Of a stretch of 49,341 nt of DNA, positions 1 through 49,341 are shown in pieces (the stretch's first letter is position 1; every line of letters starts with the position of its first letter). The position numbers and the translations under genes are program-made. The stretch covers positions 1-49,341 of the forward strand of contig JAAYVH010000054.1 of assembly GCA_012517255.1 (NCBI GenBank). The letters are read 5' to 3'. Under the pieces are notes generated by a model. It was not told where the DNA came from. It did no database searches and worked only from the letters and a program-made list of their open reading frames with translations. This DNA comes from Chthonomonadales bacterium. Lineage in GTDB: Bacteria; Armatimonadota; Chthonomonadetes; Chthonomonadales; CAJBBX01.

Positions 1-911
1 GGGAGATCCAGGATGCGTGCCATGGAGCCGCCGCATCGGACGTACCGGCGAACCAGTTCAGCGTCAGTCCGGCGGGCCGCTGCAGCCATCCGACCGTCAT
101 GGGGCGCAGAGATGAGCGCCGACGTCACGGGGCGGCCCGTGCGGGCGGCAACTTCGTGTGCCCACTGGCGGCATACGGCAAGCACTGCATCGGCGGCTGG
201 CGCCGAGATGGCCAGAGCCTCAGAGATGATCAGCGAGTCTGGCGTCTCCCTCTCCAGAATCTCGGTCGCCCAGAAGCCGTTCCCCCGCCAAACGTACCCG
301 CCGAGATCGCCGTCAGGATCGAGTACGACTCTGCAGACGTCGCCGTCCGAGGCAGATGGAGACTCGGCGGCGGCCCGAAGCTGCCTCAAGGCGTAGCATG
401 CGGCCGTACGCACCGCAGGCCCAACCGCTCGCGATGTTTCAGCCTCGTAGATGCTGTGGACGGTTGGAAGATCGGCTGTGCGCAGAGGGCGGGAGGTCCA
501 GCCGCTCGGTAGCGCACAATCGGCGGATGAAAGTCGCACGAAGTGCTCGGGCCCGGCCGGCACGTAGCCGAAGCGCCGGTAGAAATCCGGAATGCCATAG
601 AGCATCGTCAGCGCGGCATCTCCGGCGAGCATGCGGCGCATCGCGGCATCCAGGACACGGGACGCATAGCCTTTGTGCCGCTCCGACTCGTCGGTGCCGA
701 CGCCGCCGATCCCATCCATGCGCACCACGGCCGCCCCGATCCGAATCCGCTGCGACACGATCCAGCATCGGCTTACGGATCGAGCACAGACGACAAGCTC
801 AACTCGCGTGCTGCGGCCGTCTGGCTCCGGCGTCAAGAGGAGGTTCGCCTCTTCATCACGGATCTCGCGTTGCCGTGCGCGAAGGCTCTCGCTGTTCGTG
901 TCTCTGTCCAT
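1..911 (-). CDS. Eis-like GNAT N-acetyltransferase (3' end outside window)
   Basis: A minus-strand frame stays open from an ATG at 909-911 to the left edge, giving 303 residues without a stop; the C-terminus is missing. Residues about 60-130 form a GNAT acetyl-CoA-binding core: the stretch GVGTDESERHKGYASRVLD contains the R/Q-x-x-G-x-A pyrophosphate loop (RHKGYA), followed by the strand-loop LTMLYGIPDFYRRFGYVPA, typical of Eis-type acetyltransferases. The region after residue 140 (RPLRTADLPTVHSIYEAE) looks like the start of a second GNAT-like fold, also as in Eis. It probably acetylates an amine on a small molecule or peptide; the substrate cannot be told. It diverges from the gene at 1012, with 100 nt between the starts. 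The plus-strand frames over the same DNA have no family features. Confidence 0.8.
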   Translation of the reverse strand, partial: MDRDTNSESLRARQREIRDEEANLLLTPEPDGRSTRVELVVCARSVSRCWIVSQRIRIGAAVVRMDGIGGVGTDESERHKGYASRVLDAAMRRMLAGDAALTMLYGIPDFYRRFGYVPAGPEHFVRLSSADCALPSGWTSRPLRTADLPTVHSIYEAETSRAVGPAVRTAACYALRQLRAAAESPSASDGDVCRVVLDPDGDLGGYVWRGNGFWATEILERETPDSLIISEALAISAPAADAVLAVCRQWAHEVAARTGRPVTSALISAPHDGRMAAAARRTDAELVRRYVRCGGSMARILDL

Positions 912-1011
912 GCGCGATACGATACCCGCTTGGCATGAGGCAGCGCTCCGTCTCCCGGAAGGAACCGGAGCCCATAGCGCAGAAAACGTGACCACGCCGG
1001 AGGACCGAACA

Positions 1012-4000
1012 ATGCGATCAGTCATGTGCGCCATCACGCTCGCTCTTGTGCTGCATGCAGCGGCCATTGCCGACAACCCTGTCACGAACGGCGGGTTCGA
1101 AGTGCTGGATTCCGCGTACTTCCCGCGTGATTGGAGCCCGGTAGGAGCTGGCGTGGAGGTCACGACGGAAGCCCGATCGGGACGCTATGCCCTGCGTATC
1201 AACCGCATGGCTAGCAAGCCCATGCCTGCGGAGACGGGTCTGAACAGGGGGTGGGCGCCCGGGGGCGCGCCTGGTGCGATGCTGGAACAGACGAAAGGGA
1301 CACTCCGCGCCTGGATCAAGGTCCGCTCGGCATCGCCGGATGCGACGATCTCACTGGTGGTCATCCCCATGGGCCGGTCTGGCGTCGAGGACACGGGCGA
1401 GATGCGCGCCATGCGGAACGTGCCCAACGAGTACGCCGGTGACGGAACATGGCACGAGCTGCGGCTGGCCTACGATTACTCCGCGAGACAGAGCGTCCGA
1501 TGGGTGCATGTGGGCATGCGGCTCGTGGGTGGCCCAGTCGACGTCGTTGTGGATGATATGGAGCTGCTGGAGGGCCCGGTTCCCATTCTGGAACTTGAGA
1601 AGGTGCATGTCTATCCAGACAAGGCAGATCCTGCCGCGCGGGCGATGCTTACGGCGACGGTGGCGAATGAAGGCACGATGCCTTCCGGACCCGTGTCGGT
1701 GGTGGTGCATCTCCCCGACGGCATATCGGCCACCGGTCCGGCCGACCCGATCGAGCTCGTTCCTGGTGACGGCAAGACGCTCCGGTGGCAACTCAGGGGC
1801 AAGCTTGCGCCCGGCAGGGTCGTCATACGGGCCACGGCAGCCACAGGGGTCGCAGAGCGCGTTGTTCGGCTCGAGCCTCGCATGGAGATCTACTCCGCCT
1901 TGCTTCGCCCGGGGATCGTCGCACCCAGAGCTGCGGCACGGCTAGCGGTGACGCTCTGGAACCGCGGCACGGCGTCGAGCGGCGAAGTGCGGGTGGAACT
2001 CAGGACATTCGGTGGGGTCCGGGCGTCCGACAGCGTGCTGGTCTTTGCGCCCATTCCTCCCGGACGTCGAGCGGTCCGAGAGATCGAAGTGCGCGCCCCG
2101 ACCGTCGCGTCCCTGGCCGGAGGGGTGGAATGCCGAATCCGCGGCGCTGCCGATGGCTTCGAACCCGTGCGGGTCAGCCTCGAGACCACCGACGCCGTGC
2201 GCAGCAGGCCGGTCCCGGCGCTCGCCGGAGTGCAACTCCGGACAGGCGCCGACAGGACCATGGCGGATTTCGGCCAGTCGAGCTCGCGTGCGCCGCTCGC
2301 TCGGATGCCGCATCTCGGGAGGATCACGGCGCGATTGCCGAACGGTCGGGTTCAGACGCTTACTGCGCGCTACGGCGCGCCGACACGCTCCGGTAATGTA
2401 CTGACGCTCAGGAGTGTCCAGCGGGACTCCGCCGGTGCAACCTGGTCGTTCACCGCAGCGTTCACGCGACTCAGTTCCAGGGCGACACGCCTGACGATTG
2501 CCGTGTCCACGGACCGACAGCGACGCGTGGCCCTGTTTGAGGGGCCGATGCTGCTCGTGGGGGAGGGAGCCTATGGCTCGCTGAAGTCTGAGGCCATCTT
2601 TCCCGGCCTTGAGTGGCTCGTGGACGATGAAGTCAGCTCGAGCGATCTGGACATACTCGCCTCTCATCCCGATCGGCCCCGGTATGCCCCTCATCCGAAC
2701 AAGGTAACCATCCCGGCCATGGCCGTGTCGGGGCGTTTCGGAACGGCTGCCCTGCTGTGGAGCGCCGCCGACAGATGGGACGGGCAACATGACCGGCCAC
2801 AGCCCGTCTTCGCCAGCCCAGACCGGATCGGGGGCATCGCCGCCCATCGACTCGGGCTGATCGCCCCCAGTCCCGTCGAACTGGATCGCTCCGCCAGGGG
2901 CGGCCTCGTGCGCGAGGCACACTACACGCGCGAAGCGGCGGCAGCAGATGCTTTGCGTGACATCATCCTGCGCGCGGGGCAAGAGCTCCGGCTTTCGGCA
3001 GTTCTGTATGCAGGGCCGTCCGGATCGTCGGCCCTTGACGGCGTGGAGGAGTGGTTTGCGTGGCATCGGCCCGCCGCTCCCGCTCCGGCGCCACGCGGAA
3101 GCGACCGTGAGCAGGTGGCGTGGAGCATGGAGGCGTACTTGCGCACGCTCTGGAGCGGTCCGGATACCGGCTGGTACCCGTATCTGCTGGGGCCGGCAAT
3201 CTGGCGTCGTCCTGCACTCAACCCGACGTATGCCTACGATCTGCTGCAGGCGGTCCGCCTACTTCCGGAAGACCCTCGGCGACAGGCATGGGAAGACCGT
3301 CTCCGATCAGCCGGGTTCATGGCCCCTGCCGATACAGAAACTGCCGAACGGGTCCCGACCGCGGAGGACCTGCAGTTTGCCGAGGGCGATCCCGTTACGT
3401 TCCTGATCGCGCACGCGAACGCATCGCTGGAGCTGATCAGCGCCCAAGCTCCCGATGGCTCCTACAGCTTCGATGCCGATCGTCGTGACGCTGGCGTCTT
3501 CAAGGGCTATGACTTCCATGAGCTCGGCGAGCCCGGCGCCGTCGAGATCGGGCTGATCGCAGCGAAGGCCTACCAGTTGCTCCAGATCGCTCGAATTGTC
3601 GGGGACCGGTCCTTCTACGAGGCTGGCGTGCGGTCCCTCAACAGGATGGAGCGATACCGCGTTCCTCGCGCGGCCCAGGTCTGGGAGGTGCCTGTCCATA
3701 CGCCGGACATCCTGGCAGCGGCAGACGCCGTGGACGCATATCTCGAGGCCTACTGGTACAGCGGCGAGAGAAAGTGGCTGGAGAGAGCCAGAATCTGGGC
3801 GCGCAGAGGCTTGCCGTTCGTCTACTTCTGGAATGCTCCGGGCAAGCTATGGATGCGCTATGGGTCCATACCCGTGTTCGGGGCAAGCCAGATGCGTGGA
3901 AGCTGGTTTGGCAATGTGGTTCAATGGAACGGGCTTCGCTATGCGTTCGCCTTGCTGAAGCTATATCGGCACGATCCTGAGGCACGGTATGGCGGGCTGA

Positions 4001-4944
4001 GCTGGCGCGATATCGCTGTGGGGATCACGCGCTCTGCCATGTACCAGCAGTCCGACAGTCCCGACCTGCTCACGCTATGGCCAGATTCCCTCCACACGAT
4101 CACGGGCGTACGTGCTGCGTGGGAGTTTGCGCCGCGGCAGATCCTCAAGAACGTCACGTGGTGGCTGGGATGGCCGGAAATGCCGCTGACCGTGCGCGCC
4201 AAGACGCCGGATGGTCGGATCATCCGGGTGAGTGGCCTGGGCCACATCGGCGAAGTGAGGGCGTCCGGCAACACGCTCTCGGTGCGGGTTCAGCACCCGT
4301 CGCGGGGACGGGGCAGCGTGCTCATCGCGGGTGTGAGTGCGCCCTCCGAGGTGCGAATGGGTGACCAGCAAGTGCCCCGAGTGTCGTCGCGCATCGTGGC
4401 CGGCAGACCCGGATGGCGCTATGATCCGCGGTTAAGGGCGGTTGCCGTGCACATCCCGCATGGGGGCGACGCGGTTATCCGCCTGAGCGGGATCCGCGCA
4501 GCCGACCCTGATCTCGCGGTTGCTCGCGTGGATCGCCTATCGTTCGAGTTTGATGACGGCTTCGAAGGTTGGTCTGCCCAGAATGACACCGCGGAACTGG
4601 AAGTGCGGGACGGGCAGCTCCAAGGGCGTTCCTCTGGCGGTGACCCTTTCCTCGTTAGGCCAAACTGCCACATTATCGGCAGCGATATCCGTGAGGTCGT
4701 CGTTCGGATCCGCGCCGACGGTCATGGCGGTGGACAGTTCTACTGGACCACGGCTGCATCGCCGGCGTTCGACGAGCAGAAAGTCTTTCCCTTCACCTTC
4801 CCGGCGGACGGCGAATGGCACGAGGTTTCCGTGCCTGTGACGAATCACCCTCATTGGCGTGGGCAGATCGTGACCGGTTTGCGGATTGACCCTGTGAATG
4901 CAGCCAACGTGAGCTTCGCGATAGACTGGGTGCGCGCGCGATGA
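1012..4944 (+). CDS. Large exported multidomain protein, probable six-hairpin glycoside hydrolase/lyase
   Basis: The start is the ATG at 1012: it has GGAGG at 999-1003 and opens a signal peptide (MRSVMCAITLALVLHAAAIA) directly followed by a mature N-terminus. The frame is open further upstream to 673, but that part overlaps the acetyltransferase gene. The 1,310-residue product has, in order: a jelly-roll carbohydrate-binding-like domain (about 20-190, beginning NPVTNGGFEVLD), two CARDB-like beta domains (about 195-390), a beta-sandwich region (400-680), an alpha-helical region resembling an (alpha/alpha)6 toroid (700-1060, with helices such as TPDILAAADAVDAYLEAYWY), a beta domain, and a C-terminal jelly-roll (1175-1310, FEFDDGFEGWSAQND through IDPVNAANVSFAIDWV). 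The architecture suggests a secreted polysaccharide-active enzyme, but I recognise no named GH or PL family and cannot place catalytic residues. It overlaps the next gene by ATGA. Confidence 0.75.
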   Translation: MRSVMCAITLALVLHAAAIADNPVTNGGFEVLDSAYFPRDWSPVGAGVEVTTEARSGRYALRINRMASKPMPAETGLNRGWAPGGAPGAMLEQTKGTLRAWIKVRSASPDATISLVVIPMGRSGVEDTGEMRAMRNVPNEYAGDGTWHELRLAYDYSARQSVRWVHVGMRLVGGPVDVVVDDMELLEGPVPILELEKVHVYPDKADPAARAMLTATVANEGTMPSGPVSVVVHLPDGISATGPADPIELVPGDGKTLRWQLRGKLAPGRVVIRATAATGVAERVVRLEPRMEIYSALLRPGIVAPRAAARLAVTLWNRGTASSGEVRVELRTFGGVRASDSVLVFAPIPPGRRAVREIEVRAPTVASLAGGVECRIRGAADGFEPVRVSLETTDAVRSRPVPALAGVQLRTGADRTMADFGQSSSRAPLARMPHLGRITARLPNGRVQTLTARYGAPTRSGNVLTLRSVQRDSAGATWSFTAAFTRLSSRATRLTIAVSTDRQRRVALFEGPMLLVGEGAYGSLKSEAIFPGLEWLVDDEVSSSDLDILASHPDRPRYAPHPNKVTIPAMAVSGRFGTAALLWSAADRWDGQHDRPQPVFASPDRIGGIAAHRLGLIAPSPVELDRSARGGLVREAHYTREAAAADALRDIILRAGQELRLSAVLYAGPSGSSALDGVEEWFAWHRPAAPAPAPRGSDREQVAWSMEAYLRTLWSGPDTGWYPYLLGPAIWRRPALNPTYAYDLLQAVRLLPEDPRRQAWEDRLRSAGFMAPADTETAERVPTAEDLQFAEGDPVTFLIAHANASLELISAQAPDGSYSFDADRRDAGVFKGYDFHELGEPGAVEIGLIAAKAYQLLQIARIVGDRSFYEAGVRSLNRMERYRVPRAAQVWEVPVHTPDILAAADAVDAYLEAYWYSGERKWLERARIWARRGLPFVYFWNAPGKLWMRYGSIPVFGASQMRGSWFGNVVQWNGLRYAFALLKLYRHDPEARYGGLSWRDIAVGITRSAMYQQSDSPDLLTLWPDSLHTITGVRAAWEFAPRQILKNVTWWLGWPEMPLTVRAKTPDGRIIRVSGLGHIGEVRASGNTLSVRVQHPSRGRGSVLIAGVSAPSEVRMGDQQVPRVSSRIVAGRPGWRYDPRLRAVAVHIPHGGDAVIRLSGIRAADPDLAVARVDRLSFEFDDGFEGWSAQNDTAELEVRDGQLQGRSSGGDPFLVRPNCHIIGSDIREVVVRIRADGHGGGQFYWTTAASPAFDEQKVFPFTFPADGEWHEVSVPVTNHPHWRGQIVTGLRIDPVNAANVSFAIDWVRAR

Positions 4945-5498
4945 TCCGATGCCAATGGGCTGAAGGCGATCCACTGATGGAGCGATACCACGACGAGGAG
5001 TGGGGAGTTCCGCTGCACGATGATCGGAAACTCTTCGAGTACCTGGTGCTCGATGGGGCGCAGGCCGGACTGAGCTGGCTGACGATTCTGCGAAGGCGGG
5101 AGGGATACCGGCAGGCGTTCGCCGGATTTGATCCCGGCGCTGTTTCTGCGTTTGGCGACGATGACATCCAACGGCTGCTGCGCGATTCGGGCATCGTGCG
5201 CAATCGCGCGAAGATCCTTTCGGCGATCAGCAACGCGCGGCGCTTCCTCGAGGTCCAGGCCGAGTTCGGGAGCTTCGATGCCTACATCTGGGGGTTCGTA
5301 GGCGGGCGCACGATACGGAATGCGTGGCGAACCATGGGCGAGCTGCCCGCAACGTCACCTCAGTCGGAGGCCATGAGCCGCGACCTGGTGCGCAGGGGGT
5401 TCACGTTCGTCGGTCCCACTATCTGCTACGCGTTCATGCAGGCGGCCGGGCTTGTGAACGATCACACCACCGACTGCTACAGGTACAGCCAGCTATGA
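4941..5498 (+). CDS. tag: DNA-3-methyladenine glycosylase I
   Basis: Removes 3-methyladenine from alkylated DNA, the first step of base excision repair. The 185-residue length matches the family. The four zinc-snap ligands sit at the same positions as in E. coli Tag: Cys4, His17, His175 and Cys179. YHDEEWGVPLHDD, GAQAGLSW and RGFTFVGPTICYAFMQA are family signatures. One deviation: residue 38, the Glu that contacts the damaged base in E. coli Tag, is Asp here (LVLDGAQAG). The ATG overlaps the stop of the upstream gene as ATGA, and the stop overlaps the next start the same way, so the three genes are probably translated together. The DNA repair role does not relate obviously to either neighbour. 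Confidence 0.96.
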   Translation: MIRCQWAEGDPLMERYHDEEWGVPLHDDRKLFEYLVLDGAQAGLSWLTILRRREGYRQAFAGFDPGAVSAFGDDDIQRLLRDSGIVRNRAKILSAISNARRFLEVQAEFGSFDAYIWGFVGGRTIRNAWRTMGELPATSPQSEAMSRDLVRRGFTFVGPTICYAFMQAAGLVNDHTTDCYRYSQL

Positions 5499-6709
5499 AG
5501 TCCACCACGCCCGCCGTCGTCATGCCTCGCGCGTTGCCCGACAGGACACTGCAGCGCATTCGGCGCGCCTTTCCCGTGCTCAAGCGTGTGACCTACCTGA
5601 ACTCGGGCACCTATGGACCCATGCCACTTCCGGCTCTGCGCGCGTACCTTAGCGCCATGAGCGAGCTCGAACGAGACGGCGTGGCGTGCGCACGTCCTCT
5701 CGCCGCCGAAGCCGAGGAGTTGAGGGCAGCGTTGGCACGCCTGATCGGTGCTCAACCAGCTGAGGTGGCGTTCACAGGCAACTCGACGGATGGCCTGAAC
5801 ATAGTCCTTGCAGGTACGGACTGGTGTGCCGGTGACGAGGTGATCACCACCGATGAGGAGCACGAAGCTCTCCTTCATCCGTTGCTTTACCTGCAGCGAA
5901 TCCGCAGCATACGGGTGCATCGGGTCTCAGTCACCCATGAGCCCGAGGCCATGATGGCTCGCCTAGATGGCGTTCGGTCAGGACGGACCCGTCTGCTGGC
6001 GTTCAGCCATGTCACCTGTGAATCCGGCGCCCGTCTGCCCGCCGCAGAGATGTGCGCCTGGGCCCGTAGATATGGCATCAGGACCTTGGTTGATGTCGCG
6101 CAGTCGCTGGGAGCGACCCCGGTGGATGTCACAACGATCGGCTGCGACTGCATGGCCGCCAACGGCCACAAGTGGCTGCATGGGCCGACCGGAACGGGCT
6201 TCGTCTATGTACGCGCCGACCGAATCGAGGAGATCCGACCCGCCCACGTGGGCGCCGGATCGCTCGAACGCGCTGATGCTGCGTCGGGACTGGCGGAACC
6301 GTGGTCGACCGCGTCGCGGTTCGAGTTCGGCACCAGATCGTGGGCCCGGGCAGCCGGATGGCTTGCCAGCTTGCGGTGGCTGGAGCGCATAGGCCAGAAT
6401 CGGGTAGTGGCCCACATGCTCGCGATGGGAGATCAAGCCATCGCCATGCTGCGGGACTGTGAAGGAGCGGAGCTTCTAACGCCAACAGCGCCTGGAGGCC
6501 GTGCAGGATTGGTTACAGTCTCGTTTCGAGACCACGATGCGGGCGCAATCGGGGAGCGTCTCTCTCGTGACCATGGAATCGTAACCCGTCACGTGCCACA
6601 CTACAATGCGCTCCGTTTCTCTATGTCACACTTCACGAGCGCAGACGACATCGCCCATCTCGGGGCGGGGCTCAGACATGCGCTTGGCGGCCAAGCCTCA
6701 AGAAACTGA
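5495..6709 (+). CDS. Class V aminotransferase (cysteine desulfurase / isopenicillin N epimerase-like)
   Basis: PLP-dependent fold-type I enzyme of 404 residues. The N-terminus has the family's VTYLNSGTYGPMP motif, which contacts the cofactor; the central part reads LVDVAQSLGATPVDV followed by the Schiff-base lysine Lys226 in NGHKWLHGPTGTGFVYV. This places it with the class V group that includes isopenicillin N epimerases, kynureninase-like enzymes and cysteine desulfurases. There is no obvious reactive cysteine loop of an IscS type, so sulfur transfer is not assured. The start is the ATG at 5495 inside the ATGA overlap with tag; the frame is open further upstream but that part is tag read out of frame. 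The substrate is unknown. Confidence 0.88.
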   Translation: MKSTTPAVVMPRALPDRTLQRIRRAFPVLKRVTYLNSGTYGPMPLPALRAYLSAMSELERDGVACARPLAAEAEELRAALARLIGAQPAEVAFTGNSTDGLNIVLAGTDWCAGDEVITTDEEHEALLHPLLYLQRIRSIRVHRVSVTHEPEAMMARLDGVRSGRTRLLAFSHVTCESGARLPAAEMCAWARRYGIRTLVDVAQSLGATPVDVTTIGCDCMAANGHKWLHGPTGTGFVYVRADRIEEIRPAHVGAGSLERADAASGLAEPWSTASRFEFGTRSWARAAGWLASLRWLERIGQNRVVAHMLAMGDQAIAMLRDCEGAELLTPTAPGGRAGLVTVSFRDHDAGAIGERLSRDHGIVTRHVPHYNALRFSMSHFTSADDIAHLGAGLRHALGGQASRN

Positions 6710-6723
6710 GGGAGCTGATTACC

Positions 6724-8040
6724 ATGAGCGAAGACGAGAAGAAGCCGCTTCGATCCTCGAGGGACGAGGATGCCGGACAACAGGACTTAACGGACCGCTG
6801 GCTGGCGTGGCAGCAATCGGCCGATGGCGATGCGGAGCCGGCAGTAGACAAGAAGAAGAAGCGGGATGAACAACATCGCGCGGAACGTCGCGCCGAAAGA
6901 GAAGCCAAGGCCCTGGCCAAACAGCGAGAGCGGGAGCTAGCGCGTGCTGCGCGTGAAGAGAGAGCTCGACGGAAGCGTGAGGAACGCGAGCTGGCGCGGT
7001 TGGCGTCTCAGTCTGAACGGGCGCTCATACGTGAACGGCTCGCGGGCGTTCTTGGCACGATCGCCTCGGCTCTCGCGGTCTATCGCGAAGGTGGTCCCTT
7101 TGAAGTCATCCGAGCAGCCTACAGGCGCCGATGGGTGGTAGTGACATCGCTGTGCTTACTCGCGGTGATCTCGGCGGTGGTTGGCGCTCTCATCATGCGG
7201 ACCCGGCACCGCCGCTATCTCACAGCCACTCTGGTTGCAGTCAACGGCGTACGGATCCTACGTTCGGACCTCAACGACGAACTGTTTCGGCGGTATGGTT
7301 CGTCGACCCTGAACTCCATGATACAAAGAGAGATCCGGCGGCAATTCCTGAAGAAGCATGGCGCGATCGCATCGGACCAGCAGGTGGATGAGAGGCTTCG
7401 GTTCGAGGCGCGATCTCCGGAGTTCGCTCCCATCCTTGAGAAGGCTGGCAAGTCGGAGCCCGAGTACCGCGAGTCCTTGGCGCGCGTGCTCAGTGAGCTC
7501 AACCTGGTTAGCAAAGGCGTCGACGTTACCGAGGCTGAGATGCGAGAGTATTACGACCGCAACGCGAGCCCTAACAATCCGCGGGCTCTGTTCTACTCTC
7601 CCGAGGTGGTTACGCTCGCGGTGATTGCTGCGCCGAATCGGGCTACTGCGGAGAAGGCGAAGGCCGCGCTCAACGCCGGACTGGATTGGGCGAGCGCGGC
7701 TCGGCAGTATAGCGTGGATGATTCGGCGGAAACCGGCGGGATCATGCAGCCGTTTGCGTTGGGGCGCTCAGTCACTGCCATCAGCAAGGGGCTGGATGCG
7801 GTAGGCCGAAAGCTTGAGAAGGGGCAACAGGCAGGTCCTCTGCAGCTCGGCAACCTGTGGTGGCTTGTTCGGTGTCTGGAGCGACGGCCTGCGCAGAAAC
7901 GTACGTACGAGGAAGTCAAAGAGACCGTGCGCATCCTCGCGCGCGCAGCCAAGGGCGAGCAGGCGAATGGCAGGCGGCTGGCGCAGGAGTACGAGGAGTT
8001 CCGGAAGAAGGCCAACATTCAGACGTTCCTAACCCGCTGA
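6724..8040 (+). CDS. Membrane-anchored parvulin-type peptidyl-prolyl isomerase (SurA/PrsA-like)
   Basis: Likely extracytoplasmic folding chaperone of 438 residues. Residues 1-105 are extremely charged (Arg/Lys/Glu-rich, predicted coiled coil, cytoplasmic side). A membrane helix follows at about 139-159 (VVTSLCLLAVISAVVGALIM). Then comes a SurA-N-like helical region (VAVNGVRILRSDLNDELF at about 172-189), and a PpiC/parvulin domain from about 297 containing VVTLAVIAAPNRATAEKAKA and DWASAARQYSVDDSAETGG. A final helix packs as in SurA. The order gives a type II membrane protein with the catalytic part outside the cytoplasm. GGAG at 6711-6714 precedes the ATG. The long charged cytoplasmic arm is unusual for PrsA or SurA. 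The gene ends 50 nt before the glycyl radical enzyme gene; a functional link is not evident. Confidence 0.85.
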   Translation: MSEDEKKPLRSSRDEDAGQQDLTDRWLAWQQSADGDAEPAVDKKKKRDEQHRAERRAEREAKALAKQRERELARAAREERARRKREERELARLASQSERALIRERLAGVLGTIASALAVYREGGPFEVIRAAYRRRWVVVTSLCLLAVISAVVGALIMRTRHRRYLTATLVAVNGVRILRSDLNDELFRRYGSSTLNSMIQREIRRQFLKKHGAIASDQQVDERLRFEARSPEFAPILEKAGKSEPEYRESLARVLSELNLVSKGVDVTEAEMREYYDRNASPNNPRALFYSPEVVTLAVIAAPNRATAEKAKAALNAGLDWASAARQYSVDDSAETGGIMQPFALGRSVTAISKGLDAVGRKLEKGQQAGPLQLGNLWWLVRCLERRPAQKRTYEEVKETVRILARAAKGEQANGRRLAQEYEEFRKKANIQTFLTR

Positions 8041-8090
8041 TCCATCCGACAGGGGCGCCCAGAACTGAACTCTGTGAGTGTGAATCGACT

Positions 8091-10475
8091 GTGAACGAAC
8101 GGGTATGCAGACTGCGGGCCGCGAGCCTCGAAGCAGTCCCAAGTATCTCCACGGAGAGGGCGGAGCTGCTGACCGCCTTTGATGCCGCTGCGCCGGAAGC
8201 TCCGGTTCCGATCAGGCGCGCACGGGCGTTCTACCATCTGATGGCGAGCAAGACGATCCATATTGGCGAGGACGAGCTGATAGTCGGCGAGCGGGGACCT
8301 TACCCGAAGGCCACGCCAACCTATCCCGAACTGTGTTGCCATAGCCTCGAAGACCTCGATCTGTTGCACTCCCGGGCGAAGATACGCTATGACGTATCGC
8401 CTGAGGCGCGGCGCGTGTACGAGGAGCGGATCATCCCGCACTGGCGCGGACGGGCTATGCGCGACGTAATCTTCGCCTGCATGTCCGACGAGTGGAAGGC
8501 AGCGTATGACGCCGGCGTGTTCACAGAGTTCATGGAGCAACGCGCGCCCGGCCATACGGTGCTGGACGGGAAGATATATCAGCGCGGACTGCTGGACTTC
8601 CGGCAAGCCATCGAGAGACATCTGGACCGGCTGGACTTTGTGGGGGACCCAGAGGCCTTCGACAAGCATGTCGAGCTCACGGCCATGGCGATCAGCATTG
8701 ATGCCGTGCTTCTGTTCGCGTCGCGCCACGCGGCCCTCGCCCGACAGACGGCCGACTCTCCGGGCATCGCTGCCGACAGGGCGCGCGAGCTGCTGCGGAT
8801 TGCCGATGTGTGCGAGCGAGTGCCTGCAAAGCCGCCGCGCGACTTCCACGAGGCGCTTCAGGCGTACTGGTTCTGCCATCTCGGGGTCATTACCGAGCTG
8901 AACACGTGGGACTCGTTTTGCCCCGGTCGTCTGGATCAGCATCTGTGGCCGTTCTATCGAGCCGGTCTGGCCAACGGGACGTTGACCGAAGAGGCTGCGC
9001 GCGAACTCCTTCAGTGCTTCTGGGTGAAGTTCAATAACCAGCCGGCGCCGCCGAAGGTGGGTGTGACAGCCGCAGAGAGCGGCACGTACACCGATTTCTG
9101 CAACATCAACTCAGGCGGACTGACGCCCGCTGGATCGGACGCAGTCAACGATCTGACGTACCTGATCCTCGATGTGATTGACGAAATGCGGCTGCTTCAG
9201 CCGAGCTCCAACATCCAGGTGAGCTGCAAGAATCCGGATCGGTTCATCGAGGCCGCTGCGCGCATCATCCGGAAGGGGTGGGGGCAGCCGTCCGTTTTCA
9301 ACGCCGACGTGGTGGTTGAGGAGCTTCTTCGACAGGGTAAGGCCATCGAGGACGCTCGTGGAGGCGGGACAAGCGGCTGCGTAGAGGCTGGCGCGTTCGG
9401 CAAGGAAGCCTACATTCTCACCGGGTACTTCAATATGCCCAAGGTGCTCGAGATCATGGTCAACCGCGGCGTCGACCCGAGGACCGGCAAACGCCTCGGC
9501 CCCGACACGGGCGATCCTCGCGATATGGCGTCGTTCGATGATGTCATGCGCGCGTTTCGGGCGCAGATGGAGCATTTCGTGGGCATCAAGCTCCGAGGCA
9601 ACCATGTGATCGAGCGGCTCTATGCCACCCGCATGCCCGCGCCGTTCTTGTCGGTGCTGGTGGATGACTGCATCGAGCGGGGGCGCGACTATCACGCAGG
9701 CGGCGCTCGCTACAACACCAGCTATATTCAGGGTGTCGGCCTCGGCACCATTACGGACTCGCTCGCCGCCATTCGTCTCAACGTCTATGAGGAGCCCATG
9801 CTGGGGCTCGCTCGGCAGAACGCCATGGAGCGACTGCTCGGTGCGCTTGCAGCCGATTTCGCCGGTGACGACGAAGTTCGCGGCACGCTGGTGCACCGGA
9901 GCCCGAAGTACGGCAATGACGATGAGCGTGCCGATGAGGTGATGCGCGCGGTCTTCGACATCTACTACGACCTCATTAACGGGAAGCCCAACACGCGGGG
10001 CGGCTCCTACCACGTGGACCTCCTGCCCACAACCTGCCACGTGTATTTCGGATCGGTGACGGGCGCTACGCCGGACGGACGGCATGCGGGCGAGCCGCTT
10101 TCGGAAGGCATATCGCCGGTTCAGGGAGCCGACCGCAAAGGACCCACTGCCGTGGTTCGTTCGGCGGCAAAGATGGACCATGCTCGAACCGGCGGCACTC
10201 TGCTCAATCTGAAGTTTCATCCATCTGCCCTGAGGGGCGACGACGGCATCCGCCGGTTGCGCGATCTCATTCGCACGTACTTCAGGCTCGGAGGCCATCA
10301 CATTCAGTTCAATGTCGTGAGCGCCGACGTCTTGCGGGATGCCAAACGGCACCCGGAGAAACATCGCGACCTGATTGTGCGAGTAGCCGGCTACAGCGAC
10401 TACTTCTGCGACTTGAGTGAGGCGCTGCAGAACGAGATCATTGCCAGAACCGAGCATGAGTCGTTCGGGTCCTGA
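8091..10475 (+). CDS. Glycyl radical enzyme, HypD/glycerol-dehydratase-type (PFL family)
   Basis: A 794-residue PFL-family enzyme from the GTG at 8091, the first in-frame start after the upstream stop; no strong ribosome site is visible. The active-site loop is GGGTSGCVEAGAFGKEAY, with thiyl Cys430 and, two residues on, Glu432, the C-x-E arrangement used by dehydratases (glycerol, trans-4-hydroxyproline and propanediol enzymes) rather than the C-C pair of true pyruvate formate-lyase. The glycyl loop is RVAGYSDYFCDLSEALQNEI with radical site Gly767, and the chain ends RTEHESF as usual. Segments such as DDCIERGRDYHAGGARYNTS and YIQGVGLGTITDSL are most like HypD from memory; the true substrate is undetermined. 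The enzyme is oxygen sensitive and needs a radical-SAM activase, and none lies in the window. It overlaps the next gene by 20 nt. Confidence 0.9.
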   Translation: MNERVCRLRAASLEAVPSISTERAELLTAFDAAAPEAPVPIRRARAFYHLMASKTIHIGEDELIVGERGPYPKATPTYPELCCHSLEDLDLLHSRAKIRYDVSPEARRVYEERIIPHWRGRAMRDVIFACMSDEWKAAYDAGVFTEFMEQRAPGHTVLDGKIYQRGLLDFRQAIERHLDRLDFVGDPEAFDKHVELTAMAISIDAVLLFASRHAALARQTADSPGIAADRARELLRIADVCERVPAKPPRDFHEALQAYWFCHLGVITELNTWDSFCPGRLDQHLWPFYRAGLANGTLTEEAARELLQCFWVKFNNQPAPPKVGVTAAESGTYTDFCNINSGGLTPAGSDAVNDLTYLILDVIDEMRLLQPSSNIQVSCKNPDRFIEAAARIIRKGWGQPSVFNADVVVEELLRQGKAIEDARGGGTSGCVEAGAFGKEAYILTGYFNMPKVLEIMVNRGVDPRTGKRLGPDTGDPRDMASFDDVMRAFRAQMEHFVGIKLRGNHVIERLYATRMPAPFLSVLVDDCIERGRDYHAGGARYNTSYIQGVGLGTITDSLAAIRLNVYEEPMLGLARQNAMERLLGALAADFAGDDEVRGTLVHRSPKYGNDDERADEVMRAVFDIYYDLINGKPNTRGGSYHVDLLPTTCHVYFGSVTGATPDGRHAGEPLSEGISPVQGADRKGPTAVVRSAAKMDHARTGGTLLNLKFHPSALRGDDGIRRLRDLIRTYFRLGGHHIQFNVVSADVLRDAKRHPEKHRDLIVRVAGYSDYFCDLSEALQNEIIARTEHESFGS

Positions 10476-11493
10476 TCCGGCGTTCATCCTCGGAGTGGAC
10501 GCGGGCGGTACCAAGAGCGAGGCGCTGCTCGCCGATACTGCCGGACGGGTGATCGGATACGGGCTGTGCACGTTCACGGATCCGAGCAGCGGAAGGGGTC
10601 CCGGCGGAAGCGGCAGGACAGGCGACTCCGTGCGGACGGCCGTGTCGCGCGCGCTCAAAGGTTTTGGTGGAAGCGCGACCGGTGACCTGCTCATCATCGG
10701 GAGAGGGCGGTTACCGGAGGGTGCTGTGCCCTCCGGCATGTTCCGCACCGTACGCCACCGTGCCGTCAGCGAGCAAGACGCCGCGCTTGCGCTCGCGGGC
10801 TCATCGGTCGGCGTTGTCGTGCTCGCGGGTACCGGAGCATTAGTGTTCGGCCGAACCGAGGACGGACGTGAGTTGCTGCTCGACGCGCTCGGTCCCTTGC
10901 TGGGCGATGCCGGCAGCGCCTTCGATATTGGGCTCCGCGCCCTGCGCAAGACGGCACGAGCCTCGTGGCATCCGCGCCACGCAACAAGCCTCGACGGGCC
11001 GCTTCAGCGTGCATGCGCGTCGCACGTCGGCGGTCATGCGCGCTTCGATCTCGTCAGCTACATGCTGGCTTACCGGGATCGATCGGAGATCGCTTCGCTT
11101 GCTCGGATCGTTGACGAGCATGCGGAAGCGGGAGATGCGGTGGCCTGTTCTGTCCTGCGAGAGGCTGCCGACGAGATCAGCGAGACACTGTACGATGTCG
11201 TGGAGCGCCTGGACATTCGCAACGCTGAGCTGCCGCTGGTGGCGGCGGGCAGCGTCGCGCGCAAGTCGCGCCTCTACTGGCAGCGTCTGTGCTCTCGGGC
11301 GCGCGAGTTCGCTCCGTTGTTGCGGCCTGTAGTCCCCGAGGTTCCCGACGTGGTGGGCATGGTACTGGCGGGGGCAGACGCCGCAGAGACCGATGCGAGG
11401 TTTGCCGAGAATCTGCGAGCTGGGGTTCGCGCCGCGATGGGAGCGGTTGCCGGCGCCATGGAAAGGGGACACCATGCGATTTCATTATCCTGA
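10456..11493 (+). CDS. BadF/BadG/BcrA/BcrD-type ATPase, N-acetylglucosamine-kinase-like
   Basis: ASKHA-fold protein of 345 residues. The phosphate-1 loop is ILGVDAGGTKSEALLADTAG at the N-terminus; a second nucleotide loop, VVVLAGTGALVFGRTEDG, and the GPLLGDAGSAFDIGLRAL segment are typical of the BadF/N-acetylglucosamine kinase group. There are no cluster-binding cysteines of the 2-hydroxyacyl-CoA dehydratase activators, so a sugar kinase is more likely than a dehydratase activator (inference). The ATG at 10456 lies inside the 3' end of the glycyl radical enzyme gene (20-nt overlap), and the 3' end overlaps the SIS gene by 20 nt, so translation is probably coupled. The two SIS neighbours suggest the product is a sugar phosphate. 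Confidence 0.82.
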   Translation: MSRSGPDPAFILGVDAGGTKSEALLADTAGRVIGYGLCTFTDPSSGRGPGGSGRTGDSVRTAVSRALKGFGGSATGDLLIIGRGRLPEGAVPSGMFRTVRHRAVSEQDAALALAGSSVGVVVLAGTGALVFGRTEDGRELLLDALGPLLGDAGSAFDIGLRALRKTARASWHPRHATSLDGPLQRACASHVGGHARFDLVSYMLAYRDRSEIASLARIVDEHAEAGDAVACSVLREAADEISETLYDVVERLDIRNAELPLVAAGSVARKSRLYWQRLCSRAREFAPLLRPVVPEVPDVVGMVLAGADAAETDARFAENLRAGVRAAMGAVAGAMERGHHAISLS

Positions 11494-12211
11494 AGCGGTG
11501 AGGAAGGTCGTTGCGCACCTCGAGAACACTCAGGCCGAGGCCATAGAGCGTGCGGCCCAGCTTGTGGTGGGCTCCCTGACAGCGAACGGCGCAGTGTTTT
11601 GCTCGGATATCGGCCACGGCATTCAAGGCGACTTCCTGAACCGTGCCGGCGGACTGGCTGCGCTGCAGCCTCTCACCTTCGGTTTGAGCGTGACCGATCC
11701 GGTAGCGCGATGCCGGGCGGAGAGACCTCGCCCGGAGCCCGTCAACCGGGAGATAGAGACTGTGCGTGTAGCGCTGCGCACGGGAAACCTGAGGGCAGGC
11801 GATGTGGTGGTGGCGGGTAGTGTGTCTGGCAGGAACGTGCGGCCCGTCGAGCTCGCTCTCGTATGTCGGGACCTCGGCATCAGGACCATCGGCCTCACTT
11901 CGCTCACGTACACGGCAAGGGTGGAGCCGCTCCATCCCTCAGGGCTGCGTCTGTGCGATGTGGCGGATGTCGTGGTGGACATCGGCGCTCCATATGGCGA
12001 CGCGGCGGTAGACCTGCCAGGCCTCGATGTGACGGTGATGCCGGTCTCGGGCATAGGCTTCGCGGTTGCGGGCTGGATGATCTGGGAGCGAGTGATGACC
12101 ATGATGGTCGACGCCGGCAAGCCTCCGACGGTTTTCATGAGCGTGAACCGGGAGGGCGGGCAGCAGTACTACGAGCGCGCGCGCGAACGGTTCAACGAGT
12201 TGGGCTACTGA
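11474..12211 (+). CDS. SIS-domain protein, paralogue 1 (UPF0309-like)
   Basis: A 245-residue sugar-isomerase (SIS) fold protein. The SIS phosphosugar loop reads VVVAGSVSGRNVRPVELAL, followed by the strand GIRTIGLTSLTYTARVEPLH and the C-terminal VFMSVNREGG. It is clearly paralogous to the next gene; the two share SGRN, GIRTIG-TSL-YTA and VFMS-N--GG. At the N-terminal sugar loop it has CSDIGHGIQGDFLNRAGG where the neighbour has FGASHSFIIAEELVYRTGG, so it has diverged there. The start is the ATG at 11474 with GGAAAGGGGA upstream, 20 nt inside the kinase gene. SIS proteins bind or isomerise amino-sugar phosphates; catalysis is not proven here. A heteromer with the neighbour is possible. Confidence 0.85.
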   Translation: MRFHYPEAVRKVVAHLENTQAEAIERAAQLVVGSLTANGAVFCSDIGHGIQGDFLNRAGGLAALQPLTFGLSVTDPVARCRAERPRPEPVNREIETVRVALRTGNLRAGDVVVAGSVSGRNVRPVELALVCRDLGIRTIGLTSLTYTARVEPLHPSGLRLCDVADVVVDIGAPYGDAAVDLPGLDVTVMPVSGIGFAVAGWMIWERVMTMMVDAGKPPTVFMSVNREGGQQYYERARERFNELGY

Positions 12212-12234
12212 GCCGGCCATAAGGGGGATACACG

Positions 12235-12975
12235 ATGCGATCAGGTATGGCATACGTTGACGCGGTTCGGGACCGACTGGCCGTGCTCCTGGAGTCTCAG
12301 GAAGAGGCGGTTGATCGTGCGGCTGAGCTCATGGCGGAAGCCATCGCCGAAGGACGCAGTCTGTTCGCGTTTGGTGCAAGCCACTCCTTCATCATCGCGG
12401 AAGAGCTCGTGTACCGCACGGGAGGGCTGATGGTGGTGAACCCCATCTATCCGCATGGCATGAACCTCTCGGTCCGTCCGATGACCATGACCTCCCGGCT
12501 CGAGCGCATCGAGGGTCTGGGACGCGAACTGCTGGACGGTTCGCCCGCCAGCCCCGGGGATGTGCTGCTGATCGCCTCGACATCGGGCAGGAATGCCGTC
12601 GCCATTGACATGGCCATTCGGGCGCGCGAGAAGGGCATTCGCACCATAGGGATCACCTCGCTCGCATATACTGCTGGTGTTGTCAGCCGGCATTCCTCGG
12701 GAAAGAAGGTCGCGGATCTGTGCGACATTGTTCTGGACAACGGCGCGCCGCTGGGGGATGCCGCTGTGAGCGTAGCGGGCTTCGGGCAGCCCGTGGGGCC
12801 TCTCTCTACGGTTTTGGGGTGCGCGATCGTCAATGCACTGGTCGCTGAGGTCACCGCCCGTCTGGTTCAGCGCGGCATTGAGCCGCCCGTGTTCATGAGC
12901 GCGAACCTAGACGGCGGCGACGCATACAATGCGCGACTGCTGGAGTCGAACCGAGCGCGCATACACTATATGTAA
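12235..12975 (+). CDS. SIS-domain protein, paralogue 2 (UPF0309 family)
   Basis: A 246-residue SIS-domain protein, a close match to the UPF0309 pattern: FAFGASHSFIIAEELVYRTGG near residue 45, LIASTSGRNAVAIDMAIRAR around 120, GITSLAYTAGVVSRHSSGK, then DNGAPLGDAA and VFMSANLDGGDAYN at the C-terminus. The family is related to the MurNAc-6-phosphate etherase and phosphosugar isomerases, but its members are mostly uncharacterised. A ribosome site (GGGGGA) precedes the ATG, 23 nt after the first SIS gene. It is the last gene of the glycyl-radical cluster; 401 nt without a gene follow. Confidence 0.88.
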   Translation: MRSGMAYVDAVRDRLAVLLESQEEAVDRAAELMAEAIAEGRSLFAFGASHSFIIAEELVYRTGGLMVVNPIYPHGMNLSVRPMTMTSRLERIEGLGRELLDGSPASPGDVLLIASTSGRNAVAIDMAIRAREKGIRTIGITSLAYTAGVVSRHSSGKKVADLCDIVLDNGAPLGDAAVSVAGFGQPVGPLSTVLGCAIVNALVAEVTARLVQRGIEPPVFMSANLDGGDAYNARLLESNRARIHYM

Positions 12976-13376
12976 GGACGGGATGACTGAATCGCTGGCC
13001 CGATGCCCTGACCGCTGCTATTTGGCATCAAAGCAGCAAATAGATTGTCACAAAGCATTGGGTTCGATCCTCTTGTATCATAGAGGAGTTGTGGGCTTAT
13101 GGAGGGACCCCGCCTCCCAATAGAGTTTCGCCGACATCGCGTCATCCGCTCAGTTGGCCGCGCGTACGGGCAGACGGCTCGCTGGTGTGTGACGCGCAAT
13201 GGCATGCGTCGGCATTGCTCGCCGCCTTACGATCCTCCCGTTACGCTCCGCCTGCCCCTAACCCTTGATGACTTGCAGCCATTCACATCTGTGGTGCGTT
13301 GCGGTCGGCGAATGCGCTTTCGCTCGAACATGGCGCGTGCAAGACCCCCCGCGGTGATGACGTACGGGAGCGCAAC
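12976..13376 (+). other. Gene-free stretch upstream of the SARP regulator
   Basis: About 400 nt without a credible gene. A short hairpin-capable run (CTCTTGTATCATAGAG) lies near 13069-13084, and GGGAG at 13366-13370 serves as ribosome site for the next gene. A 94-codon plus-strand frame at 13099-13383 and a 79-codon minus-strand frame have arginine-rich, family-free translations. I could not identify a convincing promoter, terminator with a T-tract, or RNA gene. Confidence 0.5.
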
Positions 13377-16300
13377 ATGCTGACGCAACCCTGGCGCATC
13401 TATCTGCTCGGCACCTTCAGGGTCGTGAGCGGCGATCAGGTCATCACGCGGTGCTCGACACGCAAGACCGAGGAGCTTCTGGCCCTGCTAGCCTACCGGC
13501 TGGGCCAGCAATGCTCGCGGTCTGAGCTCACGGACATGTTCTGGCCGGACTCGGAGATCGAGGCGGGCTACACCAATCTCCGAGGCAGCCTCCTGTCTCT
13601 GCGCCGACAGCTCGAGCCGCCTGGAGTTCCGGCTGGCAGCGTGCTCGTGTCTCACGGTCGCCATGCCATCTCGCTGAATCCGGAAGCGGCGACGTGCGAT
13701 GTGGTGGACTTTCGCAGACTCATCAAGCAGCGACCGACGCACACTCCCGAGCAACGGATGCAACGGCTGCTCGCCGCGATCGAGCTCTACAAGGGCGAGC
13801 TGATGCCGGGACACGATGAGGTATGGATCGAGGACATCCGCCGCTCACTCGCCGAGCAGTTTTTCGAAGCGCTGCGTGAAGTGAGCAACATGATGGCGGC
13901 CACCGGAGAGATCGAACGCGCCATCGAGCACGCGCATCGCGCCGTGATCCAGGACCCGCTCCGCGAGGAGTCGCATTGCGAACTCATGCGTCTCTACGCG
14001 CTAGCAGGCCGTCCGGAGGACGCCGTGCGCGCCTACGAGAACATGGCGCGCCTCTTCGAGCGAGAGGAAATGGATCCGCCGTCGCGCGAGGCCTGGAGTC
14101 TTCTTGAGCAGGCCCGCAACTCGTCGCGTGCGTCCGCCAGGGGCACGGCGCCGGCACGGTCAGCGCCATGGCGTTCAGCGCCTGAACCCCTGGCGGCAGA
14201 GGACGATGACGAGGAGCCCCCGCCATTTCGGCCTGGCCCGGCCCCGGTAGCCGACACGGCTTCTGCCGCCAAACCGCCTCCGGCGATCCCGTCGAGGCGA
14301 CCCGCATCCGGCCCCGAAGCCGGGGCGCTGCAACCAAGCGACGAAGATGACGTGCCCTTCGTCCACCAGCATACGGTGGATTCCGTGCGCCGCAGCGACA
14401 CGGGCATTCCGCTTCAGTTCACGCGGTTCTTCGGTCGAGAGAAGGAACTGCAGCGGATCGATTCACTGGTGCGTTCAGGTCTCGAACGACTCATCACGAT
14501 TATCGGTCCGTGCGGGATTGGCAAGACGCGCCTTTCGGTCGAGTACGCCGCCTTGGCAGCCAGGAGCCTGGATCGCCGCGTCCTGTTCGTGCCGATGGAT
14601 GACCTCCACTCGGCTCCCGCTGCGATGGCGAGGATCGCCGACGGACTCGGGATCACGCTGCGTCCCGGTCAGTCCGATCCGATGAAGCAACTTGCAGACG
14701 AGCTGAGCCTTCGTCCGACCCTGCTGATCCTCGACAATCTCGAACAGCTCGTGGACGAGCTTGCGCCTCTGGTCCATCGGCTGGTGGTCTCGGTTGCATC
14801 ACTGATCGTGGTTGCGACGACGCGTCACGCGCTGGAGCTGTCGGGGGAGCAGCTCGTGCCCCTGGAACCTCTGCCGGTGCCGGAGATCACGGCGCTAACG
14901 CCCGAAGCGCTGATGGCGGTCCCAAGCGTGCAGCTCTTCGTGGACCGGGCGGCGCGTGTCGTGCCCGATTTCGCCGTCACGGCACGGAACGCGCCCGACA
15001 TTGCGGCTGTCTGTCGGGGTCTCGAGGGGCTTCCGTTATCCATCGAGTTGGCAGCCGCCCTGGCGCAGGACCGCACGCCGAAGCAGATGGTGCGCGATCT
15101 CAGCCGCAAGTTCGATTTCCTGGTGAGCCGCAAGCGCGATGTGCCAGACCGCCACGCAACCCTCCGGGCGTGCCTGGAGTGGAGCTACCGATTGCTGCCG
15201 GAGCATCTCACGGAAACGTTCGCGGCGCTGGCCGTGTTTGAGGGCGGCTTTACGATGGAGGCGGCGGAGGCGGTATGCCAGCTCGAGAGGCCGTTCGCTA
15301 CGCTTCAAGAATTGCGTTCCCGATCTCTGATCACGGCTCAGCGCCTGGAAGAGGAGGTCAGCTATGGGATGCTGGACGCTCTGCATGCGTTCGCCGCCGA
15401 GAAACTCCCCGACGACCGTCGGGAGGAGCTCGCACGCAGACATGCGGCGTACTTCGCGGAACTCTGTGCTGAGTCGGAGCCCCACCTGTGGCGCTCGGGA
15501 CAGTCCGAGTGGCTCGTGAGGCTCACGGCGGAGGCGCCCAACATACGGGCTGCGCTCACGTGGTCTCTTGAGCGCGATCCGACGACGGCTATCCGAATAG
15601 GGCGCGATCTGGGCCGCTTCTGGATCGTCAAGGGCTACGGGTCTGACGGTCGCCACTGGCTTCAGCGTTGTGCGGAGGCGGCCAGGGACACGGGGGATCA
15701 GGTGAGCGAAGGCGCGTTGCTCAGCCTGTGCGGCGCCCTGAGCGCCATGGAGGGCGAGTGGGACGAGGGCCTGAGGCAAGCGGACACGGGCGTAGGGCTC
15801 GTCCGAGCGCATGATGATCCCGTCGCGCTTGCGCGGGCTCTCATCAACCTCGGCATCGTACGCCAGCACCGCGGTGAGCTCCGCGACGCACGCGTGGCGT
15901 TCGATGAGGCGCTTGCGCACGCCGAATCGCGAGGCGTTCGGCACGTTGCCGCAGTGGCGATCGGCAACTCCGCCAGCGCTTGCTTGGCGGCAGGTGAGTT
16001 CGCCGACGCACAGGCGCTGGCAGAGCGCGCACTCGGATTGGCCCGGGATCTGGGAGACGACTGGTTATGCTCGATGCTGCTCCTGCACCTGGGTGACATC
16101 GCCTGCGAGCGCTACGATGCGGCGTCGGCGCGCCGTCACTACACCGAGGCTCTGGAGCTTCTCCTCGCGACAGGCGATGTGGTCCACGCTGCCCGGGCGC
16201 TGTGGCAGCTGGCGGCAGTCCTCGCCTACCAGGAGGACCTGAGCGGCGCGGCGTACCTGATCGGGGCCGCAACAGGCATGCAGACAACGCACGGGCTACG

Positions 16301-16451
16301 CCTGGACACTGACGACGATGCTGCGCATCGGGGAACGGTCGAACTGGTCCAAGACCGTCTGGCCGTTGCGGCCTACGAGTCCAATCTTGCGCTCGGGGCG
16401 GATGCCGATCCATCCTCCATCCCGCAATGGCTTGCCGTTAGGGGCAGCTAA
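13377..16451 (+). CDS. SARP/AfsR-like STAND regulator (winged helix-BTAD-NB-ARC-TPR)
   Basis: A 1,024-residue signal-integrating transcription regulator. The order is a winged-helix DNA-binding domain (about 5-100, RIYLLGTFRVVSGD), a bacterial transcriptional activation domain (about 105-245, with WIEDIRRSLAEQFFEALREV), a Pro/Ala-rich linker (250-345), and an NB-ARC NTPase. The NTPase has Walker A GPCGIGKT (Lys383), Walker B TLLILDNLEQL (Asp453) and an arginine loop VVATTRHALELSGEQ. A second winged helix (LEWSYRLLPEHLTETFAALA) and TPR-like repeats (from about 720) follow. STAND proteins are held off by ADP and activated by ligand plus ATP. The start at 13377 has GGGAG 6 nt upstream; the frame is open back to 13299. 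The target is unknown; the exported Ig-like gene next downstream is one candidate. Confidence 0.9.
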   Translation: MLTQPWRIYLLGTFRVVSGDQVITRCSTRKTEELLALLAYRLGQQCSRSELTDMFWPDSEIEAGYTNLRGSLLSLRRQLEPPGVPAGSVLVSHGRHAISLNPEAATCDVVDFRRLIKQRPTHTPEQRMQRLLAAIELYKGELMPGHDEVWIEDIRRSLAEQFFEALREVSNMMAATGEIERAIEHAHRAVIQDPLREESHCELMRLYALAGRPEDAVRAYENMARLFEREEMDPPSREAWSLLEQARNSSRASARGTAPARSAPWRSAPEPLAAEDDDEEPPPFRPGPAPVADTASAAKPPPAIPSRRPASGPEAGALQPSDEDDVPFVHQHTVDSVRRSDTGIPLQFTRFFGREKELQRIDSLVRSGLERLITIIGPCGIGKTRLSVEYAALAARSLDRRVLFVPMDDLHSAPAAMARIADGLGITLRPGQSDPMKQLADELSLRPTLLILDNLEQLVDELAPLVHRLVVSVASLIVVATTRHALELSGEQLVPLEPLPVPEITALTPEALMAVPSVQLFVDRAARVVPDFAVTARNAPDIAAVCRGLEGLPLSIELAAALAQDRTPKQMVRDLSRKFDFLVSRKRDVPDRHATLRACLEWSYRLLPEHLTETFAALAVFEGGFTMEAAEAVCQLERPFATLQELRSRSLITAQRLEEEVSYGMLDALHAFAAEKLPDDRREELARRHAAYFAELCAESEPHLWRSGQSEWLVRLTAEAPNIRAALTWSLERDPTTAIRIGRDLGRFWIVKGYGSDGRHWLQRCAEAARDTGDQVSEGALLSLCGALSAMEGEWDEGLRQADTGVGLVRAHDDPVALARALINLGIVRQHRGELRDARVAFDEALAHAESRGVRHVAAVAIGNSASACLAAGEFADAQALAERALGLARDLGDDWLCSMLLLHLGDIACERYDAASARRHYTEALELLLATGDVVHAARALWQLAAVLAYQEDLSGAAYLIGAATGMQTTHGLRLDTDDDAAHRGTVELVQDRLAVAAYESNLALGADADPSSIPQWLAVRGS

Positions 16452-16725
16452 CCTCCGCATCATCCCTCGCCGGCGCACTGGCATCCAAGAGACCCGGCCG
16501 ATCCTGCCATAGGATCCCCCGGGACGACTGGCAACGTGCCCGGCGCAGAGCGTTGTGCCCCGTTGCATAGCGTGGAACCTCCTCCGTCGGCACGGGCCCA
16601 TCCGTTCGGCCGCGTTGTCAACGAAAGGGCGCCATCCCGCCCGATTCCGTACAACGCTTTGGCAACGCTCGGTCTGGATACTTCGCCACAACACTTCACA
16701 ACCCATCTTGAGGAGGGCCTAGGAA

Positions 16726-17124
16726 ATGTTCCGTCGCATCGCCATCACCCTGATCGTCGTCTGTGTGTCGCTGTTTGTGTTCGCCGCTCTTGCCGATGAG
16801 CCAGTCCTCGGTATCGGCGGCAAGGTCAAGCCTGTGTCCATCCCATGCGCGGTGTCCATCCAGCCGGATACCGTGGTAGGCGGCGCCACTGTCGAGTGCA
16901 CCGTGACGCTGGATCAGGTCGTCGAGGAAGACCAGGTCGTCTCGGTCGAAACCGACCATCCTGAGGTCTATTCCGGCTTCCCCGAATCGGTGGTCGTGTC
17001 CGCGGGTAACGACAGCGTAACCTTCGACCTGACCACTGTCACGGTCTCCGGATCGGTTGCCACGACGGTGTATGCCTCGTGCAACGGCGGTCAGGCGAGC
17101 GATACCCTTACCGTCACGCCCTAG
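16726..17124 (+). CDS. Small exported Ig-like domain protein
   Basis: A 132-residue protein with a clear signal peptide (MFRRIAITLIVVCVSLFVFA, cut near ALADEP). The mature part is one beta-sandwich of Ig/IPT type, rich in alternating Val/Thr (ECTVTLDQVVEEDQ, VVVSAGNDSVTFDLTTVTV) and ending in ASCNGGQASDTLTVTP. It has three cysteines in the mature part (Cys in IPCAVS, VECTV and ASCNGG), so one disulfide plus a free thiol is possible. GAGGAGG lies about 10 nt before the ATG. There are 274 nt between it and the SARP gene. No family-level function can be given; a surface or matrix adhesin-like role is only a guess. Confidence 0.78.
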   Translation: MFRRIAITLIVVCVSLFVFAALADEPVLGIGGKVKPVSIPCAVSIQPDTVVGGATVECTVTLDQVVEEDQVVSVETDHPEVYSGFPESVVVSAGNDSVTFDLTTVTVSGSVATTVYASCNGGQASDTLTVTP

Positions 17125-17141
17125 AAACTCGGCATACCATC

Positions 17142-18215
17142 ATGGGTCTATATCCCCATTCGCGCGGCCACAGCCGCGCGGGGTACGGCTTCGCCACGCC
17201 AGGAACAGCGGACTTTCGTCTCGATAGCGTGGTCGCGGCGCCGGCGCCATACGAGGAGCGACGCATCACGCGATGGGACAGGGACGACGCACGCCAGTCC
17301 TTGCGCGATCAGGTGCTGACGCATCTGGCCTCGCCCTACGCCGTACTTGTGCTGGACGAGAGCGCGTTTGTCAAAGCCAATGGCAGGTTCGTTGGCGCCC
17401 ATCGCGGCACCGACGGCGGCGGGGTATCGCATCACCTGCAGACCGGGGTGTTCCTCGCCTATGCCGGGCCGAAGGGTAACGGCTATCTCGATCGCGAACT
17501 CTTCTTGCCGCGGCCATGGATAGAGCGCTCGGATCTGCGCCTCTCGTCCGGCGTGCCAGATGGGATCGCCTATTCCACGAGGCCCCAGATGGCGCGGCGC
17601 ATGCTCGAGCGAGCTTTCGAACATCAGATACCGCATCGGTTTGTGGCAGGAAGCATCACGTTCGGCGCAGACAGGGACCTGCGCGCCTGGCTCGAAGAGC
17701 GCCGCGAGGCATACGTGCTTGCGGTGCCTGCGGACATGGCGTTGCTGGTGGACGGGGCCTACCGCTCAGCCGAGGAACTGGCGGCGTCGCTTTCACACCA
17801 CACCCGGGCCTCAGAGGGGCCCGAAGGATGGATGGGAATGCGGCTTCCGTCCGGCGGCGGATCGCGAACAGGCATGCAGGCCGGGGGGCGTGGGGACTGG
17901 CAGCGGTGGATCGTGGCCGAGTGCAAGCCGCGAGGTGCCGAGCCGTCCGACCGGTTTCTCGCGTTTGTGCGGCCCGGAACGTTGCTGGACGACGTGGTAG
18001 ATGCCATCAAGGCGTCTCGCCGGATAAGGGATGGCATGTCCGAGGCGCGCCGAACCGTTGGCCTGGACAGGTTTACCGGCAAGTCGTGGGAAGCATGGTA
18101 CCGACATATGACGGTCACGCTCATGGCCCATACCGTTCTGGGACTGGCGCGTGAACAGCTGGCCGCCGGATCCGACCCACTGAGATCGAGGTTCGATGGC
18201 GACGGCTACGACTGA
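17142..18215 (+). pseudogene. Decayed IS701-type transposase
   Basis: The remaining 357 codons match the catalytic part of IS701-family DDE transposases: PYAVLVLDESAFVK (first Asp, residue 72), TGVFLAYAGPKGNGYLDREL, PDGIAYSTRPQMARRMLERA, RAWLEERREAYVLAVPAD and, near the end, ARRTVGLDRFTGKSWEAWYR preceded by the candidate Glu301. The second catalytic Asp, normally in a V-T-x-D-E-V-Y-G context, is Ser171 (FVAGSITFGADRDLR). The first 50 residues do not resemble the family's N-terminal domain, and there is no ribosome site before the ATG at 17142. I found no flanking terminal inverted repeats. It is therefore probably an inactive remnant, although the intact reading frame leaves domestication open. 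Confidence 0.72.
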
Positions 18216-18287
18216 ACCACCAGCCGTGAGTGCACGCTGGAACAGTGACTAGGTCCGTTCGGTCGCTCAGCACACGCGCGTCCGAAT

Positions 18288-18333
18288 GCGTGCCGTTGCG
18301 CTCCGCCTGCGGAGGTGGAGCGCAACGGCATGC
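18288..18333. terminator. Hairpin between convergent transposase remnant and mreD
   Basis: A perfect 14-bp stem (arms 18291-18304, TGCCGTTGCGCTCC, and 18317-18330) with a 12-nt loop; it extends by three more pairs, one of them G-T. It sits between two genes that end toward it (stops at 18215 and 18403). No T-tract follows on either strand, so it may be a Rho-assisted or bidirectional stop, or an mRNA end stabiliser. Confidence 0.6.
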
Positions 18334-18402
18334 CGCGACAAGCCGGCAGCAGGCGAGCCCCCCATACCGTGCGCAGACAACAATAGGAGCGGGTAGAGGC
18401 GC

Positions 18403-18882
18403 CTACGCGGGAGGACGAAACAGGGGACGGAGGAGGATGGTCAGCGGAACAACCAGCACCATGTTGTAGACGGCTCGGCCCAACGCTCCCGCAAGATAGG
18501 CAACCGCATCGGGCTGTGGAGAGAATGCGAAGAATGTGAGCTCCGCTACGGCGAGCGCGCCGAATCCTGCCGCCGATGCCACCAACAGGCTGTCGCGGAA
18601 CAGCCTGCGTTCGACCATGCCGGTACACCACGCTGCCAACGCCCTGCTGACAGCCAGGCTGCCGAGACCGACGGAGCCAAACGCTCCCAGCAGGCTGCCA
18701 GCGAGCAACCCCAGCCATGCCGCGGAGCCGTCGCCGATCCAGAGCGCCACCGGAACCAGTGCGGCCATGGTCAGATCGGGCCGAGCGCCGGCGATGGCGA
18801 TGCGCGGTCCCAGCGCCATGTCCACGATGAACGCTGCAACGATCACGACGACACCGCGGCCGAGCGCGGTTCCGGGTCTCAT
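18403..18882 (-). CDS. mreD: Rod shape-determining protein MreD
   Basis: A 159-residue polytopic inner-membrane protein with about five hydrophobic helices, including VVVIVAAFIVDMALGPRIAI and the LLAGSLLGAFGSVGLGSL loop-helix typical of MreD. It belongs to the elongasome scaffold that links MreB filaments to peptidoglycan synthesis. It overlaps mreC by 4 nt (ATGA), so it is translated with it. The identification rests on membrane topology, length and position directly after mreC. Confidence 0.88.
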   Translation of the reverse strand: MRPGTALGRGVVVIVAAFIVDMALGPRIAIAGARPDLTMAALVPVALWIGDGSAAWLGLLAGSLLGAFGSVGLGSLAVSRALAAWCTGMVERRLFRDSLLVASAAGFGALAVAELTFFAFSPQPDAVAYLAGALGRAVYNMVLVVPLTILLRPLFRPPA

Positions 18883-19715
18883 CGAAGCACCGCAACCTCT
18901 TCAAGGCGATGAACGGAGGCCGCCTGCCGCACGATGGCGACTTTCGACGAGGTCGCTGCATCGTCGGTGACCCGGGTGACGCTGCCGATCACGAGCCCTT
19001 TCGGGTAGATCCCGCCCGATCCTCCGAGCCCCGATGTAACGATGACATCGCCGGTGCTGATCTCGGCGTCTCGGCTGAGGTAGCTCATCCGGAGCATGCC
19101 GCGTCCGAGTCCGCGACAGATGCCAATGGCTCGGGACTCGCTCCGTTGCACCATGGCTCCCAGGGCGCATCGTGGGTCGGATGCAATCAGCACGACTGAT
19201 GTGGAGTACGCCACGTCCACGGCGTGTCCGAGAACGCCTTCCGGAGCAAGCACGATGGAGCCGTTCCGCAGCCCGTCGCGCTTTCCGCGATCAATCACGA
19301 CGGTTGCCACGTGCGGCGCGGGCGTCATGGCGACAACGCGAGCGGGGAGACGCCGGGGGGTTGGCTCCGTCAGGAAGCCAATCTCCTGCTCGAGCCTCCG
19401 CGCAGTGATCGCGGCTTCACGCAGTTCCTGCGCCTCGGCCCTGAGTCGAGCAAGCTCGCGGCGAAGCCGTACGTTCTCACGCGCCAGGCTTCGGCTGTTG
19501 ACGAGCCACCGTCCTGTGCCGGAAAACCAGTCGGCAACGCCCCCCACGGCACGTATCGCCGGGGATAGGATCGTGCGCGCGGCATTGGTGAACGGGCTCG
19601 ACGCCCCGCGCGACACGGCGGCGTTGTGCCAGACACCCAGGGTGGCGCCGACGACGATCGTCAGAATGAAGGGGAGGTACTTCCTGCGCAGTGCGCTACG
19701 CTCGTCATCGAGCAT
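18879..19715 (-). CDS. mreC: Rod shape-determining protein MreC
   Basis: A 278-residue bitopic protein: a short cytoplasmic arm, one membrane helix (YLPFILTIVVGATLGVWH), a periplasmic coiled coil (about 70-110, ARENVRLRRELARLRAEAQE) and the paired beta-barrel domain with ARVVAMTPAPHVATVVIDRG, GVLGHAVDVAYSTSVVLIAS and DVIVTSGLGGSGGIYPKGL. This is the full family order. It organises the elongasome in the periplasm. It follows mreB after a 75-nt gap and overlaps mreD. Confidence 0.95.
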   Translation of the reverse strand: MLDDERSALRRKYLPFILTIVVGATLGVWHNAAVSRGASSPFTNAARTILSPAIRAVGGVADWFSGTGRWLVNSRSLARENVRLRRELARLRAEAQELREAAITARRLEQEIGFLTEPTPRRLPARVVAMTPAPHVATVVIDRGKRDGLRNGSIVLAPEGVLGHAVDVAYSTSVVLIASDPRCALGAMVQRSESRAIGICRGLGRGMLRMSYLSRDAEISTGDVIVTSGLGGSGGIYPKGLVIGSVTRVTDDAATSSKVAIVRQAASVHRLEEVAVLR

Positions 19716-19790
19716 GACATCGTGGCCCGTTTTGATCCTGAGGGCGGGTCTTCATTGCATGCGGGTTCAACAATGACGCCGCCCGGCCTG

Positions 19791-20831
19791 TCAGGCGCTG
19801 CGCAGCACTTTGCGCAGGAGCGGATTAGTCTGGATCTCCTCGAGAACCCGCCCGGTGCCGATCACCACGCACGACAGTGGATCGTCGGCGATGTGCACGG
19901 GCATCGAGGTCTCGCGCGAGATCAGCCGATCGAGACCGTCAAGGAGCGCTCCGCCGCCCGCGAGGACGATGCCGCGCTCCATGATATCAGCCGACAGCTC
20001 GGGCGGGCACGTCTCGAGCGTCACTTTCACCGCCTCAACGATAGCGTTGAGCGGCTCCTGGATCGCTTCGCGAATCTCGTCGGACGAGATGATGGCGCTG
20101 CGCGGCAGACCGGTGAGCAGATCGCGCCCGCGCACCTCCATCGTGCGGGCGGTCTCGCCTGGATATGCGGAACCAACCGAGAACTTAGCATCTTCCGCCG
20201 TGCGGTCGCCGATGAACAGGTTGTACGTGCGACGGACATAGGCAGTGATGGCTTCATCAATCTCGTCGCCGGCCACGCGAATGGATCGGCTTGTCACGAT
20301 GCCGGAGAGAGAGATCACTGCCACCTCCGTCGTCCCGCCGCCGATGTCGACGATCATCGAGCCCGTGGGATCAACAATAGGCAGGCCGGCGCCGATGGCT
20401 GCGGCCATCGGTTCTTCGATGAGGTAGGCCTCCTTGGCGCCAGCCTTCTTGGTTGCATCTATGACGGCGCGGCGTTCGACTTCTGTAACGCCCGAAGGAA
20501 TGCCCACGACAACTCTGGGCGCCGAAAGCGCCCCTCGCCGATTCACCTTCGTGATGAAGTAGCGCAGCATGCGCTCTGTTTGCTCGAAGTCGGCAATCAC
20601 GCCGTCCTTCAGCGGACGCGTTGCGACGATGCTGCCCGGAGTCCTGCCGAGCATCCGCTTGGCTTCTTCGCCAACAGCCAGAACCCGCTTCGTATCCCGG
20701 TCTATGGCCACCACGGACGGTTCGCGCAACAGGATGCCGCGCCCGCGCACATGCACGAGCGTATTGGCAGTGCCGAGGTCAATGCCCATGTCGCGCGAGA
20801 AGCGCCCAAGCAGGCGACGTATGAACTGCAT
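19791..20831 (-). CDS. mreB: Rod shape-determining protein MreB (actin homologue)
   Basis: A 346-residue actin-fold ATPase that forms membrane-bound filaments directing lateral wall growth. Visible motifs are the phosphate-1 loop [57 protein letters not shown] (phosphate-2) and [19 protein letters not shown] (adenosine). The N-terminal [11 protein letters not shown] looks like a membrane-binding amphipathic helix, as in many MreBs. First gene of mreBCD; an extended -10 promoter lies upstream at 20909-20917. Confidence 0.97.
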
Positions 20832-20908
20832 CGGATAGACTGCGCTCCAGCAAGGGGAAGAATAGTGAGAGCACCCAGCGAACTGACGGCACAGGGTGCA
20901 GACGGACC

Positions 20909-20917
20909 ATTATAGCA
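20909..20917 (-). promoter_or_regulatory. Extended -10 promoter for mreBCD
   Basis: On the minus strand the sequence reads TGCTATAAT, a full extended -10 (TGnTATAAT), about 78 nt upstream of the mreB ATG. No good -35 hexamer is found at 17 nt (CCGGTA), as is usual for extended -10 promoters. Confidence 0.6.
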
Positions 20918-20995
20918 CGTACTCTTAGCCGTACCGGGGAGGGGAGCGATCCCCGTCGCAGGAGTCTGCGCGGAGAACGGCGAAATCCAAATGTC

Positions 20996-21598
20996 ATGCA
21001 GATAACGTGTCCGTCAGCCAGCCTAACGGCCCAGGAGCTCACGCTGGGCGACCAGATCGCCATTCAGCACGTCACCCTTGACTGCACGAATCTGACCATC
21101 AGCGTTCCTCTTGGATCGGGCGTCGCTACGGGCGAAGTCGCTGCCCGCATTGTCATCAACGAGCGTGAGCTGAATCGCCTGATCGGCGCCGCCGATGATA
21201 GCGGAATCCGCGATCTCTCGGTCGCCCTGATGACCGGCAAACTGCGGATCACGGGCCGCTATGAGGTGATGAAGCTGCTTGCGGTTCCGTTTGCTCTGGT
21301 GGCCGTTCCGGAGATCGTCGGGGATTCCCACATTCGGTTGGACGTGCAGGACCTGAGCGTTGTGGGCGCGACGCTGCCGGGCTTCAGCTCCCAGATCATC
21401 GGGGAGCGGCTCAATGCGAAGCTGTCCGAGCATCTGAATGTGGAACGGCTCGGCATACCGTTGCGGCTGGTTGGCATCAGCGTTGAGCCCGGTCGCCTGC
21501 TCGTTCGAGGCGAGGCAACGCTAGCGTTGTACCAACGGGCAGATCCCGACAAGGCGCTGGTACGGACCCTGCAACGGCCTTCAGCCGATCCAGGCTAG
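20996..21598 (+). CDS. LmeA-like DUF2993 protein
   Basis: A 200-residue beta-rich protein of the DUF2993 (LmeA) group: an N-terminal run of strands (LTLGDQIAIQHVTLDCTNLT), the central ARIVINERELNRLI-like element, VALMTGKLRITGRYEVMKLL and the closing GISVEPGRLLVRGEATL. Mycobacterial LmeA is a periplasmic phospholipid-binding protein needed for lipomannan elongation. This copy shows no signal peptide from the ATG at 20996; a CTG 30 nt upstream adds only ten polar residues. The role is unknown. It diverges from mreB and ends convergently with lgt, overlapping it by 4 nt. Confidence 0.72.
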   Translation: MQITCPSASLTAQELTLGDQIAIQHVTLDCTNLTISVPLGSGVATGEVAARIVINERELNRLIGAADDSGIRDLSVALMTGKLRITGRYEVMKLLAVPFALVAVPEIVGDSHIRLDVQDLSVVGATLPGFSSQIIGERLNAKLSEHLNVERLGIPLRLVGISVEPGRLLVRGEATLALYQRADPDKALVRTLQRPSADPG

Positions 21599-22377
21599 CG
21601 CCGCGATCTATAGAGGCGCCAGAGCCAGAAGATCAGCACCGGTGCCGCTGCCGTGGCAACAACCTGACCGTCCGTCAGGCCCCAGAGCACGATCCGCGAG
21701 GTGGCCCCGGCCCGGAAGAAGTCGTTGATGAAACGATAGACGGCGTACAGGAGCAAGTACGTTACTACGATGGAGCCGTCGGGATGCGGCCGCCTGCGCA
21801 TCCGATGGAGCGCCCAGAATATCCCCAGGCTCATGATGGCAGCATATATCTGCGTGGGATGACTGGGGACAGTCAGGGCATCGGATGCCCCGTCGGCGTG
21901 AAAGCGCACGGCCCACGGAAGGTCACAGGCAGAGCCGTGACAGCACCCGTTCAGGAAGCACCCGATCCTGCCGAACGTGTAGCCAAGCGCGAACCCTGGA
22001 GCCCCGATGTCTGCAACGACAGAGAACGGTAGGCGGTGGCGACGGCAGTAGAGCCACGCGTACCCGAATCCGAACAGGGGGGCGCCGATGAACGAGAGCC
22101 CTCCCGTCCATATCTTCAGAATCTCCACCGGATTGTCGGCGAACAGGTCCCAGTGGAGAGCGACGTAGACCAGGCGGGTTCCGACGAGACCGGCGAACAG
22201 CCCGAAGATGGCCATATCGAAGACATGGTCGGGCTTCACGGTCGCCCGTTCGTCTGCCTGCGAAAGCCGACGCGCTTCCGCCATCGCGTAGCGCAGAGCG
22301 AGGAAGAAGCCGATCAGGATGAGGGCGCCGTAGGCGCGTATGGGGATGGGACCGATGTGGAAGAGAATGGGGTGCAC
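21595..22377 (-). CDS. lgt: Prolipoprotein diacylglyceryl transferase
   Basis: A 260-residue inner-membrane enzyme that attaches diacylglycerol to the lipobox cysteine of prolipoproteins, the first step of lipoprotein maturation. The signature GRIGCFLNGCCHGSACDLPW is complete; the N-terminal IPIRAYGALILIGFFLAL and LGIFWALHRMRRRPHPDG fit the family. There are about seven membrane helices. It lies 6 nt after lspA, which does the next step, so the two enzymes of the pathway share an operon. Confidence 0.96.
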   Translation of the reverse strand: MHPILFHIGPIPIRAYGALILIGFFLALRYAMAEARRLSQADERATVKPDHVFDMAIFGLFAGLVGTRLVYVALHWDLFADNPVEILKIWTGGLSFIGAPLFGFGYAWLYCRRHRLPFSVVADIGAPGFALGYTFGRIGCFLNGCCHGSACDLPWAVRFHADGASDALTVPSHPTQIYAAIMSLGIFWALHRMRRRPHPDGSIVVTYLLLYAVYRFINDFFRAGATSRIVLWGLTDGQVVATAAAPVLIFWLWRLYRSRR

Positions 22378-22383
22378 GTCGGT

Positions 22384-22908
22384 TCAGTTGCTCAGGTCAG
22401 CAACGCCCGGGTTGCCGTCCGAGGTCTCGCCCGAGTCGTCGCATGCGCGTGGCTTTGCGGGCCGGACCGCACGGTAGGCCAGCAACAGTATCGCGACGGT
22501 AATGGCGGAGTCGGCGACGTTGAAGATCGGCCAGAGCGTCTGCCCCGACACCGTGTGGAGATGGAAGAAGTCGCGCACATAGCCAAACTGCGCTCGATCC
22601 ATGAGGTTGCCGACGGCGCCGCCCAGCGCCAGCGCAAGGGATGCCGACATGAGGCTATCACGCGAACGCAGCGTGTGGTACGCGTAGACGAGAGCGCCGA
22701 TCGCCAGGACGGCGATCGTGATGAACACGCCGTTATGCGCTTGAAGCAGGCTGAATGCCCCACCAGGGTTGTGAGTCGGCGTAAGCGAGAAGAAGGGCTC
22801 AACGATCGTTGCGCCGGTCTCAGGTATGTGGCGCGTGACCAGCGTCTTGGATATCTGGTCACACGCCACCACGACGATCACGGTGAGGTAGAACAGCCGC
22901 GGGCGCAT
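22384..22908 (-). CDS. lspA: Lipoprotein signal peptidase (signal peptidase II)
   Basis: Aspartic protease that cleaves the signal peptide of lipidated prolipoproteins; four membrane helices. Catalytic aspartates are Asp104 in GNLMDRAQFGYVRDFF and Asp133 in FNVADSAIT; THNPGGAFSLLQ is the third signature. I chose the ATG at 22908 because it forms a TGATG junction with the stop of the DksA-like gene and has GAGG just upstream; an ATG 33 nt earlier would add 11 residues read from the neighbour's DNA. The product is 174 residues, with a polar C-terminal tail of about 25 residues. Confidence 0.94.
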   Translation of the reverse strand: MRPRLFYLTVIVVVACDQISKTLVTRHIPETGATIVEPFFSLTPTHNPGGAFSLLQAHNGVFITIAVLAIGALVYAYHTLRSRDSLMSASLALALGGAVGNLMDRAQFGYVRDFFHLHTVSGQTLWPIFNVADSAITVAILLLAYRAVRPAKPRACDDSGETSDGNPGVADLSN

Positions 22909-23273
22909 CAGTCCTCGTAGCGGCTCTGGCAGGAGATGCACATGGTTGCGTAAGGCAGCGCCCGCAGGCGAGCGTCGGATATCCTGCCGCCGCAGGCGTC
23001 GCAGATCCCGTATGTATCGGATGCTATCTTGGCGAGCGCGCCGTTCACCTGGTCAAGCAGGCTATTGACGTTCTCCACGAGCGCCAGATCCTTCTCTCTG
23101 TCAAAGAGCTCCGTACCGGCGTCGGCAGGGTGATTCAGATCGTAGTCGGCGAGCTCGAGACCTGCTCCCTGCCCGGAACCGCTTCGATCGGTCAGGCGAG
23201 CCCTCTCGGCCTCAAGACGCCGCTTCTCAGCCATCAGACGCTCATACAGCTTGGACAGGTCCTTCTTACCCAT
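22908..23273 (-). CDS. DksA/TraR-family C4 zinc-finger protein
   Basis: A 121-residue protein: an N-terminal coiled coil (about 5-30, KLYERLMAEKRRLEAERARL), a second helix (DREKDLALVENVNSLLDQVN) and a C4 zinc finger with Cys91-x2-Cys94 and Cys112-x2-Cys115. DksA-type proteins enter the secondary channel of RNA polymerase; small DksA-like proteins encoded beside ileS and lspA are common in several phyla, but their role is not settled. The acidic tip residues of E. coli DksA are not obviously present. The start is the ATG at 23273, with GAGGTGA 5 nt upstream; a GTG at 23282 would add three residues. Confidence 0.85.
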   Translation of the reverse strand: MGKKDLSKLYERLMAEKRRLEAERARLTDRSGSGQGAGLELADYDLNHPADAGTELFDREKDLALVENVNSLLDQVNGALAKIASDTYGICDACGGRISDARLRALPYATMCISCQSRYED

Positions 23274-23470
23274 CACGGTCACCTCGCTTCTACCTCGTTG
23301 TTCGAGGCACGGAGCGCCCCCAGTACGCGGGGCTATCGGATCGGTCCATTGGGAGCCTGCCGCATGGCCTGGCGGGCTCCGTGTATCTGAAATCGCGCAT
23401 TTCTGCGAGAGTGTGTCTTAGTGTGTGCGTGGGGCCTCATGGCCATCATCTCACGTGGGTACGCAGCGTG

Positions 23471-23491
23471 CCGCGACGGCCTCCGTCGCGG
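23471..23491 (-). terminator. Hairpin downstream of ileS
   Basis: A perfect 9-bp GC stem (CCGCGACGG, loop CCT on the plus strand) begins 12 nt beyond the ileS stop. No T-tract follows, so it could be a Rho-dependent stop, a processing site between ileS and the dksA-like gene, or a 3' end stabiliser. Confidence 0.5.
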
Positions 23492-23502
23492 AATACCAGG
23501 CT

Positions 23503-26379
23503 TCAGGCGGCTCCTGATGCGCTCATGGACACCACCACCGCTGCGCAACGCCCGCAGATGTCAGGATGCGCGGGATGGGCGCCGACATCCTGTCGGACCA
23601 GCCAGCAGCGGGCGCATTTCCGACCGACGGCCAGGCTGACCTCCACGGACGGCTCGGCCTTTTCCTCGCCGCCTACTACCTCCACCGACGATACTTTGAA
23701 CACGGTGGCGAGGTCCGATGCGAACGGCGCCAGGGCCATCGCCGTCGCCACGCTAGTTCCGATACGTACATGCGCCTCCAAAGGGTTGCCGATCTGCTTG
23801 GACTGCCGCGCGTTTTCGATGGCCTGGTTGACGTGCTCACGCATGGCCAGCACCGGCTCCCACCGCTCGATGACTTCGTCGGAGCCCTGCAGAGAGACCG
23901 TCGGCCAGTCGGCAAGCTGAGCGCTCGGCGCTGCGGTCTCTTTCAGGATGCTCCAGACTTCGTCCGCCGTGTGGCTTAGAATGGGGGACGTTACAATCGC
24001 AAGGCTGCGCGCTATCGCGTGCAACGCAGTCTGCGCCGAGAGCCGCGGGCGAGATCCCGCCGCCTCACAGTAGAGCCGGTCCTTGATCACGTCCAGGTAG
24101 AACGCGCTGAGGTCCACGGCACAGAAGTTGTGGACCGCGTGGAACACCCGATGAAACTCGAATGCCTCATACCCGTTCCGACATACATCGAGGACGCGAT
24201 CCAGTCTCGCCAGGATCCAGCGATCCAGGTCGGCCATATCCTCGGCGGCAACGGCGTCGCGCTCCGGGTCGAACCGTTGGAACCCGCGCGTGCTGTCGGC
24301 GAGGTTGTTCACCAGAAAGCGAAACGTGTTGCGAATCCGCCGGTAGGCCTCGGCCACCTGCTTGATCTGATCGTCCGAGCAGCGCACGTCCTCGAAGTAG
24401 TCGGTTGAAGCCACCCACAGGCGGAGGATGTCGGCGCCATAGCGATCCACGATGTCCAGGGGCGAGACAACGTTGCCCAGCGACTTGTGCATGGCCTTGC
24501 CGGAGTCATCGAGCGTCCAGCCGTTGGTGATGACGGTCCTGTACGGCGCCGTTCCGCGGACGCCCACGGAGACCATAAGCGACGAGTTGAACCAACCGCG
24601 GTGCTGATCCGATCCCTCGAGGTACAGGTCCGCGGGCCACCGAAGTTCGGGCCATCGCTCATTGTCGAGTACCGCCAGATGGGTGGAGCCGGAGTCGAAC
24701 CAGACATCCAGAATGTCCGTTTCCTTCTCGAACTCTGTGCTGCCGCAACCCGAGCAGGCGAACCCTTCGGGGAGGATCTCCTCGGCAGATCGCGAGTACC
24801 AGGCATCCGAATGCTCTCGAAGGACCAGCTCGTGCACCGCATCAATGGCGCGCTTGTCGAGGGTCTCCTTGCCGCAGCGGCGACAGTAGAACGCGGGTAT
24901 CCCGACGCCCCATGCACGCTGCCTGCTAAGGCACCAATCGGGGCGGCTGGATACCATCGAGCGGATCCGGTTGATGCTCACCGGCGGGACCCAGCGTGTC
25001 GCCTCAATGGCGTCAAGGGATCGCTCGCGATGTCCCTGGTGGTCTATGTCCATGAACCACTGAACCGTGGCGCGGAACAGCAGGGGTTGATGGCAGCGCC
25101 AGCAGTGGGGATAGCTGTGCGAGTAGCTGCGACTCGAAAGGAGATGACCGGCCTCGCAGAGAGCGTCCATCACCTTGCGGTCGGCCTCGCCTCCCAGTAT
25201 CCGGGCGCCCGCGAATCGTTCACCGGCCTGCGCCGTGAATGCGCCGGAGGCATCTACCGGGCACAGAATGTCGAGCCCGAACTGCCGTCCGGTCTCAAAG
25301 TCCTCTTTGCCGTGGCCGGGCGCCGTGTGCACGACGCCGGTTCCGTCCTCCATCGTGACGTAGGGCGCGAAAACGACGGGGGAGTCGCGGTCCACAAGCG
25401 GGTGCCTGCAGACAAGCCCGGCGAGTTCTGAACCGCGCAGTCGGGCAAGCACCGAGCCCTCAGGCAACGCAGCAATGGCGCTCGGGCCGTCGCCGGGCGA
25501 TCGTTCGGCGCTACCGATGTCATGGAGTACCTTGGCCGCAAGCGGTTCGGCGACAAGGTAACGATCGCCGTTCAGAGCCACGATGACGTAGTCGGCGTCC
25601 TCATGCAGCGCCAGAGCGAGATTGGCAGGGATCGTCCACGGAGTGGTCGTCCAGATCAACACGTAGGCGCCTTCCGGGTTCACGGCGTTCGAACCGAAGA
25701 CCTGGTTCGGATCGAGGCGGACCGGAAACCGCACATAGATGCTGGTCGAAGTGTGCTCGCCATACTCGACCTCAGCATCGGCCAGAGCAGTCTCGCACCG
25801 CGCACACCACAGGACGGGCTTCATGCCGCGGTAGATATAGCCCTGGTCGGCCAGTTTCCCGAAGACCTCGATGATCTTGGCCTCGAAGTCGGTGCTCATC
25901 GTGAGGTAGGGGTTGTCCCAGTCGCCGCGCACGCCCAGGCGACGGAACTGCTCGCGCTGGCGCTCGACCCACGATGCCGCATACTCGCGGCATCGTCGCC
26001 GCAACGTCACGCGATCGGGCTGCTCGCCTCGCTCACGGAACTCGCGCGCAACCTCGTTCTCGATGGGCATGCCGTGGTTGTCCCAGCCCGGCACATAGGG
26101 CGCGCGGTAACCGCAGAGCGTCTTGTACTTCACGATGATGTCCTTGGCGATCTTGTTCAGTGCGTGGCCAAGGTGGATATTGCCGTTGGAGTAGGGCGGG
26201 CCATCATGCAGAATGAAGGTGCCGAGCGGAGCCGGCTTCTCCAGAGAGAGCCGGTATAACCCCATGTGCTCCCACGCCTGCTGGATTCCGGGCTCGCGCG
26301 TCGGCAGGTTGCCGCGCTGCTGCATGGCGCCCGGGTCTCGGTCGTTCAGCGTGATGTTTAGCGTCGCCTTGTAATCCAT
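23503..26379 (-). CDS. ileS: Isoleucyl-tRNA synthetase
   Basis: Class Ia synthetase of 958 residues that charges tRNA-Ile and edits Val. The Rossmann fold carries HLGH in YSNGNIHLGHALNKIAK (HIGH motif) and GKAMHKSLGNVVSPLDIV as the KMSKS loop; WTTTPWTIPANLALALH belongs to the CP1 editing domain. A C-terminal zinc finger (CARCWLVRQD then CGRC) is present, as in bacterial-type IleRS that have the C-terminal Zn domain. I chose the ATG at 26379 (MDYKATLNITL); the frame is open 14 codons further. A promoter and a leader hairpin lie upstream; no T-box elements were found. Confidence 0.97.
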   Translation of the reverse strand: MDYKATLNITLNDRDPGAMQQRGNLPTREPGIQQAWEHMGLYRLSLEKPAPLGTFILHDGPPYSNGNIHLGHALNKIAKDIIVKYKTLCGYRAPYVPGWDNHGMPIENEVAREFRERGEQPDRVTLRRRCREYAASWVERQREQFRRLGVRGDWDNPYLTMSTDFEAKIIEVFGKLADQGYIYRGMKPVLWCARCETALADAEVEYGEHTSTSIYVRFPVRLDPNQVFGSNAVNPEGAYVLIWTTTPWTIPANLALALHEDADYVIVALNGDRYLVAEPLAAKVLHDIGSAERSPGDGPSAIAALPEGSVLARLRGSELAGLVCRHPLVDRDSPVVFAPYVTMEDGTGVVHTAPGHGKEDFETGRQFGLDILCPVDASGAFTAQAGERFAGARILGGEADRKVMDALCEAGHLLSSRSYSHSYPHCWRCHQPLLFRATVQWFMDIDHQGHRERSLDAIEATRWVPPVSINRIRSMVSSRPDWCLSRQRAWGVGIPAFYCRRCGKETLDKRAIDAVHELVLREHSDAWYSRSAEEILPEGFACSGCGSTEFEKETDILDVWFDSGSTHLAVLDNERWPELRWPADLYLEGSDQHRGWFNSSLMVSVGVRGTAPYRTVITNGWTLDDSGKAMHKSLGNVVSPLDIVDRYGADILRLWVASTDYFEDVRCSDDQIKQVAEAYRRIRNTFRFLVNNLADSTRGFQRFDPERDAVAAEDMADLDRWILARLDRVLDVCRNGYEAFEFHRVFHAVHNFCAVDLSAFYLDVIKDRLYCEAAGSRPRLSAQTALHAIARSLAIVTSPILSHTADEVWSILKETAAPSAQLADWPTVSLQGSDEVIERWEPVLAMREHVNQAIENARQSKQIGNPLEAHVRIGTSVATAMALAPFASDLATVFKVSSVEVVGGEEKAEPSVEVSLAVGRKCARCWLVRQDVGAHPAHPDICGRCAAVVVSMSASGAA

Positions 26380-26441
26380 CGGATCTACCTGTCGTGCGTA
26401 CCTTGCCCGGCTTGCGGCCATGGGGCGTACAGATACGCGAA

Positions 26442-26462
26442 CGACCCCGTTGGGCGGGGTCG
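26442..26462 (-). promoter_or_regulatory. Hairpin at the 5' end of the ileS leader
   Basis: An 8-bp perfect stem (CGACCCCG, 5-nt loop, CGGGGTCG) falls directly after the predicted start of transcription of ileS, about 63 nt before the start codon. There is no T-tract and no T-box or specifier-loop signature. It may stabilise the 5' end. Confidence 0.45.
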
Positions 26463-26476
26463 CTCTGCGGGACCTG

Positions 26477-26505
26477 ATTATAACGCATCACGCGCGGGAA
26501 GTAAA
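26477..26505 (-). promoter_or_regulatory. Sigma-70-type promoter for ileS
   Basis: Minus strand: -10 TATAAT at 26482-26477 (perfect) and -35 TTTACT at 26505-26500 (four of six), with 17-nt spacing. The expected start near 26470 gives a leader of about 90 nt. Confidence 0.65.
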
Positions 26506-26702
26506 CACCCGATCTGACTCGGCCGGTCCAGCGCGCCGGCGCAACCGTGATGTTCGAAGGGATTCGTGCTTCGGGGCCTCTCCGGGCATGAGAGCTCGCC
26601 AGCGTCCCGTGCACGATGAACGCATCGGGCGCTCCGTGCTGGCAGGAACCGGGTCGTCACGCGTCCAACTCCTACAGCATCATACGCGCGAGGTAGCCTG
26701 CG

Positions 26703-29700
26703 ATGCTGATATCTATTCCGCCACCGCCCCCTGCCGTGGGCACAGAGATGAACGTCGCTCAGTGGGCCATTCCGCTGCCTCAAGGCGACGGGCTCCGATG
26801 GACCGATCCGAGGGAGATTCACCGTGTGGTCGTGCGCTTTCGGGGCGATGCGCCGTCTGGCGTTCGATTGCAATACTGGTCAAGCCGCTGGCCGCAGCAG
26901 CGCCTTCCTCGGGATCGCGAACCGGGCGGCGGCGATGTCGGCTGGTGGGAGCTGGGCAACTGGCATACCGGCGAGTGGCGCGACGCAGATACCGATGTCG
27001 CCGTCAGCGGCGCCGAGGCGACGATCACGTTTCGTCCGGTGAACCGGAAGGAGCACCCGGCGCTGCGAGGGTTCGGAGCGACCTGGCGATTCACGCACCA
27101 GATAAGGGTCATCGCTCCAGATGCCTCGCCGCCGATCGAGAGCATCGCGGCGTTCACCGCGTCGGTGTGGGCACGGGAGACCGTTCGCATCGTTTGGGCG
27201 CGCAAGCCTTCGGCCTCGCCCCGTCTGGAGGCCTTCAGCGGCTATGTCGTCGAGGCGGTGAGCGCGCCGGATGGGCGGTCCTGCACGGTGCAGCTCATGG
27301 CGGCGTCCAGCAGTGATCCGAACTCGTTTGATCGGACGCTGGTAACCGTGCGTTGGGGCAAGCGCCGATTCACGTTCGACGTACGTGACGTGCGCTCGGG
27401 CCCCCTGTATGTGCCAGAGCTTGGCGCGGCGGTGACGACTGCGGGGGATGCGCGGACATACGCCGAGATCGCCCGGTTCCACGAAGCGGCCGGCTCAAGC
27501 ACACTGTACCGCCGCGTCGCCGTTATGCCCGAGCAGACGTGGAACGGCGCGTGGTCGGCCATGCCCCCGAAGAAATCCGACATTGTCTTCCCCATGGGCC
27601 TCGACGGCGGACGGCAGCGGTTCTGTCTCCATCCGAGCGGCGCCGTCGAGTACCGGATAAACAATGGGTTTATCGCCGTCCGCCCGGGCCGAGATACCGA
27701 CGCGTTGGCGCGCGACGGCGATAGGGTGGTGGTCGGGTTCGGCATGCCGGAACGGCCGTCATTCCGCACGATAGACGAGGGCTGCCTGCCCATCTGCGTA
27801 ACGCAGTGGGCTCGTGATGGCGTGCTCTACGAGCAGACCGCGTTCGTCACGGCGTTGGATGGGACCCGGGCGGATCGCTCAGCGCCTGACGGGGACGCCA
27901 CCGCGGTATGCATGGTTCGTATGACGGCGCGCAATGGCGGCGCCGAGCCGGTGCAAGCGCGGCTGCCCGTGATTGTCGAGGGCGCGACGGTTGCTCTGGA
28001 CCTGAGCGGTATGCTCACCGTCGATGGGAGGCTCCGTGGCCACCTCATTACTGACACGTTGCCGAATCTCTCCGAGACGGGGCCTGTGTGGACATGGGAT
28101 CTCCGCCCGGGCGAGTCGCGCACCCTTGAGCTGAAACTGCCGTTCGTCACAGCGCTGACCGAACCGGAAGTGCAGCGCCTCATGCGCCTGGACTTCGACA
28201 CCGAACGCACGGCGGTCGCGGCCTTCTGGCGCTCACGAATGGACGCAGGCATGCGGCTCACCACGCCGGAACCCATGCTCACCGACTTCCACCGCGCTCA
28301 CCTTGGGCACCTCCTCATCAACTGCGAGAAGGAACCAGGCGCACAGAGGCGATTCGCGCGCGTGGGTTCGTTTCGCTACGCAGCCTTCGGCAACGAATCG
28401 TGCATGATGGTGACCGATCTCGATCGCCGCGGATTGCACAGAGAGGCGGAGGAGTGCCTGGAAGCCTGGCTCCACTATCAGGGGACTGTCGGATTGCCCG
28501 GCGACTTCTCAACCAGGGAGGGCGTCCTCTACGGCGCCGGAGGCTATGAGCATGGCGGCTACAACCAGCACCATGGATGGATCCTCTGGTGTCTTGTGGA
28601 GCACTACCGCTTCACGCGCGATGACCGGTGGCTGAGTCATGCGCTGCCGGGCATCCTCAAGGCAGCCGATTGGATCATCGGGCAACGCGCGCGGACACTC
28701 AGCCGCACAGATGTCGCGCGTGGCCTGCTGCCCGCGGGCAGCCTTGAGGACATTGGCGATTGGTGGCCGTGGCTGTCTACCAACTGCTACACCTGGCGCG
28801 GGCTCGATGCGGCGGCGTGGGCTCTCGAGCGGGCGAGACACCCGGAAGCGCGCCGCGTGCGCAAAGATGCCGACGCCTACCTCGCGGCCATTCGGCGCGC
28901 ATTCACGGAGGCGTCTGAACTGGCGCCGGTTGTCCGGCTGCGGGATGGCCGGGCCGTGCGCAAGTTCCCCAGCCATCCGTATCTGCGTGGGCGGGCGTTC
29001 GGCTGGATATGCGAGACGCTCGAGGGCGCCATTCACCTGCTGATCACGCGCGTGCTCGACCCGCGGTCGGATGCTGCGCGGGCGATCATGGAGGACTACG
29101 AGGACAACCTGTTCCTCTCCAACCAGTACGGCTACACCGTGCCAGACTTCGAGAGGCAGTGGTTCAGTCTGGGGGGTATGTCCATGCAATCGTGCCTTCT
29201 CCTCGACGCCGAACCCTATCTGTACCGCGACGACGTGAAGCACGCGCTAAGAGCCATCTTCAACGCCATCGCCGTTGGCTACTTTCCGGACGTGCGCATG
29301 ATCACCGAGCACGTGCTGCCCGACTACGGGAGCTGGCGCGGCGACCACTACAAGACCTCCGACGAAGCCAACGCGGCAGGATGGGTTCGGTACCTGTTCG
29401 TGCGCGAGGAAGGCGACGAACTGCTCATCGGCCAGGCCATCCCGAGGGAGTGGCTGTCGCCGGGCAAGGAGTGCGGCGTCGAACGTGCCGCCACGCACTT
29501 CGGACCGGTGAGCGTCCACTACAAGGCCACCGCGGACAGCGTGACCACGACCATCGAGGGAGCGAAGCGCAATCCGCCAAAGCGCATCAGGGTTCGGTTT
29601 CGCCTGCCGGAAGGGGCGAGCGCCGGCAAGGTGACCGTGAACGGCGCACCCGCTCGGATGGACGCCGGTGGGTGGATCGAGCTCCGGGGCGATATCGGTA

Positions 29701-29729
29701 TGGCCGTCATAGAGGTCAGGCTGCGGTAG
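26703..29729 (+). CDS. Cytoplasmic six-hairpin-type glycosidase (family not recognised)
   Basis: A 1,008-residue protein without signal peptide. Residues 1-490 are beta-rich in several domains (early VVVRFRGDAPSGVRLQYW). Residues about 500-890 form helical hairpins of an (alpha/alpha)6-type barrel: FHRAHLGHLLINCEKEPGAQ, ESCMMVTDLDRRGLHREAEE, YEHGGYNQHHGWILWCLVEH and WLSTNCYTWRGLDAAAWALE. The last 100 residues are a beta domain (RFRLPEGASAGKVTVNGAPA) of the kind closing GH78/GH95/GH116-like enzymes. Candidate acids lie near GAGGYEHGGYNQHHGW, but I cannot assign catalytic residues. GAGG lies 9 nt before the ATG. Isolated between ileS (divergent) and a repeat-filled gap; no partner gene is evident. 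Confidence 0.75.
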   Translation: MLISIPPPPPAVGTEMNVAQWAIPLPQGDGLRWTDPREIHRVVVRFRGDAPSGVRLQYWSSRWPQQRLPRDREPGGGDVGWWELGNWHTGEWRDADTDVAVSGAEATITFRPVNRKEHPALRGFGATWRFTHQIRVIAPDASPPIESIAAFTASVWARETVRIVWARKPSASPRLEAFSGYVVEAVSAPDGRSCTVQLMAASSSDPNSFDRTLVTVRWGKRRFTFDVRDVRSGPLYVPELGAAVTTAGDARTYAEIARFHEAAGSSTLYRRVAVMPEQTWNGAWSAMPPKKSDIVFPMGLDGGRQRFCLHPSGAVEYRINNGFIAVRPGRDTDALARDGDRVVVGFGMPERPSFRTIDEGCLPICVTQWARDGVLYEQTAFVTALDGTRADRSAPDGDATAVCMVRMTARNGGAEPVQARLPVIVEGATVALDLSGMLTVDGRLRGHLITDTLPNLSETGPVWTWDLRPGESRTLELKLPFVTALTEPEVQRLMRLDFDTERTAVAAFWRSRMDAGMRLTTPEPMLTDFHRAHLGHLLINCEKEPGAQRRFARVGSFRYAAFGNESCMMVTDLDRRGLHREAEECLEAWLHYQGTVGLPGDFSTREGVLYGAGGYEHGGYNQHHGWILWCLVEHYRFTRDDRWLSHALPGILKAADWIIGQRARTLSRTDVARGLLPAGSLEDIGDWWPWLSTNCYTWRGLDAAAWALERARHPEARRVRKDADAYLAAIRRAFTEASELAPVVRLRDGRAVRKFPSHPYLRGRAFGWICETLEGAIHLLITRVLDPRSDAARAIMEDYEDNLFLSNQYGYTVPDFERQWFSLGGMSMQSCLLLDAEPYLYRDDVKHALRAIFNAIAVGYFPDVRMITEHVLPDYGSWRGDHYKTSDEANAAGWVRYLFVREEGDELLIGQAIPREWLSPGKECGVERAATHFGPVSVHYKATADSVTTTIEGAKRNPPKRIRVRFRLPEGASAGKVTVNGAPARMDAGGWIELRGDIGMAVIEVRLR

Positions 29730-29879
29730 CCATCGCTTCACGCGACGCTGATTTCCGTGGCCTATCGCAACCCCAGCACGTACTTGCGGGCGAAGCGAAG
29801 TCAAGACGGATCCGTAACGGACAAGCCCGGAGGCTTGCTGCCACCGCATTGCACGATGCGAACATGCTGACCGGCCGGA

Positions 29880-29979
29880 ACTGTTCGGGATCGCTTCGCT
29901 TCGCTCCTAAGAAAGCTCTCGACGCTTTCTCATGCACCCACCGCGGCCACGCCGCACCCGAACTCGCGATGACGTGGGG
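29880..29979. repeat. Split copy of the palindromic GGGATYGCTTCGCT repeat
   Basis: 29880-29908 matches the left half (ACTGTTCGGGATCGCTTCGC) of the copy at 30379-30417, and 29963-29979 matches its right end (CTCGCGATGACGTGGGG). The 54 nt between are unrelated, as if the element had been interrupted. Confidence 0.6.
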
Positions 29980-30026
29980 GGCAGGCTGTGCATGGGGTTG
30001 GCGCTGGGCTCGCCATTCCCGGCCCT

Positions 30027-30158
30027 CCGGACCGGGCTGAGCAAGGCCGCCCCTTCAGGGCGGACGACGATCCGCGGCTATATGCCGGCCACCGATCGAT
30101 CCGTCTCGATCACGACGGTTGCCGTTCGGCCTGAAGGGCCGATCTTGCTCAGTCCGGG
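30027..30158. repeat. Imperfect inverted repeat of about 130 bp, MITE-like
   Basis: The left arm (30027-30063) runs CCGGACCGGGCTGAGCAAGG then CCGCCCCTTCAGGGCGG. The right arm (30127-30158), read on the other strand, gives CCGGACTGAGCAAGATCGGC then CCTTCAGGCCG. The arms differ by short insertions and a few substitutions. Neither arm codes for anything. It could be a small non-autonomous element or a repeated intergenic palindrome. Confidence 0.55.
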
Positions 30159-30378
30159 GCGTCAACCCCGGTAGTGCCCGCCGCCTCCTCTTACCCAACC
30201 CTGTACGCCCAGCTCAGCCCGTGACGCCGCTGTTCTTGGGCCACGGGCGTACCAGCCGGTTGTGACCTCGCATCATCTGATCGCACCATCGGTCGTCCGG
30301 CTGATACGCCCCTACGACAGTCGCGCGTGCCGCGACAGGACGACGGAGCCGTTGCCGCTGCTAATCTGATCGGCCATG

Positions 30379-30417
30379 ACTGCTCGGGATCGCGTCGCTT
30401 CGCTCGCGATGACGTGG
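30379..30417. repeat. Copy of the palindromic GGGATYGCTTCGCT repeat
   Basis: ACTGCTCGGGATCGCGTCGC continuing TTCGCTCGCGATGACGTGG, about 39 nt. It is a variant of the element that forms the perfect inverted repeat at 33441-33535 and of the split copy at 29880-29979. Confidence 0.65.
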
Positions 30418-30577
30418 GCGGATCGTCGCTCGACACGGACCGCGCGCCCCTACGGCACTGCGGCGCGCAACGCAACGAGCCCTCTCACCGACTCTGACCA
30501 GTCGCCTTGCGCCCCCTTTTCACAGCGCCGCGCGGCATACACTGGTACCATGGAGGCGACTCGATGGAGGTGGCTGC

Positions 30578-31906
30578 ATGCTGAGCGTCATCCGGATGAT
30601 CTTCCCACTCGCCGTCGCCGGGGGCGCGCTGCTCCCTGTACGCATGATCGCAGCGGAGGAGCAACGCAATCCCCTTCGTCTGCCGGACGGCCAGCCGCTG
30701 ACCTGCATCTATTTCTTCCCTCACTGGTGGGAGCCGTGGAAGAGCGATGACGAGGCGATCCGGGCCGACCTGAAGCGCCTGCGCGGAATGGGGTACAACA
30801 CGCTCCTGCTCGACCACGAGTGGAGCCAGGCCATTGACGGCGACTGGAAGTGGCTCGATCGGTCCCATCGGCTCGCGAAGGAGGCCGGCCTGGCCATCGT
30901 GCCCTGGCTGAGCCCGAAGACATGGTCAGACGTCCTGCCTGGCCGTCGCCACGAGCTCGCGAAGCAGTGGTTCGGAGTGGATTTTCCGTTCGGACGTCAG
31001 CAGGATGGTTCGCCCGCAGCGCCCATCATCTGGGATCGCGCGGTGCATGTTGCCGGCGTAAGGTATGCGCGCATGTACCTGGACCGTTACGCCGACCAGG
31101 CGCTGCTACGGGTGCGCTGGGGCGGCAAAGACCGACCCGTGGTGAGCCTGAGTGTCGAGTCGGCATGGGACGGCGGCTTCGATGACGGGTCCATCGAGCG
31201 CTTTCGCGCATGGTGCCGAAGGAAGTATGGTTCCATCAAGGCCCTGAATGAGCGATGGGGCACGGCGATTGCCGATTGGTCTGCCATTCAGCCGCGCGAT
31301 CGTGCGATGTTTGACTACGCAGGACATGCCGAGGGCAAGGCCGCCCGTCCGCAGCCTGTGGAGGATCACGTCCTGTTCAGGTCGGAGACCATCCGCGACG
31401 TGCTGGCCGGCATTGGCCGCGAGGTCCGCAGGACGCATCCCGATGTGCTGCTGATGGCCGAGTACCCTTACCAGTACGACGCGGAGCATCCCCACGCACG
31501 GGCATACCGCGTCCAATACGGTGCCGATCCGATCTCCTGTGACTGGGCCGACATCGTCCTCATCCGCGCAACGGGGCCCCTCTCCGCCTCCGAGCTCGCG
31601 GCTCTGGAGCGCCACCGCCGCCGGACCGGTCAGCGGTTCATCCTGACCTATCGCACGTACTCAGACTGGGATGTCTTCCCGGCCTCCGACGCATTCTCGC
31701 GCTCAGTCGAGACCTACGCCGGCCAGGCCGCCCGGTACGGCGACGGGTTCGGCTTCTATAGCTGGAATGAGATGGTGGACACGCACGTGGCCTTCTCACC
31801 CACGATGCCCGCATCCGAGCAGCATGGATGGACTGCGGAAAGAGCCGAACGAGCCATCAGACTGGTTGGGGCAATGGCGACACGATACCGATCACTTGTG
31901 CCGTAG
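30578..31906 (+). CDS. Exported TIM-barrel glycoside hydrolase (GH42/GH5-like)
   Basis: A 442-residue protein with an N-terminal signal-like helix (MIFPLAVAGGALLPVRMIAA). The rest reads as one (beta/alpha)8 barrel: DDEAIRADLKRLRGMGYNTL, YARMYLDRYADQALLRV, the helix FRAWCRRKYGSIKALNERWG that is common in GH42-like enzymes, then VLLMAEYPYQYDAEHP and FGFYSWNEMVDTHVAFS. Conserved-looking acids at strand ends are Glu194 (SLSVESAWDGG), Glu295 (MAEYPY) and Glu398 (SWNEMV); Glu194 with one of the others could be the acid/base-nucleophile pair (inference). GGAGG lies 7 nt before the ATG. It is 147 nt upstream of an ABC sugar-importer lipoprotein gene, so it probably releases the imported sugar. Confidence 0.75.
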   Translation: MLSVIRMIFPLAVAGGALLPVRMIAAEEQRNPLRLPDGQPLTCIYFFPHWWEPWKSDDEAIRADLKRLRGMGYNTLLLDHEWSQAIDGDWKWLDRSHRLAKEAGLAIVPWLSPKTWSDVLPGRRHELAKQWFGVDFPFGRQQDGSPAAPIIWDRAVHVAGVRYARMYLDRYADQALLRVRWGGKDRPVVSLSVESAWDGGFDDGSIERFRAWCRRKYGSIKALNERWGTAIADWSAIQPRDRAMFDYAGHAEGKAARPQPVEDHVLFRSETIRDVLAGIGREVRRTHPDVLLMAEYPYQYDAEHPHARAYRVQYGADPISCDWADIVLIRATGPLSASELAALERHRRRTGQRFILTYRTYSDWDVFPASDAFSRSVETYAGQAARYGDGFGFYSWNEMVDTHVAFSPTMPASEQHGWTAERAERAIRLVGAMATRYRSLVP

Positions 31907-32053
31907 CGATAGGCGCGCACACCGCTTTCGGGCAAGCCGATGCACACCGACTGTCCGTGCGGCGGCCCGTGCGTTCTCGGCAAGGCAGGATAACAGGATG
32001 ATCCCGGCGAAACACATCCTGTCGGGGACCATGGCTCCGACGGGAGGTAGGAT

Positions 32054-33373
32054 ATGCGTCTCTTCTCAATCGCCGGTGCAGTAGCTCTCTGCCTTTCTGC
32101 GCTCGTCGCATGCGGTCCACGCCGGGGCGCCGAGTCCAGAGAGGGCGAGTTGAACGTAGCGCTCTTCAAGGGCGGCTACGGCATTGACTTCTTCGAGAAA
32201 GCCGCCAAGGAGTACGAGGCGGCACATCCCGGCAAGCGGATCAAGGTCTGGGGCAATCCGCGCATCTGGGAGCAGCTCCGGCCGCTCTTTGTGGCGGGCA
32301 CTCCGCCGGATCTGACCTGGCCCGGATGGGGCATGGACTACTGGCCTCTGGTGTACGAGAAGAAGGTGATCGCCCTCGATCAGTACCTCGACGGACCTCC
32401 CTATGAAGGTCAGGGCACCTGGCGCGAGACGTTCGAGCCATCCTTGCTGGCGCTCGGTCAGTACGAAGGCAAGCAATACATGCTGCCCTACTTCTTCAGC
32501 ATCAGCGGCTGGTGGTACGACAAGGCGCTCTTCGCGAAGCACGGTTGGCAACCGCCCAGGACCTGGAGCGAACTGCTGACGCTATGCGCGAAGATCAAGG
32601 CAGCCGGGATAGCTCCGATCACGTATCAGGGCAAGTATCCCTACTACGCTATCGGCGGATTCCTCGTGCCGTGGGCGATCAGTCACGGCGGCATGCATGT
32701 GTTCGACGACTGCCAGAATCTCGTGCCCGGCGCGTGGAAATCCCCCTCGATGCTCGAGGCCGCTCGGCGCATCAAGCGGCTCATGGACCTCGGCTACTTC
32801 CAGAAGGGCGCGAACGGCATGAGCCATACCGAAGCGCAGATGGAGTTCATCACGGGGCGAGCGGCCATGATCCCCTGCGGTACATGGCTCCATTCCGAGA
32901 TGCGCGAACAGCTTCCGGCAAGCGGGTTCGAGATGGAGTTCTTCCTGCCGCCGGTGCTGGGTGATGGCAAGGGCGATCCCACCGCCGTGTCCATCGGCAT
33001 AGAGCCGTGGGTCATCCCGACTGACGGCAAGAACCGCGATCTGGCAGTGTCGTTCTACAAGTACCTGACGACACCCGCCAAGGCGCGCCAGTTCGTCGAA
33101 CAGAAGGGCACGCTCATGGCGGTCAAGGGCAGTGACGAGGCGAAGATGCCGTCCTACCTCAAGGCGCCCGCCGCGGCGTTCCGATCTGCCAGGGTCACGT
33201 ACTCCTCGGAATACGCCCAGTGGTACCCGGCGCTCGGCAAGGCCAGTCAGGATGCCATGTCTGCGCTCATGACGGGAGAGGCGACGCCGGAGCAGTTCGT
33301 CCAGAGACTGGAGGACGCCGCCGAAGCCGCACGGCGCGACGCGAACCTGCCCAAGCACAAGGTGGTGAGATGA
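32054..33373 (+). CDS. ABC sugar importer, substrate-binding lipoprotein (family 1)
   Basis: A 439-residue extracellular solute-binding protein. The signal peptide ends in the lipobox LVAC with Cys20, so Lgt and LspA (genes at 21595 and 22384) would lipidate it. Family features: FEKAAKEYEAAHPGKRIKVW near the N-terminus, AGTPPDLTWPGWGMDYWPLV, MLPYFFSISGWWYDKALFAK and FITGRAAMIPCGTWLHSEM, which are typical of oligosaccharide binders. GGGAGG precedes the ATG. Two permease genes follow after 244 nt that contain a perfect inverted repeat. The bound sugar is unknown. Confidence 0.92.
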   Translation: MRLFSIAGAVALCLSALVACGPRRGAESREGELNVALFKGGYGIDFFEKAAKEYEAAHPGKRIKVWGNPRIWEQLRPLFVAGTPPDLTWPGWGMDYWPLVYEKKVIALDQYLDGPPYEGQGTWRETFEPSLLALGQYEGKQYMLPYFFSISGWWYDKALFAKHGWQPPRTWSELLTLCAKIKAAGIAPITYQGKYPYYAIGGFLVPWAISHGGMHVFDDCQNLVPGAWKSPSMLEAARRIKRLMDLGYFQKGANGMSHTEAQMEFITGRAAMIPCGTWLHSEMREQLPASGFEMEFFLPPVLGDGKGDPTAVSIGIEPWVIPTDGKNRDLAVSFYKYLTTPAKARQFVEQKGTLMAVKGSDEAKMPSYLKAPAAAFRSARVTYSSEYAQWYPALGKASQDAMSALMTGEATPEQFVQRLEDAAEAARRDANLPKHKVVR

Positions 33374-33413
33374 CCTCCAACGGCCAAGCCGGTACCGGGG
33401 AACACCGCGCGCC

Positions 33414-33535
33414 ACCACGCCCTTGCGAGCGCAGCGCGCCACCACGTCATTGCGAGCGCAGCGAAGCAATCCCGGACACGCACGGGCCACCCCACGATGA
33501 TCGGGATTGCTTCGCTGCGCTCGCAATGACGTGGT
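33414..33535. repeat. Perfect 34-bp inverted repeat plus a partial third copy
   Basis: Left arm 33441-33474 (ACCACGTCATTGCGAGCGCA then GCGAAGCAATCCCG) and right arm 33502-33535 are exact reverse complements; the loop is 27 nt. A degenerate direct copy (CCACCACGCCCTTGCGAGCG, 33412-33431) precedes the left arm. Related copies are at 29880-29979 and 30379-30417. In RNA it would form a very stable hairpin between the binding-protein and permease genes. Confidence 0.9.
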
Positions 33536-33617
33536 CGGCGGTAGCCTACCATGACATCGGTGGGGCGGATGTAAGAAGGCCCATCTCCCTGACGACCTCG
33601 CGCAGTAGCGGAAGCCT

Positions 33618-34544
33618 ATGCCGCCGTCCGTAGCGCCGGCATCTCGCCGGCAACAGAACGCAGGACGCGTCCGCTCGGCGTTCATCGCTGCGTTCCTGGC
33701 TCCGGCTGTCGCGCTCTACGCCGTGTTCGTCATCTGGCCGGTCGCCCAGGCGTTCGCGTTCTCGCTGTACCGCTGGCGAGGGGTCTCGGAGCACCGCACG
33801 TTCGTCGGCCTCGAGAACTTCGCGCGGCTCGCGGCCGACCCTGTCTTCCGCCAGGCGCTGAGCCACAACCTGTTCTTCCTTCTTGTCGGCGGCGCGGCCA
33901 TCATGACGCTCGGGCTAGCGATCGCGCATGCGGTGCACGGCGAAGGCCGCTTTGTTCGGGCGTTGCGCGGCGTCTATCTATTCCCTCAGATCATCTCCGG
34001 CGTCGTCGTGGCCATCCTGTGGATGTTCATCTACAATCCGTCGTTCGGCGTGCTGAACGGCACGCTGAAACGGATAGGGCTGGGTGCGCTTGCGTTCGAC
34101 TGGCTGGGAACGCCGCGCACGGCGCTGCCGGCGGTCACGGTCACCTTCGTCTGGCACGCAGTCGGCTTCTACATCATGCTCTTCTCGGCCGGTCTGCGCA
34201 CGATACCGGCCGAGGTTCATGAAGCCGCATTGCTCGATGGCGTCGAGGGGCTCAGGCGGTTTCGGACCATCACGCTGCCCATGCTCTGGGGCGTCATGCG
34301 CGTCGCCATGGTGTACGTCGTCATCAATGCGCTCAACGTGTTCGCGCTGGTGTTCCTGATGACGGTCGGCGGCCCGGACCGGCGTACCGAGACCATGCTC
34401 ACCTATCTGTATGAGCAGGCGTTCAAGAACAGCGAGTTCGGCTACGGGACGGCGCTGGCCGTAGCCAACTTTGCTATCGTCATGCTCCTCTCGGGCGCGG
34501 TGATGGCGTTGTTTCGTCACAACCCGCAGGAGGCGAAGGCATGA
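33618..34544 (+). CDS. ABC sugar importer permease, MalF/UgpA-like
   Basis: A 308-residue inner-membrane subunit with about six membrane helices (first AFIAAFLAPAVALYAVFVIW). The EAA loop that docks the ATPase is EAALLDGVEGLRRFRTITLP at about 198-217. It pairs with the next gene, with which it overlaps by ATGA. The start at 33618 has no good ribosome site; a leaderless or coupled mode is unlikely because the repeat precedes it, so the true start could differ slightly. Confidence 0.93.
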   Translation: MPPSVAPASRRQQNAGRVRSAFIAAFLAPAVALYAVFVIWPVAQAFAFSLYRWRGVSEHRTFVGLENFARLAADPVFRQALSHNLFFLLVGGAAIMTLGLAIAHAVHGEGRFVRALRGVYLFPQIISGVVVAILWMFIYNPSFGVLNGTLKRIGLGALAFDWLGTPRTALPAVTVTFVWHAVGFYIMLFSAGLRTIPAEVHEAALLDGVEGLRRFRTITLPMLWGVMRVAMVYVVINALNVFALVFLMTVGGPDRRTETMLTYLYEQAFKNSEFGYGTALAVANFAIVMLLSGAVMALFRHNPQEAKA

Positions 34545-35362
34545 TCCGTCGAGCTCTCGTCGTGGTCGGCCTTGCCGCGTTCGCCGCATCCGTTGTGCTG
34601 CCGCTCATCTGGGTGCTTGTCACGTCGTTCAAGACCAGCCCCGAGATCTTCGCTTCGCCATGGAGTTTGCCGGGCAGTCTCCGATGGGAGAACTATGCGA
34701 AGGCATGGGCCGAGGCCGGCATCGCCCGCGCGTTCGGCAACAGCTTGATCGTAACCCTGGCAACGCTGGCGATTCTCCTGCCTGTGGGCTCGATGGCCGC
34801 CTATGTGTTGGCGCGCTATCCGTTCCGATGGTCGCGATGGGTACTGACAGCGTTCCTCGGCGGCATGATGTTCCCGATCTTCCTCGCCATCGTGCCCCTC
34901 TTCCTGCTCCTGCGCGACCTCGGGCTCCTCAACTCGCTGGAAGGTTTGATCCTGGTCTACGTGGCCTACTCCCTGCCGTTCACGATCTTCGTCATGACCG
35001 GCTTCTTCCATACGCTGCCGCACGAGCTTCTGGAAGCGGCGATGATAGACGGTTGCGGGCATGTGGGGGCCTTCTGGAGAGTCATGCTTCCCCTTGCGCG
35101 GCCCGGCCTGATCGTCGTGGGCATCTTCAATGCGATCGGGCTCTGGAACGAGTATCCGCTGGCGCTCGTCATCGCCGTTAGCGAAGAGATCCGGACGTTG
35201 CCGCTGGGCATCGCCAATCTGATGATGATGGAGCACTACCAGAGCGACTGGGGCGCCCTCTTCGCAGGTCTCGTCATCGTCATGGGGCCGGTGCTTATCG
35301 TCTACTGGGCCTTCCGCGACCGCATCCACGAGACCATGATCGCAGGGGCGCTCAAGGGCTAG
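34541..35362 (+). CDS. ABC sugar importer permease, MalG/UgpE-like
   Basis: A 273-residue partner permease with six membrane helices and the EAA loop EAAMIDGCGHVGAFWRVMLP at about 167-186. Together with the lipoprotein and the upstream permease it gives a CUT1-type importer. No ATPase gene follows; such importers often share one MsmX/UgpC-type ATPase encoded elsewhere. It ends 9 nt before the convergent sulfatase gene. Confidence 0.94.
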   Translation: MIRRALVVVGLAAFAASVVLPLIWVLVTSFKTSPEIFASPWSLPGSLRWENYAKAWAEAGIARAFGNSLIVTLATLAILLPVGSMAAYVLARYPFRWSRWVLTAFLGGMMFPIFLAIVPLFLLLRDLGLLNSLEGLILVYVAYSLPFTIFVMTGFFHTLPHELLEAAMIDGCGHVGAFWRVMLPLARPGLIVVGIFNAIGLWNEYPLALVIAVSEEIRTLPLGIANLMMMEHYQSDWGALFAGLVIVMGPVLIVYWAFRDRIHETMIAGALKG

Positions 35363-35371
35363 CAGCCGGCG

Positions 35372-36733
35372 TCACGCCTCCTTGATCGGGAACTCCTTGC
35401 TCTCTGTGCGCGCCGTCTTGAGGAATGCCTCCATGCGCGCGACCACCTCGGGATGGCGAGCGGCGACATTCCTGGTCTCCGCGCGATCGTTGCGCAGATC
35501 GTACAGCTCGAGCGGCTTCGTCAGACCGTGGCGGACGCCCTTCCAGTCGCCCATGCGAACCGCCTGATGGAACCCGCCTTCGTGGAACTCCCAGTAGAAC
35601 GGCGGATGCGGAGCAGCCTTCCGGCCCTGCCATAGCGGCAGGACGGACACGCCGTCGGTGCCTTTCGGGACCGGCTTTCCGACGATGTCGGCGAGCGTGG
35701 CCATCATATCATAGTGCACCCATGGCTCGTCGCAGACGGTTCCGGCCGGCGCACGACCGGGCCACCGCAGCACGGTCGGCACGCAGATGCCGCCCTCGTA
35801 GAGGTCGCGCTTGATGCCGCGCAGGGACCCGCTGCTCTTGAAGAAGGTTGGGTCATGCGGCGGCACGGCTTGGGGACCGTTGTCGCTGGTGAACAGGATG
35901 ATGGTGTTGCGGGTCAGTCCGAGCTTGTTCAGGCGCTGCATCATGATTCCGAGGTGACGATCCATGCGCGTGACGACCGAGGCGAACCGTTTCTCGATGT
36001 CCGGCCACGATTGGTCACGATAGATGGGCTCGATCTCCGGTACCTCGATCTGCCTCTGCGCGGGGAACGCATGGGGGATGGTATGCCACCACAGCAGGAA
36101 GAACGGGCGCCTTCTGTTCCGCTCGACGAACGCGAGGGATTCCTGAAGGAACAGGTCATTGGAGTACGCGCCCTGCTTGCCGTCCCGGTTGGCGTCGAGC
36201 GTGACAATCTGTTCATTGCGCCACAGCTCGGTCGGGAAGCTATTGTGGGCGTGGACCTGGTTCAGATAGCCGAAGAACTCATCGAAGCCCTGCCGCGTCG
36301 GGATTCCGGTGGTACCCGGCTCACCAAGGCCCCACTTGCCGATGATGGCGGTGCGGTAGCCGGCATCCTGCATCATGCGGCCGATGGACGGGTCTTCCGG
36401 CCTCAGAGGCACGTAGTCGTTGCCGCGAACTCGCGTGTGGCCCGAATGCTGCCCTGTCACCGTGCAGCTGCGCGAGGGCGCGCATACCGTGCTCGCCGCA
36501 TAGCACTGGGTGAACCGGATGCCTTGCTGCGCCAGCCGATCCACCCACGGCGTCTTGATGATCCTCTGGCCGAAGCAGCCGACGTCTCCGTAGCCGAGAT
36601 CGTCTGCTAGCATCACGATGATGTTCGGGCGTTCTCTGGGGGCTTCGGCCGCCAGGACCGAACCGGCCGCGGCAGCGGCGGCAGCCGATTGACCACACTG
36701 CGAGAGGAACCGTCTACGCGAGATAGCCGTCAT
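35372..36733 (-). CDS. Tat-exported sulfatase (type I, formylglycine)
   Basis: A 453-residue arylsulfatase-family enzyme. The N-terminus SRRRFLSQCGQSAAAAAAAG is a twin-arginine signal. Metal-binding Asp residues are in NIIVMLADDLGYGDVGCFGQ. The catalytic formylglycine site is Cys84 in VCAPSR (C-x-P-S-R), GKWGLGEPGTTG contains the conserved Lys, and LFTSDNGPQ the distal metal ligands. The Cys-type site needs an FGE or anSME maturase, which is not in the window. It probably removes sulfate from a sugar. It is downstream of the pseudopilin gene by 81 nt that hold a strong hairpin, and is likely part of the lacI operon. Confidence 0.94.
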   Translation of the reverse strand: MTAISRRRFLSQCGQSAAAAAAAGSVLAAEAPRERPNIIVMLADDLGYGDVGCFGQRIIKTPWVDRLAQQGIRFTQCYAASTVCAPSRSCTVTGQHSGHTRVRGNDYVPLRPEDPSIGRMMQDAGYRTAIIGKWGLGEPGTTGIPTRQGFDEFFGYLNQVHAHNSFPTELWRNEQIVTLDANRDGKQGAYSNDLFLQESLAFVERNRRRPFFLLWWHTIPHAFPAQRQIEVPEIEPIYRDQSWPDIEKRFASVVTRMDRHLGIMMQRLNKLGLTRNTIILFTSDNGPQAVPPHDPTFFKSSGSLRGIKRDLYEGGICVPTVLRWPGRAPAGTVCDEPWVHYDMMATLADIVGKPVPKGTDGVSVLPLWQGRKAAPHPPFYWEFHEGGFHQAVRMGDWKGVRHGLTKPLELYDLRNDRAETRNVAARHPEVVARMEAFLKTARTESKEFPIKEA

Positions 36734-36761
36734 GTCGTTCTCCTGTCAGGATACCGCTCGG

Positions 36762-36796
36762 CGCTGGCTGCCGTGAGATCACGACGGCAGCCAGCG
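36762..36796 (-). terminator. Hairpin between the pseudopilin and sulfatase genes
   Basis: A perfect 13-bp stem (core GCTGGCTGCCGT, 9-nt loop, ACGGCAGCCAGC) 19 nt after the pseudopilin stop. No T-tract follows. It may be a partial terminator or a 3'-end stabiliser that lets the pseudopilin be made in excess over the sulfatase. Confidence 0.6.
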
Positions 36797-36814
36797 AGCA
36801 TGTGTAGGTCGGGG

Positions 36815-37606
36815 TCAGTTCTCCCAGTACCAGGCAGCCGCGTTGGGGCTTACCGCCTTCTGGAAAGCGACTCCGCCGTGGCTGATCGTCGGCGTCGCGT
36901 CGCCTATGCCGCCCGCGCCCTGAACGAAGTTCGGATCGGGAGCTCGGAACCACTTGGCGTGGCCGTCACCAAGAGCGTAGGACGCTCCTCCGCTGTGCCG
37001 ATCGCGTCCGTAGACGATGTAGAGATTGCAGACGCGGAATGTGTTGTGCTGACCCGAGAGGATGGCAGGATCGTCAACACCCTGACCCCAGACGCATCCG
37101 CCTGCCGCTTCGGCCAGCATGACCACCTGGGCAGGGGCCTGCATGGCGGCGAGGGGCTTGGGCGCCTCCCAGTACTCGGCCGGCAGATTGCGATCGTAGC
37201 CGCCAAAGATCATCCGGTTCGCCACATAGCTGCGGGTGGGCGAGTTAATGGTGGCTGACCATGCCGATCGCTCATATTCCGGGCACACGAAGATGCTGAG
37301 CTTACGGTTGCCTACCTGAGCCATGGAGCTGGGCACCGAGGCCTTGATGTAGGGGTCAACCATGTAGTACCAGCCCGTGTTGCCGGAGGCCGGAGCGGCA
37401 GAGTAGTTGGACGGGGGCAGGGTCTCGTCGTTGTCCTGCGCGTACATTAGAATCGCCAGGCCAAGCTGCTTCTGGTTGGAGAGGCAGGTCGTCTGTCTCG
37501 CCTTGGCCCGTGCCTGAGCAAAGACGGGGAACAGGATGGCGGCCAGGATCGCGATGATCGCGATCACGACCAGGAGCTCGATGAGTGTGAAGCCTTCTCT
37601 CTTCAC
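36815..37606 (-). CDS. Type II/IV-type pseudopilin (DUF1559, H-X9-DG)
   Basis: A 263-residue prepilin-like protein. The leader REG precedes the cleavage and methylation site: [20 protein letters not shown], with Phe+1 and Glu+5. The mature helix leads to [19 protein letters not shown], a form characteristic of Armatimonadota. The C-terminus has the H-x9-DG motif, [17 protein letters not shown]. The start is a GTG at 37606 with AAGGAGGA upstream; the GTGA overlaps the stop of lacI, so this gene is translated with the repressor. Processing needs a prepilin peptidase encoded elsewhere. It may form part of a secretion or attachment pseudopilus. Confidence 0.92.
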
Positions 37607-38655
37607 GGTGTTCCTCCTTTGGAGTGGTTGGTCCCGGTAAGCGCACGCTGCGCGGACGGCGCATGGGTCTGGTGGGAATGACGAAGGGTCGAACGTCGAA
37701 CGACGAATGTCGCAGGGAGAGACAAGTGCTCCACCGGAGCCTCCGGCTCGCAGAGGCGGCGTCGGATCAGGCGCCAAGCATGCTCACACATGGGACCGAG
37801 CGGCAGCGAGATCGTGCTGAGGGGCGGCTCACAGAACTCGCCTTCCTCGGTGTTGTCGCAACCTGCGACCGTGATGTCTTCGGGCACGCGCCGACCGCTG
37901 TCCACTATGCCGCGCATAGCGCCGAGCGCGAGATGATCGGTATGGCAGAACAGGCCATCCATGTCCGGATATTGCTCAAGGGCCTCGATGATCCGATCCC
38001 GCGCGAGATTCCTGCGCTCAGCGTCAATGAGGAGCGGAAGCGGCTCCATACCGCGCTCTCCGAGCACCTTCTGGTAGCCATGCCACCGCGGGTACTCAGG
38101 TCTGATCGTGGGCGGCACCGTCAGATAGCCGATGCGGCGACATCCTTGTTCCACCATGTGGCCAATCGCGTCTGCCACGGCGGAATCCATATCGAAGACG
38201 ACCGAGTCCATGGTGGAATGGGTCTGGCCGCTCAGCCCGACGACGGCCCCCCGTTTCTGCATCGCCGCGATGATCGGCTCGCCGACGCCGTACAGCTCGC
38301 ACAGGATGCATCCATCGGCGGGCAATGCCGCCAGCCTCCTGAGGTCGCTCCCCGGGCGCACGCACGTTATCAGCAGCTCGTAGCCGTCGGCACGCGCCAG
38401 CCGCTCTATGTGGCCTATGATGGCGGAGTAGTAGGGCCGATCGAGAACGGGCAAGAGCACCGCAATCATGTTGGTCCGGCCGGTGGCGAGGGCGGCCGCC
38501 AAGCGATTGGGCGTGTAGCCCGCCTCTGCTGCCGCCTGACGAATGCGAGCAACCGTCTCAGGTGAGACGGGCACGCCCGTCTTGCCGCTCAGGACGCGTG
38601 ACGCAGTAGCTTTGGAGACTCCGGCTTTCGCCGCTATGTCCGCTAGGGTCGCCAT
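37603..38655 (-). CDS. LacI-family transcriptional repressor
   Basis: A 350-residue regulator: a helix-turn-helix with hinge ([20 protein letters not shown], residues 3-22) and a periplasmic-binding-protein-like effector domain ([20 protein letters not shown] through [20 protein letters not shown]). The ligand is likely a sugar or sugar phosphate. Its own promoter and two half-palindrome operators lie just upstream, consistent with autoregulation. The last codons carry the ribosome site of the pseudopilin gene, which starts on the GTGA overlap. Confidence 0.95.
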
Positions 38656-38678
38656 GGAGACGCTTCAAATGGAATGCA

Positions 38679-38698
38679 ATCGGTTAGGGCAACCGGTT
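38679..38698. promoter_or_regulatory. Predicted LacI operator (two AACCGRTT sites)
   Basis: AACCGGTT at 38691-38698 is a perfect 8-bp palindrome within TGAAACCGGTTGCC (minus strand). AACCGATT at 38686-38679 is a one-mismatch copy, 12 nt away centre to centre. Palindromes with a central CG are typical LacI-family sites. Both lie just downstream of the predicted start of transcription, where a repressor would block elongation. Confidence 0.65.
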
Positions 38699-38714
38699 TC
38701 ATGCCATTGAGCCC

Positions 38715-38743
38715 ATGATACAGCCTTCTCTGGACCCTGTCAA
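38715..38743 (-). promoter_or_regulatory. Strong sigma-70-type promoter of the lacI operon
   Basis: Minus strand: -35 TTGACA at 38743-38738 (perfect), a 17-nt spacer and -10 TATCAT at 38720-38715. The start of transcription is expected near 38708, immediately before the operator sites at 38698-38679. It drives lacI, the pseudopilin and probably the sulfatase. Confidence 0.78.
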
Positions 38744-39043
38744 GGGGCTGTCGAGAGATTTCGTCCCGTCAGAGCAGAAGCTCCGGGTTGTCGGCAGGGC
38801 ATCTATGACTGGGCCATCCGCGGTCGCCGGCAGCCTGCCTGTCGGACGATTCGAATAGCGACGCTGTTGGCGTTGAGCATGATGGCGCAAGCTCAATCCT
38901 ACGGGGCTCGCTCCAAGTCAGGTGGATCATGGGCGCGGAGCCAATCGCCCACGAAGCCTCGAGCGACGGCATCCGCCATACCATCGGCGTGCCAGACTCC
39001 GACCGATCTACGGTAGCCGCAGGCGGCATGTCCCGTGACGAAC
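38744..39043. other. Gene-free stretch between lacI promoter and ferritin terminator
   Basis: About 300 nt with short frames on both strands that have no recognisable features. I see nothing beyond the promoter at one end and the terminator at the other. Confidence 0.5.
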
Positions 39044-39071
39044 AAAGCCCCCCGATCGGGCGGGGGGCTTT
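39044..39071 (-). terminator. Rho-independent terminator after ferritin
   Basis: A 10-bp stem (AAAGCCCCCC with GGGGGGCTTT) and 8-nt loop, 25 nt beyond the ferritin stop. On the minus strand the stem ends CTTTGTT, a short T-run. The A/T ends on both sides make it usable in both directions. Confidence 0.85.
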
Positions 39072-39095
39072 TGCATCCTGCGGTGCGGCTTGGGA

Positions 39096-39581
39096 TTATG
39101 CTGCGCCGCGCTTGCCGAGGCGGTGATCAAGGACGATCACGTGCTCGCCGGCCATCTTGAGGAGCTCGAGGATGTCCGAGGCATTCTTCTCTTCCTCGAC
39201 CTGCTCGGTGATGAACCACTGCAGCATGATCTGCGTGGCGTAGTCGTTCTCCTTGACTGCCTGCGCATACAGGTCGTTGATGGCGGCAGTGATCTTCTGC
39301 TCGTGCTCGAGAACGCCCTTGAAGATGTCTACCGGCGAGCCAAACTCGGCAGGCGGCTGTTCGATGGCCTGCAGAGTCACCGTGCCGCCACGGTCATTGA
39401 CGAACTCGTAGATCTTCATGCCGTGGCCCCATTCCTCCTGTGCCTGCACCTTGAGCCACGTCGCCATCCCGGGCAAGTTCTTCGTCTCGCAGTATGCCGC
39501 CATGGCGAGATAGAGATACGACGATGCAAACTCCTTCTGGATCTGCCCATTCAGGGCTTTCTGCATGGACTTGCTCAGCAT
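39096..39581 (-). CDS. ftnA: Ferritin (non-haem, FtnA-type)
   Basis: A 161-residue iron-storage subunit. All ferroxidase residues sit at the E. coli FtnA positions: Glu17, Tyr24, Glu50, His53, Glu94, Gln127 and Glu130. [19 protein letters not shown] is the family's first helix. I start at the ATG 39581, which has GGAGGAG just upstream; an ATG 27 nt earlier is open but would add nine residues unlike the family. It follows the GH172 gene after 53 nt and ends in a terminator, so it could be cotranscribed with the glycosidase genes or have its own promoter. Confidence 0.95.
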
Positions 39582-39634
39582 ATTCTCCTCCATTTCGTTC
39601 AGGCTCACCGCCTGAGGCAGGTCTCTGGACGTGC

Positions 39635-42508
39635 CTACGGTACCGACTTGACAATGAGATCGTCAACACCCATGAGGTACCCGCGTGAGTTCTCGTTCTT
39701 ATCTACGGCCTTGAGCCTCAGAATGTGCCTGCCCGCCGCAAGGTTCACCTGTCCCAGCGCAACAGTGTCGCCGAGCACGACCTCGGGCGAATATGTGTCA
39801 ACGCGCGGTCCTATGTCCTTGCCGTCGAGCTCTGCCTGAATGACCGCGTAGTCCCACGATTTCGTGTAGCGAATGGCGATGGCGTACTGGCCCGCGGATG
39901 GGATGTACACCTCAATGTCGGCTTGGGCGCCGGGTGAGCTGGGCTGTATCCAGAGATGATGTCCCGCAGAGAAGGCGGGTCCCAGCATCTGCGCTTCATA
40001 GCTGCAGCCACGGACGCCGGCGACGCCCGCCCACACGCCCGGAGCGGAATCGGCGCTGATGATCTGCGGTTCCCACCGGAAATAGTCGAGACCGACGTGG
40101 AAGCCGCTGGCAGCCGCGTTCTTGCCGACGATGCGGATCTCAACGTCGCGGACGCCTGCCGGCACCAGACCAAGGGGCCACACGCTGGGATTCGGGCCCT
40201 TCTCCGGCGCGTAGATGTCGAACCGGGGCCCGATGGGCTGCCCCGCCACGAACGCCTGTATGATTCCGCCGTTGGGGCCACGCATGGCGCGCACACCCAG
40301 CACGCGGGGAACGTCGGGCGCGTCGGCCAGTCGGATGGTCATGGACTGTCCCGGCTCCGATGCATGCCACTCCAGGATGCGCCCGCCGCTCACGCCTGCC
40401 ATTGCCGGACTGGGGTGCGGCGCCTCCGCTCCCGTCGAGACGGAGGCGACCGCCATCTCTTCCGCCTCCATCGCACGAGGCGCACGGGGCACGGGTTCAA
40501 GCCTGAGCCCGTCAACGATGGCTCGTCCCGCCGTGGCGGCGACGAACTTGGCGGGAACCTCTTTCTTGTCCAGAACGACCGGCTTGAGCCGAATCGTCGC
40601 CGGATCGGGCCGGCCGGCGATCTCGACCCACTCGCCGCCGATCTCGAGCGAGATGTCTGAGGCGCCCTCCACTGGCGCGATCAGAATCTCCGGCGTATAG
40701 ACCTGGGGCTCGGCAACGGGAATCACGAAGCCCGCCAGGACGCCTCCCGGCTGAGCCGCGCCGAAATCCACTCCCCGCTCGCGGCTGAGTTCGTAGGGGG
40801 CGCCGGCATCGGTGATGATCTGGCCGACACCGTTCCTGACCATATTCCGCAGGAGATCCTCGGCCTCAAGGACGTAGGGGACTCCGCGGCCATAGGTGCG
40901 CAGAACCGAGGCGTCCAGATTGCGAAACAGCGTCGCGCCGTACTCGAGCGTCTCAGGCTTTTTCAGCGGGTCGGTGCCGCCAGTGAACTTGCCTCCGCGG
41001 AGCTGCGCGAACGGCGGAGTTACCTCGGCCTGATACCAGAACGCGGTGGATGTGTACTCGTAATGGCCGCGCGGCCCGACGCCGTTCGGCCCGTAGTTCT
41101 CGATGGTCATCCGCATTCGCTTTTCGAACGGGATGAGATCCATGAAATGCCATCGGTAGTTGCAGGTCCGATGTGCGGTTTGCAGGCTGCAGCCCCAGCT
41201 TGGGCCGTTCAGGTAGCGGATGCCCCAGGCGTCGCCGAAGTAGTCCTCCGAGCCCGTGCCGATGAACCTGGGCCAATCATCGTCATCCACCCACACTTTC
41301 TCGTCGCCATCGCCCCACCATCCCGGGAGCGGGTGGTCAATGGGCATCGCTACGCCGACGAAGTGACCCCGACCGGCGGTCTCGAGAAACGGGTAGTCGA
41401 ACACGGTCGTGTCCGGTTCCGATCGCCATCGAGCGTAGAAATAGGTCATGTCTGCCGGCAGGTTCGGAGCAGGCGCCCACTCGACTTCCGCGACGATGCG
41501 CGCCATGCGTTCGAGGTGATTGGTGATCTCAAGCTTGCCCCGGCGCTTGAACGGCATGGGCCAGTAAGCGTAGGCAGTCTGATCTCGGCATCCCACGGGC
41601 ACGGCAGCGTACTCCGCCGTGCTCCAGTCGAAACCGAAGAACGGTCCGATTGGCGAGAGTATCTGGGGCCACGGCGCGTTGTCCCAGGTGCCCTTGAGAA
41701 CCAGCTTGCGCCATACGTAGCGCTGCTCGGAGGCAGCGAACAGGCGAATCGCGCGGATCATGGCGGGGCCGGCAATGTCGGCAATCGTCACCGTCTGTCC
41801 GGGCCCGATCTCTATGGTCTTGCGTTCGGTCGTCTGTCCGGCCATCCTGGGCTTCGGATCGTTACCGGGCTTCGCCCAGATGATCGCGGCGTCGGTCAGG
41901 CGCCCCAGCTCCAGCCCGGTCAGCGGTATGCGGAAGCTCTCGACGGGCTGGTCCTTCGGGAACAGCAGGTAGTTGAACTGGTAGTACTGCCCGTGCTTCT
42001 TGTCCGCCGTGATCTTGATGTGTTTGGCGAACGGTATGGGCAGATAGCAGTCAGAGGCTCGCCCGTTCTCGCGCTGCCAGACGAACGGTTTGATGAAAGG
42101 CGGGATGTTCCCCTGAAAGAGCTGGTTGAAGTCCCATTCGTAGGTAGGCTTCTCGGCCCCATCGAGGTAGATCCGAATGAGCCCCTGAGGGTTGGCCGAC
42201 CAGAACCGATAGATGCAGCCGGGGCCATCCACATCCATCATGACGGCCTCTCCGTCTGGCTCGACGCGCAAGTACTGGCCGGCATCGCCATTGGCGCCCC
42301 AGACGTTGGTTCCGTTACGGTCCCAACTGGACGCGAGGCCAGCCTGAACGCCCGGATGCAGACGGGTCAGGCGGTCAAGGTCCGTTAGCTGCTTGATGAA
42401 GTCCACGTAGGTGAGCGGAGGCTTGGAGAGTGTCGCCTCCTGCGCCGCCCCTGGTGCGCCGCTAGCCAACAGCCCGAGGACGCTCGCAATCAATGACGCG
42501 CGCAACAT
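39635..42508 (-). CDS. Exported DUF2961 protein, glycoside hydrolase family GH172
   Basis: A 957-residue protein with a signal peptide ([20 protein letters not shown]). Residues about 30-400 are the GH172 domain: [40 protein letters not shown] and the signature [20 protein letters not shown]. Known GH172 enzymes act on alpha-D-fructofuranosides or D-arabinan; which applies here is unknown. The C-terminal half holds two or more beta-sandwich domains, including [20 protein letters not shown] and [20 protein letters not shown], probably carbohydrate binding. AAAGGA precedes the ATG at 42508. It is 45 nt after the epimerase gene. Confidence 0.85.
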
Positions 42509-42553
42509 CGTTCCGTCCTTTCTGTGCGATCGCGACAACGACGCCGTTGTCGG

Positions 42554-43423
42554 TTATCCGTGTTCGGCCATCAATCGCTCGACCGTCCACTGGGGGGTCC
42601 AGCCGAGCATGGTTTCGGCTTTACGAAGATCGAACAGCGATCCCCGTGGGTTGTTCGCGTAGTAGCTGCGGTCGACAGGCACGTCGTCGCCCCAGTTGCG
42701 GCGCACCATCTCGACCGTGTCGAGCGTACCGTAGTGCTCGCGCGCGGTCAAGTAGAATGTCTCGCTCTGGCCTTGCTGCATCGGCATCTGCAGGGCGCAC
42801 GCAATGGCCGCAGCAACGTCTTCGACATCGATCCACGCATAGGAGGTACCCAGGGCCTCGCGTGGTTCGCCGCTCCGCAGTTGAGCGAGGAACGCCGGGT
42901 ACAGCGACTCGAATGTGACGAAGGTGTAGCGCAGACAGATCGTTTGGAGGTCGTGTTCGCGGCTGGCGGCCTGACATAGCTGGTCGCCGAAGGCTTTGGT
43001 GAAACTGTAGACCTCCGATGGGAGCGACCGATGCTTCTCGTCGATGGGCACGTAGTCCGGACGGTACCATTTGCCGTGGATGCCCCATCCGCTGGCAGAC
43101 TCGCTGCTGCCGAAAATGACGCGGGGTATGCCTCGCTCCACAGCGAACTGCAGCACATGGAACGTGCTGAGCATGTTGACGCGCAGGACCTCATCCCAGG
43201 TTGCCACATAGGGGTTCGGTATGGCAGCGAGATGGACAATCGCGTCGAAGCTCTCCGTGAGATGCGATAGAGATTCGCGATCGGTCAGGTCCAGCGCCTC
43301 GGTTCGGCCTCGCCATGCATCGCCAGGACTGGCGCGGTCCACATTCAGTACGTCGTAGGTCTCACTCAGACGCGCAAGGACTCTTCGGCCAATGTTGCCG
43401 GAGCCTCCCGTAACCATGATCAT
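42554..43423 (-). CDS. NAD-dependent epimerase/dehydratase (extended SDR)
   Basis: A 289-residue Rossmann-fold enzyme: the dinucleotide motif VTGGSGNIGRRVLARL at the N-terminus, VHLAAIPNP, a Ser in VIFGSSESASG, and the catalytic pair Tyr139-x3-Lys143 in YSFTKAFG. The substrate may be a nucleotide sugar or a free sugar acid (uronate-dehydrogenase-like proteins share this size). It overlaps the alpha-galactosidase gene by ATGA, so it is coupled to it. The specific reaction cannot be deduced. Confidence 0.88.
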   Translation of the reverse strand: MIMVTGGSGNIGRRVLARLSETYDVLNVDRASPGDAWRGRTEALDLTDRESLSHLTESFDAIVHLAAIPNPYVATWDEVLRVNMLSTFHVLQFAVERGIPRVIFGSSESASGWGIHGKWYRPDYVPIDEKHRSLPSEVYSFTKAFGDQLCQAASREHDLQTICLRYTFVTFESLYPAFLAQLRSGEPREALGTSYAWIDVEDVAAAIACALQMPMQQGQSETFYLTAREHYGTLDTVEMVRRNWGDDVPVDRSYYANNPRGSLFDLRKAETMLGWTPQWTVERLMAEHG

Positions 43424-45930
43424 AGCTTGCGTCGCTCCTTTCTGCGTTCCCGATCAGTCGGATCGCGTGGCGCTGCCGGCGCTTGCGAATAGTAGACCAG
43501 CATGCTGCCCGGGGCCTTCGGAAGGCGCAAGACCAGGCCCTCCGCCATTTCCTTGCCCGTCATGATTGTCTTGATCGGCTTGCCGTCGCCTCTGAACTCA
43601 ACGTGATACCGCGCCGATGGGCGAATGCCTCGTGGCGCAACCACGATCCCTGATAGTTTGCTCTCGGGGCGACGAAACGCACATAGGACGCCAGCGCCCA
43701 GGTCCGGCCTGTCCAACTGCCATGCGGCAACGTCGTCCGCGTCGGTACCGATGCCGCTCAAGACATGCAAGTCGCCGTACCAGTAGGAGCGAAGGATCTT
43801 GAGCTCGCCGACGGCATCAGCCCATGCCGAAGAGGAGAAGCCCGGATCGAGATACGGAGCCTCCAGAGAGACGCCGGCGGCTGCGGCGCTGCGGCGCTCG
43901 TAGGGATCCGAGGACCAGAGCCCAACCGCGAACAGCGGCAGATACTGGGCCAGCGCCATGGCCTGCATCTGGTTCCACTCGGGATGTCCCGGGGAGCATC
44001 CTGTGTCGCTTCGCCACAGCGGCACCGAACGCATGATCATCTCGAGGTCCAGCCGCCGCCCCCCGCTCGCACAGTTGTCTATGAGCAGATCGGGATGGGC
44101 GGCCCGCAACGAGTCCCAGAGCGCGTATAGCCCCTCGACATAGCGAATCTCGGTCATGCCCTGGCGGTCGGGGGCATCTTCGGCCCGCCAGTACTGCAGC
44201 GGGTCTATGTTGAAGTCATTGCGGTAGACATCCACGCCGTACTCGCCGATGCGCCGATTGAGGAGATCGGTGAGCCATCGGCGCGCCTCCGGATCATGAA
44301 GCCGGAACAGCCCTCCGTTCGCTCCTCCAGAGACCCATTCCGGGTGCTCGCGCGCAATGTCAGATCCAGGCGCTACGCGCTCCGGCTCGAACCACAGGAC
44401 GAATCGCATCCTGTGCGCATGCACAGTCTCGGAAACGGGCTTCAGGCCGCGCGGGAACCGCGTCTCATCCGTGCGCCATGACCCGACGCCGTTCGGGAAT
44501 CCTCCCGGGAACCACGCGGCGTCCAACCAGACCGTGTCGAAGCCCAGATCTGCTGCCGTGCGTACATAGACGAGCTGTCCCGACTCCGTGGCCCACTCGG
44601 GCCTGGCGTTGTAGCGGTCGAATGTCTGGAGAGCCACGGGCAGAAGCGGCAGCTTGCCGCCGACGCGCGGGGCGAAGTGATCGAACATGAGCCGGCGAAA
44701 CCTGATCTGTGCATCGGCGCGCGATCCTTTCCACGGCATGATCAGAATGCGCGGCGTGCGGATCGCCTCTCCTGCATGCAGCACCGTCCGGAGCTGTTCC
44801 AGCCCTATGCCGACCGTCCCAGGCCCCGCGGGACTTCGGTCAAACGCAGCCTGCCACTGACCGGTCCAGCCTACCGCCGTGATGACCCCGGAGTCGCGGT
44901 ACTGCAGGTTCCAGAACGGGAAGGCGGTCATGGAGGATGGCCGTCCGCCCGTAGGGGTGAGCATGAACGGCTTGCCCGGTACGATCGGAGTGTCGAGGGG
45001 CTGGAAGGCAGTCGCAGAGCACGTGTCACCGGTGAGATGGTGCAGGATCAGCGGCTCTCGCACATAGCCGGACTGAACCCGCACATTCAGCGCGCGAACC
45101 TGTTCGAGGACCGGCGAGGTCGTTGGCGACCGATTCTCGAAGCGCGCCACCCACTCGACGGCAGGATACCGATCGAAGATGCGCGCCTCGACGGTCAGGA
45201 CCATGCCCGGACCCGGTTGCTCCCATCGGGTGATGAGCAGCTTGCCGCCGGCGGTTGGCTTCGTCTCTGTGGTGCGTTTCCATGCCGGGAGGAGTTCCTC
45301 CGACGGCACGCCTCCGAGCACGAACGACAACGGCGGACCGGCTACCGCCAGGAAGAGATCGGGCTGGTCAGCATCGAGGTATCTGCGGCTGCCGTCCGCC
45401 ATGACGAACGCGGCATCCGCCCAGTCGGCCTGATCGAAGGCTGCGCCGTCTCCACCGTCGGTCACCTTCAGGCGCAGCGACCGCATATCCGGCGCTATGC
45501 GTACCATGATCGGAACAGGAGCCGCGCCGCCCCGCAGCACCGGGCTTCGCACCACCTCCTCGCCGTTGGCTTCCACAACGAACTCAACGGAGCCCCGCGA
45601 GCCACCGGTATCGGGGTTGTTGTCGATCCCGATGGCCGCCTCTAAACGCTGGGCTCCGGGAGGAACGTCCACCTCTATGTCGCTGTTCGCGTGCGTGCCC
45701 AGGCCATGAGCGTAGCTCTGTGCGCCGATCCTGAGCGGCGTCTCGATGCACGAGCGGCCAAATCTCAGGCAACTGTGATCCTGACGCCAGACCCTTAGCC
45801 GCACCTGACCCTGCGGCGCGGCCTCGCCCGTGAAGACCTCGCGCGCCCAAGCGTGCACCTGCCGCACGTAGGCGGGGGGCGCCATGATGCTGTCGTTGGG
45901 GAACCGCGCCTCCATGTGGGGTACTGCCAT
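43420..45930 (-). CDS. GH36 alpha-galactosidase with N-terminal NPCBM domain
   Basis: An 836-residue enzyme. Residues about 30-180 form an NPCBM/Ig-like domain (SYAHGLGTHANSDIEVDVPP), which binds carbohydrate. The remainder is a GH36-type beta-sandwich and barrel. The nucleophile is predicted at Asp572 (YRNDFNIDP) and the acid/base at Asp642 (PLWRSDTGCSPGH), 70 residues apart as in known GH36 enzymes. VWLDAAWFPGGFPNG and LLIDNCASGGRRLDLE support it. It hydrolyses terminal alpha-galactosyl residues. The start is the ATG at 45930 with AGGAGG upstream; there is no signal peptide, so it is cytoplasmic. Divergent from the gene at 46044. Confidence 0.93.
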   Translation of the reverse strand: MAVPHMEARFPNDSIMAPPAYVRQVHAWAREVFTGEAAPQGQVRLRVWRQDHSCLRFGRSCIETPLRIGAQSYAHGLGTHANSDIEVDVPPGAQRLEAAIGIDNNPDTGGSRGSVEFVVEANGEEVVRSPVLRGGAAPVPIMVRIAPDMRSLRLKVTDGGDGAAFDQADWADAAFVMADGSRRYLDADQPDLFLAVAGPPLSFVLGGVPSEELLPAWKRTTETKPTAGGKLLITRWEQPGPGMVLTVEARIFDRYPAVEWVARFENRSPTTSPVLEQVRALNVRVQSGYVREPLILHHLTGDTCSATAFQPLDTPIVPGKPFMLTPTGGRPSSMTAFPFWNLQYRDSGVITAVGWTGQWQAAFDRSPAGPGTVGIGLEQLRTVLHAGEAIRTPRILIMPWKGSRADAQIRFRRLMFDHFAPRVGGKLPLLPVALQTFDRYNARPEWATESGQLVYVRTAADLGFDTVWLDAAWFPGGFPNGVGSWRTDETRFPRGLKPVSETVHAHRMRFVLWFEPERVAPGSDIAREHPEWVSGGANGGLFRLHDPEARRWLTDLLNRRIGEYGVDVYRNDFNIDPLQYWRAEDAPDRQGMTEIRYVEGLYALWDSLRAAHPDLLIDNCASGGRRLDLEMIMRSVPLWRSDTGCSPGHPEWNQMQAMALAQYLPLFAVGLWSSDPYERRSAAAAGVSLEAPYLDPGFSSSAWADAVGELKILRSYWYGDLHVLSGIGTDADDVAAWQLDRPDLGAGVLCAFRRPESKLSGIVVAPRGIRPSARYHVEFRGDGKPIKTIMTGKEMAEGLVLRLPKAPGSMLVYYSQAPAAPRDPTDRERRKERRKL

Positions 45931-46043
45931 GCTGACCTCCTGCCGATCGGGGCTCGCTGTGATAGCAGCCGCCTTTTGCTTCGCGAGCATGCTTGCTGAG
46001 TCCTGCGCAGGTAGAGCCGCGGGTTGCGGCGAAATCCTCTGGC

Positions 46044-49043
46044 ATGAACCATGGGATCTCCAGACGGGAGGCGCTCCAGGCTGCAGTCATCTCTCCATTT
46101 GTCGGCTTCTCCTCTCCAGAGTACGCTCCGCCGCTGGTCGGCGGGCTGGCCGACGAACCGATCTACCCGGATGATGCGTTCTCGCGACCGCTCGTAGACC
46201 GCCGCCACGCCTTTGCCACGCTCGATGGCGTTGGGCCGTTCCTGATGGTGGACGACCGAGCGCGTCACTTCGCAGATCAGGACTTTCGCCTCCACTCCGA
46301 GGATGGAGCCACGGTGGCGCGATGGCGGTTCACGTCTCGCGGGCTCGATCACAACGTCCTGATGATCCACGAGCGCATTCGCCGCGCGCCGCGAGCCATC
46401 TCGTTTCGCCTGCGAAACAGATCGGACGCGCCGGTCGAGGTGCAGCTCGATGTTCATGAGCTCGGGTGGCTACCCGTGCCCGAGCAGACGGCGGCTGCGT
46501 GGACGCTCGGACGACGCACGGTTGCGCCCGGCGAACATCGGGTCCTGACCTTCCAGTTCGCAGACGCCCGTACCGAGGGCCGCAGCGCCATCCGTTACCC
46601 TCTGGGAGCCGTTCAGATCCGGCTGCCGGGGATCAAGCCGGGCAAACCGTATGAGTTTCACCTGTCTGAGCTCACCGTGCACTATGAACCGGCGCCCGGC
46701 ATCGTGGTGAACGCGATCGAGGTTGGGCTCGAAGGCCGGGAGCTCCAGTGTGGGATCGGGGTCACCGCGGCTCGCGAAGCCCCGATGCCCCTGGACATTG
46801 AGCTCCGACGCCGCGAACGGGTCCTGTGGCGCATCCGCCTCTCCCCGGACGAGGCTGCTGCGGCGGCGACTGTAACTGTGCGTCTGCGGCGGCTTGTGCC
46901 GTGGTGGCTGCCTCCGGGAACTGCAGTTGCAGGGCTCGTTGCCGGAGGCTATCGCGTGTCGGGCCCTGAGGCCATGGTGAGCATTCCTCGCCACGAGAAC
47001 AACCGATCCGTACTGCCGCGCGTCGAGCGACGCCGTCACAAAGGCCGGCCGACGGTTTTCGTGAACGGCAAGCCGTTCGACTGGAGGGGATACTCGAGCT
47101 ACGACTATGTCCCGGGAAGCGTGGGTGAGTTCGGCCGATCGAGCGTGAACGTCTTCTGTGTGCCGACATGTGCAGGTCGGCACATGTATCAGATTGCCGA
47201 GCCCACGTTGCCGGAGCCTGGGCGTGCGGATTATGGTGAGCTTGATGAGCGCGTCTGCCTGTCGCTTCAGGCCAATCCCGACGCGATGATCTCTCTGCGC
47301 GTGGCGCTGGCCATGCCTCCGTGGTGGCTCCAACTGCATGAAGATGAGCTGGCACGCGTCGAGACCGATCAGGGCCGATTGATATGGGAGGAGTTCGCGC
47401 ACGCGCGAGTCGCCTCGTTGGCATCGGAGACGTGGTTTCGCGATCAGGCTCGTGCATTGCGCGACCTGATCCGGCACTGCAAGGCACAGCCCTGGGCGTC
47501 GCGACTGATCGCCATATGGCTGATGGGCGAGACCACCGAGGAGTGGTTCGCCTGGGGCTCCAATGACGGATACTATGCGGACTATTCCGCGCCGATGATC
47601 GATGCCTTTCGACGCTCGACATCCGAGGAGTCCGTTCCCACACCCGAGGAACGCAAGGCGCCAGGCTGGGACATCTATCCGGACACCGACGCCGGCAGAC
47701 GCGCCGCCGCATATCACGGCTTCGTTTCGGACCTGACGGCGCGCGTTGTCGGGCGCTTCGCGCGCATCGTCAAGCGCGAAACGGAAGGCCGCACGCTCGT
47801 GTGCTGCTTCCTCGGGTATGTGATCCAGCTCGCCGGCGAGAAGCGTCAGGCGTTGAGCGGGCACTTTGCCGTGCGTCGCGTGCTCGATGATCCCAGCCTT
47901 GATGTGCTGGCGGGTGTGCCGCTCCACGACTTCCGCAATCTGTCGCAGGGCTACAATCCCTACTGCTCGGCCACGGAGAGCATTCTGACCTCCGGTAAGC
48001 TCGTCTGCAACGAGAACGATCTGTTTTCGTGGCTCCACAACTCCCTCTGGCATCAGCCCTATGATCCCGCCGATCCGCGAGGCGCGTGCATCTCCATGCA
48101 CGAGCGTGAGTGCGCCAATGATGCGGTTCATGGCACGCTTCAGCAGAAGTTCTCGCTCGCCGCAAGCTGGCATCACGACGCAGAGCTGCATCGGGCATTC
48201 GCCCGTCAGGCTGATGTGTACCGCGAGGCCATGGAGCGTGATCGAACGTCGGCCGATGAGATCGCATTTCTGGTGGACGATAGCAGCTTCGCCTGGACTC
48301 CGCCGGAGACGACAGTGCCTGCCATCACCAACAAGCACATGCTGCGCGACTTCGGACGGACGGGGGCGCCCGTCGGAGTCTGGCTTCTCAGTGACATCGA
48401 GAGACTGCCGGCGCGGATCCGATTCGTGGTAGTGGCGACATCCTACGCGGCTGCCCGGCGTGACGTCGCCAAACTCGAGCGCGTGGTTGCCAGAGGCGGA
48501 CGCACGTTCTACGTGGTGGGCGCGCCGGGATTGGTGGATGTCGAGCGCGGACGCTGGGATGTGGAGCGGCCGGCGCACGTCCTCGGTCTGCCGATCCGCA
48601 TCGGCATGGCGGGCGGCACCGGCGCCGTGGCGTTGACCGACGAACAGCGCGGCGTTCCGAGCGTCGCATCTGTTCGGCCCAGACCGGAAGCCGACGGCGA
48701 CGGGTGGCTAAGCTATGCAGACGGCCCGTGTGCCGGCATGGAGCGCGCGTTGCCCCGAGGGGGCCGCCTGATCTGGTCTGGCGTGCCGGTCGCCGACAGC
48801 GCGCTGTTCCGGCGATGGATCGAACGTGCGGGTGTCCACTGCTACGCGCCGGTGGGCTACTTCGTTCATGCCTCGCGCGAGCTTGTAGCCGTCACAGCCC
48901 CTTCGGCAGGAACGGCCACCCTGGGGTGGCCAGGTGATGCAGCGGTGCGCGACATGTTCGAAGGCTGGACGGGTCGTGGGAGAGCAACGCCCTGTCCGTT
49001 CCGCGCCGGGCAGACACGCCTGTTCCGGCTTGACCGGCTATGA
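46044..49043 (+). CDS. Tat-exported GH42-like beta-galactosidase-type protein
   Basis: A 999-residue protein. From the ATG at 46044 the N-terminus SRREALQAAVISPFVGF is a weak twin-arginine signal. Residues about 30-330 are beta-sandwich. From about 337 a TIM barrel starts (VFVNGKPFDWRGYSSYDYVP); IAIWLMGETTEEWFAW contains Glu496 and LVCNENDLFSWLH contains Glu657, which would be the acid/base and nucleophile by analogy to GH42 (inference). The C-terminal 210 residues resemble the amidotransferase-like trimerisation domain of GH42 (RIRFVVVATSYAAARRDVAK, VARGGRTFYVV). It diverges from the alpha-galactosidase gene and is followed by an isomerase gene after 51 nt. Confidence 0.72.
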   Translation: MNHGISRREALQAAVISPFVGFSSPEYAPPLVGGLADEPIYPDDAFSRPLVDRRHAFATLDGVGPFLMVDDRARHFADQDFRLHSEDGATVARWRFTSRGLDHNVLMIHERIRRAPRAISFRLRNRSDAPVEVQLDVHELGWLPVPEQTAAAWTLGRRTVAPGEHRVLTFQFADARTEGRSAIRYPLGAVQIRLPGIKPGKPYEFHLSELTVHYEPAPGIVVNAIEVGLEGRELQCGIGVTAAREAPMPLDIELRRRERVLWRIRLSPDEAAAAATVTVRLRRLVPWWLPPGTAVAGLVAGGYRVSGPEAMVSIPRHENNRSVLPRVERRRHKGRPTVFVNGKPFDWRGYSSYDYVPGSVGEFGRSSVNVFCVPTCAGRHMYQIAEPTLPEPGRADYGELDERVCLSLQANPDAMISLRVALAMPPWWLQLHEDELARVETDQGRLIWEEFAHARVASLASETWFRDQARALRDLIRHCKAQPWASRLIAIWLMGETTEEWFAWGSNDGYYADYSAPMIDAFRRSTSEESVPTPEERKAPGWDIYPDTDAGRRAAAYHGFVSDLTARVVGRFARIVKRETEGRTLVCCFLGYVIQLAGEKRQALSGHFAVRRVLDDPSLDVLAGVPLHDFRNLSQGYNPYCSATESILTSGKLVCNENDLFSWLHNSLWHQPYDPADPRGACISMHERECANDAVHGTLQQKFSLAASWHHDAELHRAFARQADVYREAMERDRTSADEIAFLVDDSSFAWTPPETTVPAITNKHMLRDFGRTGAPVGVWLLSDIERLPARIRFVVVATSYAAARRDVAKLERVVARGGRTFYVVGAPGLVDVERGRWDVERPAHVLGLPIRIGMAGGTGAVALTDEQRGVPSVASVRPRPEADGDGWLSYADGPCAGMERALPRGGRLIWSGVPVADSALFRRWIERAGVHCYAPVGYFVHASRELVAVTAPSAGTATLGWPGDAAVRDMFEGWTGRGRATPCPFRAGQTRLFRLDRL

Positions 49044-49094
49044 GACGCAGGAGCCGCGATGCCTTCTAACGAAACCACACCCAGGAGGAGCGCC

Positions 49095-49341
49095 ATGGTT
49101 CATCAGCCACGCGCAGGACTGTTCGCTATAGGCCTCGACACATACTGGAATCAGTTCGCCGGCCTCTACGACCGGCTGGACGGCTATCGCGCCACCATAT
49201 CCGCGAGACTGGCGCGCGCAGGAGCTGCGGTCGTTGATGCCGGCATGGTGGATAGCGTCGAGAAGGCCCGCGAAGCGGCAGCGCTGTTCAAGCGAGAGGA
49301 CGTGGAGATCATCTTTCTTCATGTGTCGACGTATGCGCTCA
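49095..49341 (+). CDS. L-arabinose/L-fucose isomerase-like protein (5' part only)
   Basis: The open frame runs off the right edge with 82 codons, from the ATG at 49095 with AGGAGGAG 5 nt upstream. It begins MVHQPRAGLFAIGLDTYWNQ and reads on to DVEIIFLHVSTYAL. This matches the N-terminal domain of the L-arabinose isomerase-like group, with the pattern G-L--YW-QF--L-DRL-GY and IIFLHVSTYA. It would convert an aldose to a ketose released by the neighbouring enzymes. The family could also be L-fucose isomerase-like; the active-site part lies outside the window. Confidence 0.78.
   Translation, partial: MVHQPRAGLFAIGLDTYWNQFAGLYDRLDGYRATISARLARAGAAVVDAGMVDSVEKAREAAALFKREDVEIIFLHVSTYAL

Follow-up and report, generated by a model that had tools for sequence, protein, structure and literature searches.

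A probable hydroxyproline dehydratase gene with no adjoining activase and with kinase-like and SIS genes downstream in a Chthonomonadales genome

Glycyl radical enzymes (GREs) are usually described together with a cognate activase. In the window analysed here (the whole stretch of 49,341 nucleotides), a GRE gene without such a neighbour is followed by a trio of genes encoding a kinase-like protein and two SIS proteins (SIS1 and SIS2), which raises the questions of which substrate the GRE acts on, how it is switched on and whether the four genes form one pathway.

The glycyl radical enzyme

The GRE is encoded on the forward strand, as are all cluster features described below, at positions 8091..10475 (794 aa, GTG start) and contains PFL-like and Gly_radical domains, which scored 720.9 and 123.2 bits in profile searches. 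As judged from its sequence, it is very probably a trans-4-hydroxy-L-proline dehydratase (HypD). Its score with the HypD equivalog model NF043068 was 1225.6 bits (cut-off 1100), and assignments as a glycerol, choline, sulfopropanediol or PFL-type enzyme were rejected, as all other curated GRE models remained under their cut-offs. The best-matching solved structure was HypD of C. difficile (6vxc; 1007 bits, 54% identity), with glycerol dehydratase as the runner-up (546 bits). The roles of the hydroxyproline residues of HypD have been established by structure and mutagenesis (PMC7077986), and all 11 of the active-site residues probed are identical in the aligned window enzyme (R156, H160, D278, K326, S334, D339, F340, C434, E436, Y450 and T645; C. 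difficile numbering). The thiyl radical Cys within its CxE motif (Cys430-Val-Glu432; 9378..9386) aligns to C434 and E436, and the glycyl radical site Gly767 (10389..10391), which is likewise kept, aligns to G765. Both lie at the positions given in the initial annotation, whose prediction of a dehydratase-type GRE is borne out by the HypD assignment. Six other GREs of the same genome served as an internal control: they keep the Cys, Glu, His160 and Gly residues but lack the hydroxyproline-binding set. With this close likeness to C. difficile HypD, the window enzyme differs in its surroundings, where no dedicated activase adjoins and the kinase-like gene and two SIS genes lie behind it.

By the HypD mechanism (PMC7077986), the radical would move from Gly767 to Cys430, whose thiyl form would abstract a C5 hydrogen atom of trans-4-hydroxy-L-proline. 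The 4-hydroxyl would depart as water, with proton handling by Asp274, Glu432 and His155, and the product, pyrroline-5-carboxylate, would enter proline or glutamate metabolism. The initial annotation had proposed an amino sugar or polyol as the substrate, a tempting reading of the cluster that the HypD assignment corrects; since the enzyme falls cleanly into HypD, in model score and active-site residues alike, the proposal is refuted by the test which that annotation had itself set.

A single activase in a genome with seven glycyl radical enzymes

Exactly one GRE activase above the TIGR02494 cut-off was identified in the genome from which the window derives (G000), located on contig C87 (C87:13311-14135) and scoring 325.8 bits with this model; none was found within the window, in agreement with the earlier statement that no activase adjoins the GRE. 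Two candidates for a second activase were rejected, one on contig C206, which is an AmmeMemoRadiSam enzyme scoring above the cut-off of that model, and one on contig C86, which has an NrdG-like look (judged by sequence only). Against NF043069, the model for dedicated HypD activases, the C87 protein scored 281.3 bits (cut-off 425), a cut-off also missed by the HypD-adjacent activase of G006 (350.6). Among the 31 genomes of the class, the GRE-bearing and the activase-bearing sets are the same ten, each encoding exactly one activase, and a search of the class genomes with TIGR02493 yielded no second strong activase. These ten single-activase genomes contain seven (G000), four (G008), three (G009), nine (G002, G003 and G004; approximate counts that include short or partial matches) or one (G006, G007, G010 and G017) Gly_radical matches. 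Across the phylum, activase-bearing genomes carry one to four activases. In a phylogenetic tree, the activases of the six genomes with a trio-linked HypD and of G010 form one clade (100/99), apart from the HypD-adjacent activases. The C87 protein thus resembles the GRE activases of TIGR02494 and differs from the HypD activases of NF043069 in its score, in its separate clade and in being the sole activase in genomes with up to nine GREs.

In addition to HypD, the genome encodes six further CxE-type GREs (contigs C87, C246, C197, C35 and C54), all of which score below the cut-offs of characterised GRE families, and pairwise identities among all seven GREs are 27-35%. Because no other activase was found, we infer that one activase acts on all of these GREs, and the single C87 enzyme appears to serve seven diverged GREs, HypD among them. 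We consider it probable, with good confidence, that HypD is switched on in trans by this radical-SAM enzyme. A missed activase, unassembled or of an unrecognised kind, could act on HypD instead, as the assembly is a draft of 327 contigs and a dedicated activase is usual for HypD, as illustrated by two members of this family, G006 and G007, where HypD adjoins a radical-SAM activase. This explanation is improbable in view of the other nine class genomes with GREs, which are 92-100% complete and carry one activase each, and of the location of the activase: in five of the six genomes with a trio-linked HypD, no GRE was found on the contig that carries it, the exception being G000, where it adjoins two other GREs. 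Activation by the shared C87 enzyme therefore remains our preferred reading. The most interesting point of this analysis is that as many as nine highly diverged GREs apparently depend on one activase; given that GREs usually come with a cognate activase, such genomes are natural material for the study of activase recognition. The open-access literature, outside which most subscription papers lie, yielded no pertinent work on shared GRE activases, on GREs in Chthonomonas or on Tat-exported GREs.

A GRE with a twin-arginine-like N-terminus is encoded in three genomes (L029:351-2603 on contig C35 of the window genome, L219:2257-4509 and L218:2116-4341). These proteins begin with SRREFVK, SRRDFVR or SRRDLIR followed by a hydrophobic stretch and retain the CxE and RIAGWS motifs. 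TIGR01409 scored above its cut-off only for the protein of G009 (17.2 vs 16.7), just under it for that of G000 (15.7) and more weakly for that of G008 (10.5). A glycyl radical enzyme would be surprising if exported.

Gene order and distribution of the trio

The kinase-like gene (10456..11493) contains a BadF family domain (PF01869; 73.4 bits in the profile search) and most likely starts at the ATG at 10456. It is followed by SIS1 (11474..12211) and SIS2 (12235..12975), both of which exceed the cut-off of the NCBIfam model PRK02947 (167.9 bits vs 135 for SIS1) and match SIS_2 with 63 and 141.7 bits, respectively. As the initial annotation had described, a BadF-type protein and two SIS proteins thus lie behind the GRE, and both 20-nt overlaps are present in the DNA, between HypD and the kinase-like gene (10456-10475) and between the latter and SIS1 (11474-11493). 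Such tight junctions suggest co-transcription of HypD with the trio. Genes for a methyladenine glycosylase, a class-V aminotransferase and a PpiC-type protein are located upstream of HypD (window positions 4941-8040) and could be part of one operon with it; their order is kept in G009, and the latter two are also present in G008.

The order GRE, kinase-like gene, SIS1 and SIS2 occurs in six genomes of three genera within one family (G000, G008, G009, G002, G003 and G004), and its recurrence in the latter five is therefore not due to chance; to this extent the co-conserved set proposed earlier is confirmed. In G002, HypD is split into two overlapping frames (contig C85, L106:9705-11908), reflecting a frameshift or an assembly error. 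G010 contains the trio without HypD. HypD is encoded by 24 of 291 genomes of the phylum. In the 16 of these outside the class, an activase lies near HypD in six and trio genes in none (within a flank of ~1.5 kb, some flanks ending at contig ends), and the other HypD-bearing genomes seen also have no trio adjoining HypD. The trio-linked HypDs form one group (85/91), recovered in 82% of bootstrap trees, and apparently a single event joined HypD to the trio, which is the simplest reading and has moderate support.

An SIS2-based scan of named genomes retained 80 loci, 54 of them close, and the close loci derive from Armatimonadota, Verrucomicrobia, Lentisphaerae, Kiritimatiellae and kin. The kinase-like gene, SIS1 and SIS2 were found in this order at 47 of the 54 close loci (seven loci deviate, two of them at contig ends) and HypD at five; no HypD adjoins the trio at 42 of the 47 trio loci. 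Across the trio loci, no widely conserved further neighbour that would name the pathway was identified. By this gene-neighbourhood evidence, the trio is a separate, widespread and unstudied module independent of HypD, in which a kinase-like protein and two SIS paralogs are conserved over two large bacterial groups. The suggestion of one new four-gene pathway does not hold up against trio loci without an adjacent HypD and HypDs elsewhere without an adjacent trio.

A related possibility is that the GRE is HypD-like with its substrate shifted to another hydroxylated ring or to an amino sugar that the trio produces or consumes, in which case the four genes would still form the single pathway first envisaged. 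The operon-like order in six genomes of three genera and the separate group formed by the trio-linked HypDs could be read in this way. Every residue for hydroxyproline binding or turnover is unchanged, as in HypDs outside the trio, and most trio loci have no adjoining HypD, which makes a shifted substrate very unlikely.

Predicted chemistry of the trio and its relation to HypD

By sequence and by the fold of a confident model (pLDDT 92.6), the closest relatives of the kinase-like protein are MurK and N-acetylglucosamine kinase (NAGK; 2ch5), with MurK as the best fold match (8zo3, E=6.8e-21). It differs from these kinases at the position of the catalytic Asp (D107 in NAGK and D103 in MurK by profile alignment), where 46 of 48 trio members carry Glu, including Glu106 in the window. 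Since this Asp, the catalytic base of such kinases (PMC10465942) and one of their defining features, was tested for and is absent, the protein is not filed as a sugar kinase despite its fold. A role as a BadF-type activator of 2-hydroxyacyl-CoA dehydratases was rejected, as 1hux and 4ehu rank well under MurK and NAGK by fold.

The closest solved relative of SIS2, a UPF0309 protein, is NagS of S. coelicolor (9eol, E=8.2e-76), whose dehydration of GlcNAc-6P to 6P-chromogen I was demonstrated in 2025 (PMC12680351). All nine NagS residues mutated in that study (H53, S54, R64, S91, E94, S119, S121, D179 and N228) are kept in the window SIS2 and, with single exceptions or gaps, across the 54 close SIS2 relatives, in which S54 is kept in 52; the N228 position is Asn throughout. 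In the 26 more distant relatives, most of them from Bacillota, position 54 is Ala. The same study found UPF0309 homologs of 26-36% identity inactive on GlcNAc-6P and limits the activity to Streptomycetaceae (PMC12680351), so that the retained residues are no proof of SIS2 activity. SIS1 is a UPF0309-like protein with an altered sugar site: H53, R64, S119, S121, D179 and N228 are retained, the S91/E94 segment is different and position 54 is Gly in 39 of 52 sequences. The trio differs from the NagS system in having two adjacent paralogs, one without Ser54, and in occurring outside Streptomycetaceae. As the sites of NagS are formed from two monomers (PMC12680351), a heteromer of SIS1 and SIS2 is a natural inference, and the pair is probably of this kind. 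The amino-sugar signature of the trio, together with its NagS-like site, calls into question whether GlcNAc-6P dehydration would be restricted to Streptomycetaceae.

The initial proposal of an amino-sugar connection is thus supported for the kinase-like and SIS genes, as relatives of MurK/NAGK and NagS, and falls for the GRE substrate. We somewhat favour the view that the trio is an amino-sugar-phosphate module, which would probably handle a sugar of the GlcNAc or MurNAc type. Its kinase-like member would make the sugar 6-phosphate, and the SIS1-SIS2 pair would dehydrate this product or eliminate from it. Taken as a whole, the reading that we regard as likely is that of a HypD activated in trans by the shared C87 enzyme and co-transcribed with a separate amino-sugar trio, perhaps so that hydroxyproline and amino sugars are salvaged together. 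More tentatively, and with some doubt, the one activase of the family could be a hub for all of its GREs (one to nine per genome, and in the window genome as diverged as given above, HypD included) that replaced the dedicated HypD activase, with the trio representing an undescribed amino-sugar-phosphate pathway based on a two-paralog NagS-like enzyme outside Streptomyces.

The chances that HypD and the trio are metabolically linked are about even. The two could be functionally unlinked, sharing a promoter by chance and being kept together by descent, a serious competitor to which we assign a somewhat lower probability. The trio has no conserved neighbour of its own, and the cluster lies near mre genes in G000, in G008 and in the genus of G002-G004, and its position is therefore inherited; set against this, the order is held over three genera whose HypDs are only 67-78% identical, with junctions that are still tight. 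In the window, mreC (PF04085) and a gene with weak similarity to mreD are located close to the cluster (18403-19715), and mreC relatives were also found near it in G008, G002, G003 and G004. A SARP-like regulator with BTAD, AAA and TPR parts (13299-16451) has 55% identity to its counterpart in G008, and a DDE_5 transposase-like gene (17079-18215) lies between this regulator and mreD.
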